Shown here piece after piece: positions 1-64,000 of a DNA stretch of 64,000 nt. The DNA is from Sulfurospirillum halorespirans DSM 13726 (GTDB lineage Bacteria > Campylobacterota > Campylobacteria > Campylobacterales > Sulfurospirillaceae), in contig NZ_CP017111.1 of the NCBI RefSeq assembly GCF_001723605.1, positions 2,232,001-2,296,000 on the forward strand. The letters run 5' to 3'. Under the pieces are notes generated by a model that was not told the origin of the DNA, made no database searches, and saw nothing but the letters and a program-made list of their open reading frames with translations. A program made the position numbers and the translations under genes. Position 1 is the first letter of the stretch; each line of letters begins with the position of its first letter.

Positions 1-841
1 TTGCTATACCAAAAATTGCAGTACATATGGCAATACTAAATCCAATTTGGCCTGCTTCAACGATTCCATAATAATGAAATGCAATAGGTGTAAAAATAGA
101 AAATATGAAATAACCACTTATCCAGCTAACTGCATACCGACCGATAAGTGGCAAAGTATCTTTTTCCCAGGTATGTTCTATTTCTCCACCTAAAATAAAA
201 AATTGCTTAAACATATGTTTATATCTATAAAAAATAATTATCGTACCACTTAATGCACCTATGAATAAAGAGATAGCCAAAGCATACAATTCTGTATCAA
301 GCATAAGAAGTATTCCTGTTAAAACGACTGTTACAAAAGAAATATAAAAGCGAATTTTTTGAACTTCTCCTACGCTATTACATCCTTCTATAAAAGAAAG
401 TAGCATACTATTTATAAATGCAACAATAGAAGCAATACCATAGATTATCCATGGAATTATCCAGATTACGTCTGTCTGTTTTTTATTGAGTACAACAAAA
501 CCAACGGCTAAAATAATTGGAAATGCTAGAATTCCCATGCCACTAGACCATTTCATAGCAAATCTTAACAGTGTAGCTAATCTCTCTAAATTCTGTTGAC
601 TACCTGCTAATGTTTTGTCTGATTCAAACCTTAGATGGGCAAACTCATGAGCAGAAAACTGAAGTAATATCGTAGAAAATCCCATATCAGCGAAAACAGC
701 CAAAGCAGCAAGGCTCACAAATGTGTACCAATATCCTTGTGCTTCTGAGCTTAGGTAAAGTGGTATGAGAACAAGTAATACTGGACCAGAAAAAAGCTTC
801 CATAGTTGATTTACTGCAGTATGGCGAAAATCATGACTCAA
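1..841 (-). CDS. Polysaccharide flippase (Wzx-like), partial, 3' end off left edge
   Basis: An open frame of about 280 codons runs on the minus strand to the left edge without a stop. The translation is very hydrophobic, with several membrane spans and short charged loops, and begins LSHDFRHTAVNQLWKLFSGP. That resembles the first helices of MATE/MOP-fold O-antigen and oligosaccharide flippases, which move undecaprenol-linked units to the periplasm. No ATG lies near the 5' end. The likeliest starts are TTG at 841 or TTG at 856, which would overlap the end of rfbH. It is the last visible gene of the run. The flippase call rests on topology and neighbours, since no short motif defines the family. 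Confidence 0.7.
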   Translation of the reverse strand, partial: MSHDFRHTAVNQLWKLFSGPVLLVLIPLYLSSEAQGYWYTFVSLAALAVFADMGFSTILLQFSAHEFAHLRFESDKTLAGSQQNLERLATLLRFAMKWSSGMGILAFPIILAVGFVVLNKKQTDVIWIIPWIIYGIASIVAFINSMLLSFIEGCNSVGEVQKIRFYISFVTVVLTGILLMLDTELYALAISLFIGALSGTIIIFYRYKHMFKQFFILGGEIEHTWEKDTLPLIGRYAVSWISGYFIFSIFTPIAFHYYGIVEAGQIGFSIAICTAIFGIA

Positions 842-849
842 TATAGCTT

Positions 850-2184
850 TTAGCAATTTTTACTCAAAAATTCTCTAATTTTCTGAATCATATACGCTAT
901 AGCTTCATCTCCCATACCAGGATAGAGTCCAATCCAAAAGCTATCGTTCATGATCTTATCCGTATTGGGAAAGGTCCCTACAACCCTATAGTCTGTATCT
1001 TGTGTAAGAGCCTCAAACAGTGGGTGTCTAAGCATATTGCCAGCAAACAGATTGCGTGTTTGAATATTATTGTTTTCTAAATATTCGACAAGGTCATTTC
1101 TTGTAAATTTTGCGTCTCTAGTCAGCGTCATCATAAAACCAAACCAACTTGGATCACTCAGTGGTTGTGTCTCAACCAAGGTTAATTCGTGAACATCTTT
1201 AAGACCCTCATAGAGTTTTTTGAAATTCTCTTTTCGTTTTTCCACGAAGCTTGGAAATTTCTTTAGTTGCGCACATCCAACGGCGGCTTGCATATCCGTT
1301 GCTTTAAGGTTAAAGCCAAAATGGCTATAAACATATTTATGATCGTACCCTTTAGGCAAAGTTCCAAATTTTTGGGTAAATCTACATCCACAGGTATTAT
1401 CGACACCGCTCTCACACCAGCAGTCTCTTCCCCAATCACGCATTGAGAGCATAATCTTTTTAAGAAGCGGATTATCAGTATAAGTAGCGCCGCCCTCTCC
1501 CATCGTCATGTGGTGTGGAGGATAAAAACTACTCGTTCCAATATCACCCCACGTACCGGTTAGTTTGCCTTCATACGTTGAGCCAAGAGCATCGCAGTTA
1601 TCTTCAATGAGCCATAGATTGTGTTTATCACAAAATGCTTTGACCGCTTTAATATCAAAAGGATTACCAAGGGTATGGGCTATCATCACCGCTTTTGTTT
1701 TGGGGCTAAGTGCTTGTTCTAATTGGGTCACATCAATGTTAAAATGTTTAAGTTCCATATCGACAAAAACAGGCACTGCACCATATTGGACAATAGGTGC
1801 TACGGTCGTTGGAAAACCTGCTGCTACTGTGATGACTTCATCACCATGTTTGACTTGTCGCTCTTTTAAAAGAGGTGAAGTTAAAGCGTAAAACGCCAAT
1901 AAATTGGCAGAACTCCCACTGTTAACTAAGAATGCCCATCTTACATGTAAAAACGTTGCTAACTCTTTTTCAAACTTTTTAGAGTAATCTCCATACGTCA
2001 ACCAAAAATCAAGGGAGCTATCGACAAGATTGACCATCTCTTTTTCGTCAAAGACACGCCCTGCATAATTAACGCGACTTTGTCCTGAAACAAATGGTTT
2101 AGTTTGATTTTTTTTATGAACGAGCTCATAATACTCTTTTGTTTTATCTAAAATCTCTTGTTTAAGCTGTTGCTCTTTTGTCAT
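850..2184 (-). CDS. rfbH: CDP-4-keto-6-deoxy-D-glucose 3-dehydratase (E1, RfbH/AscC/DdhC)
   Basis: This 444-residue aminotransferase-fold enzyme uses PMP and a [2Fe-2S] centre to remove the C3 hydroxyl of CDP-4-keto-6-deoxyglucose, the committed step to 3,6-dideoxyhexoses. Two hallmarks are visible. The usual PLP lysine is replaced by histidine (YPPHHMTMGEGG, H224/H225). The cluster cysteines have exactly the E1 spacing C-x57-C-x1-C-x7-C (C197, C255, C257, C265). The start is the ATG at 2184, which overlaps the upstream stop as TAATG. An in-frame upstream extension lies inside the preceding gene and is rejected. The reductase partner (E3, AscD/DdhD) is not in the window. One TTACATGTAA lies at 1941, read as FLHVR. 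Confidence 0.93.
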   Translation of the reverse strand: MTKEQQLKQEILDKTKEYYELVHKKNQTKPFVSGQSRVNYAGRVFDEKEMVNLVDSSLDFWLTYGDYSKKFEKELATFLHVRWAFLVNSGSSANLLAFYALTSPLLKERQVKHGDEVITVAAGFPTTVAPIVQYGAVPVFVDMELKHFNIDVTQLEQALSPKTKAVMIAHTLGNPFDIKAVKAFCDKHNLWLIEDNCDALGSTYEGKLTGTWGDIGTSSFYPPHHMTMGEGGATYTDNPLLKKIMLSMRDWGRDCWCESGVDNTCGCRFTQKFGTLPKGYDHKYVYSHFGFNLKATDMQAAVGCAQLKKFPSFVEKRKENFKKLYEGLKDVHELTLVETQPLSDPSWFGFMMTLTRDAKFTRNDLVEYLENNNIQTRNLFAGNMLRHPLFEALTQDTDYRVVGTFPNTDKIMNDSFWIGLYPGMGDEAIAYMIQKIREFLSKNC

Positions 2185-3104
2185 TACTTGCCTTTCCACA
2201 TTGTATCTATTGCTTTTAAATACGGATCTTTTTTTATGGTTTGTATATCTAAATTTTCTAAATTCTCTTGAAAATAACATCTCATCTTTGCTATTGCATT
2301 TTTATGAGATGTAAACTGAAAATCTCCAAGCTCTTTTAAAAGACGCTCATTATTTGAAGTATACTCGTTATTGAGTCCTTCATTGATGACTTTTATCTCT
2401 GATTGAAAATCGCTGACTTCATTCACTAAGTTTGATAATGTGATCAGATCTACTTTCGTTCCTGTCGTCACATTGTAAATCTTCTCTCTGACATCGTGAT
2501 GGATAAAAAAGTCGATCATTTTAACTAAATCATCGATATAAATATAGTCGAAATAGACATTTTTATTGATCGTTATAGGCAAATGTAAAAGATTTTTAAT
2601 AATGGCATTTGAAATAAATTTATAACGATAATTTTCATACTCGCCGTATGCCCCAAAAATCCGTAATTGAACGATATTTGGAGATCTTTCAATATAGTGC
2701 GACGTAATAGATTTATAAAATCCATACTCATCGAGTGGCAATGCTCTCAAATAATCGTCTTCTTTTGCATTTATAATGGGTTTATGCTTGCCATACTCGG
2801 CACCACTACCAAAAGAGATGATTTTCTTTACGTTTGTTTCATGTTTAGCAATATTGAAAAAAATTCGTAAATTGTACTCTGTAACGCTTTTCATATCAAC
2901 GGTATCACGTCCACCACCACGATTGGCGGTATGAACTATAATGTCTATTTGATTCTCTAAAATATAGGTATCGACTGCTTGCTCATTACTTAAATCAAGC
3001 TCTTTACTTGATGGGGTAAACAATAGATATTTGCAATGTTGTAATAAATATTTTTTCAGATGAGAACCTACAAAACCATTAGAACCTGTTATAAAAATAT
3101 TCAT
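2184..3104 (-). CDS. NAD(P)-dependent sugar epimerase/reductase (extended SDR)
   Basis: A 306-residue extended SDR. The nucleotide-binding motif GSNGFVGSH is at residues 7-15, and a YxxxK active site (YGFYK) lies near residue 131. It sits between a second SDR and rfbH, with an ATGA overlap upstream and a TAATG overlap downstream, so it is translationally coupled to the CDP-sugar genes. By position it could reduce C4 of CDP-3,6-dideoxy-4-ketohexose, as abequose or paratose synthases do, or reduce the side-chain ketone left by the carboligase, as YerF does in yersiniose synthesis. The sequence alone does not fix the substrate. The gene is AT-rich and has no copy of the dispersed palindrome. Confidence 0.8.
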   Translation of the reverse strand: MNIFITGSNGFVGSHLKKYLLQHCKYLLFTPSSKELDLSNEQAVDTYILENQIDIIVHTANRGGGRDTVDMKSVTEYNLRIFFNIAKHETNVKKIISFGSGAEYGKHKPIINAKEDDYLRALPLDEYGFYKSITSHYIERSPNIVQLRIFGAYGEYENYRYKFISNAIIKNLLHLPITINKNVYFDYIYIDDLVKMIDFFIHHDVREKIYNVTTGTKVDLITLSNLVNEVSDFQSEIKVINEGLNNEYTSNNERLLKELGDFQFTSHKNAIAKMRCYFQENLENLDIQTIKKDPYLKAIDTMWKGK

Positions 3105-4138
3105 ACCAAATTCTTTTCAAACCACTTTATAGATTTATTTAAAGCGTCATCAATATCTACTCTAATTTCTAAACCTAAGTCTTGCTTGACATAGTTAATA
3201 TTTGGAACAAATTCGGAACAATGATCATTCATGTTCAATATTTCTATGCTTAAACTACTTCCAATAATATTTTTTATTTTAACGGCAACTTCTTCAAGAG
3301 AAATTCCCATATCACTCCCCAGATTATATGCTGCACCACTTTTACCATGTATTAACATATTTAAAATCCACAATGCCATATCTGTAGGATACATATAACT
3401 TCGAACTGGTTTCCCGTTTCCTAAAATTCGAATATTTTTTGTTTTTAAAGCATCTCTTATAAAACTATTGACCGCCCAAGGTTTATTGAGACTCATATAA
3501 GGTCCTATAAAAGAGAAGGGACGTACTTGAACAATAGGGAGTTTATACAAGCTTCTATATGCATTTGTAAGAGTTTCAGCATATCGCTTCGCCTCTGGGT
3601 ATATAGTTGAAATGCTATTACAATTTAATTTACCAAAATCATTTTCAGTAATATTATGACTATCCAATGAACCATAAACTTGCCCTGAACCAAGGTGTAC
3701 AATTTTTTCTAATTTTTCTAACAATAAGGCATTTTCCATACTGTTTTTTGTACCATCTGTAATAATATTCATTGATTCTATTGGATTAGACATATAAATT
3801 CTATTATCTGGTGAGCTTGCAGCATGAATAATATAGGCAATATCTTTAGAAAATTCACGAACATTTCTAATATCATTTTTAATGAAAATGATATCTTTAC
3901 GATTATTCACTAAAACTTCTAAATTACTTGTAATATGTCTAGCAATAAGATACAACGTAATATTAAAATTGTATGTATCGTTTAAAAATATTAATAACTG
4001 TGTTAGCCATGTACCAATAAAACCACTACCGCCTGTAATTAAAATTTCTTTATTTTTTAATTTTTCAAGATTTGAGATATCTTTTTCTGTTAAAGTAAAC
4101 AAATCAAATCCTTTTTTGCAATTTAAGTGCGATATCAA
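3101..4138 (-). CDS. NAD-dependent epimerase/dehydratase (extended SDR)
   Basis: A 345-residue extended SDR with a lead of about 30 residues before the Rossmann motif GGSGFIGTW. It has an active-site YxxxK (YPEAK) near residue 180 and a conserved RPFSFIGPY segment after it, as in sugar-nucleotide dehydratases and decarboxylases. Translation most likely begins at TTG 4138, inside the last 35 bases of the aldolase gene. Its end overlaps the next SDR by ATGA. As the second SDR of the branched-sugar block it is a candidate reductase or epimerase for the ketone formed by the TPP enzyme, but the exact reaction cannot be told from sequence. Confidence 0.78.
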   Translation of the reverse strand: MISHLNCKKGFDLFTLTEKDISNLEKLKNKEILITGGSGFIGTWLTQLLIFLNDTYNFNITLYLIARHITSNLEVLVNNRKDIIFIKNDIRNVREFSKDIAYIIHAASSPDNRIYMSNPIESMNIITDGTKNSMENALLLEKLEKIVHLGSGQVYGSLDSHNITENDFGKLNCNSISTIYPEAKRYAETLTNAYRSLYKLPIVQVRPFSFIGPYMSLNKPWAVNSFIRDALKTKNIRILGNGKPVRSYMYPTDMALWILNMLIHGKSGAAYNLGSDMGISLEEVAVKIKNIIGSSLSIEILNMNDHCSEFVPNINYVKQDLGLEIRVDIDDALNKSIKWFEKNLV

Positions 4139-5111
4139 TTATAGTATCTTCTTGTCCAGCAACTACTTTTTGCCGTCCAAGCTCCATAAAAATATCGCGT
4201 GGATCTACATTAAATTCTTTAGCAACTCTTTTAACATGTTTTGCAAACCCTGAAAAAACACCAGCTATTGCACTAACAATACTCAATGATGAAATCGTAA
4301 TGGGCTCTTTTATAAAATCCTTTTCTACTATATCAGCCGTATCCAATAGCTTATATAAATCAATATTTGTCTTATAATTCATTTTTTGAAGTACTGCAGC
4401 TAAAACTTCTAGCTGTGCATTTCCCGCGCCTGCACCAAAACCTTTCGTTGCACCATCTATAATTTGTGCTCCTGCTTCAATAGCAACAAGGGAGTTTGAA
4501 ATTCCTAAGCCTAAATTATTATGAGCATGAAAACCGACAGGAACATTTAGATTTTGTGATAAGAGAGTAATTCTTTCTTTAACATCATCAGGCAAATAGC
4601 TACCTGCAGAATCTAAGATAATGATTGCTTCAGCTCCATATGTTTGCATCTTAATTGCTTCATCAAGTAAAGTTTCTGGACTTGCCATATGACTCATCAT
4701 TAAAAGGCCATAAGCTTCTTTACCTTTTTCCCGAACATAACCAAGATGGCGCTCAGTGATATCTGCTTCTGTACAATGACTCGCAACTCGCACAATATCA
4801 ACGCCCCAAGACAGAGCTTTTTCTATATCCTTTTTAATGGTTGCAAATCCAGGTATAACATGAATTCCCAATTTTGTATGCTCTAAATTACTTTTGGCAG
4901 TTTTAAGAAGAACTTCATCACTTAACTGGCTTTTTCCAACAAGAACAGAGGATGCACCTAATCCATTACCATGTCCAACTTCTACGGCATATATTCCTGT
5001 TTGATCTATCGCCTTTGTATAGTGCTCTATTTGTGAAATAGTAAGTTGATGAGAAATAGCATGAGAACCATCTCTTAATGTCACATCATAAAGATTGATT
5101 TTATTTGTCAT
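4104..5111 (-). CDS. mhpE: 4-hydroxy-2-oxovalerate aldolase
   Basis: A 335-residue HMGL-like TIM barrel of the BphI/MhpE/DmpG family, which reversibly joins pyruvate and acetaldehyde to 4-hydroxy-2-oxopentanoate. The signature LYDVTLRDGSHA opens the protein (base R and metal D), and the metal histidines are in GFHAHNNLG. A C-terminal domain of the kind that docks the dehydrogenase is present. The start is ATG 5111, behind a strong GGGAGG, overlapping the dehydrogenase gene by 11 bases. In aromatic catabolism the pair works in the cleaving direction. No meta-cleavage genes are present here, so a synthetic role feeding the adjacent TPP carboligase is inferred. Confidence 0.92.
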   Translation of the reverse strand: MTNKINLYDVTLRDGSHAISHQLTISQIEHYTKAIDQTGIYAVEVGHGNGLGASSVLVGKSQLSDEVLLKTAKSNLEHTKLGIHVIPGFATIKKDIEKALSWGVDIVRVASHCTEADITERHLGYVREKGKEAYGLLMMSHMASPETLLDEAIKMQTYGAEAIIILDSAGSYLPDDVKERITLLSQNLNVPVGFHAHNNLGLGISNSLVAIEAGAQIIDGATKGFGAGAGNAQLEVLAAVLQKMNYKTNIDLYKLLDTADIVEKDFIKEPITISSLSIVSAIAGVFSGFAKHVKRVAKEFNVDPRDIFMELGRQKVVAGQEDTIIDIALKLQKRI

Positions 5112-5979
5112 GGGAAACCTCCCTATTCTTAGCAAATTCTTCAGCTAGGGCTATTGCAGCAGAATTAATAATATCTAAATTACCTGCGTATTTAGGAAGA
5201 TAGTCACCTAATCCTTGTACTTTAATAGATAAAATAACTAAACCATTATCATATACTGGATCAAGAGACAAAGAGTACCCTGGAACATAAGACTGAATAG
5301 TTGCTACCATTTTTTTTACCTCAGAGGTAATCAAATCCATATCTGGTTTATTGATTTTTAGATAAATTGTAGTATTCATATCAATACTAGGCTGTGCTGG
5401 ATTTAAATTTATAATTACTTTTACATTTTGACAACCGCTGAAGTGCGATAATGCTTTCTCTGTTGTTTCGATATATTCATCTATATTGGCTCTAGTCCCT
5501 GGGCCAGCACTTTTTGATGCGATAGTTGATACAAGTTCAATATATTCTATATTTTTTACAATTTTACTAACAGCATATGCAATAGGAATAGAAGCTTGCC
5601 CTCCGCATGTAATCATATTAAGATTATCATATTTCAAAGCTTCTTCTAGGTTTACAGAAGGAATAGTAAAAAGTCCGAGTTTTGCAGGTGTTAAGTCAAT
5701 AACTATTTTATTTAACTGCTTTAAAATGGGTGCATGCACCTTGTGACTTGACGCAGAAGTTGCATCAAATACCAAATCACAACACTCTGGCTTTTCTACA
5801 ATTGCTTCTATCCCTTTGTCACTTAGTGGAACACCAAAAGACATAGCTTTTAACATGCCTTTAGAATTTAAGTTTCTCCCTGAAAACAAAGTACACTGCA
5901 AATATGGAGATCTAGAAATTTTAATCAATAAATCAGTTCCTATATTTCCTGTACCAATAATAGCAACCTTTAATTTCAT
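5101..5979 (-). CDS. mhpF: Acetaldehyde dehydrogenase (acylating)
   Basis: A 292-residue enzyme of the MhpF/BphJ/DmpF family interconverting acetyl-CoA with NADH and acetaldehyde. The Rossmann motif GTGNIGTD is at residues 9-16. The catalytic cysteine lies in MITCGGQAS, about residue 129, and the family motif KSAGPGTRANIDEY follows. The family's usual length is about 300. It starts at ATG 5979, three bases after the TPP-enzyme stop, with a GGAG inside that gene. It overlaps the aldolase start, matching the channelling complex these two enzymes form elsewhere. Here it would supply acetaldehyde from acetyl-CoA for the aldolase. That direction is inference from context. Confidence 0.92.
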   Translation of the reverse strand: MKLKVAIIGTGNIGTDLLIKISRSPYLQCTLFSGRNLNSKGMLKAMSFGVPLSDKGIEAIVEKPECCDLVFDATSASSHKVHAPILKQLNKIVIDLTPAKLGLFTIPSVNLEEALKYDNLNMITCGGQASIPIAYAVSKIVKNIEYIELVSTIASKSAGPGTRANIDEYIETTEKALSHFSGCQNVKVIINLNPAQPSIDMNTTIYLKINKPDMDLITSEVKKMVATIQSYVPGYSLSLDPVYDNGLVILSIKVQGLGDYLPKYAGNLDIINSAAIALAEEFAKNREVSHDK

Positions 5980-5982
5980 AGG

Positions 5983-7767
5983 TTAAAACTCCATATTGAT
6001 ATTTTCTTCGTACTCACTTCTTGGCAAGAACGGAAACATATCATCGTATGGCATAGAAACCATTTTCCCATCATCCAATTTTTTAGAAGCAACCCTAGGT
6101 ATCAATAATTGATTTGTAGGTGTCATAACTTCAAAAATAACAGGCCCATTATAGGCAATAAGCTCTTTTATCTTTTCATTCATTTCACCAATATTTGATA
6201 CACCGATATATTTAATTCCATACAACGTAGCCACTTTTTCCATAGATGGAGTGGAAACGCCAGTTGCGCTGCTTTCCCCTATAAGTCGGCCTTCCATAAA
6301 ATTATTTTGAGTATGTCGTATTAAAAGGTAGCCATTATTATTTAGAATAATTGTTTTTATCGGTAGATTATAATAGGCAATTGTTTGAAATTCTTGTAAA
6401 TTCATCTGTATAGAACCATCACCACTAATACAATAAACATCTTTTCCTTCATCCTTAGCCGACGCTGCTACACCAATAGAAGCAGGACTATAACCCATCG
6501 TTGAAAGTCCACCTGTAATAATATGTCTTTGACCAAATTTGATTTTAAATGCTTGTGCATGAACATGAAAACACGACCCCGTATCTGTAACAATGACAGC
6601 ATTTTTATCTAAATATTCTGAAAAAACTCTCATAAAATGATAGGAATTAACCCCTTCTGTTTCATTGACATATTCAGGTAAATCAACAGGATATTTTTCT
6701 TTCCATTCTTGCGCTTTTCTCAACCATGTGATATAAGATTCTTGATTTGGCTTAAATTGATCCAAAAGAAGTTTCATACACACTTTAACATCACACAATA
6801 CCTTAATCGCTTTATCAACAGAAGGTTTTTCAAATTCTTTTGGATCAATTTCTACAAGGATGATTTTTGAATTTGGTGCAAAGGCTTGATAATCATGTCC
6901 AATAAGACCAATACTAAGTCGAGAGCCTAATACAAGTAAAACATCAGAATTTTGCACGGTAAAATTGCCTGCCCTATCACCATATGTGCCTGGTTTGCCT
7001 ATAAAGTTGGGATGTTCATGATCTAAAATATCCATACCCATTCTTGTAGTAACGATAGGTATGCCAAATGTATCTGCAATTAAATTTGCCTCTTTTACGG
7101 CATCAGCTTGTTGTACACCAGCACCCATTAAGATAACAGGTCTTTTTGCTTTTTTTAATTCTTGAATAATTACTTCAATATTACAAGCTTTACTGTTCAC
7201 AGATGCAGTATCGGGAATAAAACCATCATACAAATCTGGATCGAATGTAGCCCCTTGTATATCAAGAGGACATTCAATCCACACTGGTCCAAATGGAGCT
7301 TGATGCGCCATAAAAATAGCTTTTTCTATATTGTATTTTATTTTACGAATATCATCTAAAATAACTGCAAATTTAGTTACTTGCTCAAAGATAGGTAATG
7401 TATTAAACCCTTGTAAAGAAAATTGTCTTGGAGCCGTTACGTGTACCTGTTCAACCTTAGATTGTCCCGAGACAATAATACAAGGAGATCGATCAACATA
7501 TGCACCAACCACTCCTGTTAAAGTATTGAGCGCCGCAGGGCCTGCAGTGACATAAACAACCCCTATTTTTTTAGAATATCTAGCATATGCTTCAGCAGCC
7601 ATTGTTGCGGCTTGTTCATGGTGAAAAAAGTAGGTATCTAATGTATCTTTTTGTTTATAAACAGCGTCTGTCAAGTGCATAATCATTCCACCCGTAATCA
7701 TGAAAAGTTTATTTCCACTAACTTCTGCCAATTTTTGTGTTAAATAATCTGCAACTCGAATATTCAT
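5983..7767 (-). CDS. TPP-dependent carboligase, acetolactate synthase/YerE-like
   Basis: A 594-residue protein with the three-part layout of acetohydroxyacid synthase-type enzymes: an N-terminal PYR domain with the activating glutamate (HHEQAA, E51), a middle domain of the FAD/nucleotide type, and a C-terminal TPP domain with the GDGS...NNNG Mg-diphosphate motif. The start is ATG 7767 in an ATGA overlap with rfbG, behind GGAG. A true ilvB would sit with ilvN or ilvC. Here it lies in a CDP-dideoxysugar block beside an aldolase and acetaldehyde dehydrogenase. The known analogue is YerE, which transfers a two-carbon unit from pyruvate onto C4 of a CDP-4-ketosugar. I infer a related enzyme that may use 4-hydroxy-2-oxovalerate as donor. 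Confidence 0.85.
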   Translation of the reverse strand: MNIRVADYLTQKLAEVSGNKLFMITGGMIMHLTDAVYKQKDTLDTYFFHHEQAATMAAEAYARYSKKIGVVYVTAGPAALNTLTGVVGAYVDRSPCIIVSGQSKVEQVHVTAPRQFSLQGFNTLPIFEQVTKFAVILDDIRKIKYNIEKAIFMAHQAPFGPVWIECPLDIQGATFDPDLYDGFIPDTASVNSKACNIEVIIQELKKAKRPVILMGAGVQQADAVKEANLIADTFGIPIVTTRMGMDILDHEHPNFIGKPGTYGDRAGNFTVQNSDVLLVLGSRLSIGLIGHDYQAFAPNSKIILVEIDPKEFEKPSVDKAIKVLCDVKVCMKLLLDQFKPNQESYITWLRKAQEWKEKYPVDLPEYVNETEGVNSYHFMRVFSEYLDKNAVIVTDTGSCFHVHAQAFKIKFGQRHIITGGLSTMGYSPASIGVAASAKDEGKDVYCISGDGSIQMNLQEFQTIAYYNLPIKTIILNNNGYLLIRHTQNNFMEGRLIGESSATGVSTPSMEKVATLYGIKYIGVSNIGEMNEKIKELIAYNGPVIFEVMTPTNQLLIPRVASKKLDDGKMVSMPYDDMFPFLPRSEYEENINMEF

Positions 7768-8861
7768 GATTGACTCCACTCAATATTTTTCTTTTTTGCA
7801 TCAGCAATATAAGTCTCTAAATCTTCTTTCGTCAAAATTTCATTTTTTTCGTAAAAGGCTTTATACCATTTCACGGTCTTTTCAAATGTCTTTTCACTAT
7901 CCCACACATCTTTCCAATGAAGCTTTATATGCGCTTTTGAACAATCGAGTTTTAAAAGGTTTGCTTCATGAAGCTGATTTGGATCACGATTGATTTCATA
8001 GTCAATTTTGTCCCAATGCTGCTTTACATGTAAGACAACTTCTTCAACACAGATACTTCCTTCATCACTGGGTCCAAAGTTCCAAGCTTCTGCAAATTCT
8101 ACTTTTTCTTCAAGCAGTTTTTGCCCTACATGTAAATACCCGCTAAGTGATTCAAGCACATGTTGCCAAGGTCTCGTTGCTTTGGGATTGCGGATGCTCA
8201 CTTTTTTACCTTGTGAGACAGAAAGCATAATATCTGTAATAAGTCTATCTTGCGCCCAATCTCCGCCACCAATAACATTACCGGCTCGACATGTTGCAAG
8301 CAGTGTTTGGTGAGATTTTTTATATTCTTGTATATTAAAATAAGAGTTACGATAAGAGTTGGCTAACAAGTCTGCACATCCCTTTGAAGCGCTATAAGGG
8401 TCATACCCACCCATAGGGTCATTTTCTCTATATCCCCAAATCCATTCTCTGTTTTCATAAGCTTTATCACTCGTGATATTCACAATAGCTTTGACTTGAT
8501 ATTTGCGGCACACTTCAAAGACTTTAAGCGTTCCTATCACATTGGTTTCATAAGTTTCTATCGGATTTGAATAAGAAGGTCTGACCAATGCTTGTGCTGC
8601 CAGATGAAATACGATATCTGGCTGATACGTTGCAAATGTTTTATCTAACGTTTCTAAGTCTCGTATATCGCCCATAATCGAAACAATATCGAGATCAAGC
8701 AGTGCTATATGATTTGGTGTTGTAGGTGCTTCTAGGGAGTAACCTATAACATTAGCGCCCATATGTTTTAGCCAATACACAAGCCACGAACCTTTAAAAC
8801 CTGTATGTCCTGTGACTAAAACGGTTTTATCTTTATACATTCCACCAAAAAGAGACTGCAT
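7764..8861 (-). CDS. rfbG: CDP-glucose 4,6-dehydratase
   Basis: A 365-residue extended SDR making CDP-4-keto-6-deoxy-D-glucose, the substrate of RfbH. It shows the family's opening VTGHTGFKGSW, the catalytic-type segment YDPYSASKG (YxxxK), and CRAGNVIGGGDWA, which is typical of RfbG. The start chosen is ATG 8861, which overlaps the rfbF stop as TAATG. Two upstream in-frame starts (8867 and 8876) lie inside rfbF. It carries one perfect TTACATGTAA (8024, read VLHVK) and one near copy (8127). The branched-sugar genes downstream have none, so this may mark the edge of a later insertion. Confidence 0.94.
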   Translation of the reverse strand: MQSLFGGMYKDKTVLVTGHTGFKGSWLVYWLKHMGANVIGYSLEAPTTPNHIALLDLDIVSIMGDIRDLETLDKTFATYQPDIVFHLAAQALVRPSYSNPIETYETNVIGTLKVFEVCRKYQVKAIVNITSDKAYENREWIWGYRENDPMGGYDPYSASKGCADLLANSYRNSYFNIQEYKKSHQTLLATCRAGNVIGGGDWAQDRLITDIMLSVSQGKKVSIRNPKATRPWQHVLESLSGYLHVGQKLLEEKVEFAEAWNFGPSDEGSICVEEVVLHVKQHWDKIDYEINRDPNQLHEANLLKLDCSKAHIKLHWKDVWDSEKTFEKTVKWYKAFYEKNEILTKEDLETYIADAKKKNIEWSQS

Positions 8862-9634
8862 TACCATACTTTCCATGGAGCTTTGTTCTCTTTCCAGAGT
8901 TTATTGAGTTTTTGATTATCTCTTAGGGTATCCATCGGTTGCCAAAACCCTTCATGTTTATAGGCAAACATCTCGCCATCTTTAGCTAAATTTTGTAATG
9001 GAGCTTGCTCAAACACACAACTTTCATCTTCACTAATATAATCAAATACCTTAGGTTCACAGACAAAGAAACCTCCATTGATCCATCCAGCTTCTGTCTT
9101 TGGTTTTTCTATAAAACTTTTGATATTCATCATCTCATCAATCGCAAGATTTCCAAATCTGGCCTCTGGTTGAATCGCTGACATCGTGAGGGCTTTTCCA
9201 TGCTTTTGATGAAAGGCTACCGTTTTTGCAATATCAATATCACTCACGCCATCTCCATAGGTCAATAAAAAAGGCTCGTCTCCTATATACTTCTGAGCAC
9301 GTTTAATACGACCCCCAGTCATAGTATCAAGACCTGTATCAACAAGGGTGACTTTCCACGGTTCACTGGTGTTGTTGTGAACTTGCAAACTATTGGTTTG
9401 AAGATCTATTGTGACATCACTTTGGTGTAAAAAATAGTTCGCAAAATATTCTTTAATGTAATAGCCTTTGTATCCAAGAAGGACAACAAATTCATTAAAG
9501 CCATAATGGGAATAAATCTTCATGATATGCCACAATATGGGCTTACCACCAATCTCAACCATTGGTTTTGGTTTAAGATCCGTCTCTTCTGAAATACGTG
9601 TTCCATATCCACCTGCTAATAATACGACTTTCAT
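8861..9634 (-). CDS. rfbF: Glucose-1-phosphate cytidylyltransferase
   Basis: A 257-residue nucleotidyltransferase joining CTP and glucose-1-phosphate to CDP-glucose, the first step of the CDP-dideoxysugar route. The N-terminus holds LLAGGYGTRISEET and the sugar-phosphate lysine segment KPKPMVEIGGKP, both typical of RfbF. The metal and substrate motif YGDGVSD lies near residue 128. The ATG at 9634 is preferred over the TTG just before it, with AGGAT upstream. It is directly followed by rfbG with a one-base overlap, giving the conserved rfbF-rfbG order. Confidence 0.95.
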   Translation of the reverse strand: MKVVLLAGGYGTRISEETDLKPKPMVEIGGKPILWHIMKIYSHYGFNEFVVLLGYKGYYIKEYFANYFLHQSDVTIDLQTNSLQVHNNTSEPWKVTLVDTGLDTMTGGRIKRAQKYIGDEPFLLTYGDGVSDIDIAKTVAFHQKHGKALTMSAIQPEARFGNLAIDEMMNIKSFIEKPKTEAGWINGGFFVCEPKVFDYISEDESCVFEQAPLQNLAKDGEMFAYKHEGFWQPMDTLRDNQKLNKLWKENKAPWKVW

Positions 9635-9647
9635 CAAATAATCCTAC

Positions 9648-10601
9648 CTATTTTTTATACAGTTTATAAACGGTTTTAACACCCTCCTCCAATTCCACTT
9701 TATGCTTCCACCCCAAAGCATGCAGTTTTGAAGAATCGGAGAGTTTTACCATGGTTCCATCAGGTTTTGAGGTATTGTAAACAAGGTTTCCTTCATATCC
9801 AATAATGTTTTGAATCAATTCTGCTAATTCTTGAATACTAATATCTTTACCTGTACCGATATTGATATGGGTATTGCGTATTTCATGTTTGTCTTTGGAA
9901 AGGTCTTTAAAATCAACTTTTTCCATAATAAAGACACATGCGTCTGCCATATCTTCGGAGTATAAAAACTCTCGTCTTGGCTTTCCGCTTCCCCAAATTT
10001 CAACTTCTTTGTCCTTGCGTTGTTTTGCTTCATGAATTTTGCGAATAAGCGCAGGGAGAACATGGGATGTTTGCAGATCGAAGTTGTCATTAGGTCCATA
10101 AAGATTTGTAGGCATGACGGAGATGAAGTTGGTACCGTATTGAAGATTGTAACTCTCACACATTTTGATACCTGAAATTTTGGCTATGGCATAAGGCTCA
10201 TTCGTATATTCAAGCTCACTTGTGAGCAAAGAGTCTTCATTCATTGGTTGTGGTGCATTTTTAGGGTAAATACATGTGGAGCCTAAAAAGAGCAGTTTTT
10301 GAACACCATGAACATAGCTTTGATGAATGACATTATTTTGGATTTGTGTGTTTTCGTAGATAAAATCAGCTCTGTAGGTATTGTTCGCAACAATGCCTCC
10401 GACTTTAGCAGCGGCAAGAATAACATACTCAGGTTTTTCGCGTTCAAAAAAGAGCGAAACTGCTTGTTGATTGGTTAAATCAAGCTCGGCATGAGTTCGA
10501 GTCACAATGTTGTTATACCCTTTACATGTAAGGTTTTTCACAATAGCAGAACCCACAAGCCCTCGGTGCCCTGCGACATAAATTTTGCTGGTTTTATTCA
10601 T
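9648..10601 (-). CDS. fcl: GDP-L-fucose synthase
   Basis: A 317-residue SDR with epimerase and reductase activity that converts GDP-4-keto-6-deoxy-D-mannose to GDP-L-fucose. Visible features are the Rossmann motif GHRGLVGSA, the family serine segment [13 protein letters not shown], and the YxxxK active site YAIAK. The start is ATG 10601, eight bases inside the end of the MNT-HEPN gene. Its substrate comes from gmd (11361-12479), and only the MNT-HEPN gene separates the two. A TTACATGTAA at 10522 is read as NLTCK. The GT10 protein at 26107-27120 is a likely user of GDP-fucose. Confidence 0.94.
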
Positions 10602-11352
10602 GAGGCATCTCAACTTTATAGTTATTTTTCAAATTTTCAAAAATATGTTTTAGCGTATCAAACTGTGCGAAGATATCATTAATCGCTTGACTCATCGCTT
10701 CAGGCTCATCATCATATTGATGGGCAATATTATTTCTAACTTTTCTTAAAAGTATCCAATCTTCAGCACTGGTAAGAATTTCTCTTTTTTCTAGTTCATG
10801 CAAGAAATCTAAAAAACTTAACTTTTGAAAATCAGGATTGTAATTTTGCAAAATTAGTTTGAAGATTTTATCGCCTATCGTATCTTGTAGCTTTGAAAAT
10901 CTAAATAAAAATTGATCGATATTTTTCACTTCTTCATCTGTTAAATTGCTATATTGATGATGAGAAAGGGGTAATATCTCTTTCGTTACGTCATAAGCTT
11001 TTTTCATTCTTTGTAAATGCTTTTCACATTCTTGAAAATATTTTTGAAGTTTAATTTGATCCATATTTAATTCCACCTTGTGCTTGTGAATCTCTTGCTC
11101 TATGAGCCTAGTATCATCTCTTTGAAACACTACATCAACTTTTTGCTCGCCTATTTTTTCCTCAAGTTTGATTAAAAATACGGTTTTTTTTGAGTAGATA
11201 TCTTCACTATAAGGAACATCCAAAAAAAGGTCAATATCACCACCTTTTTGTGTATCGTCTGCACGACTACCAAAAAGATATATTTTTCCCTGTCCAAATA
11301 CCTCTTTAAATGTCATAACAATAGATTCGACTTCAAAAAATGATAAACGCAT
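10594..11352 (-). CDS. Fused MNT nucleotidyltransferase-HEPN protein (MntA-HepT type)
   Basis: A 252-residue protein with two recognisable halves. The N-terminal minimal nucleotidyltransferase has GS at residues 28-29, DID at 39-41 and a third acidic position near D73. The C-terminal HEPN domain has the RNase motif Rx4HxY exactly (RNNIAHQY: R206, H211, Y213). In two-gene MntA-HepT systems the MNT partner AMPylates the tyrosine of that motif and silences the HEPN RNase. Here both are one chain, between gmd and fcl, in the same transcription run as sugar genes. It is AT-rich and lacks the dispersed palindrome. It could be a self-contained toxin-antitoxin module or a repurposed regulator. The fold assignment is firm, the activity is not. 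Confidence 0.85.
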
Positions 11353-11360
11353 GTTTGTCC

Positions 11361-12479
11361 TTACTCAAAATAACTCATAATTTTATAGCCACCCTCTTTG
11401 AGGTAGACATCTTTGGTCATCAGTTTAAGATCAGATTTCATCATATCATTGACCAAATCTTCAAGATTGTGCTCCCTCGTCCATCCTAACTTTTGCTCTG
11501 CTTTACTTGGATCACCCAAAAGCAGATCAACTTCGGTTGGTCTAAAATAGCGTGGATCAACCGCTACAACCTCTTTGCCAATTTCAACCTGATAGAGTGG
11601 ATTTGAACACGATTTTACAACACCAATTTCATTCACACCTTCGCCTTTAAACTCAAGCTCAATGCCACAGTATCCAAATGCCATGCGTACAAAGTCACGC
11701 ACCATTGTTGTAGTTCCTGTTGCGATTACCCAATCTTCTGGCTCATCTGCTTGAAGGATCATCCACATCATACGCACGTAATCTTTTGCATGTCCCCAGT
11801 CACGTTTGGCATTGAGATTGCCAAGGTAAAGTTTATCTTGCAATCCAAGCGCGATTTTACTCGCCGCTCGTGTGATTTTACGGGTGACAAATGTCTCGCC
11901 ACGAACAGGACTTTCATGGTTAAATAAAATACCATTACACGCAAACATACCATACGCTTCTCGGTAATTCACAGTAATCCAATACGCATACATTTTAGCC
12001 ACGGCATAAGGACTTCTCGGATAAAACGGTGTGGTCTCTTTTTGAGGGGTTTCTTGCACTTTTCCGTAAAGTTCGGAGGTGCTCGCTTGATAGATTTTTG
12101 TCTTTTTCTCCAATCCTAAAAGACGCACTGCTTCTAAGATACGAAGCGTTCCTGTGCCATCAGCATTGGCTACGTATTCAGGTGTTTCAAATGAAACAGC
12201 CACGTGACTCATCGCCGCAAGATTATAGATCTCATCAGGCTGTGTCTCTTGGATAATACGCGTTAAATTCATACTATCGGTCATATCACCGTGATGCAAA
12301 ATGAGATTTCTATTTTCAACATGGGGATCTTGATAGAGATGGTCGATTCTATCGGTATTGAAAAGTGAACTTCGTCTTTTTAGACCATGGACGATGTAAC
12401 CTTTTTTGAGCAAAAATTCTGCTAAATAACTCCCATCTTGTCCTGTAATTCCTGTAATGAGTGCTACTTTTTGATTCAT
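11361..12479 (-). CDS. gmd: GDP-mannose 4,6-dehydratase
   Basis: A 372-residue SDR producing GDP-4-keto-6-deoxy-D-mannose. It shows the start [14 protein letters not shown], the catalytic stretch [14 protein letters not shown], the YxxxK YAVAK, and [17 protein letters not shown], all hallmarks of Gmd. The length is typical. The ATG at 12479 overlaps the manC stop (ATGA), so manC and gmd are coupled. Together with phosphomannomutase, ManC and Fcl it completes a GDP-L-fucose pathway in this window. It contains no dispersed palindrome. Confidence 0.96.
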
Positions 12480-13807
12480 ACATTTTCCCTTTTATAATCA
12501 TCTTCTATTCTTACAATATCATCTTCGCCCGTGTAGCTTCCCACTTGCGCTTCAATCAGCACAATAGGAATTTTACCCTGATTTTCAAGACGGTGAATCT
12601 CTCCTGCTTTAATATACGTCGATTCATTCTCTCTTACGATATACGTCTTATCTTCCACTTGAACCGTTGCCGTTCCACTGACCACGATCCAGTGTTCATT
12701 TCGGTGGAAATGCTTTTGAAGACTCAGCCTTTTACCGGGTTTGACCATAATTTTTTTAATTTTATAGCCCGGTTTATCTTCTAAAACACTGTACGTTCCC
12801 CAAGGTCTATGCACCGTTGCATGGGTTGTGGTAAGCTCAAGATTTTCTTTTTTGAGCCTCGTTACAATCTCTTTAACCTTTTGAGAACTCCCTTTTTGGC
12901 TAATCAACAGTGCATCTTCGGTATCAATTACAATTAAGTCGTGTACATCAATGAGACTTACATGTTTGTTGGACATAATAAAATTATTGCTCTCATCATT
13001 GTCTAATTCATGGCAGAGCGCATCAAAACTTCCCACATCACTCCAACCGATATCGCTGGGTATCACTTTCACTTTTTGGCTTTTTTCCATCACCGCATAA
13101 TCAATGCTATCTTCAGGAATACAGAGCATATCCTCATGAAGAATACGAATCATGCCATCACTCTTAGCATTTTCATACGCTGTTTTACATGTAAGAAAAA
13201 TCTGCGGTGCATACGCTTCAAGTTCGCTCAAAAAAACGCCTGCTTTAAAGCAGAACATCCCACTGTTCCAGTAGTAATTGCCCGCTTTAACATACGCCTC
13301 TGCTGTTTTACAATTAGGTTTTTCATGAAAAGCTTTGACATCAGTGCCACTTGCTTCAATATATCCAAACCCTGTTTCAGCAAAAGTGGGTTTGATACCA
13401 AAGGTGACTAAAAAGCCCTCTTTCGCTAAGATTTCAGCTTCCACAATCGCTTTTTCATACGCTAGTTGGTCTTTAATCAAATGATCGCTTGGTGTTACTA
13501 AAACAATCTCTTCTTTACCTAAAGCCATACACGCAAGTGCAATTGCAGGAGCTGTATTGCGACCAATGGGTTCAAGCAAATAGCGATTATTGACTTTTTT
13601 AAGCTCTTCAAGTTGATCGAGGGCTAAAAAATATTGCTCACTATTTGAGACAATCAATTGCTCACTGCAAAGAGTACTATTTCGCTCAACAGTCAGCTGA
13701 AAAAGCGATTTATGATTGAAAAGTTTTACAAACTGTTTGGGCATCAAAGTACGGCTTAGTGGCCATAGTCTTGTGCCGCTTCCTCCGCAAAGTATTAAGT
13801 TAATCAC
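12476..13807 (-). CDS. manC: Mannose-1-phosphate guanylyltransferase / mannose-6-phosphate isomerase
   Basis: A 443-residue bifunctional type II enzyme. The N-terminal GDP-mannose pyrophosphorylase has [14 protein letters not shown] and a conserved FVEKP-like FHEKP segment. A C-terminal cupin isomerase domain has HRPWGTY and the metal-site region KHFHRNEHW. It begins at GTG 13807 behind AAGG, and an overlapping ATG is out of frame. It supplies GDP-mannose to gmd. One TTACATGTAA at 13185 is read FLTCK. Slightly shorter than the usual 460-480 residues, but both domains look complete. Confidence 0.95.
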
Positions 13808-13818
13808 ATTTTTCCTTT

Positions 13819-14985
13819 TTAATCTTTACCAAAGAGATCCCTCGTATACACTTTTTCTTTAACATCTTCAAGTTCAGGCATTAAACGATTCGCCACAATG
13901 ACATCGCATAGCTTTTTAAATTCGTCTAAGTTTTTAACCACGCGTGAATGAAAAAAGCTCTCCTCTTCAAGAACAGGCTCATACACCACGACTTCAATTC
14001 CCTTAGCTTTAATACGTTTCATCACGCCTTGAATCGAAGAGGTTCGAAAGTTATCACTTCCCGCTTTCATAATGAGGCGATAAATCCCTACAATTTTTGG
14101 GTTTTTTTTGATGATAGAATCTGCAATAAAATCTTTACGCGTACTATTGGAATCCACAATAGCGCGAATGAGATTATTGGGCACTTCATTGTAGTTGGCT
14201 AAGAGTTGCTTGGTGTCTTTGGGCAAGCAGTATCCACCATAGCCAAAGGAAGGATTGTTGTAAAAATTCCCAATGCGAGGGTCTAAACAAACACCTTCGA
14301 TGATCTCTTTGGTGTTCAATCCATGAATTTGCGCGTAGGAGTCAAGCTCATTAAAAAAGGCAACGCGCATGGCGAGGTAGGTGTTGGCGAAGAGTTTGAT
14401 GGCTTCGGCTTCGGTTGATTCTGTAAACTCAATCGCAATATCTTTTTTTAAAGCGCCCTCTACGAGTAAGGCTGCGAATTTTTGTGCTCGTTCGCTCTTC
14501 TCTCCCACCACAATACGTGAAGGGTAAAGATTGTCATACAAGGCTTTGCCTTCACGTAAAAATTCAGGGGCAAAAATAATATTTTGAGTATTGAAACGCT
14601 CACGTACACTTTTGGTATACCCCACAGGAATGGTTGATTTGATCACCATCGTTGCGCTCGGATTATAGGTCAAAATATCCTTAATGACACTCTCAATCGA
14701 CTTTGTATTAAAATAATTCGTCTCAGGGTCATAGTCTGTTGGTGTTGCGATGATAATAAACTCCGCATTTTCATACGCCTCTTGTTTATCCAGCGTCGCT
14801 TTAAAATGAAGTGGTTTTTCTCTTAAGTATTCTTCAATCTCTTTATCTTCAATCGGAGAGATTTTGGCATTGATCATATCTATTTTTTCAGGAACGATAT
14901 CAAGAGCGACCACTTCATGATGTTGTGCCAATAAAATACCGTTTGAAAGCCCGACATACCCTGTTCCTACAATGGCTATTTTCAT
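13819..14985 (-). CDS. ugd: UDP-glucose 6-dehydrogenase
   Basis: A 388-residue NAD-dependent dehydrogenase oxidising UDP-glucose to UDP-glucuronate. The Rossmann motif [10 protein letters not shown] is at the N-terminus. The catalytic cysteine is in [15 protein letters not shown], and the conserved [15 protein letters not shown] segment is present. It is the short Ugd type of Gram-negative capsule loci. It lies between manC and the DNA ligase gene. The product gives uronic acid precursors for the surface polysaccharide. Confidence 0.95.
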
Positions 14986-14998
14986 TAAATTATCATCC

Positions 14999-15817
14999 TT
15001 ATATCTCTTCTTTAATTCTCACATACACAGGAAAACGTGGCTTTCCACCTTTGGTAATCTCTTGAAATTTATAGGTGATCTTCGAGCCAATGGAGGGAGG
15101 ATTTTTGCGCTCCGTGTCACTGAAACCTGAGCCGATATCAAACATCACACCTTCATCGTTTTTACATGTAAGCGAACCAAAACTGTTTTTATACTTTCCC
15201 TCACCCTTATGATGCTCCACCACTTCGCATTCGGCATCTTGGAAACTTTTTACTTTCAGGCTGTTTGGGTCGCGCTTAGAAACGTACTTGCTATCAGGAT
15301 GGCGAACCACAACGCCCTCACCTCCACCTTTTTCAACCTCGGCAAGGAAGCTTTTAAGTGCTTCATTATCTTTACATGTAAACTGTTTTGCAATTCTAAG
15401 ATAATCCGCTTGATTGAGTTTGAGATAATACTCCAACTTCACTAAACGCTGGATCAAACCGCCATTTTCAGTAGGCACATCAAAGGCGTAAAAAGCAATA
15501 TTTTTCCATCCATCGTGCGGCTCTTTTTTCTTGACGATGGAGATGATATTTTCAAAATCGCCTCGTTTACTCCAAAGCTCACCATCCACAGCAAAAGGAG
15601 GAAATCCTTCGGTAAACCAAGCAGGAGCGGCAAGTTCAATACCGCCACGGGAGATCAGTTTTTGCCCATCCCAGTAGGCTCTCACGCCATCCATTTTCTC
15701 ACTCATAAGCCACCCTGAGACATCTTGCCCATTCCACTCTTGCAACAGCAGCAGTTCAGGATTCGCGCCAAACAGCGCACTTATCAAAACGAGCCACGAG
15801 AGAATCAATCGCTTCAT
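14999..15817 (-). CDS. ATP-dependent DNA ligase with signal peptide (LigE type)
   Basis: A 272-residue minimal ATP-dependent ligase. The adenylation motif [11 protein letters not shown] gives the nucleophilic lysine near residue 41. Further nucleotidyltransferase motifs are [24 protein letters not shown] and SLKVKSF, followed by an OB-fold tail. The first 18 residues form a signal peptide ending at ALFGAN, so the enzyme should act in the periplasm. This arrangement fits the Lig E group, proposed to act on incoming or extracellular DNA. It starts one base before the rfbB stop region and is the only DNA enzyme among sugar genes. It carries two copies of the dispersed palindrome (15162 and 15372), the densest for its length. 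Confidence 0.9.
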
Positions 15818-16840
15818 TTAGACCTCAACCGTATATTTTTTCAAATACCATTGAATCGTTTTAAGAATGCCCGATTCAAAGTTTTCTTCCGCTTCCCAGC
15901 CCAGTTTGGTCTCAATTTTCGTCGCATCAATCGCATAACGTCTATCGTGCCCTGCTCTATCTTCGACAAAAGCGATTTGCTCTTTGTACGAGGTCGCTTT
16001 GGGTTTTAAGGTATCTAGGATTTCACAGATTTTATGCGCGATATAGAGATTATCTCGCTCATTGCGTCCACCGATATTATACGTTTCACCTCTGTTTCCT
16101 TCATGAAAGACAAGGTCGATTCCTTTGCAATGATCTAAGACATACAGCCAATCGCGGATATTTTGACCATCGCCGTAAATCGGAATGGGTTGATTGCTTA
16201 GCGCTTTTCGTATGATGGTAGGAATGAGTTTTTCATCGTGTTGTTTAGGGCCGTAGTTATTGGAACAATTGGTGATGACCGTATTCATTCCATAGGTGTG
16301 ATGGTAGGCTCGTACGATCATATCGCTTCCTGCTTTAGATGCGGAGTAAGGCGAATTAGGTGCGTAAGAGGTAGATTCTGTAAAAAGCCCCGTAGCACCA
16401 AGGGTTCCATACACTTCATCGGTAGAGATATGATGAAAACGACACTCTTCGTAACCCTCTTTCAACACAAAGGGTTTTTCCATCCAGGTTTTATACGCCA
16501 CGTCAAGGAGCGTAAACGTTCCATTGACATTGGTCTCTATAAAAACGCCTGGATTTTTAATGGAGTTATCCACATGCGATTCTGCGGCGAAGTGAATCAC
16601 GCCTTGGATAGAATATTTTTCAAACAAGGATTCGACTAAAGTACGATCACAAATATCACCCTCTACAAAGGTGTAACGAGGTTCATCTGCAACTTCACTG
16701 AGGTTTTCTACGTTGCCCGCATAGGTGAGAAGGTCTAGGTTAATGAGGTGATACTCTTGGTATTGATCTAAAAAATAAGGGACAAAGTTTGAGCCGATAA
16801 ACCCTGCACAGCCAGTAACTAAGATGTACTTTTGACTCAT
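15818..16840 (-). CDS. rfbB: dTDP-glucose 4,6-dehydratase
   Basis: A 340-residue SDR making dTDP-4-keto-6-deoxy-D-glucose. Seen are [12 protein letters not shown], the conserved [12 protein letters not shown], the catalytic [10 protein letters not shown] and YSASKAGSD (YxxxK), and [17 protein letters not shown], all diagnostic of RfbB/RmlB. The ATG at 16840 overlaps the rfbA stop (ATGA). RmlC and RmlD are not visible in the window, so the dTDP product could go to rhamnose made with genes elsewhere, or to an amino or acetamido sugar. Confidence 0.96.
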
Positions 16841-17700
16841 TTAATCAACTCCTTAAGGTATTCACCGTATCCATTTTTACTCAGAGGTTTTGCAATCTCT
16901 AAGACTTGTTCTTTTGTGATCCATCCATAATGATACGCGATCTCTTCCAAACAAGCAATTTTAAAACCTTGACGTTTTTCAATCGTTTGCACAAACAATC
17001 CAGCTTCCAACAGACTCTCATGCGTTCCTGTATCAAGCCAGGCAAAACCACGACCTAACACTTCTACATGTAAATCGCCTCGTTTAAGATAAGCTTCATT
17101 AACATCGGTAATTTCAAGTTCGCCTCGATGAGAAGGTTTAACCGCTTTAGCGATCTTAATCACATCGTTATCGTAAAAATAAAGTCCCGTCACGGCAAAA
17201 GGTGATTTGGGGTTGAGAGGTTTTTCCTCAATGCTAATCGCTTTTTGATTTTCATCAAACTCCACCACACCAAAACGTTGTGGATCTTTGACCTTATATC
17301 CAAAAACAATCGCGCCTTTGCCTAACTTGGCGGCATTTTGCAACAAGGGTGTAAACCCCTGACCATAAAAGATATTGTCCCCCAAAATAAGACAGACGCT
17401 ATCATTACCAATAAATTCCTCGCCTAAAAGAAACGCTTGCGCCAATCCATCGGGGCTGGGTTGAATTTTATACGAAAGCGAAATGCCCCAACGTGAACCA
17501 TCGCCAAACAGATCTTCAAACTTGCCAATATCCTGAGACGTTGAAATAATCAAAATTTCGCGAATTCCCGCTAGCATCAACACAGAGAGCGGATAATAGA
17601 TCATCGGCTTATCGTAAATGGGCAACAACTGTTTGCTGATCGATTGGGTGACAGGATAAAGCCTTGTGCCACTTCCACCTGCTAAGATGATGCCTTTCAT
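16837..17700 (-). CDS. rfbA: Glucose-1-phosphate thymidylyltransferase
   Basis: A 287-residue enzyme forming dTDP-glucose from dTTP and glucose-1-phosphate. The opening [14 protein letters not shown], the substrate segment [15 protein letters not shown], and the metal motif LGDNIFYGQ identify RmlA. The length is standard for the tetrameric form. It follows the phosphomannomutase gene by one base and overlaps rfbB, so the three form a tight unit. A near-palindrome CTACATGTAA lies at 17064. Confidence 0.96.
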
Positions 17701-17701
17701 A

Positions 17702-19072
17702 TTAGTGTAACTCTGCTTTAGCGGTTGCGATAAGCTCGTTCAGTTTTTTCTCATACAATTTTGCATTATCCGCATTCGTTGATTCAAAACGCGTGACAAG
17801 GACTGGCGTTGTATTACTAGCCCTAACCAAGCCCCAACCATCGTTAAAGATAACTCTGACACCATCGACATCGACGATTTCTTTAATGGCAGGAAAATCT
17901 TTTGGAGGGTTTTTCAAAAGCTCTTTGACTTTGTCAACTAAGGGGAATTTTTCACTCTCATTCGTTTCAACTTTGAGCTCTTCGGTGGAGTAAACGACAG
18001 GAAGTTTTGCGATCTCTGCATCGACATCTAACCCATTTTTAACCATTTCTATCATACGAAGTGTGGCATAAATAGCGTCATCATAACCAAAATAACGGTC
18101 ATTAAAAAAGAGGTGTCCGCTCACTTCAGCTGCAAAATCAGCATTAGTTTTAGCGATCATCACTTTGAGATTACTGTGACCTGTTTTGTACATAATCGCC
18201 TTGCCACGTTTGTTAATCTCATCGTACATGACTTGAGAACATTTCACTTCGCCAATGACGGTTGGGTTTTTCATAGCGCTGGAGAAAAGAATCGCCATGA
18301 TGTCACCTTTGACATTGTTGTGCTTCGTTAAAAATGCCAATCTATCGGCATCGCCATCATACGCAAAGCCAAGCGCATACTCGCCTTCAAGCTCTTTTTT
18401 GATGTCTTTGAGGTTTTTCTCTACGGTTGGATCGGGATGATGATTTGGAAACGTGCCATCGGGGTCTGTAAATAACCCTTTACATGTAAAGTCCAACGCT
18501 TTGAAAACATCTTGGACGACAACACCTGCCACGCCATTGCCACAGTCATAGACAAACGGCTGTTTAAACCCTTTAAGGTGGTCAAACTCTTTAATCAAAT
18601 AGGCGATATAACGCTCTTTGGCATTAATAAAGGCAGAACTCAAATCATCTTCGATTTCCATCGCATAATTCTGGATAATCTCACGACCAAGGGCATAAAT
18701 ATCTTCACCAAAAAAGGGCTTTTTATCAATCGTAATTTTAAAACCATTGTATTCACTTGGGTTGTGAGAACCTGTGATCATAATCGAAGCATTCGGCGTT
18801 ACACCATCAAAATCTTGAAAGTTGCTGAAGTAATTGACAGGCGTTGCAACGAGTCCCATCGTAAGCACGTTACAGCCAGCTTTGTTGAGTCCGCTGGTGA
18901 GATACTCACACAAAATCGGTGAATGCGAACGCGCGTCATAGCCAATCGCAACATTTTTGCCCACTTTAACAATCTGTTTTCCTAAAAAATACCCAATTAA
19001 TTTGACTGTCTGCTCGTTCAACTCTTTTTCGTAAATACCTCTAATGTCATACTCTCTAAAAATCGTTTTCAA
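17702..19072 (-). CDS. manB: Phosphomannomutase / phosphoglucomutase
   Basis: A 456-residue alpha-D-phosphohexomutase interconverting the 6- and 1-phosphates of mannose or glucose, feeding ManC, RfbA and RfbF. Domain 1 has [10 protein letters not shown] and the phosphoserine loop [14 protein letters not shown]. The metal loop DGDADRLAF and the sugar-specificity loop region GEVSGHLFF-like (AEVSGHLFF) follow. It begins at TTG 19072 in a TTGA overlap with the exonuclease gene. A palindrome at 18480 is read FTCKG. A dual mannose and glucose specificity, as in AlgC, is plausible because both products are needed here. Confidence 0.93.
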
Positions 19073-19851
19073 TGGTTCTCCTTGTACAATTCTTCTTCAA
19101 TTGCGATGCCAAAAACATCCGTATAGGACTTTTCAACCCGTAAATTTTCCTGCATTGTAACCAATGCACGCTGATAGTCCTCTATAATGAGGTTGCCTTT
19201 GAGTAGTTCATACTTCAAAAAAAGCCAATACGTGTTAAGCACATCGCTTTCGCAATACTCTTTGATTTTTTCTATTTCACCCGCATAATAAAGCTCCATC
19301 ACTTGATCGCCATGGACATCGTATTTGCCAGGAAGTCCCACCATTGAACAGACATGATCGAGTTTAAGCCCGCGCACCGCGCCAAATTCGCACAGATGAT
19401 CGAGTAAATCCACATGAAAACGGTCTGAATAGCGCGCACGGTAATTTTCCCATTTGTTTTTATTCAGCTCTTTGTTATCTTGCTCAAAATAAGCGTTACA
19501 TGTAAGATTGTATTGCATCGCGCGAAGAAGTGGCATATCAAAACTACGCCCATTAAAACTCACCAACTTTGGATTGTGTTTGTTGATGAAGCCTAAAAAG
19601 CTTTTGATCATCTCCTGTTCGCTGTTTCCCTCAATGCTACTCACCTTGCGAAAGATGCCAAAATCATCAGCAATAACCGCCGAAATCGCCACAATTTTAT
19701 GAAACGACAGCGGTAAAAAACTGCTTCCACTCTTCTGCTCTTGCTCTTTTTGCGCTAAAAGTGAGACCTCAAGATCGTCTCCTTCAAGGCTCAGGACGCT
19801 TCGAATTAGCTTGGTATCAGGGATAGTTTCAATATCGAACACACAGATCAT
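19069..19851 (-). CDS. Predicted 3'-5' exonuclease (PolB-like)
   Basis: A 260-residue DEDD-fold exonuclease of the PolB-like family. Exo I is FDIETIPD near the N-terminus (D and E metal ligands), Exo II is SFNGRSFDMPLLR, and Exo III is YCESDVLNTYWL. There is no polymerase domain. It is the first gene of the long minus-strand run, 63 bases from the divergent lpxL-type gene, so their promoters share that gap. The link with polysaccharide synthesis is unclear and may be accidental. A palindrome at 19496 is read NLTCN. Confidence 0.85.
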   Translation of the reverse strand: MICVFDIETIPDTKLIRSVLSLEGDDLEVSLLAQKEQEQKSGSSFLPLSFHKIVAISAVIADDFGIFRKVSSIEGNSEQEMIKSFLGFINKHNPKLVSFNGRSFDMPLLRAMQYNLTCNAYFEQDNKELNKNKWENYRARYSDRFHVDLLDHLCEFGAVRGLKLDHVCSMVGLPGKYDVHGDQVMELYYAGEIEKIKEYCESDVLNTYWLFLKYELLKGNLIIEDYQRALVTMQENLRVEKSYTDVFGIAIEEELYKENH

Positions 19852-19914
19852 TAAGTACCTCTTTGGCTCAGTTTAGCTACAATTTTACCTTAATTCAATT
19901 TTGAAAGTGATGAG

Positions 19915-20804
19915 ATGAGAATTTTTTTGGAATACTACGCCCTCAAAGGTGTTCTACTCTTAACCAAATTGTTGCCAATACCTTTGATTTATGGGTTTTG
20001 TAAGCTTCTAGCAACACTTTTTTTTACGCTCGATAAGCGAAGACGTACCATTACCCTCCAAAACTTAGCCCTTGCCTACCCCCATAAAACAGAAGACGAA
20101 CGCTACACATTGGCAAAAAATATTTATAAAAGTGTTGCCATCAGCATTGCAGAAATGCTTCTTATGATGCACCAACGACTCGACATCGATGCCATGGTTT
20201 CAAACTATGAAGAAGCGCTTCATGAGTTAAAGCTCTATTTTGACGATGTAAACAGAGGTAAACTCCTTCTTACCGCACATTTTGGTAACTGGGAATTGCT
20301 GGCACACTTTCTCGCAAAACATGGCTATCCTATGGTCGTCATCGGGCGTAAAGGCAATAATCACCTCATTGAAGAGCACATCACAACCCCTTTTCGTACA
20401 CGCTATGGCAACACGCTTGCCCATAAAAGCAAAGCTATGGCGGCCATTGTGCGTGTCTTAAACCAAAAAAAATCGCAGGAATGCTGATCGATCAAAAATC
20501 AGGTGGCTCCAGTAGCATTAAAATCAATTTCTTTGGTCACCCTGCCGATACGATCAACTCGATCGGTCTGCTTAAACTTCGCTATGATCCTTCCGTTGTT
20601 CCACTTTTTATGGCGCGTCAAAGCAATGGGCGCTACAAGCTCATCATCGGATCAACCCAAGAGATTGCGTTGCCAGAGGAGCTTAACGAAACGGAGAAGA
20701 TTAAACGTCTCACCCAACACTACAACGACATCATCGAAGCGGTTATCAAAGAGTACCCCGAGCAGTGGTTTTGGATGCACGATCGATGGAGACTCTTTAA
20801 GTGA
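19915..20804 (+). pseudogene. lpxL: Lipid A biosynthesis acyltransferase (LpxL/HtrB), frameshifted
   Basis: Two reading frames add up to one LpxL/HtrB-type acyltransferase of about 296 residues. The first (19915-20487) carries a membrane segment and the catalytic Hx4E motif HFGNWEL. It stops seven residues after the frame breaks. The second (20481-20804) supplies the C-terminal third, with LIDQKSGG and the WFWMHDRW ending typical of the family. The break is at a run of eight A (20465-20472). A ninth A restores the expected NQKKIAGMLIDQK. This may be a homopolymer sequencing error, a phase-variable tract or a true mutation. As given, the product would be truncated. It is probably the first gene of a plus-strand trio. 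Confidence 0.88.
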
Positions 20805-21694
20805 CCCTGCTTATTTTAAGCGATGGGCGCATGGGGCACCTCAACCAGTCTATCGCCCTTGCCAAACACCTTGGAGCTCACTACGAGATACGCTCTGTGC
20901 ACTTTACATGTAAAGCGTACAAACTGCTCTCTTACCTGCTTGATCGTCTTAAAATGTACACCCCTTCTTTGTTTAAACTGGATCAGCCTCTAACGCAAAA
21001 CTACGATGGTATCGTCTCGGCAGGTTCAAGCACGTATTATGCGAACAAAACGCTTTCTCGAAAGCTTGGCATCAAATCTGTCACGATGATGCTTCCGCAA
21101 AGTTACCGTTATGATTTTGATCTGATCTTTGCGCAAGCACACGACAATCCGCCAAAACAAACTAACATCATCACCCTTCCTGCCAATTTTAGTTACGTGG
21201 AACCTAAAGGACTTTTTGCACCTAAAGGCAAATCGGTGGGGATTATTATCGGTGGAAATAATGCGCTTTTCAGGATGGATAAAGCCCATCTCAAAAGCCA
21301 GCTTGACTTCATTTTTGAACAATTTCAAGGCTGTGAAATCGCTGTGACCACGTCTCCAAGGACACCTAAAGAGATTGAAAAATTGGTAGGAAACTACCCT
21401 TTTGCGTACAGCGTGATTTTTTCAAACACTAAGATCAATCCCATTGCCGATTTTGTAGCGCATTGTGAGGTCGTTTTCATCACGATTGACTCCACATCAA
21501 TGATCAGCGAAGCGATCAGTTATGGCACCTCATGCGTTGAGATACTGCCACTGGGAAAAACGCAAAACAATAAATTTTTCACGATGACCCAAACCCTTGA
21601 AAAAGAGGGATATCTGCACCTTTTTGATGGCACTCTCGCTCATAATAGTCGAAAAATAGACTTTAACCACTACGCACAAAAGGTAAACGCATGA
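20801..21694 (+). CDS. ELM1/GtrOC1-family putative nucleotide-diphospho-sugar glycosyltransferase
   Basis: A 297-residue protein of the family named after mitochondrial fission ELM1, common in bacteria and thought to be glycosyltransferase-like. It opens with LILSDGRMGHLNQS and has SAGSSTYYAN, an IIIGGNNALF loop and a C-terminal TIDSTSMISEA motif resembling the GT-B nucleotide-sugar site. It starts at GTG 20801 overlapping the preceding stop (GTGA) and itself overlaps the next gene by ATGA. Position between an lpxL-type gene and a GT4 gene suggests lipid A or core assembly. The palindrome at 20904 is read HFTCK. Confidence 0.8.
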   Translation: MTLLILSDGRMGHLNQSIALAKHLGAHYEIRSVHFTCKAYKLLSYLLDRLKMYTPSLFKLDQPLTQNYDGIVSAGSSTYYANKTLSRKLGIKSVTMMLPQSYRYDFDLIFAQAHDNPPKQTNIITLPANFSYVEPKGLFAPKGKSVGIIIGGNNALFRMDKAHLKSQLDFIFEQFQGCEIAVTTSPRTPKEIEKLVGNYPFAYSVIFSNTKINPIADFVAHCEVVFITIDSTSMISEAISYGTSCVEILPLGKTQNNKFFTMTQTLEKEGYLHLFDGTLAHNSRKIDFNHYAQKVNA

Positions 21695-22794
21695 AAATCG
21701 TTCAACTCATCCCAGAACTGAATGAAGGTGGCGTAGAGAGAGGGGTCGTTGAGCTCTCACGCGAACTCGTTAAGTTGGGATTTGAGAGTGTTGTGATCAG
21801 CAACGGTGGCAAATTGGTCGAACAATTAGAACGTGATGGATCGTTACATGTAAAGGTCAATGTCTGCTCCAAAAACGTTCTCACTGCACCTTGGCGTATC
21901 TGGAAACTCTACCAAGCCCTTCAAAATATCAAGCCCGATCTTTTACATGTAAGAAGTCGCGTGCCTGCGTGGATGGTCTTTTTTGCCAATAAACTGTTGC
22001 ACCTTCCCATCGTTTCAACCGTACATGGCTTTAACTCGGTCAATCGCTACAGCGCCATTATGGTTAAAGCAGATCAGATTATCTGCGCTAGCTCTTTTTT
22101 AAAGACACATATCATTAAGCATTTTCATGCCGATCCTTCCAAGATTCACCTGATTCCAAGAGGGATTGACTTTAACTATTTCAATACCCATGAATTAGAT
22201 ACGAAGTTTATGGAGACCTTTCAACACGAGCATCATTTAACCCATAAGCGTGTTATTTTGCATGTGGCACGCATTACACACTGGAAAGATCAAGCCACTA
22301 CGATTCGCGCTTTTTTAGAGCTTCGTGCGAAGAGAGATGACATCAAGCTCTTTTTTGTGGGCGGCATTGATCCTAAGCGTCTCTCCTATTTTGAGGAACT
22401 TCAACGTTTAGTTTTCGATTCTGATTTTGCGAAAGATATTGTTTTTCTAGGAAGCCAATCCAAAATGAAAGAGCTTTACGCATTAGCGGACCTTACGATC
22501 TCCGCTTCCACCAAACCCGAAACCTTTGGACGCGCTAATGTCGAGAGCCTTGCGATGGGCGTACCCCTTTTGGCAACACCGATTGGTGCGACACAAGATT
22601 ATATTAAAGAGGGCGAAACAGGATTTTTCTTTGAGCCAAAAAATCACACTTCGTTAGCAAGTCTGATGCAAAAAGCACTCGAATATCCCTTTAATAAACA
22701 GAAAATTCAAGCGTTTGCCAAAACGCATTTTTCGCTCGAACAGATGGTAGAAAAAAATGTGGCGATTTACACCACATTCTCTTCTGATTTATAA
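21691..22794 (+). CDS. Glycosyltransferase family 4
   Basis: A 367-residue GT-B glycosyltransferase. The N-terminal acceptor half opens LIPELNEGGVERGVVEL. The C-terminal donor half has LHVARITHWKDQ, VGGIDPKR and the nucleotide-sugar motif STKPETFGRANVESLAMG, whose E-x7-E pattern marks retaining GT4 enzymes. It probably adds a sugar to lipopolysaccharide core. Two palindromes lie 99 bases apart (21844, 21943), read SLHVK and LLHVR. Its last 28 bases overlap the convergent O-antigen ligase gene, so the two transcripts would be complementary there. Confidence 0.9.
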   Translation: MKIVQLIPELNEGGVERGVVELSRELVKLGFESVVISNGGKLVEQLERDGSLHVKVNVCSKNVLTAPWRIWKLYQALQNIKPDLLHVRSRVPAWMVFFANKLLHLPIVSTVHGFNSVNRYSAIMVKADQIICASSFLKTHIIKHFHADPSKIHLIPRGIDFNYFNTHELDTKFMETFQHEHHLTHKRVILHVARITHWKDQATTIRAFLELRAKRDDIKLFFVGGIDPKRLSYFEELQRLVFDSDFAKDIVFLGSQSKMKELYALADLTISASTKPETFGRANVESLAMGVPLLATPIGATQDYIKEGETGFFFEPKNHTSLASLMQKALEYPFNKQKIQAFAKTHFSLEQMVEKNVAIYTTFSSDL

Positions 22795-23996
22795 GGCCTC
22801 TTTTCCTGCAAATATGCCTTTTGATAATTGAAAATCATCGCAAAGACAGAAATTGATAAAATCATAAAGAAGGACCACGTTCCACTTGAGAGCGAAAATC
22901 CACTATTGAGTAGCGAGAAAGAGTACCACACGCCCATACTTCCGATTAAAACAACAGAACCTGAGCGGTAGACTATTTTTGCAATTGTAAAAAGTAAGAA
23001 AAGGGCAAATGCAATTCCCACAAGACCTTGTTCTGCTAGAATATCCATCCATGGACTATGCGCATGAAATTGTCCTTCTCCCGTTTTGGGATTGATCTCA
23101 TGACTTTCAAAAGAGTCTTTGTAATATTCAAACTGCCTATCGCGAAAATTTTTAAAACCAACCCCTAAAATTGGGTTATCTTTAAACTCCTCAAAGGCTG
23201 TTAGCCAAATAGAAACACGTGTATGTTTTTGATCTTCAAAGGGATGTGCCAATGTTAAGATGCGTGCTTGCAGTTGAGGTGTCATAGAGACAACAACCGC
23301 TGAGATGACTAAAAAACTGCCTAATGCCATAAAGGCCCATTTACGATACGGGCTGACCCAGGCAATGAATGGTAAAAAGATGGCGAGTAAAAGCAATGGT
23401 CCTCGTGCTCCCGATAAAGGTATCGTTAAAAGCATACCCATCAGTACCACACCATAGAGAAGATACTCTTTTGTTCTCTGTCCCTTCAGTGCTAATAAAG
23501 CACCAAAAAAACCAATCCAAAGAGGAAAACTGTATGCAAAAATTCTGTTATGACCAAACAAATCCGTCACACGTGAGGCTTGGATCGGCGTACCAAAAAG
23601 ATTAAAACCAATAATAAATTGAATAAGGGCATTCGCCACAATAAACAAAATAACAATCATTTGAACGCGTATATAACGATCGATATAGGCTTTGGTTATA
23701 AACGTTGATTTGATGGCAACATAAAGCAAACACCATAAAAAAACTTGAAGTGCGCTACTCATGGCACTGTAGGGATTCACTGCCCACAACGCACTGCTAA
23801 AGATGTACGAACACCAACATGCTAAGGCAATAAAAATGGGATCATTAAAAACATCCCAACGCCTTTTTACAATCACATCAATTAAAAAAACCAAAACGAT
23901 CACCCCAGTCACAGCCTTATAAGACTTTCCAATGAAAAAGCTAAGGGAGAGTAGGTAAAACAGATATTCTAAAATTTTATCGCGATTTATTGCCAT
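22767..23996 (-). CDS. waaL: O-antigen ligase (WaaL/Wzy_C family)
   Basis: A 409-residue protein with about ten to twelve hydrophobic segments and one long periplasmic loop near residues 270-335. The loop holds GVGFKNFRDRQ and FHAHSPWMDILAEQG, the histidine-bearing motif of O-antigen ligases. These enzymes attach undecaprenol-linked O-chains to lipid A-core. Wzy polymerases share the domain, so that role is a less likely alternative. It is transcribed toward the GT4 gene and overlaps it at the 3' end. A candidate promoter region lies in the 148-base gap shared with the gene at 24145. Confidence 0.87.
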   Translation of the reverse strand: MAINRDKILEYLFYLLSLSFFIGKSYKAVTGVIVLVFLIDVIVKRRWDVFNDPIFIALACWCSYIFSSALWAVNPYSAMSSALQVFLWCLLYVAIKSTFITKAYIDRYIRVQMIVILFIVANALIQFIIGFNLFGTPIQASRVTDLFGHNRIFAYSFPLWIGFFGALLALKGQRTKEYLLYGVVLMGMLLTIPLSGARGPLLLLAIFLPFIAWVSPYRKWAFMALGSFLVISAVVVSMTPQLQARILTLAHPFEDQKHTRVSIWLTAFEEFKDNPILGVGFKNFRDRQFEYYKDSFESHEINPKTGEGQFHAHSPWMDILAEQGLVGIAFALFLLFTIAKIVYRSGSVVLIGSMGVWYSFSLLNSGFSLSSGTWSFFMILSISVFAMIFNYQKAYLQEKRPYKSEENVV

Positions 23997-24104
23997 GTGT
24001 ATCCTTTATGCCACGTTAACTGTGCGCAGGAATTATAGCAGATTGAAAAACCTCCTGCAAATATTCTGCACACTTATTTTAGGTCGTTATCATTGAAAAT
24101 GGGT

Positions 24105-24110
24105 TATACT
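24105..24110 (+). promoter_or_regulatory. -10 box of the glycosyltransferase at 24145
   Basis: TATACT lies 35 bases before the ATG at 24145, in the gap divergent from the O-antigen ligase gene. Confidence 0.4.
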
Positions 24111-24144
24111 TGAAGCTCTAAGCTTGTTTTATTGAGGATATTTT

Positions 24145-25119
24145 ATGCTTCACTATCTTTTTAGACACAATAAAGATTATTCACGTTTTAATATTATCAA
24201 ACACCTCTTAAAAGATCTTACATGTAAAAATGATATTTTTATCTTATTGCCTTTTTCCAAGAACCAGTTTTTCAAACATTTTTTTAAACGTAACCGCATT
24301 GTCAATGATTTTTTTATCTCAAACTATGACACCTATGTCAATGATAGAGAAAAAATCAGCCCATACAATCCAAGGGCATGGTGGAAATACCTTCAAGATT
24401 GGGTTAATTTTAAATTCTCAAAGTATCTTCTCTGCGATACTCAAGCACATTTTGACTATTGGCAAAAACTCTTTGGAACCTTTAAAGGAGAGCATTTTGT
24501 CTTACCGGTTTTAGCCGATACCTCGCTTTACTATCCTGCAAAAGATCCCATCATACATGAACCAAAACGTATTCTATTTTATGGCTCTTTTATCCCTTTA
24601 CATGGTATTGATGTTATCTTAAAAGCTTTCGCACTGCTTGAAAAAGAGCAGATTGCTTTTCAAGCGCAGGTGATTGGCAAAGGGCAAATGTTTTCAGCAA
24701 TGAAAGCGTTATATGAAAAACTTCATCTTTGCAATGTCGAAATGAATGGTCTTTTTATGAATGAACAAGCACTGGTCGATGAGATACGAAAAGCTGACAT
24801 CGTTCTTGGTATCTTTGGACATAGCCAAAAAGCTTTTTCAGTGATTCCCAATAAAGCATACCAAGCACTTGCCTGTCAAAAGGCACTGATTACGATGACG
24901 ACCCCTACGATGTATGAATTTTTTAATGATCATGAAATCCTTATGTGTCCAAATACCCCCGAAGCGTTAGCAGAGGCGATGAAAAAACTGATCAACGACA
25001 CGGCATTATTGCAACAGTATCAAACCAATGGCTACCAAGCCTTTAGCGAGCTGTATCAACAGACGCAAAAACGTTTTGAGCATTTTATTCACACGATAGA
25101 TCAGTCATTAGGCTCATAA
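24145..25119 (+). CDS. Glycosyltransferase (GT-B, GT4-like)
   Basis: A 324-residue protein. The N-terminal part is divergent and basic. The C-terminal part has ILFYGSFIPLHGID, VIGKGQ and GIFGHSQKAFSVIPNKAYQALAC, which match the donor half of GT4 enzymes, with the conserved pattern before the final helix. The ATG follows TGAGGAT. It stands alone between the O-antigen ligase and the heptosyltransferase, so a core-sugar transfer role is likely but the sugar is unknown. The palindrome at 24218 is read LTCKN. Confidence 0.85.
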   Translation: MLHYLFRHNKDYSRFNIIKHLLKDLTCKNDIFILLPFSKNQFFKHFFKRNRIVNDFFISNYDTYVNDREKISPYNPRAWWKYLQDWVNFKFSKYLLCDTQAHFDYWQKLFGTFKGEHFVLPVLADTSLYYPAKDPIIHEPKRILFYGSFIPLHGIDVILKAFALLEKEQIAFQAQVIGKGQMFSAMKALYEKLHLCNVEMNGLFMNEQALVDEIRKADIVLGIFGHSQKAFSVIPNKAYQALACQKALITMTTPTMYEFFNDHEILMCPNTPEALAEAMKKLINDTALLQQYQTNGYQAFSELYQQTQKRFEHFIHTIDQSLGS

Positions 25120-25206
25120 CCCAAATGATGCTATCAACGTTACATGTAACGTTTGATTTAATACAATTTTCGACAATCTTAACCAACTCTAAAGGTATTT
25201 AAAACG

Positions 25207-26094
25207 ATGAATTTAGCTGTTATCAAATTTAGTGCTCTTGGCGATATTGCTGAGAGTTTACCTGTTTTAAGAGCGTTCAAACAGACTCCAACCATTATTA
25301 CGTCGCCTCTTGGCAAAGCTTTGCTTCAAGATGAATTTGATGATTTTATGATTTTATCCAATAAAAAAGCACTCACCCTGGCCAAACTGATTTGGAAGAT
25401 TCGAAAACAGAAGTTTGATTGGTTGATTGATTTACAAAACAACGATAGAAGTCGTTTGATTGATTACCTCTCTAACGCTTCACGTATTGCGAACCATGAT
25501 ACCATTGTACTGACACAAAACATTAATACGATTTTATATGAAATTGCACAAAAAACGTCGCTTGTTAACCCACTAGATACGACCTTTGTTTCCAAAGAGC
25601 GTTCTTACATTGTCTTAAATTGTGGTTCAAGTCCCAAGTGGGCTTCCAAACGTCTTCCAGCGCATAAATGGCATGAGATCAGTGCCTTGCTTTATGAGCG
25701 ATTTCACCTCCCCTTTATCTTGACGGGTGACGCATCTGAGAAGGAATACGTTGAAGAGATACTCAAATCAATCGTCGGAGAAAAAAAGAGTGTTGCAGGG
25801 AAAACGACACTTCAAGATCTCAAAAAAATTCTGAGTGAAGCTTTCTTAACGGTTTCCACCGATTCGGGTCCTATGCATCTATCCGCTGTTCAAAAAACAC
25901 CGACCATTGGTCTTTTTGGACCGACAAACTGGATCAAAGCAGCTCCTTATGGATCGTGGTCAACTGCGGTATATGATACACACTTTTATGCGAATGCGAC
26001 ACCGCCGATGAAAAGTTTGATGGAACACGATCACTATTTTGATCACATCAGTATCGATCAAGCATTAGTCACATTGTCGGCGTATCTTGTGTAA
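25207..26094 (+). CDS. waaC: ADP-heptose:LPS heptosyltransferase (GT9)
   Basis: A 295-residue GT9 enzyme transferring L-glycero-D-manno-heptose to Kdo of the inner core. The opening VIKFSALGDIAESLPVLRA is the WaaC/WaaF N-terminus. STDSGPMHLSAVQKTPTIGLFGPTN, around residues 219-243, contains the conserved ADP-heptose site (D-S-G-x-x-H). The family usually has about 320-340 residues, so this is a compact member. WaaC (heptosyltransferase I) is more likely than WaaF. Its donor comes from the gmhA-hldE-gmhB genes just downstream on the other strand. Confidence 0.88.
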   Translation: MNLAVIKFSALGDIAESLPVLRAFKQTPTIITSPLGKALLQDEFDDFMILSNKKALTLAKLIWKIRKQKFDWLIDLQNNDRSRLIDYLSNASRIANHDTIVLTQNINTILYEIAQKTSLVNPLDTTFVSKERSYIVLNCGSSPKWASKRLPAHKWHEISALLYERFHLPFILTGDASEKEYVEEILKSIVGEKKSVAGKTTLQDLKKILSEAFLTVSTDSGPMHLSAVQKTPTIGLFGPTNWIKAAPYGSWSTAVYDTHFYANATPPMKSLMEHDHYFDHISIDQALVTLSAYLV

Positions 26095-26106
26095 GCAATC
26101 GTTTCT

Positions 26107-27120
26107 TTATGCACGAATGGTTTTCATAAAACCTTCTATTCTAAACCAAAAAAATCGCATCAAGTCGCTCAAGTGCCGCACTCTCATCACTCTTCTTGAA
26201 TAGATTTTTTGATTGGGCACCAAGATGGAAGGTTCTGAGTTTTGCACGATTTTGTCGATCATCGCAAGTAAATTATACTCCTCAAGAACGCGTCTACGTG
26301 CCTCTTTCACCGCCTCAAAACGCCTTTCATATTCTCCCTCGTGTTCTATAATTTCCTTAATTTTCGCAATGGAGCCTTCAATATCGTGAATATCGATTTG
26401 AATCACGCTCTCTTTGGGAAAATAGTCATACACATTCGGACACCCACAATAAATGGGAACACACCATCCTAAAAACGCATCCGCAAGCTTTTCAGTCCAA
26501 ACGTGTTTTTCAATATGATTTTCAACGGCAACATGAAATTCATACGGATCCAAAGCATCTGCTTTAAGATCAATCCACTTAAATCCTTTGCCAAAACGTT
26601 CAAGTTCAGGTACCGCCTCTTGCAATTTTTGGGTAAATTCATACCGCAACTTGTGCATGGTATGCCCTTGTTGCTTATTTGAGCAGACGGTTGATATTTT
26701 TTTAGTTTTAGTAGGGTTTGTTACGCGAAGGATTTCATCATACGTTTTGCCATAAAACCATGTATTGCCCGTTTGTGAACGAATCGCATTGGGGTGCGGT
26801 AACGTTTTCTCACCATGGTTGGTGATGAGATAGTGAAACTGTCCTGCAAATGCTCTACCATAGTAACTAATGGAACTAGGCTCCGTCGTTACAAGAATGG
26901 TATTTTCTCTAGGGCACTGCAGTGGCTCTATCTTATGAGGGACAATGCTGGCAATATCATCAAGGACAACGAGCCAATCGTAATTTTGATCGAGTGGATC
27001 AAACGTAAATTGGCACTTTCCCCAAATGCCCTGACTATGAGATGTCTGTTTTTTAAAGGTGCTCTCTTGATTGCTACGACTTCCTCGCTCTGTTATCTTA
27101 ACGCGAATATAGGTCTGCAA
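26107..27120 (-). CDS. Glycosyltransferase family 10 (fucosyltransferase-like)
   Basis: A 337-residue protein. The C-terminal half carries the GT10 donor motif. After FHVAVENH come an invariant-type ENHIEKHVWTEKLADAFL segment and then PIYCGCPNVYDYFP, as in bacterial alpha-1,3/4-fucosyltransferases that use GDP-fucose. It begins at TTG 27120, since no ATG is available. It lies next to gmhA, 15 kb from the GDP-fucose genes gmd and fcl in this window. A fucose or related GDP-sugar transfer to core or O-chain is inferred. Confidence 0.83.
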   Translation of the reverse strand: MQTYIRVKITERGSRSNQESTFKKQTSHSQGIWGKCQFTFDPLDQNYDWLVVLDDIASIVPHKIEPLQCPRENTILVTTEPSSISYYGRAFAGQFHYLITNHGEKTLPHPNAIRSQTGNTWFYGKTYDEILRVTNPTKTKKISTVCSNKQQGHTMHKLRYEFTQKLQEAVPELERFGKGFKWIDLKADALDPYEFHVAVENHIEKHVWTEKLADAFLGWCVPIYCGCPNVYDYFPKESVIQIDIHDIEGSIAKIKEIIEHEGEYERRFEAVKEARRRVLEEYNLLAMIDKIVQNSEPSILVPNQKIYSRRVMRVRHLSDLMRFFWFRIEGFMKTIRA

Positions 27121-27128
27121 TGCTTGCC

Positions 27129-27704
27129 CTACCCATTCGTTTTAAAGTGAGTATCGATCGCTTGGCAAATAATATGCCCGATCATAATGTGCATCTCTTG
27201 AATACGCGGTGTATCCTCACTTGGGACAATGATGTTTATGTCGCAAAATTCACTCATCACGCCACCGTCTCGTCCGCTTAAACCGATGGTACGACATCCC
27301 ATATGTTTGGCTAGGCTAAGCGCTCGTACCACATTTTTACTGTGACCACTCGTTGAGATGCCAATAAGAACATCTCCTTCCCTTGCTAAGGCTTCGACTT
27401 GACGATCATATATACGATCAAATCCATAGTCATTTCCAACAGCCGTTAAGACAGAGGTATCCGTTGTCAGAGCAATTCCCGCAAGTCCTCGCCGCTCAAT
27501 TTTATAGCGTCCACTGAGCTCTGCTGCAATATGTTGCGCATCCGCAGCACTTCCACCGTTACCACACAGTAAGATTTTATTGCCATTTTTCAGTGCTTCA
27601 ATCGCAATGATAGAAGCCGTATAAATATGGCTTTGTAAATTCGAAAGTGTTTTTTCAACGACCTCTTTATGCGCCTGAATTTCGTTGTAAATCATCTCCA
27701 TCAT
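27129..27704 (-). CDS. gmhA: Sedoheptulose-7-phosphate isomerase (phosphoheptose isomerase)
   Basis: A 191-residue SIS-domain enzyme turning sedoheptulose-7-phosphate into D-glycero-D-manno-heptose-7-phosphate, the first step to ADP-heptose. It has [20 protein letters not shown] and the second SIS loop [12 protein letters not shown]. The late HxMxxH-type segment [11 protein letters not shown] holds the metal histidines. The length matches the family. The ATG overlaps the hldE stop (ATGA). Confidence 0.95.
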
Positions 27705-29119
27705 TTTTGGTGAATCCTTTCAATGATTCTAGTCGTACTTTTACCCTCAATAAACTGAACCAATCGTACCTCTTTGGCAATATTGCTTCCCACAACGTCC
27801 TTGCCTTCGTAATCAGCCCCTTTAACCAAAATATCGGGTTTAAGGACAGAAATAAGCTCAAGTGGGGTATCTTCTTCAAAAGGAACAACGTAGCTGACCG
27901 ATTCTAAACTAGCTAAGATGTACGCTCGGTCTTCTAAAGTGTTTATAGGTCGATGCTCACCTTTTAGTCGCTTGATCGAATCATCCGAATTAAGCCCAAT
28001 AATCAGTATGTCGCCAAAGCTTTTCGCTACTTCAAGGTACTTCACATGCCCTACATGTAAAATGTCAAAACAACCATTGGTAAAGACAATTTTTTGATGT
28101 TTTTTGGTTTGAAGAAGGCGTGTGATCTCTTCGATGCTTTTAAGTTTACTCTCAGCCGTTGCACTTCGAAGGCTATGCTCATACGCATCAATTTCATCCA
28201 GTGTGACGGTTGCACTTCCAAGTTTTCCCACAACTACTGCGGCCGCTTTATTGGCAAAAGATGCCGCTTCTTGAATACTTTGCCCAGAAGCATACGCATA
28301 CCCTAAAGCTGCCAGTACGGTATCGCCAGCACCCGTAACATCGTACACTTCACGTGCAACGGTTGGCATTTTAAGAAACTGCTCACCAAAGATTGCCATT
28401 CCATCTTCCGAGAGCGTTATAATGGCGTACTCAAGATCCAAACTCTCTTTGAGTAAAGTTCCAGCTTTGTGCAAGCTTTCATCATCGTTTATAGCAATTT
28501 TGGTAGCAAGACTTGCCTCTTTTTTATTGGGCGTAATCAGCGTCGCTCCACTGTATTTGTGGTAATCATCCCCTTTGGGATCGACAAAAATAGGCTTTTG
28601 ATATTTTTTGGCAAGCTCAATCACTTTACATGTAAAGTTTGGTGTCAAAACACCTTTGCCATAATCGGAGAGTAAAATGACATCTACTTTGGGTATATAC
28701 GCAACGCATTGCGCTAAAAGTGCTTCTGCTGAAGTTTCAGTGATGTCATCTTTGGATTCGCTATCATAACGCACTACTTGTTGATGAGAGGCAATGACAC
28801 GGCTCTTCTTACTGGTTTTGCGACCCTCTTGCACAACCATTCCAGCTGTGTCAAGACCTTGAAGTAAAAGCGTTTCAAGCAATTCTTTCCCATTTAAATC
28901 ATCCCCAATCACACTTGCAACACTGACATGCGCACCTAAACTCACCAGATTGTTGACCACATTGCCAGCCCCACCAAGGACGGTACTTTCACGCTGTATA
29001 TCCACCACTTGAACCGGTGCTTCAGGAGAGATGCGTTCGCATTTACCCCAAAGGTAATGATCTAACATCATATCGCCGATAACTAAAATATGAGGCTGTG
29101 TTGTGCCGTTTCTTTTCAT
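27701..29119 (-). CDS. hldE: Bifunctional heptose-7-phosphate kinase / heptose-1-phosphate adenylyltransferase
   Basis: A 472-residue two-domain enzyme. The N-terminal PfkB-type kinase starts [13 protein letters not shown] and has the anion-hole and base motif [13 protein letters not shown]. The C-terminal nucleotidyltransferase has [17 protein letters not shown], with HxGH. It catalyses steps two and four of ADP-heptose synthesis; GmhB removes a phosphate in between. It is coupled to gmhA. The palindrome at 28626 is read NFTCK, and CTACATGTAA at 28051 falls in the LHVGH nucleotidyltransferase motif. Confidence 0.96.
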
Positions 29120-29145
29120 GCAGTACTCTTAGTGGTTTCTTTTGA

Positions 29146-29652
29146 TTATTTAATGAAATTAATTGTATCCAAAAGAAAATTAACGCAATATTTAGCCTTT
29201 GGTGAGTGCTCACATCCAAGAAGGATTGTCTGCTCAATCCCAACCCCATGTGCCGCTTCGATGTCGCTTGGTTTATCGCCAATCATCCACGAGTGTGTCA
29301 CATCAATATCAAACGCTTTAATGGCTGCTTTAAACATGCCACTTTTAGGCTTTCGACACGCACAATTCACTTCAGGCGCATGCGGACAGTGGTAAACTGC
29401 ATCGATTGTGATCTTTGCATGTAAAAGTTCTTGGCGCATCCATGCCGTTAGTTTTTGAAAGTCTTCTTCGCTGTAATACCCTCGTCCGATGCCTGACTGG
29501 TTGGTGACGATGATGAGCAGATACCCTAGTTTTTGAAAATGTCTCAACGCTTCAAAAACGCTTTCGCAAAATTCAAAATCTTCGATCTTAGAGACATAGG
29601 CTTTATCGATATTAATGACACCATCACGGTCTAAAAATACCGCCTTTTGCAT
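29146..29652 (-). CDS. gmhB: D-glycero-D-manno-heptose-1,7-bisphosphate 7-phosphatase
   Basis: A 168-residue HAD phosphatase. The catalytic motif FLDRDGVIN gives the nucleophile and acid aspartates. The threonine motif is TNQSGIGRGY, and the zinc loop CPHAPEVNCACRKP has the Cys/His ligands typical of GmhB and histidinol phosphatases. The late MIGDKPSDIEAA supplies the last acidic motif. It is slightly shorter than the usual 180-190. The order gmhB-hldE-gmhA gives a complete ADP-heptose operon. Confidence 0.94.
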   Translation of the reverse strand: MQKAVFLDRDGVINIDKAYVSKIEDFEFCESVFEALRHFQKLGYLLIIVTNQSGIGRGYYSEEDFQKLTAWMRQELLHAKITIDAVYHCPHAPEVNCACRKPKSGMFKAAIKAFDIDVTHSWMIGDKPSDIEAAHGVGIEQTILLGCEHSPKAKYCVNFLLDTINFIK

Positions 29653-30357
29653 CTATTCTCCCAACTCTCTGGTAATATCGCTGAGCAAATTGGTGTATTC
29701 CAAGTAACCAAACGTATCTTTTTGGGCGATTAAAGCGTTTTTGGCTTTGGAAAAAAAGATCTTTGCCTCTTCGCGGTTTTTAAGATCGTATGCTAAAAAT
29801 TTTCCCATGTAATAGTTCGCGTAAAGGTGCGTTGGCTCTTTGGCAAGCACTTTTTGAACCTCTTCAATCGCAGTGTAAATTTGTAAGTTTTTTTGAAGGG
29901 AAAGGGCGAGTTTGAGGCGAATCATATGCTGAAACCCATCCACTTGGATGCTTTTTTTGTACATTTGCGCGGCTTCATTGAAAATGCCCATTTCATAATA
30001 ACCGTCACCAAGCTTATTCCAAATCTCTTTATCGTTGGTTTTCGCCGCTTGCTGTTTGAGGTTGGTCACTTTAAGCGCGAAAGGAAGTACCGTTGCAATA
30101 CGGCTGTTTTGAACATTGTGCGGATCAATCGAGTAGGCATCGACTAAGATTTCAAAACCTTTGGCAATTTTGCCAAGTTTGAGGTAAATATTGGCAAGCT
30201 GAAGCATGCACGTTGTATTGGTTGGTTCACTGGCAAGAATGATTTCAATCGACTCTTTTGCTTTTTGTGTATCCGTACGTTCAACTTCACACACACTGTG
30301 CGTTGCACCCATTAAACCACTTAAAACACAGACCCATGCGACTATCCCTCGAAACAA
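29653..30357 (-). CDS. TPR-repeat protein, exported
   Basis: A protein of about 234 residues with an N-terminal signal or anchor segment (FRGIVAWVCVLSGLMGAT) and several tetratricopeptide-like repeats. Examples are TCMLQLANIYLKLGK, EIWNKLGDGYYEMG and HLYANYYMGKFLAYDLK. The TTG at 30357 is chosen because GAGG sits five bases before it and the signal peptide then begins correctly; an upstream start at 30399 would put extra residues before it. It directly precedes gmhB, so it may be co-transcribed with the heptose genes. TPR proteins act as scaffolds, and no specific role can be assigned. Confidence 0.75.
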   Translation of the reverse strand: MFRGIVAWVCVLSGLMGATHSVCEVERTDTQKAKESIEIILASEPTNTTCMLQLANIYLKLGKIAKGFEILVDAYSIDPHNVQNSRIATVLPFALKVTNLKQQAAKTNDKEIWNKLGDGYYEMGIFNEAAQMYKKSIQVDGFQHMIRLKLALSLQKNLQIYTAIEEVQKVLAKEPTHLYANYYMGKFLAYDLKNREEAKIFFSKAKNALIAQKDTFGYLEYTNLLSDITRELGE

Positions 30358-30469
30358 ATGAACCTCTATGCACTGTAAGATGGGCTCGATTATACCCAAC
30401 TTTTACAGAAATGAAAATAGAACTTTCGATACGCAGGGAAAAACTAAGCAGGGTTAAAGTATGGTTGGT

Positions 30470-30475
30470 TATAAT
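30470..30475 (+). promoter_or_regulatory. -10 box for the small cytochrome c gene
   Basis: A perfect TATAAT lies 37 bases before the GTG start at 30507. No good -35 box is visible, which is common in Campylobacterota promoters. Confidence 0.55.
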
Positions 30476-30506
30476 TTTTCACACACAACTTAAAAGGGGT
30501 ATCTAC

Positions 30507-30803
30507 GTGAAAAAAATTTGCACAATTTTAGCAATTGCGGCAGTAACAAGTTTGATGGCAGCCGATGGCGAAGCGATCTACAAATCGAAGTGTTTTTCCT
30601 GTCATGGAGACAAAGCTTCTAAAGCAGCCTTAAATAAATCACAAATCATTGCCGGTTGGGATGCAGCGAAAATTATTGCATCGGTTAATGGCTATAAAAA
30701 TGGTGAGGGTGGCCCAATGAAAGGTGTCATGAAACCAATCGCAAGTGGTCTAAGCGAAGACGATCTTAAAGCCGTTTCTGCAACGATTGCTTCCTATAAG
30801 TAA
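30507..30803 (+). CDS. Small periplasmic monoheme cytochrome c
   Basis: A 98-residue class I-like cytochrome c. The N-terminus is a Sec signal peptide (KKICTILAIAAVTSLMAA). The heme site is CFSCH, and the methionine ligand is likely in the GGPMKGVMKPIA segment. The start is GTG 30507 with AGGGG eight bases upstream; a longer open frame upstream lacks support. It faces ccoS convergently. It could donate electrons to the cbb3 oxidase matured by CcoI and CcoS, which is inferred from the neighbourhood only. Confidence 0.9.
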   Translation: MKKICTILAIAAVTSLMAADGEAIYKSKCFSCHGDKASKAALNKSQIIAGWDAAKIIASVNGYKNGEGGPMKGVMKPIASGLSEDDLKAVSATIASYK

Positions 30804-30813
30804 GCCTATTATT

Positions 30814-30928
30814 ACACGCTACAAGGGCAAAGCTCTTGTAGCTACGTTGCACTAGGCACTAAAGCTTGCCTCTTCGAGGCAGAGTTTGTTTTCGTTTTCT
30901 CTCACTTACTCAAATTCTTGCTTTTGGA
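30814..30928. repeat. Two-hairpin intergenic repeat, copy A
   Basis: The first hairpin pairs 30818-30825 with 30835-30842 around a GGCAAAGCT loop. It is followed by CTACGTT and a CTAGGCACT stretch. The second hairpin pairs TGCCTC (30867-30872) with GAGGCA (30876-30881), then T-rich sequence. The same order occurs at 33633 and 37457. It lies between two convergent genes. Confidence 0.75.
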
Positions 30929-30946
30929 TCTCCACAGATCATCTTC

Positions 30947-31186
30947 TTAATCAGGAGGCGCATAGCCTTTCTCTCTTTTGTGCTTCTCTTTTAAAATATC
31001 CGCTTTTTTACGCTCCATCATGACAGCGTCCTGCAGTGCTTCTTCACTGTCAAACTGCGCACCATCAATGAATTTTTTATGATCATCAAATTGACCGCTA
31101 CGAATGCCCCATAAAAGCGCCCACAAACCAAAAGCTCCTAAAAGTGTGGAAGCCCCTAGCATCATCCCAACAATCCAACCATCCAT
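30947..31186 (-). CDS. ccoS: cbb3-type cytochrome oxidase assembly protein CcoS
   Basis: A 79-residue membrane protein. One N-terminal hydrophobic helix is followed by LLWGIRSGQFDD, the signature of CcoS, and a charged tail. CcoS is needed for maturation of cbb3 oxidase. The gene follows ccoI by two bases, the usual ccoI-ccoS pairing. Confidence 0.93.
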   Translation of the reverse strand: MDGWIVGMMLGASTLLGAFGLWALLWGIRSGQFDDHKKFIDGAQFDSEEALQDAVMMERKKADILKEKHKREKGYAPPD

Positions 31187-31188
31187 CT

Positions 31189-33612
31189 CTACGACCTTTT
31201 TAAAACGTTTTTAATACGCATTGAATTTCCAACCACCACCAAAGAGCTTAGCGACATCGAAAGTGCTGCAAAGAGAGGGATAACGTGCCCGCTCATTGCC
31301 AAAGGGATGGTGATGACATTGTACAGCAGGGAAAAGAGCAGATTCTCTTTGACCACACGAAGGCTCTTGCGCGCTATCACAAAAGCTTCATACAAGCTAT
31401 TGACACTGTCATTGGTCAGTACAACGTCGCTGACATCGACCGCGACATCCGCGCCACTTCCCATGGAAATGGCAATCTCGCTTTGAGAAAGGGCTAGCGT
31501 GTCGTTGATGCCATCTCCTGCCATGACCACTTTTTTACCCTGTTTGCGCAACGCTTCGATGTAGTCCGCTTTTTCATGCGGTAAAAGGGCGGCTTCATAC
31601 ACCTCAATGCCCACTTCTTTGGCTATCGCTTGGGTCACGCTGAGATGATCGCCACTGAGCATCACGATCTCAAGGCCGAGTTTTTTAAGCGCCTCAATGC
31701 TCTCACGCGCTCCTTCTTTCAAGCTGTCCCTGAGTCCAAAAACAGCCACCAAAATGCCATCGATAGCAAAAAAATAGTGGCTTAAGGATTCAAGAGTAGA
31801 AGGAATAAGAAATTCAACACCCTCTTCGTTCATCATTTTAGCATTGCCACCCAAAAGCGTATGTCCCTCAAAAAGAGCTTTCACCCCTTTGGCTTCCACG
31901 GTTTTGACCTGTTCCAAATGCTTTACATGTAAAGACTCCTCGGAGTCTTTCAGAAAGCTTGCAATGCCTTGACTAATGGGATGCGTGGAGCTAGAGACCA
32001 AGGCGTACAAAAGGGAACGATCAAAGCTTTGCACATACGCTGTTTCAACCACTTCTGGCTTACCTTTGGTAATCGTTCCTGTTTTATCCAAAACGAGCGT
32101 GTCGCATTTTGCCATGCTCTCAATAAATCCCGCCTCTTTAAATAAAATGCCTCGCTTCGCCGCCAAACCAAGCCCCACCAAGGTTGCCACTGGCGTTGCT
32201 AAAGAGAGTGCGCACGGGCACGCAATCACGATTACTGAGATTGCAACGATCAAGCCTGTCTCAAAGGAACCACTCTGGTAAAACCAAAAAAGCAGGGTTG
32301 AAAACGCCAAAAAAAGAATGGCACGTGAGAAATACCCTGAAATTTGATTGGCGAGTTTTTCGATCTTTGGCTTTTTATTCATCGCATCTTCAAGCAAGGT
32401 GACCAGTTTGGAGAGCATCGAGGAGGAGAATGTATTGGTCGCTTGGTAGCGAATGACACTGTCTAGACAGATGGAACCGCTGAGGATTTTATCGCCTTTT
32501 TGGGATAAAATGGGGATAGATTCGCCATTCAGCCGCGAAAGATCAAACGAACCCTCCCCTTCTACAATGATGCCATCAATCGCTACTTTATCGCCCGCTC
32601 GCACTTCAATGATCTCGCCAATTTCAACCGAATCCACACTCGTTAAAATCTTCTCATCGCCTTTAATGATCGTCACTTCACTCGGCATTGCACTTCCAAA
32701 AGCATCTAACGTATCGACCGCTTTTTTCTTCGTTAACACTTCTAAATACTTGCCTGCAAACACAAAGGTAATAATCATCGTCACCGAGTCAAAATAGACC
32801 TCAGCATTGCGCGTAAACATCGCGTAGAGTGAAAAGACATAGGTCAGTGTCGCACCCGTGGCAACCAAAAAGTCCATCGTCACATAACGATGCTTGATGC
32901 CATAATACGCCCCTTTAAAATAGATCGAACCCGTGTAAAAGAGTGTAGGCGTTGCCAAAATAAACTCCGCAAAGTTCAGAATGCTTTTGATGTTGCTTTC
33001 CATACCCGTAAAATACCCTGCATACTGTGCAATGGCGATCCACATCACATTCATCGTCGAAAAAACACCCACGAGCAGCTTGGAGTAGTACTCTCTGCGT
33101 TGTGCCGTAGCGCGCTCTTCTCCACTTTTAGGATCGTACGGATACGCGTTGTACCCGATGCTCCGAATCGTTTCAATGATCTGGGAAAGCTTAATAACCG
33201 CGCCATCCCAAACGATCTTGGCTTTGTGATTGGTGTAGTTGATGGAGACTTCAACAATGCCCTCTTGTTTGGAGAGCACTTTTTCATTCAGCCAGACGCA
33301 CGCACTGCAATGAATACCTTCGATAATCAGCGCAATTTCATTAAGTCCTTCTTTATTGGTTTTGACGTATTTGGAGATAAAACCATCCAAATCAAAGCGG
33401 CTGGTATCATCCAAGTTAACTTTAGGAGGCTCTAGGGTTGTTTCATCGCCCATTTTGGCGTAAAACGTATCGAGTCCTTCGTCTTTTAAGAGGTGGTAAA
33501 CCCCTTGACATCCTTTGCAACAAAAAAATTTGGGAGTTTCAAAAGTTGTATCTTGAAGTAACACAGAGGCGTTATATTCTAGGTGGCAATGATCGCAACG
33601 TTGTTTGCTCAT
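31189..33612 (-). CDS. ccoI: Copper-type P1B ATPase CcoI/FixI
   Basis: An 807-residue heavy-metal P-type ATPase. It starts with a zinc-ribbon-like Cys-rich segment (CDHCHLEY and CCKGCQGVYH), characteristic of CcoI/FixI, then an HMA domain with the metal site GIHCSACVWLN. The membrane metal motif is CPCAL, the phosphorylation site DKTGTITKG, and the hinge GDGINDTLAL. These pumps export copper for cbb3 oxidase assembly. A palindrome at 31923 is read SLHVK. The start is ATG 33612, with copy B of the intergenic repeat just upstream. Confidence 0.95.
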   Translation of the reverse strand: MSKQRCDHCHLEYNASVLLQDTTFETPKFFCCKGCQGVYHLLKDEGLDTFYAKMGDETTLEPPKVNLDDTSRFDLDGFISKYVKTNKEGLNEIALIIEGIHCSACVWLNEKVLSKQEGIVEVSINYTNHKAKIVWDGAVIKLSQIIETIRSIGYNAYPYDPKSGEERATAQRREYYSKLLVGVFSTMNVMWIAIAQYAGYFTGMESNIKSILNFAEFILATPTLFYTGSIYFKGAYYGIKHRYVTMDFLVATGATLTYVFSLYAMFTRNAEVYFDSVTMIITFVFAGKYLEVLTKKKAVDTLDAFGSAMPSEVTIIKGDEKILTSVDSVEIGEIIEVRAGDKVAIDGIIVEGEGSFDLSRLNGESIPILSQKGDKILSGSICLDSVIRYQATNTFSSSMLSKLVTLLEDAMNKKPKIEKLANQISGYFSRAILFLAFSTLLFWFYQSGSFETGLIVAISVIVIACPCALSLATPVATLVGLGLAAKRGILFKEAGFIESMAKCDTLVLDKTGTITKGKPEVVETAYVQSFDRSLLYALVSSSTHPISQGIASFLKDSEESLHVKHLEQVKTVEAKGVKALFEGHTLLGGNAKMMNEEGVEFLIPSTLESLSHYFFAIDGILVAVFGLRDSLKEGARESIEALKKLGLEIVMLSGDHLSVTQAIAKEVGIEVYEAALLPHEKADYIEALRKQGKKVVMAGDGINDTLALSQSEIAISMGSGADVAVDVSDVVLTNDSVNSLYEAFVIARKSLRVVKENLLFSLLYNVITIPLAMSGHVIPLFAALSMSLSSLVVVGNSMRIKNVLKRS

Positions 33613-33632
33613 AGTACTCTTTCATATTTTTT

Positions 33633-33717
33633 ACACGCTTTTCAAGCAAAGCTTGAAAAACTACGCTAACCGCTATGGTACTGAAGCTTGCCTCATATTG
33701 AGGCAGAAACTTTTTTT
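33633..33717. repeat. Two-hairpin intergenic repeat, copy B
   Basis: The first hairpin has a 9-bp stem (33639-33647 with 33651-33659) and an AAA loop. CTACGCTAAC follows. The second hairpin pairs TGCCTCA (33689-33695) with TGAGGCA (33699-33705), then a run of seven T. It lies in a divergent gap, so it terminates neither neighbour. Confidence 0.75.
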
Positions 33718-33855
33718 GTCATTAAATATTATTATAGCGTGACTTTTTTGTGATGAACCTGATAGAATGGTTGGCTTTATTTTTTTTTCAAAACCTTTGT
33801 GCTAAAGTGCGTCCTTACATGTAAGTGTACGCATCATTGGGTCAAGGGAAGGCGT

Positions 33856-35274
33856 TTGGAGAATACTAAAAAGCTCTATCTTAAAACAGGATTTTTCCTA
33901 GCACTGATCTTATGCCCTATTTATATCGCTATTTCGTTCCATTATACGTTTCTTGCGTATGCTTTGCTGAGTGTAATTAGTACGCTTTGCTTCTTTTTTG
34001 TTACAAAATTACAAAAAAGCAATGCCCATCTTCAAAGCGAACTGCGCAAAAATCTCTACATCGATCTCAACACGAAACTTCCCAATCGACTCAAGCTCTT
34101 AAAAGACAACAAAAAACTTGACCCCAACATTGATTCGACGTTGATTATTATCAACATTGACTCGTTTCAAAACACAAACAACTTTTACGGTCACAACTTT
34201 GGCGACAATTTTCTCAAAGTGATCGGTGAATGGCTTTTCCACAATCTTCCCCCCGTGGATGCCACCCTCTATAAATTTGAAGCCGACATTTACGCCATTT
34301 TGATTCGTGTCCCTTTTAGTGAATACAACCTCAAAAAATACCTCAAAAAGATCTCGATGAAAATCACCAAAGATCGCATCATTTGTGAAGAGGTTGAAGT
34401 CGATACAACACTTTCCATCGGCCCGCATCAAGGCAAAAAGAATATTCTTAAACTCGCTTCGATCGCCTGTAAAGAGGCTAAAAACAAACGCTTGCCTTAT
34501 ATGATTTACGAGAAAAGCAGCCTCAAAGAAGCAGAGTACCATCACAATATGATGATGAACCACACCCTCAAAGAAGCGCTTGCCAAAGACTACGTCATCC
34601 CTTTTTTCCAGCCCATTTTGAACCTTCACACCAATGAGATTGAGAAGTTTGAGACACTGATGCGGATCAAGAAAGAGGATGGAACCTACTATCTGCCTGC
34701 TGAGTTTTTAGACGTTGCGAAACACTCAAAGATCTACTCAAAACTTTCGATGGCATTGATTCAAAAGGCGTTTGAAACCTTTCAAATCTCCTCCAATAGC
34801 TTCTCTATCAACCTCTCTTACCTTGATATGACCAATCTTGTTACCACCACCTTCATCATCGAAAAGCTCGAAGAGTTTAATGTGGGACCTTGGGTTATTT
34901 TTGAGATTTTGGAGAGCGATGGTATTGAAAACTACGAAGCGATTGCCAAATTTATTGACCAAGTGAAGTCGTATGGGGCGAAGATTGCGATTGATGATTT
35001 TGGCTCAGGCTACTCCAATTTTGAACGATTGACGGAACTTCGGGTTGATTTTATTAAGATTGATGGAAGTTTGATTAAAAATATCCATCAAAACGAAGAG
35101 ACCAAGATTATCGTTAAGACGATCGTCAACTTTGCCAAAGAGCTCAACATCAAAACGATCGCAGAGTATGTTCATTCCAAAGAGGTTCTTGAGTGTGTTC
35201 AAGAGATCGGGCTTGATTATGCGCAAGGCTTTTACATCGGCAAACCAGACCCAAAACTTCCTATTAATGCCTAA
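33856..35274 (+). CDS. Membrane protein with degenerate GGDEF and EAL domain (c-di-GMP phosphodiesterase)
   Basis: About 472 residues. Two membrane helices at the N-terminus are followed by a GGDEF fold whose signature is degraded (EADIY where GGDEF is expected), so cyclase activity is unlikely. The EAL domain keeps the expected catalytic set: FETLMR in place of EAL but with the glutamate, SINLSYLD, FEILES, DDFGSGYS, FIKIDGS, TIAEYV and the final AQGFYIGKP. It should therefore hydrolyse c-di-GMP. The TTG at 33856 is preferred because GGAAGG precedes it. A longer frame from 33799 would run through the palindrome at 33815. It overlaps the convergent EamA gene by 11 bases. Confidence 0.85.
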   Translation: MENTKKLYLKTGFFLALILCPIYIAISFHYTFLAYALLSVISTLCFFFVTKLQKSNAHLQSELRKNLYIDLNTKLPNRLKLLKDNKKLDPNIDSTLIIINIDSFQNTNNFYGHNFGDNFLKVIGEWLFHNLPPVDATLYKFEADIYAILIRVPFSEYNLKKYLKKISMKITKDRIICEEVEVDTTLSIGPHQGKKNILKLASIACKEAKNKRLPYMIYEKSSLKEAEYHHNMMMNHTLKEALAKDYVIPFFQPILNLHTNEIEKFETLMRIKKEDGTYYLPAEFLDVAKHSKIYSKLSMALIQKAFETFQISSNSFSINLSYLDMTNLVTTTFIIEKLEEFNVGPWVIFEILESDGIENYEAIAKFIDQVKSYGAKIAIDDFGSGYSNFERLTELRVDFIKIDGSLIKNIHQNEETKIIVKTIVNFAKELNIKTIAEYVHSKEVLECVQEIGLDYAQGFYIGKPDPKLPINA

Positions 35275-36166
35275 CAATCCCTTTTTTCGTTACATGTAAA
35301 CAGAGATAAATCCCACCAAAGATCAAAACAACGCCCCCTAAATGGTACCACTCTAAACGTTCCCCTAAAAAAATATAGGCTAAAAAACTGCCAAACAGTG
35401 GCATCAAATGGGTAAATTGCCCTGTTTTATAGGCTCCAATGTGCGCAATGCCTTTGTGCCACAAGTAATACGAAAGAATCGACGTAAAAATCACCACATA
35501 CACAATCACCCACGTGTACTGCGTAATAATCACTATTTCGCGCTCCAAAGAGTACCCTTGCGCCACGTAAAAGGGTAAAAGCATGGGCACACCCAAACTC
35601 ACCGTGGTGATAAAAAACTCCATACTGCTCAAGCTTTGAGGGCGAAATTTGACCAAAACACTGTAACTCGCCCAACAAAGCGATGAAGCGATCACCCAAA
35701 AATCGCCTGGATTGAGACTTAAAGAGTGAAGGCTCATCACATTGCCTTTGAGCACTAAAAAGACGACACCCAGCGTTGAGAGCACGATGCCTAGCATCTG
35801 CTTGTGTGAGATGGTAGATTTGAGGATCAGCGAAGAGAGAAACACAATGATGATGGGAATGGAGGAGTTGATCAACAGCGCATTCGTTGCGGTCGTGTGT
35901 TGCAAACCAACGTATAAAAGTGTATTAAAACTCGCAATACCAAGGGCTGAGAGGAGAAGTAAAATGCCAAAATGGCTTTTCAGTGCTGCCCAAATACGCT
36001 TTACATGTAAGAGTAAAAACGGAAGCATCAGAAGCCAAACACCCAGCCATCTAAAAAACGCTAACTCTAAGGGCTCAATAGCGCCTGCGACAAAACGCCC
36101 GAGGACAAAGTTGGCGGACCAAAAGAGTACACACAACACCAAAAGTAGATAAACGTGCATTTTCAT
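35264..36166 (-). CDS. EamA-family drug/metabolite transporter
   Basis: A 300-residue membrane protein with ten predicted helices in two repeated EamA halves. Each half ends in the typical glycine-rich pattern (LSTLGVVFLVLKG and LIFGGIYLCL). Such exporters move amino acids, metabolites or drugs, and the substrate cannot be read from sequence. Two palindromes sit near the ends of the gene (35290, 36001), read CLHVT and LLHVK. The 5' end faces the divergent HD gene. Confidence 0.88.
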   Translation of the reverse strand: MKMHVYLLLVLCVLFWSANFVLGRFVAGAIEPLELAFFRWLGVWLLMLPFLLLHVKRIWAALKSHFGILLLLSALGIASFNTLLYVGLQHTTATNALLINSSIPIIIVFLSSLILKSTISHKQMLGIVLSTLGVVFLVLKGNVMSLHSLSLNPGDFWVIASSLCWASYSVLVKFRPQSLSSMEFFITTVSLGVPMLLPFYVAQGYSLEREIVIITQYTWVIVYVVIFTSILSYYLWHKGIAHIGAYKTGQFTHLMPLFGSFLAYIFLGERLEWYHLGGVVLIFGGIYLCLHVTKKGIVRH

Positions 36167-36260
36167 CCTTTTTATGAAGCGTGATTATAACAAATATAAC
36201 GCCATTGCAACAGATCAGGGGTAGACTTTTAATCATGAAAGATCTTTTAAGGAGGATCCA

Positions 36261-37430
36261 ATGTTATACCAACTTAATGTACGAGAACTCACCTACGTGC
36301 TCTGCGAAGCACTTGATTATGTAGGGATTGATGACATCATGCACGGCAAACGTGTCGCGTACATTGCGTGTGAAATCGGTAAACAACTGGGCTGGAGAGA
36401 GTCAAAGCTTGATAAAGTGATGATGATGGCGATGCTGCATGATTGTGGGGTCTCTTCGACAGGCGTGCATCATGCGATTGTGAGTCAATTGGACTGGGAA
36501 GATTCGTATATTCATTGCGCCAAAGGGGCTAGTTTGCTCAAAGAAGTGCCTCTGTACAGCGATTTTGTCGAGGTCATCGCGTTTCATCACACCCATTGGG
36601 AAGCATTCTGTCCCTATGTCAATGAAGAGATCAAACTCTACGCCAATCTGATTTACCTGGCGGATCGTATCGATGCTCTGCGTTCTCAATTTGGAGCGCA
36701 TCTGTACCACGAAAAAGAGACGATTCGTTCCATCATTCAACATCATACACCTTCGATGTTTTCGCCACTACTCTGCGATGCGTTCAAAGAGGCGTCTCAC
36801 ACGGAATTTTTTTGGTACTATTTAGAATCAACGGCACTGCCGTATTACTTCAAAGAGTGGGTTGATCAAGGCGAAATTCAAGCAGTACCCTTTGATATTT
36901 TGAAAAAAATAGCTTTAATCTTTTCAGGTATCGTCGATGCAAAAGAGTCGATGCAAAAAGAGCGCACCTTAAATGTGGCGTCTCTTGCGCGCTACATTGC
37001 GCGCCTTGCAGGACTTTCGTTGCGTGACCAAGAGTGTCTCGAACTCTCCGCACTCTTACACGATCTAGGCAAACTGCGCATTCCAGATAACATTGCTACC
37101 AAAACAGCGCCATTGAGTGATGAAGAGTCTATTCATCTGCGACGTCAAGGATTTGATGCGCAGATTATTTTAGGGCAGATCAAAGGGTTTGAAAAAATTG
37201 CTAAGATTGTCGCCATGCACCATGAGCCGCTCTATAGCAAACGACTCTTTCCCACTAAAAGTGAAACGTATGCCACACCCCTAGAAGTCACTATTTTAAC
37301 CATTGCGACGACCTTTGAGCGTGGGCAGAGCGAAGAAGCGACTGCTTTGCTTGCACAGATGGTGGAAACGTATCAGTTGGAAAAGAGCATTATCTCAAAC
37401 GTCGAAGCTTACTTCTTATTTTCATCGTGA
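36261..37430 (+). CDS. Tandem HD-domain protein (HD-GYP-like)
   Basis: A 389-residue soluble protein with two HD phosphohydrolase modules. The first holds MLHDCGVSS and a second histidine pair in AFHHTHWE. The second holds LLHDLGKLRIPDN, followed by MHHEP, close to the HD-GYP pattern although a clear GYP triplet is missing. c-di-GMP hydrolysis is possible given the nearby EAL gene, but other nucleotide substrates remain open. A good AAGGAGGAT precedes the ATG. A long palindrome and copy C of the intergenic repeat follow the stop. Confidence 0.82.
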   Translation: MLYQLNVRELTYVLCEALDYVGIDDIMHGKRVAYIACEIGKQLGWRESKLDKVMMMAMLHDCGVSSTGVHHAIVSQLDWEDSYIHCAKGASLLKEVPLYSDFVEVIAFHHTHWEAFCPYVNEEIKLYANLIYLADRIDALRSQFGAHLYHEKETIRSIIQHHTPSMFSPLLCDAFKEASHTEFFWYYLESTALPYYFKEWVDQGEIQAVPFDILKKIALIFSGIVDAKESMQKERTLNVASLARYIARLAGLSLRDQECLELSALLHDLGKLRIPDNIATKTAPLSDEESIHLRRQGFDAQIILGQIKGFEKIAKIVAMHHEPLYSKRLFPTKSETYATPLEVTILTIATTFERGQSEEATALLAQMVETYQLEKSIISNVEAYFLFSS

Positions 37431-37431
37431 G

Positions 37432-37453
37432 AGATCCTTACATGTAAGGATCT
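37432..37453. repeat. 22-bp perfect palindrome around TTACATGTAA
   Basis: The dispersed 10-mer (37438-37447) is extended on both sides to a perfect 22-bp palindrome that begins two bases after the HD gene stop. It could fold as a hairpin at the 3' end of that mRNA or act as a larger binding site. Confidence 0.8.
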
Positions 37454-37456
37454 TGG

Positions 37457-37600
37457 ACACGTATTTAAAGCAAAGCTTTAAATACTACGTTAACACTAGG
37501 TTTTGCTCGGCGCAATGCCCACGCACCCTTGGTGCTTTTTACTTCTGTTTTCCAAAAAGGCTATTGCTTTCTCAGTCAAATTCTCTAACTTTTTAAATTA
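37457..37600. repeat. Two-hairpin intergenic repeat, copy C
   Basis: The first hairpin has a perfect 10-bp stem (37462-37471 with 37475-37484) and an AAA loop, followed by CTACGTTAAC and CTAGG. The second hairpin is the GCACC/GGTGC stem at 37523-37535. The T-rich tail (TCAAATTCT...) resembles that of copy A. Confidence 0.72.
37523..37540 (+). terminator. Rho-independent terminator candidate after the HD gene
   Basis: A 5-bp GC-rich stem (GCACC/GGTGC) with a CTT loop is followed by five T. It lies 93 bases after the HD gene stop and is also the second hairpin of repeat copy C. Confidence 0.55.
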
Positions 37601-37623
37601 AGAGTTGATTTATCCGAGTTAGC

Positions 37624-37629
37624 TATAAT
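37624..37629 (+). promoter_or_regulatory. -10 box of the thiol peroxidase gene
   Basis: A perfect TATAAT sits 36 bases before the ATG at 37665, with AAAGGAA as ribosome site. Confidence 0.55.
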
Positions 37630-37664
37630 TTTCACATCTATATATCTTTTCTAAAGGAAACACC

Positions 37665-38213
37665 ATGGCATCAACCAAACTCAAAGGCAATTCAGTAGCG
37701 CTATCAGGCACAGAAATTAACGTTGGCGATAAAGCACCCGTTGTTACACTTGTAGCAAAAGACCTCAGTGAAATCAAAGTCGGTGGCGCAAGCGAGAAAA
37801 CGCAAATCATCGTCATCGTTCCCTCACTTGACACAGCCGTCTGTGCACAAGAGACACGTACATTTAACACCAAAGCGGCAGCTATTTCTGACGCAACTGT
37901 GATCGTTGCTTCGATGGATCTTCCTTTTGCGATGGGACGTTTCTGTACCACAGAGGGAATTGAAAACCTTCACGTTGGTAGTGACTTTAGAGACAAAGCA
38001 CTTGCAAGCGCGTATGGCGTTTTAATCGCGGATGGCCCACTTAAAGGTCTAAGTGCAAGAGCTATTTTTGTTGTGAGTAAAGAAGGAAAAGTGATTTACA
38101 AAGAGATCTGCCCTGAAATTACAGAAGAGCCAAACTACGAAGGCGCACTTTGCGCACTCAAAGAAACTTCAGCTCCAAGTGACGGACACAAATGCGGTTG
38201 TGGCGCACGCTAA
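37665..38213 (+). CDS. tpx: Thiol peroxidase (Tpx-type peroxiredoxin)
   Basis: A 182-residue atypical 2-Cys peroxiredoxin that reduces hydroperoxides. The peroxidatic cysteine is in PSLDTAVCAQETR and the resolving cysteine in MGRFCTTEGI, the Tpx spacing. The usual Tpx length is about 165-170. The extra C-terminal tail ends in GHKCGCGAR, with two additional cysteines and a histidine, which could bind metal or form another disulfide. It has its own -10 box, so it is probably a separate transcription unit. Confidence 0.93.
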   Translation: MASTKLKGNSVALSGTEINVGDKAPVVTLVAKDLSEIKVGGASEKTQIIVIVPSLDTAVCAQETRTFNTKAAAISDATVIVASMDLPFAMGRFCTTEGIENLHVGSDFRDKALASAYGVLIADGPLKGLSARAIFVVSKEGKVIYKEICPEITEEPNYEGALCALKETSAPSDGHKCGCGAR

Positions 38214-38462
38214 TTAGCTAACTCTTGCTTCCTCTTGTGTCTGCCAAAGCCATGAGAGGAGCTTCTTCATGTGATCCACTTGCTGCGCATCAATCTTCTC
38301 TTCAGGCAGTGTTAAAATCATCTCCATTAACGCTCTGTTTTGTAAAAAAGCAATATTATACAGCGCTCCTTTTTCCATGATCTTTTCTAAAAAAGCCCTG
38401 TTTTCAAGCTCCGCAACACTCTTTTGCACTCGTTGGTAGTGCGACAATCCTCTGTTTATCAT
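38214..38462 (-). CDS. Conserved-type small hypothetical protein
   Basis: An 82-residue, mostly helical, charged protein with no motif I recognise. It begins in an ATGA overlap with the end of pgeF, so it is translated after it in the ribE-pgeF operon. The stop abuts the tpx stop. The tidy coupling and lack of any competing frame support a real gene. Confidence 0.6.
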   Translation of the reverse strand: MINRGLSHYQRVQKSVAELENRAFLEKIMEKGALYNIAFLQNRALMEMILTLPEEKIDAQQVDHMKKLLSWLWQTQEEARVS

Positions 38463-39133
38463 AACGCAATCACTCCTGCAAAACGTCCTGTAATTTTATC
38501 TCTTCGGTAGGAAAAATAACGGCTATCGCAACAGGTACATACCTCTGAAACCATTATATTTTTCCGCTTGATGCCCATGTCTAAGAATGCCTTTAAATTC
38601 GCGTTTTGTAAATCTAAAAAGTATTTTCCACTCTTTACATGTAAAAAAGATTCAAGCCCTTGGGTGGCTTCAATGCCCACTTCATAACAGCACGAACGAA
38701 TCGAAGGTCCCATCCAAATGGTAAGCTCTTCCATTCGTGTTCCAAAACTTTCAGCCATTGCACGAGCACATTTTTGCCCGACCTGCAAAAGCGTTCCAAC
38801 ACGTCCCGCATGCGCCACACCAATGGCATGATGCCTTTCATCGTAGTACAAAATAGGAATGCAATCCGCCACCATCACTGCAAGTGCGATGCCTGAAACA
38901 TCGGTGATCATCGCATCACACGTTGGCATCTCATCGCCACTGTGGATCTGCGTGATCGTATCACCATGCACTTGATCCATAAACACCAACTGTGAAACGC
39001 CCAGTTTTGCTTTTAAAATCTCCCGATTTTGGGTTACATGTAAAGCCGTATCGTTTACATGTAACCCCAGATTGAGACTCTCAAACGGCGCTTCGCTCAC
39101 ACCCTCAAAGCGGTTGGTAAAAAGATGCTGCAT
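38459..39133 (-). CDS. pgeF: Peptidoglycan editing factor PgeF (YfiH/laccase-domain protein)
   Basis: A 224-residue DUF152/YfiH protein. Members have been linked to removal of wrong amino acids from cell-wall precursors and to purine nucleoside cleavage. It shows MDQVHGD, ADCIPIL and the metal site HAGRVGT, later followed by CTCCDSRYFSYRRD. The start is ATG 39133, one base into the ribE stop (TGATG); the longer frame from 39169 lies inside ribE. It carries three perfect palindromes (38635, 39034, 39055), more than any other gene here, and two of them form an inverted pair. Confidence 0.9.
   Translation of the reverse strand: MQHLFTNRFEGVSEAPFESLNLGLHVNDTALHVTQNREILKAKLGVSQLVFMDQVHGDTITQIHSGDEMPTCDAMITDVSGIALAVMVADCIPILYYDERHHAIGVAHAGRVGTLLQVGQKCARAMAESFGTRMEELTIWMGPSIRSCCYEVGIEATQGLESFLHVKSGKYFLDLQNANLKAFLDMGIKRKNIMVSEVCTCCDSRYFSYRRDKITGRFAGVIAL
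39031..39067. repeat. Paired palindromes forming a 14-bp inverted repeat in pgeF
   Basis: Two TTACATGTAA copies are arranged so that 39031-39044 pairs perfectly with 39054-39067 across a 9-base loop. It lies in coding sequence and is read as LHVND..LHVTQ. Confidence 0.85.
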
Positions 39134-39741
39134 CAATAAATCGCCATAATGCGATCCACGCTGTTCCAATCTAACCCCTCTTTTTTAGAAAACATGTGGT
39201 GAAGGTAGCGTGCAAACATATCGGTCTCAACATTCACACGTCGCCCTAGTTTATACGTGCCAATCAATGTCTGCGCTAGGGTGTGTGGAATGATCGTCAA
39301 ACGGAAGCTTTTTTCGTTCACATCATTCACCGTCAAACTCACGCCATCGATGGTAATGCTTCCCTTTGGAATCACATAAATAAGCTGTTTTGTGGGAATA
39401 CTCACCTCAATGTCCAACCCATTCTCTTTTTGATCCAGCTTCTCAATCACACCCACGCAATCCACATGCCCTTGCACCATATGCCCATCAAGTCGGTCTC
39501 CCAAAGCAAGGGCGGGTTCAATATGCACCTTGCCTTTCAGGTTTTCAACCGCCAGCAAAGATCGACTCTCCTGTGAGAGTTCCACGCTAAACCCACCTTC
39601 AAAAAGGGAGATAACGGTCAAACACGCACCATTGATTGCAATGCTATCGCCAATTTTAGGTTTATACGTCGCACGAAGCGTTAAAATAGGAGTGGTATAG
39701 CTGAGCACTTCTGCAAACTCTCGAATCAAGCCTGTAAACAT
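39133..39741 (-). CDS. ribE: Riboflavin synthase, alpha subunit
   Basis: A 202-residue enzyme dismuting two lumazines to riboflavin. It has the repeated lumazine-binding barrels: MFTGLIREFAEV and GACLTVIS in the first, HMVQGHVDCVG and VSLTVNDV in the second. The length is standard. No FMN riboswitch is visible upstream, where only a short gap with a -10 box is found. It is the first gene of a ribE-pgeF-hypothetical unit. Confidence 0.94.
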   Translation of the reverse strand: MFTGLIREFAEVLSYTTPILTLRATYKPKIGDSIAINGACLTVISLFEGGFSVELSQESRSLLAVENLKGKVHIEPALALGDRLDGHMVQGHVDCVGVIEKLDQKENGLDIEVSIPTKQLIYVIPKGSITIDGVSLTVNDVNEKSFRLTIIPHTLAQTLIGTYKLGRRVNVETDMFARYLHHMFSKKEGLDWNSVDRIMAIY

Positions 39742-39771
39742 TATTTAACCTTTTTACAATTTCTATGATTT

Positions 39772-39777
39772 ATTATA
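39772..39777 (-). promoter_or_regulatory. -10 box of the ribE operon
   Basis: Read on the minus strand, TATAAT lies about 30 bases before the ribE ATG at 39741. Confidence 0.5.
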
Positions 39778-39859
39778 ACGCTTTTATCATTGAACTATTC
39801 TAAGAGAGCAAAAGCCCTAAAAAAGGGATTTCAAAAAGTTTTTCTTAAAAAAATATTAG

Positions 39860-39865
39860 TATAAT
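39860..39865 (+). promoter_or_regulatory. -10 box of the chemoreceptor gene
   Basis: TATAAT lies 31 bases before the ATG at 39897, after a poly-A stretch. The gene has AGGAG as ribosome site. Confidence 0.5.
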
Positions 39866-39896
39866 CGTTTAAAATGTTCTTGCAGGAGATACCGTT

Positions 39897-41849
39897 ATGA
39901 AGAATTGGACCATTGCGCAAAAGATTTATATTCCTCTCTTTGGAGGGCTCTTTATTGGGCTTATTCTGATACTTTTTACGTCATATCTGAGCATTCAAGG
40001 GATCGAAAAAGATGTGTATGCCAAAGAAAAAGGCGAACTCAGTGTCTATGTCAAAAACCAACTCGAAGCCCAATACGACGTTGCCCTAACCAACGCGATT
40101 ACTATTGCGTCTAATTATTACGTGATCGAATCACTTCTCAACAATGACCGTGACATTGCCATCAAAGGGCTAGGAGCGCTGACCAAGCTCTACAAAGAGA
40201 AGACCGATTTTAAAGAGGCGCAGATTCACATTCACACGCAAGACATCAAAAGTTTCCTCAGAGAGTGGATGCCCAAAAAATTTGGTGATGATCTCTCCAG
40301 TTTTCGTCATACCATCAAAAAAGTCAAAGAGACCAAACAGCCACTCACCGCTATCGAAATGGGCGTTGCGGGCATGTCGTTGCGAGGCGTTGCTCCCATT
40401 GTCAAAGATAACGCGTATTTAGGTTCTGTCGAATTTATCGACACCTTTGATGCCGCGGTTCAAAATGCCAAAGACGATATTGGGGCGAGCGTGCTTTTTT
40501 TGACCGAGAAAAAACAGCTTAACCTCAGCGCCACCGCTAAAGACGCACTTCTTGCCAAAGACACCGCCCTTTCTCAGAAAAAAGAGATCACCGATATGAA
40601 ACTTTTTGAAGAGATCAAAGACCTTGATCTTAACTCACAAGGGGCTAGCTTCTTTACCCCCTCCTATTTTGTCGTCAGAGACGAGCTCAAAGCCTTCGAT
40701 GGAAGCAAAGCAGGTGAAGTGTTAATCGCTAAAAAAATTACCGCCGTCAAAGCAGTTGTCCATGAAGCGCAATCGGCTGTGATTAAACTCATCATTACGA
40801 TGTCGATCATTACACTACTGGTTATGGCGATGCTGATCGTGACACTTAAAAAATCGGTGATTGATCCTGTGAAAGAGCTTAAAATGCGTGCCGAGAACCT
40901 CTCCAGTGGTGATGGCGATCTGACCAAAAAGATGGAGATCAAAAGTGGCGATGAGATAGGTCTCGCTTCTATTGCCTTTAATCTTTTCATCGATAAAGTC
41001 AGAAACACTGTCAGTATGGCAAAATCTTCAAGCAATGAGAATGCCTCCGTTGCCAATGAACTCAGCTCCACAGCCCTTGAAGTCGGACGCAGAGCGGAAG
41101 AGACCTCGTTGATCGTCAATGCAACCAACCACATGTCTCGCACCATCAAAGAAGAGCTCTCCCTCTCACTGCAAAAAGCCAAACAGTCTGAAGTAGAGAT
41201 CTCCGAAGCGCATGCAAAGCTGACCAATGCCAAAAATCAGATCTTAAAACTTGCCAATCAGGTTGAGTCCAGTGCGAGCACGGAAGTGGAACTGGCACGT
41301 CAAATTTCACAGCTGAGCAATGATGCAGACCAAGTTAAAGGCGTTTTAACGGTGATCTCTGACATCGCCGATCAAACCAATTTACTCGCCCTCAATGCTG
41401 CCATTGAAGCGGCGCGTGCGGGAGAACATGGACGTGGTTTTGCCGTGGTTGCCGATGAAGTCCGTAATTTAGCGGAACGTACTCAAAAAAGCCTCACAGA
41501 GATCAACGCGACGATCAATGTCATTGTGCAAGCGATTAATGACGCCAGTGATCACATGAAGGTCAATTCACAAAGCATGGAAAACCTGACGAAGATTGCG
41601 ACGGAAGTGGAGAAAAATATCAACGAAACCGCTGTGATTATGGATAATGCAACCGTTTCGAGTGAAAACACCGTGCATGATTATATTAACACGGGGAAGA
41701 AAATTGATGACATTGTCATTAAAATCGAAGAGATCAACACGATTACGGTGAGCAACACGCGCAGTATGGAAGAGGTCAGCAGTGCGACCGAGCATCTCAG
41801 CGACCTCACCGAAAAACTCAACAACGTTTTAGGAAATTTTAGAACCTAG
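39897..41849 (+). CDS. Methyl-accepting chemotaxis protein
   Basis: A 650-residue transmembrane receptor. An N-terminal helix (residues 13-35), a periplasmic sensor of about 260 residues and a second helix near residue 300 are followed by a HAMP domain. A long coiled-coil signalling domain has the hairpin tip [37 protein letters not shown]. No C-terminal CheB/CheR pentapeptide is seen. The sensor contains no motif that I can link to a ligand. It is transcribed alone and is the longest stretch of plus-strand sequence without the dispersed palindrome. Confidence 0.95.
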
Positions 41850-41851
41850 AG

Positions 41852-41874
41852 GCAAGAAGCATTACGCTTCTTGC
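41852..41874. terminator. Bidirectional terminator between the chemoreceptor gene and pxpC
   Basis: A 9-bp stem (41852-41860 with 41866-41874) and 5-base loop lies between two convergent genes and includes the pxpC stop codon. It lacks a long T-run on either side. Confidence 0.6.
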
Positions 41875-42791
41875 GCTTTAAAAAAGGTGTAAAAGGCTCT
41901 CATTGCTCTTTGCGCCTCCTTCAAACTTACCTCTTTAAATTTCACTTTCCCACCCGCTTTGAGTTGCGCGAGTTTAAAACAATCCACAGCGATAATGGAG
42001 CCAATTTTAGGATACCCCCCAATCGTTTGACGCTCTTTTAACAGCACGATCGGCTCACCATGACTGGGCACTTGCACCGCACCATAACAGATAGGCTCAG
42101 AGAGAATGCCCGTAGATGAAGGTACAACTTTTTCGCCACTGAGACGGTACCCCATGCGATCACCCTCGCCTTTGAACGTATAGACACTGTTGAAAAACGT
42201 CTCTTGTGCTTTAGTATCGAACATCGCTTCTTGGTAGCCTTTGACCAGACGCACGGTGATGGTATCGGGATATTTTGGGATAAATTTTCGCTCTAGTTTT
42301 CGTCGATCCACAGGGCACCTGTTTCCAAAGGTGTGCAACAAATCTCCCGTTTTGAGCTTACGTCCTTCAAGCCCTCCCAACCCCTCTTTCAAACTGGTAG
42401 AATAGCTTCCATACGCAAAAGGCGTTTGAAATCCTCCTGCAACGGCGATGTAGGCAAATTGCCCTTCGTTGGCAAAACCAAAGGTGATCACATCCCCACG
42501 CCTCAGCAGATGGGTCTGCCACAAAGCAATACTGTGTCCGTTACATGTAGGCTGCATATTAGCCCCGCAAATCGCGATGCACATCTCACTTCTGGCTTTA
42601 AATGAAGCACCACCCATGGCGATCTCAATGGCAGGTGTGTTAAACGCATTGCCCACAAGAAGATTCGCATATCCAAATGCCATCTCATCCATCGCACCAC
42701 TTTGCGTCAAGCCAATGTCACTAAAACCCCGACGCCCCGCATCTTGAATCGAGCTTTGAAGTCCACCGTTTTCAACGATAAAACCGTTCAT
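41862..42791 (-). CDS. pxpC: 5-oxoprolinase subunit C (biotin-dependent carboxyltransferase-like, KipA)
   Basis: A 309-residue cyclophilin-like protein of the KipA/PxpC family, subunit of the ATP-dependent enzyme that opens 5-oxoproline to glutamate. It shows GLQSSIQDAGRRGF, SGAMDE, AICGANM and SSTGILSEPICYGAVQVP with PIVLLKERQTIGGYPKIG, all family hallmarks. The ATG overlaps the pxpB stop (ATGA). It is the last gene of a TRAP-pxpABC run. Near copies of the palindrome lie at 42541 and 42853. Confidence 0.92.
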   Translation of the reverse strand: MNGFIVENGGLQSSIQDAGRRGFSDIGLTQSGAMDEMAFGYANLLVGNAFNTPAIEIAMGGASFKARSEMCIAICGANMQPTCNGHSIALWQTHLLRRGDVITFGFANEGQFAYIAVAGGFQTPFAYGSYSTSLKEGLGGLEGRKLKTGDLLHTFGNRCPVDRRKLERKFIPKYPDTITVRLVKGYQEAMFDTKAQETFFNSVYTFKGEGDRMGYRLSGEKVVPSSTGILSEPICYGAVQVPSHGEPIVLLKERQTIGGYPKIGSIIAVDCFKLAQLKAGGKVKFKEVSLKEAQRAMRAFYTFFKAQEA

Positions 42792-43471
42792 AGCTCACCT
42801 CCTAGCTTTAAAAATTCCTCTTTGGAGATGGATTCATAACGCACATGATCGCCTACATGTAAAAGAGAAAGCCCCTCATACGAAGCATCAAACATCGCAG
42901 TAGGTGTTCGCCCCAACACTTTCCAGCCTCCTGGACTTTGGGTAGGATACACTGCGGTTTGGCGATCGGCAATGGAGACACTGCCTTTGGGAACCGCCTT
43001 TCTTGGACTCGCTAAACGGGGCGTCGCCAAACGTTCATCGATCTCGCCAAGGTAAGCAAATCCTGGTGCAAACCCAATCGCATAGACCGTGTACAACCCT
43101 TTTACATGTAAAGCGATAATCTCCTCCACACTGAGGTTTTTTTCCTGCGCTAACAGCTCCAAATCAAGTCCGACCTCGCGCCCATAATAGACAGGAATCG
43201 TGATGATTTTAGGCTCGTTAAGCATAAGTGCTTCTGCTTGATGGATGCTGTTTTCGATGATCTCGCAGACCGCATCAAAATCAAAACGCATCACATCGTA
43301 ACTCACCATCAACGACGCGTAGGAGGGAATGATCTCGTAAAAGCCTTCTTGGTTCTTTGCTTTAAGCGCTTGATAGGCTTTTTGAACCTCTTGGGAAATC
43401 AAAGGATCGATTGTGGTTCCAAAATAGACAATAACGGACGATTCTGAGGCAATGGCATAACGTCTACTCAC
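42788..43471 (-). CDS. pxpB: 5-oxoprolinase subunit B (KipI)
   Basis: A 227-residue protein of the KipI/PxpB family. It has the conserved IPVYYG segment, the central YAIGFAPGFAYLGEID and the C-terminal TAVYPTQSPGGWKVLGRT. In Bacillus KipI inhibits a sporulation kinase, but with PxpA and PxpC beside it the oxoprolinase role is far likelier. It overlaps both neighbours by ATGA. The palindrome at 43102 is read ALHVK. Confidence 0.93.
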   Translation of the reverse strand: MSRRYAIASESSVIVYFGTTIDPLISQEVQKAYQALKAKNQEGFYEIIPSYASLMVSYDVMRFDFDAVCEIIENSIHQAEALMLNEPKIITIPVYYGREVGLDLELLAQEKNLSVEEIIALHVKGLYTVYAIGFAPGFAYLGEIDERLATPRLASPRKAVPKGSVSIADRQTAVYPTQSPGGWKVLGRTPTAMFDASYEGLSLLHVGDHVRYESISKEEFLKLGGEL

Positions 43472-44199
43472 ATGCTTTTCCTAAGAGTTTCTACCATGGC
43501 AACAGCTTCTTCATTGTCGCCATGCACACACAAGGTATCGGCTCGAAGTGCGATTCTTTTCCCCGAAATGGTCTCCAAAACACCCTCTTTTTGAAGCAGT
43601 TTCAACCGCTCAATCACGGATTGAACGTCATGCAACACCGCACCTTTTTGCGTTCTTGGTACTAAAAGACCGCTATCATCGTACGCACGATCGGCAAAGA
43701 CTTCATAGATCAGCTCTAAGCCAAGTTCTTTGGCAATCGCTTCTTGCTTGGAAGTATCCACCATCGAGAGAATCATCAGTTTTAGTTTTGGATTTACCCG
43801 CGCTACGGCGGTTGCTACGGCTTTAAAAATGCGCTCATCTTTCATCATATCGTTGTAAAGCCCACCGTGCGGTTTGACATACGAAAGCGTTGCACCATTA
43901 GCCGTTGCAAAGCCTTGAAGTGCGCCAATTTGATAAATCACCATCGACTCAACCTCATCCAAAGAGCAGACCATGCTTCGTCTACCAAAACCCATCAAAT
44001 CAGGATATGCAGGGTGCGCACCAATACTCACACCATGCTTCAACGCCAATTTAATGGAGCGATCCATGATGAGCGGATCGCCCGCATGAAACCCACAGGC
44101 AAAATTTGCCATATCAACATAAGGCATTATCGCCTCATCCAACCCCATCTTCCACGAGCCAAAACTCTCGCCCGCATCACAGTTTAATTTTATACTCAT
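43468..44199 (-). CDS. pxpA: 5-oxoprolinase subunit A (LamB/YcsF)
   Basis: A 243-residue protein of the LamB/YcsF family. It opens LNCDAGESFGSWKMG and continues NFACGFHAGDP, GAHPAYPD and VKPHGGLYN, the conserved polar residues of the putative active site. It is coupled by ATGA both to the TRAP permease upstream and to pxpB downstream. The unbroken coupling suggests that the TRAP substrate is 5-oxoproline or a compound that yields it. Confidence 0.94.
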   Translation of the reverse strand: MSIKLNCDAGESFGSWKMGLDEAIMPYVDMANFACGFHAGDPLIMDRSIKLALKHGVSIGAHPAYPDLMGFGRRSMVCSLDEVESMVIYQIGALQGFATANGATLSYVKPHGGLYNDMMKDERIFKAVATAVARVNPKLKLMILSMVDTSKQEAIAKELGLELIYEVFADRAYDDSGLLVPRTQKGAVLHDVQSVIERLKLLQKEGVLETISGKRIALRADTLCVHGDNEEAVAMVETLRKSM

Positions 44200-45530
44200 C
44201 CGATCATCCTATTGGGTAAATAAAAGACTATTTCTGGGAACAATGTTACCATAGCCGTAATTAAAACCATTATAAGGAAAAAGGGCATTGTTGCTCGAAT
44301 AATAAAGCCTATTTTTTCACCAGAGATGCTCTGAATGACAAAAAGGGAAAAGCCAACAGGCGGTGTGATCTGTGCCATCTCCACCATAAAAACTAAAAAG
44401 ATGCCAAACCAAAGAGCATCAAACCCTGCTAACGTGACAATAGGAAGGACAATAGGCAGTGTCATAACCACCATGGAGATACCATCTAACATCATCCCAA
44501 GAATGATATACATGATCGCTATAACCACAACAAGCATCAAAGGCGTTAAGCCCATAGAAGCGATAAATTCACTGATGGCACGCGCAATACCTAAAAAACC
44601 GACGACTTGCGATAAAAAGCCCGCTCCAGCGATGATGAAGCTGATCATGACCGTGGTTTTAATCGTATTGGCAAGCGCTATTTTGAAAATGGCAAAACTA
44701 AAGCTTTTAAAATAGAGCGCAAGTAAGATCGAAAAAAATACTCCCAAAGCCGCGGCTTCCGTTGGTGTCGCAATACCAGCATAGATACTTCCAATCACCA
44801 CCGTGATGAGGAGTAACACGGGAAAAAGCTCTTTAAGAGATGCCGCTCTTTGCGCCCAGGTGAAGTGTTCTTTGCTGGCAGGAACAACACCTTTATCCAA
44901 AAATGCCACCACCATAATATAAAGAGAATACGACGTTGCCAGTAAAAGACCAGGAAGGATGCCTGCAATAAACAATCGACCAATAGAGACATCCGCTAAA
45001 ACACCGTAAATAATCATAATAAGACTCGGAGGAATCAAAAAGCCTAGCGTTCCACTGCCAGCCAGTGAGCCAAGGGCTAAAGATTTGCTGTAGCCTCTTT
45101 TATGCAATTCATCCAATGTAATTTTTCCAACCGTTGCCGTGGTCGCCGCAGATGAGCCAGAAACAGCTGCAAAGAGAGAACATGCCGCCACATTGATGTG
45201 CAGTAATCGCCCAGGAACACTGCTAAGCCAAGGAACCAAACCGTTAAAAAGTTTGTTGGAGATCGAAGAGTAGTGCAAAAGCTCACCCATTAAAATAAAC
45301 ATCGGCAAGGATGCAAGCGACCATGAATTCATAGAATCATAAATAGAACCCGCAAGTAAATTGCCTATCTTATTGATAATGCTAATGGCAGGAGGAAGGT
45401 GATGATCATAAATGAGCATTCCAAAAATACCTGTGAGGAAAAGTGATGCCCCAATCCAAATGGACGAAAGTAAAAAGAGAAACATAACACCAATCAGCAC
45501 CGCTGATAATAGAAGTGGATCAGCAATCAT
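44196..45530 (-). CDS. dctM: TRAP transporter large permease (DctM)
   Basis: A 444-residue membrane protein with about twelve helices. It has the DctM-type GVPIFVAL-like region and the conserved SGSSAATTATVG and GSGTLGFLIPPSLIMIIYG stretches. It forms the ion-coupled translocation unit with DctQ. The start is ATG 45530, which overlaps the dctQ end by 11 bases. An upstream in-frame start at 45560 is less likely. It is followed without gap by pxpA. Confidence 0.93.
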   Translation of the reverse strand: MIADPLLLSAVLIGVMFLFLLSSIWIGASLFLTGIFGMLIYDHHLPPAISIINKIGNLLAGSIYDSMNSWSLASLPMFILMGELLHYSSISNKLFNGLVPWLSSVPGRLLHINVAACSLFAAVSGSSAATTATVGKITLDELHKRGYSKSLALGSLAGSGTLGFLIPPSLIMIIYGVLADVSIGRLFIAGILPGLLLATSYSLYIMVVAFLDKGVVPASKEHFTWAQRAASLKELFPVLLLITVVIGSIYAGIATPTEAAALGVFFSILLALYFKSFSFAIFKIALANTIKTTVMISFIIAGAGFLSQVVGFLGIARAISEFIASMGLTPLMLVVVIAIMYIILGMMLDGISMVVMTLPIVLPIVTLAGFDALWFGIFLVFMVEMAQITPPVGFSLFVIQSISGEKIGFIIRATMPFFLIMVLITAMVTLFPEIVFYLPNRMIG

Positions 45531-46011
45531 GATGTCCCATCCTTTGGAGTATAAATGCAATCACCGCCATACTAAACAGTGCAAAACCTAAAGGCAGTGC
45601 CAGTTGGGGTATAAAAAGTGGGGTAGCCGATACTCCCTCAGAAACAACGCCTGTTTGGTATGAATCCCATGTCAGCAACACCGTACGATAAAAAATAAAC
45701 AAAAGTAACCCAACGGTGCTCAGACCAGCAAAGATATCAACCCAAGAAGAGGCTTTGGTCGATAACTTAGCCGTCAAAAAGGTAATACGAATATGCCCAT
45801 CTCGCAAAAATGTATGCCCAAAACCAAAACAGACAAGGGCTAAGTAAAGATACCCACTGTACTCATCCGCACGCATCGTCGAAGTATTAAAAAAGTAGCG
45901 CAAGGTTATCTCGACCAAGATCAAAGCCACAAGCATGATCAACAATATTGAAGCGATAAAAACTCCCCCAAGGGAGAGTTTTCGCGCAGTCTCAATGAAA
46001 AAATGTCTCAT
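45520..46011 (-). CDS. dctQ: TRAP transporter small permease (DctQ)
   Basis: A 163-residue membrane protein with four helices and the family features EITLRYFFNTS and the DEYSGYLYLALV segment. It partners DctM. It overlaps dctP by ATGA. As usual the sequence is poorly conserved, and the call is helped by its place between dctP and dctM. Confidence 0.91.
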   Translation of the reverse strand: MRHFFIETARKLSLGGVFIASILLIMLVALILVEITLRYFFNTSTMRADEYSGYLYLALVCFGFGHTFLRDGHIRITFLTAKLSTKASSWVDIFAGLSTVGLLLFIFYRTVLLTWDSYQTGVVSEGVSATPLFIPQLALPLGFALFSMAVIAFILQRMGHHDC

Positions 46012-46967
46012 TGCTTTTTATATTCCGTAAAGATTTTTTTGATCATAGGATCAGCGTCCATCAGATACGCATCCAGCATTTTTTGAGCAACCGCATCCAA
46101 CTCTTTTTTAAGCTCAGGGCTTGCCTCTGTGATCCTAACGCCATTATCGGAGATCAATTTTAATGCTACAGCATCTTCTGTTTTACTGGCTTCCCACTGC
46201 GATTTTTCAATTTGCTCAGCCGCTTTTAACAGCGCATCTTGTTGTGCTTTATCTAAGCTTTTCCAGTAATCTAGGTTAATCGTCACGGCTTGCAATGGAT
46301 AGGCATAGTTAATTTTTGTAAAATCACTCAAAACTTCCCAAAATTTTCCATCTTTTCCAGAAGCCGAAGAGGTGACCACTGAATTTACCATGCCCGTGCT
46401 AAGTGCTGAATAGACTTCACCCCATGGCAATGCCACAGAACTTCCTCCCACCATGGTGATAAAATCAGCCGAGTTTTTATCGTAAGTTCTGGTTTTAAGA
46501 TCACTAAAATCCGCTTTAGTATTCATCGGTTTTTTAGTGTAGAGCCCACTCGGCGGCCAAGAGACGGCGTAGAGCATTTTTTGATTCCATGTGGCGGCGG
46601 CTTTTTCATACGCAGGCTTTGAGATTTGATAGAGTTTATACGCGTCATCATAAGAATGTGCTACAAACGGTAACGCAGAAATACCAAACACCTTACCTCC
46701 ACCTGCTGTGAAAGGGATGAACATATCTGTCATGGCAACCGTGCCATCTTTGACCGCTTGAAGCGGGCTACCTTTCACCAGTGAGCCTCCCGCATGAACC
46801 GTGATTTTCACACTGCCTTTGGTGTACTCATCCACCAACGCTGCAAACTGTTCTGCACCCTTTGTATGGACGTTGTTTGCTCCATAAATGGCGTTAAGAT
46901 CCATTTTAATTGTGGCCGCCATCAAGGCGCCAACCGTACATGAAAGAAGAACCAATTTTCGTAACAT
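46008..46967 (-). CDS. dctP: TRAP transporter substrate-binding protein (DctP)
   Basis: A 319-residue periplasmic binding protein with a signal peptide (LRKLVLLSCTVGALMAA). It has the DctP-type KGAEQFAALVDEYTKG and the substrate-carboxylate region around LKTRTYDKNSADF, with VALPWGEVYSALSTGMVNSV after it. The arginine in the former normally holds a carboxylate, fitting an organic acid such as 5-oxoproline. The ligand itself is inferred from the pxp genes. Confidence 0.93.
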   Translation of the reverse strand: MLRKLVLLSCTVGALMAATIKMDLNAIYGANNVHTKGAEQFAALVDEYTKGSVKITVHAGGSLVKGSPLQAVKDGTVAMTDMFIPFTAGGGKVFGISALPFVAHSYDDAYKLYQISKPAYEKAAATWNQKMLYAVSWPPSGLYTKKPMNTKADFSDLKTRTYDKNSADFITMVGGSSVALPWGEVYSALSTGMVNSVVTSSASGKDGKFWEVLSDFTKINYAYPLQAVTINLDYWKSLDKAQQDALLKAAEQIEKSQWEASKTEDAVALKLISDNGVRITEASPELKKELDAVAQKMLDAYLMDADPMIKKIFTEYKKQ

Positions 46968-47047
46968 ACTGCACTCCTTAAAAAAGTTTTGAACACATCT
47001 TAACAGAGTGCGGTGAGAAAAAAGTGGGGAAAAAAGAGCTGTATTGC

Positions 47048-47728
47048 TTAAAAAATAAGCCGATACCCTTCTTGGGGGAGATTCTCTAAAAACTCTATTG
47101 TTACCTTTTTACGCAAATCTTTAATAAACGTTTTAAGGGCTTCGCTGCTCATGACTTTTCCATCCCAAAGGGTATCTTCGATCTGTGCATAGGTTGTAAT
47201 TTTTTTCTGATTCTGTAGCAATAAAAGCAAAAAATCTTTCTCTCGTTTGTTGAGGCTAATTTCAAGCTCTTTCAAAAACAGTTTTCGCTCTAATGGAGAG
47301 AATAAAAGATCCCGTCCTAGTTTGATACGCCCAATCAATTTGCCATCCAGTGCGCGTTTAATGCCCTCTAAAAGGCGCTCAGCATTGGCTGGTTTGAGAA
47401 TAAAATGATCAATTTTAAGATTAATCAGCTCCATTAAATACTCCTCTTTACTGTACGCGGTCAGCATAATAATAGGCGTTTGTTTATCGTTTTGACGAAT
47501 GGTTGCAACCAACTCCACGCCGCTCATGCCATTCATCCCAATATCGCTAATAATCAAATCAGGATGGTGCGCCTCATAAAGCGCTAACCCTTCAAATCCA
47601 TGACGTGCTTCATAGACGGTTCCAAAATAGTAGGAGAGTGTCTTTGCCAATCGTGCACGAATGCCCTCCTCATCTTCAACACATAAAACGCTCATAGATT
47701 TTAATGCTTCTAAGGATGCTTCCATCAC
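47048..47728 (-). CDS. Response regulator (OmpR-like)
   Basis: A 226-residue regulator. The receiver domain has CVEDEEG, the phospho-acceptor in LIISDIGMNGMSG and the conserved lysine in FILKPA. A winged-helix DNA-binding domain follows, with DLLFSPLERKLF and NKREKDFLLLL, and it ends EGYRLIF. It is coupled to the sensor kinase by ATGA. Lying directly upstream of dctP in the same direction, it is the likely regulator of the TRAP-pxp operon. Confidence 0.92.
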   Translation of the reverse strand: MMEASLEALKSMSVLCVEDEEGIRARLAKTLSYYFGTVYEARHGFEGLALYEAHHPDLIISDIGMNGMSGVELVATIRQNDKQTPIIMLTAYSKEEYLMELINLKIDHFILKPANAERLLEGIKRALDGKLIGRIKLGRDLLFSPLERKLFLKELEISLNKREKDFLLLLLQNQKKITTYAQIEDTLWDGKVMSSEALKTFIKDLRKKVTIEFLENLPQEGYRLIF

Positions 47729-49602
47729 GACACCTCTACCCTAAATTTTGCCCCAAACGCGTCATTTTCTACTTCGATCTTTCCACCCATATTTTGCTCA
47801 ATAATCATCTTTGCCATGTAAAGCCCCAGCCCACTGCCCTTCGAAGCTTTTTTAGTCGAAAAGTAGGGTTCAAAAACCATTTTGAGATTGCTCTCCTTGA
47901 TGCCTCCACCATTGTCCATCACGCAGACCAGAGCGTTGCCCTCTGGTGTACGACCTATCTCCACCCAAATTTGAGGTTCTGGTACTTTTCGCTCTATTAA
48001 AATATCTTTCGCATTGAGGATCAAATTGAGAATAACTTGGGCATATTCATTGGGGTATCCTTCAATTTTAGGTGAATCAAAAATCTTTACATGTAAAGCA
48101 ATATGAGAGTTTTTCAAAACCGCTTGCGCCAAGCTAAATGCCTCTTCACACGCCTTTTGAATCCAAAAGCTCTCTTTTTCTTTGGAAGGTTTGAAAAAAT
48201 GCCTAAAATCATCAATCGTCCGAGACATATAACTTAAGAGTTTATCCGCTTCCTTGGCACTTTCGTGTATCAGTTTCGTATCTGCTTTCCCAAATTTTGA
48301 AGCGGTTTCAAGCTCCATAAAAATACCTGAAACTTCACTCAAAGGCTGCCTCCATTGGTGCGCAATGATACTGAGCATCTCACCCATCTGCGCTAACCTC
48401 GACTGCTGAAGCAGTGCCATATCTTTTTGCTTTGACTCTTCAAGGGCTTTGTTGATCTTAAAGCGCAGTGTGGCATTAAACTCTTTGAGCGCTTCGGTTT
48501 TATGACGCACCCGTTCACGATAACTCTCAAGGGCGCGATTAATCTGCTTCGTGACCAAGTAAGAGAGGAACCCCACGCAAAGCAGTGAGACAAGTGCGAT
48601 CACAATCACACCGAAGATATAACGATCCATCTTCGCTTTCATCTCCTCTTTTTTCAAAGCAATCTCTTTTTGTACATCATCCCCATACACACCCGTCCCA
48701 ACCACCCAATGCCACGGCTTAAACTGTGCCACATACGAGATTTTTTTAGACGGAGTCTCTGCATAAGGTTTACGCCAAAAATACTCTACAAAAGCCCCTT
48801 GATCCTCTTTTTCCAAAGCTTTTTTGACAAACGTTTGGATGATTGCCTTTCCAGACTGATCTTTGAGCAGTGTGTCATCTTTTCCAATACTCTCTGCTCT
48901 AAAAGGGTGCGCTAAAAGCGTATGGGTCGTGTTGTGTATCCACATATACCCACCTTCACCGTACCGTAAAGACTCGCTCCAAGAGATCATCTCATCTTTT
49001 AGCCTTGAAGTCGCAATATCCAGATACTCCGCCGCGCCTATACTCCATCCATAAGGCGCTAATGGTTTTACATACACACGCCTTGGTCGCCCTACTTCGC
49101 TGGTAGCATACCCTTCCTGCTTTAAAGCCTCATGTACCGCACTTTGAAGCCCAATGCGATCACCCAACTCTTCTAAGGGATAAAGAATATTTCCTTTCGC
49201 ATCCAAGACAAAATAGTACCCTCGATGACCGCTTACATGTAAAGAAGAGAGCATCAGTAAAAGCTCTTGTCGCAAGACTTGCAAAGACTTGCTCTGCGAG
49301 CCTTTCGCAAAGAGATTGATCCCCATTATATGCACATCATCGACTCGATCTTTTAATTCCAAATCAATCGTACGGTGCATCATTGCCAAGTGGTATTCAA
49401 AGTATTGAAATACTTTTTGAATTTCATTGACCAACACCGTTTTTTGCTGTTGCAACAGTTTTTGCTCTAGCGCCTGACTCTCTACATTCAGATTGGCACG
49501 CTCGATTGAGATAAAAAATGAGAGTGTAAAGAGAGTTAAGAGCCCAATGGTCACAATAGGCGTTAGAAAAATAAGTTTTGCTAAATGCTTCTCTTTAAAC
49601 AT
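47725..49602 (-). CDS. Cache-domain sensor histidine kinase
   Basis: A 625-residue membrane kinase. The first helix (residues 10-32) is followed by a periplasmic region with two similar Cache-like modules (RGYYFVLDAKGNILYP and GGYMWIHNTTHTLLAHP). A second helix near residue 335, a coiled coil, the H-box AHQWRQPLSEV and an ATPase domain follow (NLILNAKDIL, DNGGGI, GSGLGLYMAK). The ligand is probably a small carboxylate, as is common for such Cache sensors, and may be the TRAP substrate. Palindromes at 48087 and 49233 are read ALHVK and SLHVS. Confidence 0.93.
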   Translation of the reverse strand: MFKEKHLAKLIFLTPIVTIGLLTLFTLSFFISIERANLNVESQALEQKLLQQQKTVLVNEIQKVFQYFEYHLAMMHRTIDLELKDRVDDVHIMGINLFAKGSQSKSLQVLRQELLLMLSSLHVSGHRGYYFVLDAKGNILYPLEELGDRIGLQSAVHEALKQEGYATSEVGRPRRVYVKPLAPYGWSIGAAEYLDIATSRLKDEMISWSESLRYGEGGYMWIHNTTHTLLAHPFRAESIGKDDTLLKDQSGKAIIQTFVKKALEKEDQGAFVEYFWRKPYAETPSKKISYVAQFKPWHWVVGTGVYGDDVQKEIALKKEEMKAKMDRYIFGVIVIALVSLLCVGFLSYLVTKQINRALESYRERVRHKTEALKEFNATLRFKINKALEESKQKDMALLQQSRLAQMGEMLSIIAHQWRQPLSEVSGIFMELETASKFGKADTKLIHESAKEADKLLSYMSRTIDDFRHFFKPSKEKESFWIQKACEEAFSLAQAVLKNSHIALHVKIFDSPKIEGYPNEYAQVILNLILNAKDILIERKVPEPQIWVEIGRTPEGNALVCVMDNGGGIKESNLKMVFEPYFSTKKASKGSGLGLYMAKMIIEQNMGGKIEVENDAFGAKFRVEVS

Positions 49603-49680
49603 AGTTCACCCAATATTTATTTTAAGCTATTGTAGCAATTTTAAAGTGAACCCTACGCCTAATATACAGTCAATTCATAG

Positions 49681-49686
49681 TATAAT
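49681..49686 (+). promoter_or_regulatory. -10 box of mnmG
   Basis: TATAAT stands 42 bases before the preferred ATG at 49723, with a weak upstream box. Confidence 0.45.
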
Positions 49687-49722
49687 GATTCAAACTATGT
49701 ATGTATTGAAGGTATGAGTATT

Positions 49723-51594
49723 ATGAAATATGACGTTATAGTAATTGGTGGCGGACATGCGGGTATTGAAGCATCTTTAGCGTCCGCAAGGCTTGGGCAT
49801 AAGACCCTTCTGATCTCTATTTTAGCGGAACAAATTGGTGCCGCTAGCTGTAATCCTGCTATTGGAGGACTTGCCAAAGGTCATTTGGTCAAAGAACTCG
49901 ACGCGCTTGGCGGACAAATGGCACTCGCAACCGATGCTGCAGGCATTCAATTTCGCACGTTAAATCTTTCCAAAGGCCCAGCGGTCAGAGGCAGTCGCGC
50001 GCAGATCGATATGGACAGATACCGCATTTATATGCGTACCATCATCCTCAACACGGAGAACCTCAGTGTCGCCCAGGAAGTTGCGGACGAGATTCTCACC
50101 GAAGAGGGCAAAGTCACCGGTGTCATCACCGCCATGGGCAACCACTACCACGCACAAAAAATTATCATCACCACGGGAACCTTTTTAAAAGGGTTGATTC
50201 ACATTGGTGAATACAAACACGAATCGGGTCGTGTGGGCGAATTTCCCTCCATCAAGCTCTCCGATTCTATCAAATCACTGGGCATCACGATGGGGCGCCT
50301 CAAAACAGGAACCTGTGCGAGAATCGATGCGAAAACGATTGATTTTTCCAAGATGGAACTGCAACCAGGCGACGAGAATCCTCTGCCGTTTAGTTTTAGA
50401 ACCGATCGTGCAAGCTTTAAACCGTTTCAACTCCCTTGTTACATCGCTTATACGAACGAAGAAACCCACACAATTATCGAGAGTAATTTTCACCGTGCCC
50501 CTCTGTTTACAGGACAAATCAACGGCATAGGACCACGTTATTGTCCCAGTATCGAAGATAAAATCAACCGTTTCCGAGACAAAGAACGCCACCATCTTTT
50601 TATTGAGCCACAAACACGCGAAGCAACCGAGTATTACATCAACGGTTTTAGCACCTCCCTTCCGACCGATACACAGCTGGGTATGATCCATTCGGTTGAA
50701 GGAATGGAAAATGCAAAGATTGTCCGCTTTGGATATGCCATTGAGTACGACTATGTTGATCCAACCGAGCTTAGGCATACGCTTGAGACTAAAAAAGTCT
50801 CAGGACTGTACTGCGCAGGTCAGATTAACGGAACGACAGGTTATGAAGAAGCGGCGGCACAAGGGTTGATGGCAGGCATTAATGCCTCATTGAGCTTACG
50901 AGAAGAAGAGCCTTTGATTCTAAGACGTGATGAGGCGTATATTGGTGTGCTGATTGATGATTTGGTCACCAAAGGGACAAAAGAGCCGTACCGCATGTTT
51001 ACGTCGCGCGCAGAATATCGTTTACTGCTTCGTGAAGACAATGCCGATTTGAGATTAAGCCCATACGGTTATAAAATTGGCTTGATCGATGAGCAAACGC
51101 ATGAACACGTGGTCAAAAAACAGATGCAACTCGAAGAGGGACTTGCCTACCTTGAAGAGACAACGCTTACGCCTTCCAATGAAAACAATGCCTTTTTAGC
51201 GAGCATCGGGGAAGAGAAGATCACCGATAAAGTCACGCTTCAAAAGATTGTTGCGCGTTCTGAATTTACCGTAGAAAAACTGGAAAAATTAGCACCCATG
51301 GTCAGCGCATTTAATGAAGATGCTAAAGAGCAAATTCTCATCGAAGCGAAGTATAAAAACTATATTGAGAAGCAAAAAGATCAAATCGATACAATGAAAG
51401 AGATGATCAACGTTAAGATTCCTCCGATGATGGATTTTAGTTCGATTTCAGGGCTGAGCAACGAAGTGGTAGAGAAGTTACAACGCTTCACTCCTCCCAC
51501 GCTTTTTGCTGCCAGTGAGATTAGCGGTATCACACCCGCTGCTTTAGATATTTTACATGTATATATTAAAATACATAATAAAAAAAATAATTGA
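49723..51594 (+). CDS. mnmG: tRNA uridine-5-carboxymethylaminomethyl modification enzyme MnmG (GidA)
   Basis: A 623-residue FAD enzyme that works with MnmE to modify U34 of certain tRNAs. It has the FAD motif [38 protein letters not shown] and the late [23 protein letters not shown]-terminal helical domain is present. The ATG at 49723 is chosen; the ATG nine bases earlier would sit one base from the AAGG. It stands alone, divergent from the kinase gene. Its 3' end holds an imperfect palindrome (51553). Confidence 0.96.
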
Positions 51595-51627
51595 CGCAAT
51601 ATTGACGTAAATCTGTAATAATTGACA
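51591..51627 (+). promoter_or_regulatory. Three TTGACR direct repeats before petA
   Basis: TTGACG at 51591 and 51602 and TTGACA at 51622 lie between mnmG and petA. The last could be a -35 box, with TAATAA at 51643 as -10. The spacings of 11 and 20 bases suggest a regulator site on one face of the helix. Confidence 0.35.
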
Positions 51628-51696
51628 CATGTCATAGATTCTTAATAAATGATGCGATAAAATTGTCACAAATTAAACAACACGAAAGGAAAAAGA

Positions 51697-52203
51697 ATGG
51701 CTGTTGAAACAAGCAGAAGAGACTTTATCGGCATGGCATTCGGCGGTTTTGCAGCGGCAGGTGGCGTAATAGCCCTTGGTGCTATGAAAAAAACTTGGGA
51801 CCCACTTCCAAGTGTACAATCTGCTGGATTCATCACCGTTGATCTCTCTTCTATGAGAGAGGGAGAAGTCCAAACGATCCAATGGAGGGGCAAGCCGATT
51901 TTCATTTTGAAGAAAAGTGCGGATATGCCAAAGAATGAGAAACGGGACATTGTTGCAGGCGGTAGTCGCTATGCAGTGATGATAGGACTTTGTACCCATC
52001 TTGGGTGTATTCCAACATGGACACCCTCAACGAAACAATTTAAGTGTGCCTGTCATGGTGGCGAGTTTGATGCAAGCGGTGTCAATACGTTTGGACCACC
52101 TCCAAGACCAATGGACATTCCTCCTTTTAAAATAGACGGAGCGAAGCTTGTTCTTGGTGAAGAGGGACCAGAGTATAAAAAACTTGTTCCTAAGAAAGCG
52201 TAA
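51697..52203 (+). CDS. petA: Ubiquinol-cytochrome c reductase Rieske iron-sulfur subunit
   Basis: A 168-residue Rieske protein of the bc1 complex. A twin-arginine signal (TSRRDFIGMAF) and one membrane helix precede the [2Fe-2S] domain, whose two cluster boxes are CTHLGC and CACHGGEFD. A conserved GPPPRP loop follows. It starts at ATG 51697 after AAAGGAAA. It is the first gene of petABC and is exported folded by Tat, anchored to the inner membrane. Confidence 0.95.
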   Translation: MAVETSRRDFIGMAFGGFAAAGGVIALGAMKKTWDPLPSVQSAGFITVDLSSMREGEVQTIQWRGKPIFILKKSADMPKNEKRDIVAGGSRYAVMIGLCTHLGCIPTWTPSTKQFKCACHGGEFDASGVNTFGPPPRPMDIPPFKIDGAKLVLGEEGPEYKKLVPKKA

Positions 52204-52214
52204 AGGAGACAAAC

Positions 52215-53480
52215 GTGGCAGAAATTAGAAAAGCGACAGGCTTCATCGATTGGCTCGATCAACGATTAGCCGTCAACAAGTTCATCAAAGTGATGATGAC
52301 TGAGTATTGGATTCCTAAAAACATCAACTTCCTTTGGGCAATGGGTGTTGTTTTAATGGTTTTATTTATGATTCTTATTGTTTCAGGAATCTTCCTTTTA
52401 ATGTACTACAAACCTGACATTAAACTGGCATTTGACAGTGTCAACTACACGATTATGCAAGAGGTAGAGTACGGCTGGTTGTGGCGTCATATCCACGGTG
52501 TTTCAGCTTCCGTCATTTTCCTTGTCATTTACATTCATATGTTTACGGGCATCTATTACGGTTCCTACAAAAAAGGGCGTGAAATTATCTGGTTAACCGG
52601 TATGGCACTTTTTGGTATGTTCTCGGCAGAAGCGTTTAGTGGTTACATGCTTCCATGGGGACAAATGAGCTACTGGGCAGCGCAAGTTATTACCAACCTT
52701 TTTGGTGGTATTCCTTTCATTGGTGAAGCTTTAGTGGTTTGGATCAGAGGTGACTTCTTAGTTGCCGATGCAACCTTAACACGCTTTTTTATGTTACATG
52801 TACTCTTATTGCCATTGGTCATTTTACTCTTGATCGCCGTTCACTTCTACTCTTTACGAGTTCCACATGTGAATAACCAAGAATCAGAAGAGTTTGATTT
52901 TGAAGATGAAGCGAAAAAATACTTAGACGGTAAAAAAGTAGAATCTAAAGTCGTACCTTTCTGGCCCGTATTCCTCTCCAAAGATTTCTTTGTTGTAGGC
53001 GTAGCTTTGACTATCTTCTTCTATCTGGTCTGTTTCCACTATGATTTTGCAATGGATCCTATTAACTTTGAGCCTGCCAACAATATGAAAACACCTGCAC
53101 ACATCTACCCTGAGTGGTACTTCTTGTGGAGTTATGAAGTGCTTCGTGGTTTCTTCTTTGACATTGCTGGCGTTGCGGCGATGGATATTGGTTTGGCTGC
53201 GTTTGGTTTTGCAAACGTGATCTTTATGCTTTTACCGTTCCTTGATAGAAATACCGATCATGTAGCTCCAGCGCATAAACGACCTCTGTTTTTTGTTTGG
53301 TTCTGGTTACTTTTAATCGATATGATCGTTTTAACCGTTTATGGCAAACTTCCTCCGACAGGCAACAACGCGTGGGTTGGCTTTGGTGCCACCATTACGT
53401 TTCTTGTCTTATTTATTCTTCTTCCGATCATTACTAAAATGGAAGCGAACTGTAAATGTCATAATGGAGGTTGCAAATGA
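52215..53480 (+). CDS. petB: Cytochrome b subunit of bc1 complex (full length)
   Basis: A 421-residue multi-helix protein, the quinol-oxidising and heme b subunit. Heme histidines lie in WRHIHGVSASVIF and the second pair after it (FMLHVLLLPLV...AVHFYS). The Qo motif PEWY is present (YPEWYFLWSYEVLR). It starts at GTG 52215 behind AAAGGAG. The C-terminus ends in NCKCHNGGCK, a Cys/His cluster not expected in cytochrome b. Its stop overlaps the vestigial petC copy by ATGA. Confidence 0.95.
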   Translation: MAEIRKATGFIDWLDQRLAVNKFIKVMMTEYWIPKNINFLWAMGVVLMVLFMILIVSGIFLLMYYKPDIKLAFDSVNYTIMQEVEYGWLWRHIHGVSASVIFLVIYIHMFTGIYYGSYKKGREIIWLTGMALFGMFSAEAFSGYMLPWGQMSYWAAQVITNLFGGIPFIGEALVVWIRGDFLVADATLTRFFMLHVLLLPLVILLLIAVHFYSLRVPHVNNQESEEFDFEDEAKKYLDGKKVESKVVPFWPVFLSKDFFVVGVALTIFFYLVCFHYDFAMDPINFEPANNMKTPAHIYPEWYFLWSYEVLRGFFFDIAGVAAMDIGLAAFGFANVIFMLLPFLDRNTDHVAPAHKRPLFFVWFWLLLIDMIVLTVYGKLPPTGNNAWVGFGATITFLVLFILLPIITKMEANCKCHNGGCK

Positions 53481-53694
53481 GAGAGTTAAAGATATTAGCC
53501 ATTGTAATCTTCTTTACCGCGGTTGTCTATTGGGGTGTTGAACCCTTTGCGCATTCTCACAATCATTACGAAAATGGAAGCGAACTGTAAATGTAATACT
53601 GGAGGTTGCAAATGAGAGAGTTAAAGATATTAGCCATTGTAATCTTCTTTACCGCGGTTGTCTATTGGGGTGTTGAGCCATTTGCGCATTCGCA
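53427..53694 (+). repeat. 135-bp tandem duplication at the petB-petC junction
   Basis: A 135-bp unit covering the last 54 bases of petB and the first ~80 of petC occurs twice (53427-53561 and 53562-53694). Only a few bases differ, among them a CAT-AAT to AAT-ACT change near the end of the petB tail. The period is a multiple of three. Confidence 0.93.
53477..53590 (+). pseudogene. Vestigial 5' copy of petC (37-codon ORF)
   Basis: The first copy of the duplicated petC start is an intact short frame: ATG in the original ATGA overlap with petB, then the membrane anchor identical to that of PetC (ILAIVIFFTAVVYWGVEPFA). Nine foreign residues and a stop follow. It has the same GGAGG as petC, so it may still be translated into a 37-residue membrane peptide. 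It has no heme site. It is most simply a relic of the duplication. Confidence 0.8.
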
Positions 53695-54481
53695 AATGCA
53701 CCCTCATGTTGCCCCTGCTGATTTTGCCTTTAAAGATTTAGGCGTCAATGCTAAAAAAGGCGATGCGACTAAAGGGGCTGAAACCTTCTTAAATGCGGGC
53801 TGTATTGGCTGTCATGGTGTCAGTTCACAAGGTATGGCAGCACCCATGGATCATGCCAGTGCATCGGCTTCATTTGGTGTTGTACCACCCGATCTTAGCA
53901 CGGCAGGTGCCATTTATGATAAAAACTTCCTCGCAGCTCTGATTAAAGATCCAACCAAAGCGCTTAAAGTCGAACACAAGTTTAATGAATCTCGCCCTCA
54001 CCCAATGATCGCGTTCTTTGGTCTTGGTGGCGACTTGGATCAAGAGGTTGCTGACATTGTGGCGTACCTTCAAAGTATAGCGCCTGTGACACCGATTGAT
54101 GACAAACAAGTCTATGCTGATGCGTGTCAGAGATGTCATGATATAAAGTATGACAAAGTGATGAGTACGACCGATAAAGCGTCATTAATGGCGTATATGG
54201 GCACACTACCACCGGATCTTTCAATGATGATTCGATCCAAAGGGGCTGAGTACCTTACAACGTTCATCAACAATCCACAAAAACAACTTACAGGCACCTC
54301 AATGCCACGTGTTGGTTTGACTGAAAAAGCTCAAAACCAAGTGGTTGCTTATATGGAAAAAGTGGGTGATCGTAAAAAAGCCGAACGAGAAGATCTCGGG
54401 TATAAACTCATTGGCTATATGGTTCTCTTCACACTCCTCGCCTATGCTTGGAAAGTGAAAATCTGGAGAGAAGTTCACTAA
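53612..54481 (+). CDS. petC: Diheme cytochrome c subunit of bc1 complex
   Basis: A 289-residue membrane-bound diheme cytochrome c, the Campylobacterota type of third bc1 subunit, passing electrons to soluble cytochrome or the cbb3 oxidase. An N-terminal anchor is followed by two c-type domains with CIGCH and CQRCH. A C-terminal helix (LIGYMVLFTLLAYAWKV) gives a second anchor. The start is ATG 53612 with GGAGG six bases before; the TTG at 53606 is not needed. Because of the duplication it no longer overlaps petB directly. Confidence 0.95.
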   Translation: MRELKILAIVIFFTAVVYWGVEPFAHSQMHPHVAPADFAFKDLGVNAKKGDATKGAETFLNAGCIGCHGVSSQGMAAPMDHASASASFGVVPPDLSTAGAIYDKNFLAALIKDPTKALKVEHKFNESRPHPMIAFFGLGGDLDQEVADIVAYLQSIAPVTPIDDKQVYADACQRCHDIKYDKVMSTTDKASLMAYMGTLPPDLSMMIRSKGAEYLTTFINNPQKQLTGTSMPRVGLTEKAQNQVVAYMEKVGDRKKAEREDLGYKLIGYMVLFTLLAYAWKVKIWREVH

Positions 54482-54500
54482 AAATTTAAATGCCTCTTTT

Positions 54501-54532
54501 GGATGATTAGGTGCGATTGCACCTAATCATCC
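54501..54532 (+). terminator. Terminator hairpin after petABC
   Basis: A perfect 14-bp stem (54501-54514 with 54519-54532) with a GATT loop, 20 bases after petC. There is no T-run after it. Confidence 0.75.
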
Positions 54533-54599
54533 CTGCCTTCTATATGCAACCGCTACGATACACTAGAGTTTACATGTAAAACATTAAAAGGAGGAAATT

Positions 54600-55004
54600 A
54601 TGAAACACTATACACTACTACTCACTTCTCTTGCTCTTTGCAGCTCTCTTTACGCCTCTGAGACTGAAAAAGTGAATGCGATCGCAATGCTTAGCATGGA
54701 AAATGGTCTCTCCAATATTCAAAAAGGATTTTTGTACAACAACATTGAGCTGATTCAAAGCGGTGTTGATATCGTTCAAAAAGAGAATGCGGCCTATCAT
54801 AATCGAGATGTTTTGAAGGCTATTTTGCCTGAGGGTAAAAAGCAGATGGAAAATCTAGCACTCATTACCTCAAAACGTATTGATAATGCTACAGATGAGA
54901 TGAAAAGCTATTTGGCACTGAAACAGATGAAAAAAGCACACAGCGCCTTTTCAGATATCGTCAATGCCTGTACCGATTGTCATACGCTTGTTCGTGGTTG
55001 GTAA
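54600..55004 (+). CDS. Class II cytochrome c (c'/c-556 type)
   Basis: A 134-residue periplasmic protein with a Sec signal peptide (YTLLLTSLALCSSLYAS) and an all-helical body. The heme motif is near the C-terminus (CTDCH), the layout of class II cytochromes c. AAGGAGG precedes the ATG, and a palindrome (54570) lies in its upstream region. These proteins may bind nitric oxide or act in electron transfer, and its place after petABC suggests a respiratory role. Confidence 0.87.
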   Translation: MKHYTLLLTSLALCSSLYASETEKVNAIAMLSMENGLSNIQKGFLYNNIELIQSGVDIVQKENAAYHNRDVLKAILPEGKKQMENLALITSKRIDNATDEMKSYLALKQMKKAHSAFSDIVNACTDCHTLVRGW

Positions 55005-55031
55005 GATAGCAAGAAAAAGAAAGTTTTAAAA

Positions 55032-55055
55032 CGCTAAGAGACACATCTCTTAGCG
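55032..55055. terminator. Bidirectional terminator between class II cytochrome gene and accA
   Basis: A 10-bp stem (55032-55041 with 55046-55055) with a CACA loop lies between convergent genes and includes the accA stop codon. Confidence 0.65.
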
Positions 55056-55988
55056 CTCTTCGTAAGCCCCAATAGAGGTAATGCGCTCATAACGTTTCGC
55101 CATACGCTCATCATTACTCAAGGTATCAAGTTCTTCTAAAGATTTTAAGAAATATTCCCCAAGTGCTTTTGCAGCACTCTCTTTATCGCGGTGTGCACCG
55201 ATGAGAGGTTCATCAATAATCGCATCAATAAGATTAAGCTGGTACAGATCTTCCGCCGTAATTTTCATCGCTTTGGTAGCATTTTCTTGTTTGCTTGGGT
55301 CATTCCACAAAATAGCGGCACATCCCTCAGGCGAGATCACAGAAAAGACAGAGTAACGCATCATCGCAACCCTATCACTGACGCCAATCGCTAAAGCGCC
55401 ACCACTACCACCTTCACCAATCACAACAGAGATACTTTTTGTATTGAGTTTGCTTAATTCAAAAAGGTTCCTAGCAATCGCTTCACTCTGACCTCGCTCT
55501 TCTGCCGCAATACCTGGATAAGCACCTGGAGTGTCGATCAAGAAAAGAATTGGAAGATCAAATTTCTCCGCCATTTTAGCAATTCTAAGCGCTTTACGAT
55601 ACCCCTCAGGATGAGGCATACCAAAATTGCGTTTGATCTTATTTTTTGTTCCACGACCTTTTTGCTCACCGATTAAAATAACTTTACGTTCGCCAATGTA
55701 ACCAATATAGGAGACAATCGCCGCATCATCGGCAAAATTACGATCGCCATGAATTTCATAGCTATCATGCAAAAGGGCACGAATATAATCTAAGGCGTAA
55801 GGACGATCAGGATGGCGTGCAAGCTGAAGCTTTTGGTATTCACTGAGGTTTTTATAGGTTTTAGAAATCTCTTTGGAGAGCGTTTTTTCTAAAATCTCAA
55901 CAGCATGGCTATCGCCTTTGATTTTGGCGTTGGATATATCCTCATCAATCTGCTTAATTCCATTCTCAAAATCCAAATAAGTCGCCAC
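55050..55988 (-). CDS. accA: Acetyl-CoA carboxylase carboxyltransferase subunit alpha
   Basis: A 312-residue crotonase-fold subunit that, with AccD, carboxylates acetyl-CoA. Key stretches are [35 protein letters not shown] and [14 protein letters not shown], followed by [12 protein letters not shown]. Length and order match AccA. It follows fabF by ten bases in a fatty-acid run (acpP, fabF, accA). Confidence 0.96.
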
Positions 55989-55997
55989 TACAATTCC

Positions 55998-57212
55998 TTA
56001 CACACGCTTAAAGATCACAGAGCCATTCGTTCCGCCAAAGCCAAACGAGTTACTCATGGTATATTCTGCTCTACATTTACGCGCGACATTAGGGATATAA
56101 TCCAAATCACAATCAGGATCTGGATTTTCTAAATTGATCGTTGGAGGTAAAATCTCATCACGCATTGCCATTAAACAAACAACCGCTTCAATCGCGCCTG
56201 CTGCACCTAAACAGTGACCGATTTGACCTTTGATAGAGCTAATTTGTGGGATGACAGTTGTGCCAAAAAGTTCTTTAATTGCTGCTGTTTCATTTTTATC
56301 GTTTGCAGGAGTACTTGTTCCATGCGCATTGATATAATCAATTTTAGGACGTCCTGCCATTTCATACGCCGCTTTCATCGCGCGAAGAGGGCCGTCTAAA
56401 CTTGGAGAGGTAATATGACTCGCATCACCACTCTCACCAAATCCAACGATTTCACCGTAAATATGCGCACCTCTGGCAACGGCATCTTCATAAAATTCAA
56501 GGACAAGTGAGCCTGCGCCTTCACCCATGATAAATCCATCACGTTCTGCATCAAACGGGCGAGAAGCCTTTTTAGGGTCATCATTACGCGTAGAGAGTGC
56601 TTTCATCGCGGCAAAGCCACCAATACCCGAAGCGCAAATCGCCGCTTCCGCACCCACAACCAACATCTTTTTAGCGCCACCGGTCAACATCGTTTTGGTT
56701 GCATCACTGATCGCGTGCGTACCTGCTGCACATGCCGTAACCGATGAAAGATTTGGACCTTTAAGACCGTATTCAATGGAAACCATGCCGCCAAGCATAT
56801 TGATAAGAGCTGAAGGGATGAAAAAAGGAGAAATTTTACGAGGGCCTACACCATTAACGATCACAGAGTTTTTTTCAATGACCACTAAACCACCAATACC
56901 AGAAGCAGAACTGACACCAAAAGATTCAGCTTCATAGGCAGTATCGAACTTCGCATCCGCCATCGCTTCTTTAGCTGCTGCAAGTCCTAGTTGGATAAAA
57001 CGATCTGCTTTTTTAACCTCTTTGGGGTTCATGATGGTATTGGGATCAAAGTCGGTGATTTCGCCGGCAATGGTAACAGAATGCTCGGTTGTGTCAAACG
57101 AACTAATGCTTTTAATGCCACATTGACCTTCAACGATAGCTTTAAAAGAACTCTCTTTATCCAAACCTAATGAATTAATCATTCCTATACCAGTAACAAC
57201 GACTCTTTTCAA
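55998..57212 (-). CDS. fabF: 3-oxoacyl-ACP synthase II
   Basis: A 404-residue condensing enzyme elongating fatty acids. It has RVVVTGIGMINSLG, the catalytic cysteine in VTACAAGTHAI, and the two histidines in NAHGTSTPAND and IGHCLGAAGAIE. The TTG at 57212 is chosen, with AGAGGAT nine bases upstream and the correct family N-terminus. The longer frame to 57260 has no ribosome site. acpP precedes it with a gap of about 70 bases. Confidence 0.94.
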   Translation of the reverse strand: MKRVVVTGIGMINSLGLDKESSFKAIVEGQCGIKSISSFDTTEHSVTIAGEITDFDPNTIMNPKEVKKADRFIQLGLAAAKEAMADAKFDTAYEAESFGVSSASGIGGLVVIEKNSVIVNGVGPRKISPFFIPSALINMLGGMVSIEYGLKGPNLSSVTACAAGTHAISDATKTMLTGGAKKMLVVGAEAAICASGIGGFAAMKALSTRNDDPKKASRPFDAERDGFIMGEGAGSLVLEFYEDAVARGAHIYGEIVGFGESGDASHITSPSLDGPLRAMKAAYEMAGRPKIDYINAHGTSTPANDKNETAAIKELFGTTVIPQISSIKGQIGHCLGAAGAIEAVVCLMAMRDEILPPTINLENPDPDCDLDYIPNVARKCRAEYTMSNSFGFGGTNGSVIFKRV

Positions 57213-57283
57213 ATTTTTATCCTCTTTAGTGATCTTTGTGGGGAAGGGAGAACCCGCCAAAGCGGGTTGTGTGTGTTATAAAA

Positions 57284-57514
57284 TTATTTATGTGCTTCAA
57301 TGTAAGACATAGCATCTTTGACCGTAACGATTTTTTCAGCGTCAGTGTCTGGAATTTCAATGTCGAATTTCTCTTCAAGTGCCATAACGAGCTCTACAAC
57401 ATCCAAAGAATCTGCGCCCAAATCTTCTACGAATTTAGAATCTTCTTTTACCTCGTCAGGATTTACATTTAATTGTTCAACAACCACCGCTTTTACATCA
57501 TCAAATAGTGCCAT
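57284..57514 (-). CDS. acpP: Acyl carrier protein
   Basis: A 76-residue acidic helical protein. The 4'-phosphopantetheine serine is in [17 protein letters not shown]. The length is standard. AAAGGAGC precedes the ATG, and GATAAAATAG upstream could be its -10 region. It carries acyl chains for FabF and FabG, its operon neighbours. Confidence 0.97.
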
Positions 57515-57573
57515 TTACTAGCTCCTTTAAAAAATTTCCACTATTTTATCAAAAAAACCTTTAATTTGAATTT

Positions 57574-57601
57574 GTACATGTAAAGTTGCCTTTACATGTA
57601 C
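57574..57601. terminator. Hairpin from two facing palindromes at the fabG stop
   Basis: Two palindrome copies face each other to give a perfect 12-bp stem (57574-57585 with 57590-57601) with a TTGC loop. The fabG stop codon (57592-57594) is inside the stem. On the minus strand T-rich sequence follows about 20 bases later. It could slow or end fabG transcription before acpP. Confidence 0.6.
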
Positions 57602-58335
57602 ATGCCACCATTGACTTTTAAAACTTCGCCTGTGATGTAACTTGCACTATCGCTGAGTAAGAAAGCAACGGACTCTGCGATGTCTTTGGGGCTTCCAAAA
57701 CGTTTGAGGGGGATTTTTGAAGTGTAGCTCTCTTTAATCTCTGAGCTAAGTTTATCCGTCATCTCTGTGGCAATAAAACCAGGCGTTACCGCGTTAAAAC
57801 GCACATCTCTCGCACTGCCTTCTTGCGCAAAGCTTTTGGTCATCGCAATCAATCCACCTTTGCTTGCACTGTAATTGACCTGTCCTGCATTGCCCGTCTC
57901 ACCGACAATCGAAGCAATGTTTACCACACAACCAAAGCGTTTTTTACTCATTGCTTTGAGCGCTTCACGACAGCCAATGAACGCCGATGTCAGATTAATA
58001 TCAATGACAGAGGTAAAATCCTCTTTTTTCATACGAATCGCAAGTTTGTCGTTGGTAATGCCTGCATTGTTGACCAAATACGAGAGTTCGCCGTCACTAT
58101 CCACAATCGTTTTGATCCCTTCAACAAATGCCTCTTCATCCGCCACGTCAAAACCAATAACGGCTGCCACACCACCGTTTGCTTCGATCTCGGCTTTAAT
58201 GGCGTCTGCTTGCTCAGGGCGAGAACGGTAATTCACCCATACTTTAAGACCATACCCTGCAAGTGTTAATGCGATCTCTTTACCAATTCCGCTGGCTGCA
58301 CCTGTCACTAAAACATTTTTTCCACTAAATTTCAT
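57592..58335 (-). CDS. fabG: 3-oxoacyl-ACP reductase
   Basis: A 247-residue classical SDR reducing 3-ketoacyl-ACP with NADPH. It shows TGAASGIGKEIA, NNAGITNDKL, and the active site ending YSASKGG. The C-terminus YITGEVLKVNGGMYM is typical. Its last codons, ATG TAC ATG TAA, are formed by the dispersed palindrome. It lies between gpmI and acpP. Confidence 0.96.
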   Translation of the reverse strand: MKFSGKNVLVTGAASGIGKEIALTLAGYGLKVWVNYRSRPEQADAIKAEIEANGGVAAVIGFDVADEEAFVEGIKTIVDSDGELSYLVNNAGITNDKLAIRMKKEDFTSVIDINLTSAFIGCREALKAMSKKRFGCVVNIASIVGETGNAGQVNYSASKGGLIAMTKSFAQEGSARDVRFNAVTPGFIATEMTDKLSSEIKESYTSKIPLKRFGSPKDIAESVAFLLSDSASYITGEVLKVNGGMYM

Positions 58336-58358
58336 TTATTTCCCTTTTACATGTAAGA

Positions 58359-59849
58359 TTAAAACTCAACCAACGGTTGATCCATTTCGCTAGGAATTGG
58401 AAGTCCCATCAGCTTTAAAACGGTGGGCGCAATGTTGTTGAGTCCACCGTTTTGCACCTTTTGAACTCGTTTATCCATGACAAAACCATACACATCAAAG
58501 GTTGTGTGATTGGTCAATCTAGCGCCCACATCATCAAACATCTGTTCACAATTGCCATGATCACTGGTCAATACAATAGAATAATTGACCTCTTTCGCCT
58601 TCGCAAACACTCTTCCTAGCTCATGATCAACCGCTTCCACGGCGCGCGTCGAGGCTTCCAAATTTCCCGTATGTCCCACCATGTCGCCATTAGCAAAATT
58701 CACCACGATAAAATCGTACTGTTCCTCCATCGCTTTTAACACCGCGTCACCGACCAAAGCAGCGCTCATCTGCGGTTCAAGATCGTACGTTTTTACTTTG
58801 GGGCTGGGAACCAAAAGTCTGGTTTCTCCTATTTTTGGCTCTTCAGTGCCACCATTAAAGAAAAACGTGACATGGGCATATTTTTCCGTTTCTGCGGTAT
58901 GAAACTGCGTCAGTCCTGCGCGTGAAATCACATCGCACAAAGTATTTTGCGGTGTATCGGCTTGAAACATAATGGGGAAAGGAAAACTGCTGTCGTACTC
59001 TGTCATGGTTATGGACGCCACGCCGTTCAGGGTACGCGAGAACTCTCCAAATTCACTAAATCCAATCGCACGTGAAAGCTCACGCATACGATCATTGCGG
59101 AAGTTTGCAAAGATGACGCCATCGTCACGGTGCATGCCATTAAAAGATTCAAATGCCGCAGGTTCGACAAACTCATCGGTGATCCCTTGGTCATACATCC
59201 CTTGTAAATATGTTTTTACATGTAAAGCCGTTTTAGGCTTCGCATCGACCATGACGCGGTACCCTTGCTCGACTCTTTCCCAACGATTGTCACGGTCCAT
59301 ACTAAAAAATCGTCCCGAAATCGAAGCGATGCTGATGTTTTCATTGCAAATGGCTAAAAGTTGCTCTAAAAATGTGATACCCGACGTAGGTGAAACATCG
59401 CGTCCATCAGTGATCACATGCAGATAGACACGTTTTTTTTGCGCTTCCACAATCTTTGCAAGATCGATGATATGATCGATATGCGAATGCACGCCACCAT
59501 CGCTTACAAGCCCTATGATGTGAATCGCACCCCTTACATGTAAAAGCTGTGTGAGCGCTTCATTGGAAGCAAGAGAACCATTTTTGGCAGCTAAAGAGAT
59601 TTTCACTAAATTTTGGTACAAAATGCGCCCACTGCCGATACACATGTGCCCGACTTCGCTGTTGCCCATCTGCCCCTCAGGAAGCCCGACACTCAGCCCC
59701 GAAGTTGCTATAAAATTGTAAGGAACCTCACGAAAAAGTTTATCGTAGGTAGGTTTATGTGCCTGAGCAAAGGCATTGGCAGTTTGGCTAGCATTGTGTC
59801 CAATGCCATCGGTAATAATCAATACGGTTTTCTGAACGTCTGGTTTCAA
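58359..59849 (-). CDS. gpmI: 2,3-bisphosphoglycerate-independent phosphoglycerate mutase
   Basis: A 496-residue alkaline-phosphatase-fold enzyme interconverting 3- and 2-phosphoglycerate with two Mn ions. Motifs are ITDGIGHN, the phosphoserine in GQMGNSEVGH, HVITDGRDVSP, FANGDMVGHTGN and TSDHGNCEQM. Length is a little under the usual 510. Palindromes at 59216 and 59534 are read ALHVK and LLHVR. It is divergent from mraY. Confidence 0.96.
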   Translation of the reverse strand: MKPDVQKTVLIITDGIGHNASQTANAFAQAHKPTYDKLFREVPYNFIATSGLSVGLPEGQMGNSEVGHMCIGSGRILYQNLVKISLAAKNGSLASNEALTQLLHVRGAIHIIGLVSDGGVHSHIDHIIDLAKIVEAQKKRVYLHVITDGRDVSPTSGITFLEQLLAICNENISIASISGRFFSMDRDNRWERVEQGYRVMVDAKPKTALHVKTYLQGMYDQGITDEFVEPAAFESFNGMHRDDGVIFANFRNDRMRELSRAIGFSEFGEFSRTLNGVASITMTEYDSSFPFPIMFQADTPQNTLCDVISRAGLTQFHTAETEKYAHVTFFFNGGTEEPKIGETRLLVPSPKVKTYDLEPQMSAALVGDAVLKAMEEQYDFIVVNFANGDMVGHTGNLEASTRAVEAVDHELGRVFAKAKEVNYSIVLTSDHGNCEQMFDDVGARLTNHTTFDVYGFVMDKRVQKVQNGGLNNIAPTVLKLMGLPIPSEMDQPLVEF

Positions 59850-59940
59850 AATGATACCTTTTGTTATAAGCTTATAAGCAATATCTTACTAAAATGTTGC
59901 TTTTATAAAAATATATCCCTAGAAGCTGGAAGTAACATTC

Positions 59941-61005
59941 ATGCTATATGCTCTTTACAAACTCACCTCCATTAACCTTTTTCAATACATCACCGTACGT
60001 GCGGGCGTCGCATTCTTTTTAGCCTTTATCTTAACCATCTATCTGATGCCAAAATTTATCAAATGGGCAAAATCACGCAACGCCAATCAACCTATCTATT
60101 CACTCGCACCTCAAACACATCAGCAAAAGGGTAAAACCCCGACAATGGGTGGCATCGTTTTTTTATGCGCCGCAACGCTTTCTATCTTAATGTGTGCACG
60201 CATGAACAATCTTTTCGTCCTCTCTGCGCTCGCATGTATTTTGCTCTTTGGGCTTATTGGGATGAAAGATGATCTTGCCAAAATTTTAGGCAAAAGCAAT
60301 ACCGCAGGGCTTACACCTCGTGCAAAACTTGGCTTGCAGATCCTCGCATCGTCTGTTATCGCCTTAATTTTGTACGTCGCACTTGACCTTGATACCACCT
60401 TTTTTGTCCCTTTTTACAAATTTCCACTGTTTGATATGAAGCTTTTAGCCCTTGGATTTTGGATACTGGTGATGGTCTCGGCCAGTAATGCTGTCAACCT
60501 TACAGACGGTCTGGATGGTTTGGCAACGGTTCCTTCCATTCTTTCGATTCTCTCGCTGGCTGTGTTTGTTTACGTGGGTGGTAACGCCTTTTTAAGCAGC
60601 TATTTACTCCTTCCAAAAGTCGGTGGCAGTGGCGAAGTGGTCATCGTCGCAACAGCTGTGATGGGCTCATTGGTTGGCTTTTTATGGTTCAACTGCTACC
60701 CAGCGGAGATCTTTATGGGCGACAGTGGAAGCCTTAGCATTGGCGCGTTCATAGGCTACATGGCGATCATCTCTAAAAATGAAATTTTATTGCTTTTAAT
60801 CGGTTTTGTCTTTGTTTTAGAAACGGTTTCGGTCATTTTACAGGTAGGAAGTTTTAAAACGCGCAAAAAACGCATCTTCCTTATGGCGCCGATCCATCAC
60901 CACTTTGAGGTGAAAGGTTGGCCAGAAAATAAGATTATCGTGAGATTTTGGATCATTGCTCTCATGTCAAATCTTTTAGCACTTACGGCACTGAAAATCA
61001 GATGA
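59941..61005 (+). CDS. mraY: Phospho-N-acetylmuramoyl-pentapeptide transferase
   Basis: A 354-residue polytopic enzyme forming lipid I from UDP-MurNAc-pentapeptide and undecaprenyl phosphate. It has [13 protein letters not shown], the aspartates of GLIGMKDDL and [13 protein letters not shown], and the C-terminal [14 protein letters not shown]. About ten helices are seen. The stop overlaps murD by ATGA, the usual pairing. Confidence 0.97.
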
Positions 61006-62195
61006 TAACACTCTTCGGACACGGAAAAACAACTAAAGCGATTGCAAAGCGCTTTGCAGGACAATGCCAGATTTTTGACGATAGCTTTACATGTAAAGAA
61101 AAAGACGCGTTTGGTAATCTCTTATTACCTCCCTCAGAATTTGATCCAACCACAAGCGATGTGGAGATTCCAAGCCCTGGTTTCCCAGCGCACCATCCTC
61201 TCATTCAAAAAGCCCTTCACGTCACCAGTGAATACGACTTTTTCAAAGAGTCAATGCCCTTTAGCATCTGGATCAGCGGCACAAACGGGAAAACCACCAC
61301 AACGCAAATGTGCGAGTTTCTTTTACAAGCACAAGGCGCCCTTGCGGGTGGCAATATCGGAACCCCATTAGCAGAACTGAGTGAACAAGCGCCTATTTGG
61401 GTTTTAGAAACCAGCTCGTTTACCTTTCACTACACCAAAGTCACCGCACCTGATATTTATTTGCTCCTTCCCATCAAACCCGACCATCTCACATGGCACG
61501 GAAGTATGGAAGCCTACATCGAAGCCAAACTTTCACCGCTTGCTCGCATGAGAGAAGGCAGTGTTGCCATCCTTCCCAAAGCCTATGCCAATGTCAAAAC
61601 CTTAGCGCACGTCATTGCGTATGACACGGAAGAAGATTTGGCAGAGCAAATGGGCATCGATATCTCAAAAATAAGTTTTAAAACACCGTTTTTGCTCGAT
61701 GCAGTGCTTGCAGCATGCGCACAAAAAATTCTTTTAGACACCGTCGATTATGAACTTCTAAATACCTTTAAAATCGATCATTACAAAATCGAAGAGTTTC
61801 ATGACACACAAGGACGCCTTTGGGTTGATGACTCCAAGGGAACCAATGTCGATGCCACGATAGAAGCGCTCAAACGCTACAAAAACGACGAAATCCTCAT
61901 TGTCCTAGGAGGTGATGACAAAGGCGTTGATTTACAAGAATTATTTGATTTTATGAAGCCTTTACATGTAACCGTTTTTGCCATTGGCACGAACACCGAA
62001 AGACTTGCTTCATTTGCGGAAAAAGAAGGCATACAACTTCATAAATGCTTCGTCATCGAAAAGGCAATGAAACAGATTCACGCAGTGCACACAACCAAAA
62101 CAGTCGCCCTACTTTCTCCTGCCGCGGCAAGTTTAGATCAGTTCAAATCCTACGCCCACAGAGGTGATCGCTTTAAAGAGTTAGCTTTAGCCTAG
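61002..62195 (+). CDS. murD: UDP-N-acetylmuramoyl-L-alanine--D-glutamate ligase
   Basis: A 397-residue Mur ligase adding D-glutamate to UDP-MurNAc-L-Ala. The ATP loop is [16 protein letters not shown], followed by NIGTPLAE and VLETSSFTF. The C-terminal domain has [11 protein letters not shown] and [15 protein letters not shown]. The ATG at 61002 overlaps the mraY stop; an earlier start at 60948 lies inside mraY. Palindromes at 61087 and 61962 are read FTCK and LHVT. At about 400 residues it is shorter than the usual 440, as often in this phylum. Confidence 0.95.
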
Positions 62196-62223
62196 GGCTA
62201 AGTTACTTTTAAAGTTTTTAAGC

Positions 62224-62229
62224 TATAAT
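62224..62229 (+). promoter_or_regulatory. -10 box of tRNA-Phe
   Basis: TATAAT lies 18 bases before the tRNA 5' end, with a weak TTACTT at 62203 as -35. Confidence 0.5.
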
Positions 62230-62247
62230 TTCAACTCTTCAAAGCGT

Positions 62248-62323
62248 GGCTGGATAGCTCAGTCGGTAGAGCAGGAGACTGAAAATCTCCGTGTCGGCGG
62301 TTCGATTCCGTCTCCAGCCACCA
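62248..62323 (+). tRNA. tRNA-Phe (GAA)
   Basis: The four stems of the cloverleaf can be drawn by eye. The acceptor GGCTGGA pairs with TCCAGCC, followed by discriminator A and an encoded CCA. The anticodon stem GGAGA/TCTCC holds a CTGAAAA loop with GAA at 62281-62283. GTTCGATTC forms the T loop. It is 76 bases including CCA. Confidence 0.97.
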
Positions 62324-62396
62324 CCAAACTTCATTTCTTAAAAATCAATAATTTTGCAAAACACTTCTAAGATTTCGTATGATTCTTTCCGAGCTC

Positions 62397-63692
62397 TTAG
62401 TAACTCCCTTTTCTACCCAAAACAACAAGAACCGTTTTAATCAATATTTGCATATCAAGCTCTATAGACCAATTTCTCACATACCAAACATCGAGCTGAA
62501 CGCGCTCATCATAGTCAATGTCATTGCGCCCACTCACTTGCCAAAGACCCGTGATACCAGGTTTGACTGCTGTAAAATACTCAAAATACTCACCGTATTT
62601 TTGGATCTCAGCCTCTGTGATAGGACGAGGCCCTACCAAAGACATCTCCCCTTTTAACACGTTAATGAGTTGGGGAAGTTCATCCAACGAAGTTTTACGT
62701 AAAAATTGACCGATTTTGGTGATGCGTGGGTCATCTTTGAGTTTAAAGTCTCTCTCCCACTCTTCTTTACTCTCTTCACAGGTTTCTAAGAGCTCTTCAA
62801 GGCGATCGTCCGCATCAATGTGCATCGTGCGAAACTTGTAAACTTTAAACTTTCGCCCCCCAAAACCAACACGCTCATGTGCAAAGATAGGATGACCTTT
62901 GGTTGCCACATACACAACGCTGTAGAGCCATATTAGGAAAGGTGAAGTTAACAATAACGCAACAAAAGCGACACTCATGTCAAAGAGTCGTTTAATCGTT
63001 TGCTCCACAGGACTCAAAAGGTTATTTTTTATATAAAAAGCCATTCCTTTATGATAAATCGAACTAATAAGCTCTCCATTAATAATAGGAACTTTTGTCA
63101 TTTTGGGCAAAACAATGACTTTACGAACACGCCGTTGAATATGATTAACCAAAACATTGAGATCAAAAAATGAATTATCTTCCAAATCAATAACGGCAGA
63201 ATCATAATAACTCTTTTCTAATAATTGGTCTATCGCATCATTGACCGCTTGAGGCGAAAGTTGCGTCACATTGATGATTTCTTGGATATCGTAACCAAAG
63301 GGATTACCCTTTGCAAACCATTTTCGAATGTTTTTCAGTCCTAGATCATCGCAAATCACAAAAACAGGTAGCCTAAAATAGTGAAATTTAAAAAAAACTT
63401 TTTTAAGATAGTAAGACCATAGAGCGTTCAAATTGTTAAGAAGATAAAATATACATACTATTGCCCGTGAAGTTGTATCATTCATTTTTGCAAGTGCAAT
63501 CACGATCAAAACAACCGCCAATGCAAAAAAGTTTGCTTTGAGCGATAGCGTAATGGCATTGACCGTTACCATTCGATTGGTCATTAAGCGCAAATAAAAA
63601 TAGCCTAGTAAATAAATAACAATCATCCAGCTATAGTGAAAAAAAGAATAATGCAAATCTATCTCTAAAAAAATGTCTGCAATCGCTGTCAA
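62397..63692 (-). CDS. Undecaprenyl-phosphate sugar phosphotransferase (initiating glycosyltransferase), probably 5'-truncated
   Basis: A 431-residue member of the polyprenyl glycosylphosphotransferase family (WbaP/WcaJ type). It starts an O-unit by putting a sugar-1-phosphate on undecaprenyl phosphate. Three N-terminal helices, a Rossmann-like middle part and a further helix near residue 240 precede the catalytic C-terminus. That has KVYKFRTM, DDPRITKIG, RKTSLDELPQLINVLKGEMSLVGPRP and the final GLWQVSGR. The only start is TTG at 63692, without a good ribosome site. The expected first helix is missing, and an IS21 end abuts about 30 bases upstream. Truncation by the insertion is likely. Confidence 0.87.
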   Translation of the reverse strand: MTAIADIFLEIDLHYSFFHYSWMIVIYLLGYFYLRLMTNRMVTVNAITLSLKANFFALAVVLIVIALAKMNDTTSRAIVCIFYLLNNLNALWSYYLKKVFFKFHYFRLPVFVICDDLGLKNIRKWFAKGNPFGYDIQEIINVTQLSPQAVNDAIDQLLEKSYYDSAVIDLEDNSFFDLNVLVNHIQRRVRKVIVLPKMTKVPIINGELISSIYHKGMAFYIKNNLLSPVEQTIKRLFDMSVAFVALLLTSPFLIWLYSVVYVATKGHPIFAHERVGFGGRKFKVYKFRTMHIDADDRLEELLETCEESKEEWERDFKLKDDPRITKIGQFLRKTSLDELPQLINVLKGEMSLVGPRPITEAEIQKYGEYFEYFTAVKPGITGLWQVSGRNDIDYDERVQLDVWYVRNWSIELDMQILIKTVLVVLGRKGSY

Positions 63693-63720
63693 GCGAAGCG
63701 CAGAAGTCGTCAGTTTTTAA

Positions 63721-64000
63721 TGTAAGAAAGTTGCGAATTGAAACTTAAACCACCTCTGAATTTTGACCTTCTAGGTTTGAAGATTTAGCTTCAAACTTAT
63801 AGATTTCTGAGTGTAAAACTCCTGTTAGTTTTTTCTCTTTAAGTCGGTAACTGTCTCCTTGAATATTGATGATATGTGAGTGATGTAATACTCTATCTAA
63901 AATAGCTGTTGTAACGATTTTATCCCCTGCAAATACTTGAACCCATTTACTGAATACCAAATTTGATGTAAAGATGGTGGAGCTTTTTTCATAGCGTTTA
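63721..64000 (-). mobile_element. IS21-family element, one end only
   Basis: The end of an IstB-type gene and a short terminal region beginning near TGT at 63721 mark one end of an IS21-like element. The rest lies beyond the right edge. The other end and the target duplication cannot be seen, so the exact border is uncertain by a few bases. Confidence 0.7.
63745..64000 (-). CDS. istB: IstB-like transposition helper ATPase, partial
   Basis: About 84 codons of the C-terminus of IstB, open to the right edge. The translation reads RYEKSSTIFTSN, then FSKWVQVFAGDKI, AILDRVLHHSHIINIQGDSYRLKEK, the well-conserved C-terminus of the AAA+ helper of IS21 transposases. The start and the Walker motifs lie outside. 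A short basic tail after the conserved part is not shared with all members. Confidence 0.92.
   Translation of the reverse strand, partial: KRYEKSSTIFTSNLVFSKWVQVFAGDKIVTTAILDRVLHHSHIINIQGDSYRLKEKKLTGVLHSEIYKFEAKSSNLEGQNSEVV

Follow-up and report, generated by a model that had tools for sequence, protein, structure and literature searches.

A CDP-sugar operon of Sulfurospirillum halorespirans with a DmpF/DmpG-type enzyme pair and its probable role in making an erwiniose-type branched sugar

In a stretch of 64,000 nucleotides from Sulfurospirillum halorespirans DSM 13726 (NZ_CP017111.1, positions 2,232,001 to 2,296,000; hereafter the window) we identify an operon whose product is probably an erwiniose-type sugar of ten carbons, branched at C4 and linked to CDP. 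It lies on the minus strand (850-9637) and consists of eight tightly packed genes coding for RfbF, RfbG, a ThDP enzyme, a DmpF-type dehydrogenase, a DmpG-type aldolase, two SDRs and RfbH (Table 1); neighboring ORFs overlap everywhere but at the junction of the ThDP and dehydrogenase genes, which lie 3 bases apart. The enzyme types named in a preliminary description of this DNA were all recovered on that strand by family-model and domain matches, while its count of nine genes has to be corrected to eight, seven of them inside 2184-9634 and RfbH outside that interval. The starts of RfbH and of the aldolase are probably the ATG codons at 2184 and 5111, respectively.

We propose that RfbF, RfbG and RfbH would together supply CDP-4-keto-3,6-dideoxyglucose, while the DmpF-type enzyme would reduce acetyl-CoA, and the DmpG-type aldolase would condense the resulting acetaldehyde with pyruvate to give 4-hydroxy-2-oxopentanoate, perhaps in the (4R) configuration. 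The ErwE-like ThDP enzyme would then decarboxylate this acid and place a 3-hydroxybutanoyl unit on C4 of the ketosugar, and reduction of the branch ketone by an SDR, most likely SDR2, would yield a 1,3-dihydroxybutyl branch. The left flank of the operon codes for STT3/PglB, GT4 and GT2 domains, and the nearby glycosyltransferases, flippase-like protein and PglB-type oligosaccharyltransferase hint at a lipid-carried surface glycan, or a protein-linked one, as the destination of the sugar.

Table 1. Genes of the operon and the two aldolase codons discussed in the text (window coordinates)
Feature	Position	Strand	Evidence
RfbF, glucose-1-phosphate cytidylyltransferase	8861..9637	-	TIGR02623 424.7 bits, cut-off 300.25
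RfbG, CDP-glucose 4,6-dehydratase	7764..8876	-	TIGR02622 480.7 bits, cut-off 278.45
YerE-like ThDP enzyme (ErwE type)	5983..7779	-	Pfam TPP N/M/C; 8rph 360.7 bits
DmpF-type acylating acetaldehyde dehydrogenase	5101..5979	-	TIGR03215 384.5 bits, cut-off 282.25
DmpG-type aldolase with DmpG_comm	4104..5135	-	TIGR03217 391.3 bits, cut-off 286; PF07836 88 bits
SDR1, extended SDR	3101..4138	-	PF01370 110.1 bits
SDR2, extended SDR; proposed branch-ketone reductase	2184..3104	-	PF01370 91 bits
RfbH, CDP-6-deoxy-4-hexulose 3-dehydrase	850..2280	-	NF011936 729.1 bits, cut-off 423
Codon of aldolase His92 (numbered from TTG at 5135), BphI Leu87 / DmpG Leu88 position	4860..4862	-	alignments
Codon of aldolase Phe294 (numbered from TTG at 5135), BphI Tyr290 / DmpG Tyr291 position	4254..4256	-	alignments

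The ThDP enzyme, which shares its operon with the three genes for a CDP-3,6-dideoxy-4-ketohexose, contains three TPP domains and is named acetolactate synthase-like by family models. Yet its TIGR00118 (acetolactate synthase) score of 349.4 bits falls short of the cut-off of 538.35, as do all 25 NCBIfam scores, among the matches listed, with respect to their own cut-offs. The nearest solved structure is JanthE (8rph), and the best acetolactate synthase reaches 210.4 bits; the enzyme is thus closer to JanthE, the representative of the YerE-like group in this comparison, and is predicted to be a YerE-like carboligase. That it might be an ordinary acetolactate synthase, set by chance in a sugar operon beside a DmpF/G remnant of aromatic catabolism, is hardly credible: the other operon genes include none of a degradative kind, the gene set is conserved in other genomes, and two further TPP enzymes of the genome, 570 and 578 residues long, match TPP_enzyme_C more strongly. 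We accordingly rejected an ordinary acetolactate synthase on scores and gene context, and a catabolic DmpF/G operon on the remaining genes, which are sugar-nucleotide genes.

A neighborhood search for the dehydrogenase-aldolase-TPP-rfbH set, suggested in the preliminary description, recovered it in two further genomes from the phylum of the window (L021 and L022), in other phyla and in a Pectobacterium atrosepticum-like locus (L123). L021 and L022 have all eight genes in an unchanged order, with protein identities to the window set of 85-95% and 53-81% respectively; in L022 a small additional ORF separates the two SDR genes. Most of the set also occurs in other phyla, with near-full versions in a Methanoregulaceae MAG (L034), Omnitrophica (L038) and Clostridia (L037), RfbG being only 30% identical in L034 and L038. 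Given this recurrence of the same genes and order, the combination is more than chance. The genome of L123 codes for an asparaginase identical over 327 residues to PDB 1zcf, which we take to be the E. carotovora / P. atrosepticum enzyme, and has five matches to pectate lyases, of which three lie in tandem; from these we infer that it is P. atrosepticum-like. Relatives of seven of the eight window genes stand there in one gene run (identity to the window: RfbF 60%, RfbG 53%, RfbH 52%, ThDP enzyme 40%, DmpF 57%, DmpG 60%, SDR1 37%), SDR2 being replaced by another SDR of 311 residues. The locus also holds an HpcH/HpaI-type aldolase, which could be an alternative source of the donor there, and a presumed RfbI-type reductase, for which a search of the window's own genome at E 1e-5, run without a positive control, returned no relative.

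The nature of the donor is central to this reading. ErwE and the erwiniose locus of P. atrosepticum were reportedly the subject of Steitz et al. 2022 (Angew. e202113405), and the earlier statement that no gene set had been described does not hold at least for this key enzyme. ErwE reportedly refuses pyruvate and acetaldehyde and favors 4-hydroxy-2-oxobutanoate, -pentanoate and -hexanoate (PMC12247030), and P. atrosepticum is reported to carry ten-carbon erwiniose (PMC8657720). This preference, the gene set of L123 and the clustering of DmpF/G on a tree of ThDP enzymes support the idea, already advanced in the preliminary description, that the dehydrogenase and aldolase run in the direction of synthesis and provide 4-hydroxy-2-oxovalerate to the ThDP enzyme. 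The tree holds 96 enzymes, namely that of the window and those of 95 of 96 loci (L035, whose contig ends inside the ThDP gene, was dropped), and a locus was labeled DmpF/G if any of the DNA examined gave a DmpF match above 150 bits or a DmpG match above 120 bits. The 11 enzymes so labeled cluster, with 4 changes of the label against a shuffled mean of 10.6 (0 of 500 shuffles as low), in a part of the tree that also has six rows with no DmpF/G in the locus DNA examined. The ErwE-like enzyme of L123 forms a long branch and lies outside the inner clade that holds the window enzyme. By eye we found no universal donor-pocket signature, and the motif was not used as one because it differs between groups (GPAALN in the window group, GPGATN in L123 and GPGGTN in several others).

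The same data bear on a yersiniose-type alternative, wherein the ThDP enzyme would take pyruvate and add two carbons to give an eight-carbon sugar, with the dehydrogenase and aldolase merely balancing acetaldehyde and pyruvate. YerE indeed uses pyruvate (PMC12247030), and JanthE accepts it too (PMC12188165). However, the clustered DmpF/G loci recur in several phyla, and the pair also stands beside the ErwE-like gene, whose enzyme reportedly refuses pyruvate; moreover, in 85 of the 95 related loci the DNA examined contains no DmpF/G, the ThDP gene lying within 3 kb of a locus end in 18 of these 85. We regard this alternative as quite improbable.

Turning to the pair itself, the dehydrogenase matches PDB 7z3s (292.9 bits) and 1nvm_B (246.4 bits), and the HMGL-like barrel (PF00682), DmpG_comm (PF07836) and dehydrogenase dimerisation (PF09290) domains all score above cut-off, a pattern that fits the DmpFG complex, in which a barrel and DmpG_comm aldolase is combined with an acylating acetaldehyde dehydrogenase. 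The aldolase, the single DmpG_comm match of its genome, retains in alignment Arg17, Asp18, His21, His200 and His202 (DmpG numbers), the catalytic and metal residues. DmpF/G pairs also occur at six loci with no ThDP enzyme in view (L149-L154), in seemingly biosynthetic settings.

Examination of the two stereo-controlling residues of BphI, Leu87 and Tyr290, revealed His and Phe in their place (Table 1), which makes the window aldolase a relative of the catabolic (4S) enzyme rather than that enzyme itself. Among the aldolases of ThDP clusters, counted without that of L098/L125 (two ORF pieces), Phe stands at the Tyr290 position in 11/11 and Leu87 is also lost in 10/11, as against a comparison set in which 22 of 30 keep both. 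This set drew on 17 genome matches (14 Leu/Tyr, L146 His/Phe, L147 Ile/Tyr and L148 Phe/His, the last below the family cut-off) and on 14 of 281 plasmid records, hand-picked from 60 listed at even steps; L146 turned out to lie in a ThDP cluster and was moved to that group, leaving the 30 rows. The first six plasmid rows are Phe/Phe (four) or His/Cys (two) and the other eight are Leu/Tyr; annotated neighbors were inspected for all 14, and those of the eight look degradative, clearly in six and less so in L159 and L161. On the aldolase tree a group of 17 rows, the window enzyme among them, stands separate from the catabolic type (support 99); over the whole tree Tyr changes 2 times and Leu 3 times. 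The substitutions are thus largely common by descent, and the 11 rows do not represent 11 events. BphI engineered at both positions (L87N/Y290F or L87W/Y290F) turns from (4S) to (4R), and within the literature searched the pattern of Phe with a lost Leu in sugar-cluster aldolases is apparently unreported.

A further residue concerns the length of the branch, since the pair might instead supply 4-hydroxy-2-oxobutanoate or -hexanoate for a C9 or C11 branched sugar, as would be in keeping with the reported acceptance of C4, C5 and C6 4-hydroxy-2-oxo acids by ErwE (PMC12247030). Replacement of BphI Leu89 by Ala favors longer aldehydes (PMC3962088), whereas the window aldolase has Ile there, so its pocket is apparently not enlarged. 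With the ten-carbon erwiniose reported for P. atrosepticum (PMC8657720) and the same DmpF/G pair in the genome taken for that species, another chain length seems unlikely.

The two SDRs both keep the Ser-Tyr-Lys triad. A PDB sequence search with SDR1 gave UDP-glucuronate decarboxylases and dehydratases, though SDR1 is without the Asp-Glu pair that we take to be a feature of 4,6-dehydratases; SDR2 gave no PDB match at 1e-12. The best SDR1 matches (at least 218 bits) come from DmpF/G loci (L021, L022, L034, L098/L125 and L123), but SDR1-like matches in loci without DmpF/G (L043 199 bits, L049 173, L083 167, L063 151, L079 145, L061 144 and L024 127) speak against the notion that it is exclusive to them. 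SDR2 was matched in 12 of the 13 loci examined from the window's phylum (in two pieces in L030), ten of the 12 having other cassettes. In the yersiniose A route a ketoreductase acts after YerE. Erwiniose seems to need one reductase, yet the operon has two SDRs, which counts against the erwiniose reading. So do the HpcH/HpaI-type aldolase of L123, the 40% identity and long branch of its ErwE-like enzyme, the lack of an RfbI-type match in the search of the window's own genome, the DmpF/G pairs of L149-L154 and the six unlabeled rows in the DmpF/G part of the ThDP tree.

Combining these observations, we put forward a tentative proposal, to which we give slightly less than even weight: sugar-cluster DmpG-type aldolases may be natively stereo-inverted, with Phe at BphI position 290 in place of Tyr, and His, Tyr or Phe at position 87 in place of Leu, acting like L87N/Y290F and L87W/Y290F to yield (4R)-4-hydroxy-2-oxopentanoate and set the side-chain hydroxyl of erwiniose-type sugars, while exchangeable cassettes around a ThDP-SDR2 core (DmpF/G; HpcH-like with HAD phosphatase; HpcH-like with an AroB-related cyclising lyase; HMGL-like; aminotransferase) may provide different 2-oxo acids and hence a family of branched sugars. 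If the overall reading of the operon is correct, a catabolic aldolase-dehydrogenase pair has been reversed into a maker of a sugar building block, DmpF/G is tied to donor supply for erwiniose-type sugars, and the gene set is found outside Pectobacterium as well, in the phylum of the window, in several other phyla and in an archaeal MAG. The two-residue rule might then separate such aldolases from catabolic ones in genomes, and a native (4R)-selective aldolase of the DmpG class, which the literature searched describes as a product of design, would be useful for biocatalysis. Our literature search found no paper joining a 4-hydroxy-2-oxovalerate aldolase with such a cluster, although the erwiniose cluster in its entirety, with DmpF/G, may already have been described.

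Among known systems, the erwiniose locus of P. atrosepticum, as represented by L123 with its inferred species, likewise unites a YerE-like ThDP enzyme with RfbF/G/H and with DmpF, DmpG and SDR1 relatives; the window's operon differs in gene order, in its ThDP enzyme (40% identical), in having no HpcH/HpaI aldolase or RfbI-type gene, and in having SDR2 in place of the 311-residue SDR. With DmpFG and BphIJ of the meta-cleavage pathways the pair shares family, communication domain and catalytic and metal residues, but it is predicted to run in the synthetic direction, has Phe and His where BphI has Tyr290 and Leu87, and belongs to a separate tree group. YerE of the yersiniose A route (Yersinia pseudotuberculosis) shares the acceptor CDP-4-keto-3,6-dideoxyglucose and ThDP chemistry at C4 (PMC12247030); unlike the proposed pathway, it prefers pyruvate, adds two carbons and needs no aldolase-dehydrogenase pair. 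Finally, the caryophyllose system of Mycobacterium marinum has a YerE-like enzyme, MMAR_2332, whose donor preference is reportedly similar to that of ErwE (PMC12247030), whereas the caryophyllose branch has six carbons (PMC7821131).

Eight minus-strand genes at one end of the window (positions 2,232,001-2,296,000 in a genome of 3.03 Mb on a single contig) make up an operon of the erwiniose kind that is real, conserved and biosynthetic. The preliminary description had counted nine genes in the interval 2184-9634; we count seven there, RfbH lying outside it, and eight altogether. Its enzyme types held up: RfbF, RfbG, RfbH, DmpF and DmpG score above their cut-offs, and the ThDP enzyme is closest to 8rph (360.7 bits) rather than to the acetolactate synthases in PDB (at most 210.4 bits). 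PMC12188165 describes 8rph as JanthE, a YerE-like enzyme. The RfbF, RfbG, SDR2 and RfbH proteins are 76-81% identical to their counterparts in a Sulfuricurvum MAG (L044), pointing to probable membership in the Campylobacterota.

Coordinates of the operon genes and of features in the comparison loci (L numbers)
Feature	Position	Strand	Remarks
rfbF	8861-9637	-	above curated cut-off
rfbG	7764-8876	-	above curated cut-off
ThDP enzyme	5983-7779	-	below cut-offs of the 25 models shown
DmpF-type dehydrogenase	5101-5979	-	above curated cut-off
DmpG-type aldolase	4104-5135	-	above curated cut-off; DmpG communication domain kept
SDR1	3101-4138	-	
SDR2	2184-3104	-	
rfbH	850-2280	-	above curated cut-off
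PglB-type oligosaccharyltransferase	L166:5083-7245		left of window, same genome; all three domains (STT3, core, C-terminal) above cut-off
DmpF, DmpG and ThDP genes	L033:8185-11845		
HpcH/HpaI-type aldolase	L123:8319-9101		between RfbH and ThDP genes; below cut-offs of the four NCBIfam models listed

The central proposal, that the ThDP enzyme adds a unit from 4-hydroxy-2-oxovalerate to C4 of the ketosugar, is well supported but, for the ThDP step, not new, given the published literature on erwiniose and on ErwE, the ThDP enzyme of Pectobacterium atrosepticum (a 2025 review, PMC12247030, citing Steitz et al., and others). PMC8657720, PMC9912281 and PMC9671505 describe erwiniose as a ten-carbon branched sugar that occurs in the P. 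atrosepticum exopolysaccharide and in the O-antigens of certain strains of P. atrosepticum and Erwinia carotovora.

To locate ErwE's own locus we screened 392 genomes belonging to a single enterobacterial family, which was reached via RcsF-bearing genomes; two of them, G851 and G1075, gave a ThDP enzyme match with an E value of 1e-90 or lower. In G851 (5.0 Mb; locus L123) a single gene run codes for RfbF, RfbG and RfbH (60, 53 and 52% identical to those of the window), a ThDP enzyme (40%), DmpF (57%), DmpG (60%) and SDR1 (37%); the dehydrogenase-aldolase-TPP-rfbH set occurs together in what we infer to be a P. atrosepticum-like genome. This assignment draws on an asparaginase identical across 327 residues to PDB 1zcf, which we take to be the E. 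carotovora / P. atrosepticum enzyme, and on five pectate lyase matches, three of them in tandem; the pectate lyases alone do not decide the species, since G1075 has such matches as well. At the G1075 locus (L124) neither DmpF/G nor RfbF/G was matched, and the sole RfbH-like match was distant (23%). The G851 run also holds an HpcH/HpaI-type aldolase and a 311-residue SDR, and a 323-residue protein upstream is, judging from its N-terminus, presumed to be an RfbI-type reductase; a search of the window's own genome, run without a positive control, found no relative of it.

Across 397 genomes of the window's phylum the ThDP enzyme was present at a threshold of E 1e-110 in 14, the window's own among them. 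The complete eight-gene set recurs in two of the 13 other loci (L021 and L022). Ten retain RfbF, RfbG, RfbH, SDR2 (split in two pieces in L030) and a ThDP enzyme 37-41% identical, with other genes replacing DmpF/G. The last, L033, has DmpF, DmpG and ThDP genes without RfbG/H; they lie amid split transketolase, radical SAM and cytidylyltransferase/PfkB genes, and the donor module seems to be applied to a different sugar. In a wider survey of named genomes, an aldolase match above 190 bits was seen in five of the best 80 loci from at least 583 relatives: a Methanoregulaceae archaeon MAG (L034), Endomicrobiellum (L036), Clostridia (L037), Omnitrophica (L038) and Bdellovibrionales (L098). All also have DmpF except L036, a cut contig where it was not shown; MAG contigs may be misbinned, a caveat strongest for the archaeal locus. 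A further locus, L163, whose genome was taken from the class to which an Accumulibacter genome belongs, combines RfbF, RfbG, a DegT-type aminotransferase, an SDR1-like protein, DmpF, DmpG and ThDP genes.

When 96 ThDP enzymes were placed on a tree, all 11 from DmpF/G loci (window included) fell within one 17-row part, with none among the other 79. The DmpF/G label needs four changes on this tree against a shuffled mean of 10.6, and 0 of 500 shuffles were as low, a comparison that tests clustering only. Six rows of this part (L039, L053, L023, L024, L107 and L124) are without DmpF/G in the locus DNA examined; L033, L123, L124, L163 and L053 form long branches whose placement is unsure.

Several clusters carry other cassettes. 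Between the ThDP gene and SDR2, L025, L026 and L028 replace DmpF/G with an SDR, an AroB-related "cyclizing" phospholyase (TIGR04425, 471.5 bits in L028, cut-off 400) and an HpcH-like protein; the families were tested in L028, and the proteins of the other two loci were assigned from their similar sequence starts. Such a cassette suggests a ring-closed branched sugar, for which bradyrhizose and caryose are possible parallels. Between the same two genes, L027, L029 and L030 code for a HAD-type phosphatase (tested in L029) and a protein resembling the HpcH-like one of L028, and could make a phosphorylated aldol product that is then dephosphorylated. L031 and L032 have an HMGL-like 275-residue protein and an FkbM-type methyltransferase (tested in L031), and L023 and L024 a class I/II aminotransferase (tested in L023).

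According to PMC3962088 and PMC4012138, the DmpG ortholog BphI makes and uses (4S)-4-hydroxy-2-oxopentanoate only, its Y290F variant loses stereocontrol, and L87N/Y290F and L87W/Y290F cleave the (4R) form alone. All 11 aligned ThDP-cluster aldolases have Phe at the Tyr290 position; at the Leu87 position six have His, three Tyr, one Phe and one (L033) Leu. The Leu/Tyr pair of DmpG itself is kept in 22 of 30 comparison aldolases, including all eight from plasmid loci with degradative-looking annotated neighbors. The other eight comprise L147 (Ile/Tyr), L148 (Phe/His), four streptomycete plasmid loci (Phe/Phe) and two roseobacter plasmid loci (His/Cys). These six plasmid DmpF/G pairs, all without Tyr290, lie near ketoacyl synthase and/or carrier-protein genes (streptomycetes; L149, L151, L153, L154) or ATP-grasp and aminotransferase genes (roseobacters; L150, L152), and seemingly have other, non-catabolic uses. 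On the tree these six group with the aldolases of the ThDP clusters, separately from all other rows (support 99); the residue change therefore goes back mainly to shared ancestry and also occurs outside sugar clusters. By analogy, native Phe plus His might act like the engineered Phe plus Asn or Phe plus Trp, a clue to a candidate stereo-switch and a testable, possibly new feature of the window's aldolase.

The best SDR1 matches (at least 218 bits) are in DmpF/G loci (L021, L022, L034, L098/L125 and L123); the tie is loose, because weaker matches (144-199 bits) in several loci without DmpF/G are on a par with that of L163 (167 bits). SDR2 is our choice for the enzyme that would reduce the branch ketone, because it is common to clusters carrying other cassettes. 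Left of the window the locus continues with a 435-residue protein that looks like a flippase, without a Pfam match, a GT2 enzyme, a WbpM-like dehydratase, a GT4 enzyme and an STT3/PglB protein. With this PglB-type oligosaccharyltransferase encoded close by, the glycan that would contain the branched sugar may be transferred to protein as well as to lipid.

In the proposed pathway the C6 hexose would receive a C4 unit from decarboxylated 4-hydroxy-2-oxopentanoate, yielding a C10 sugar hydroxylated where the ketone had been and on the third carbon of the branch; in the octose name, positions 3, 6 and 8 would be deoxy. Erwiniose is 3,6,8-trideoxy-4-C-[(R)-1-hydroxyethyl]-D-gulo-octose, and the 7R configuration derived from this name would fit a (4R) donor. 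Caryophyllose, described in PMC7821131 as bearing a hydroxylated six-carbon chain at ring C4, follows the same logic as the proposed erwiniose-type product but with a longer donor.
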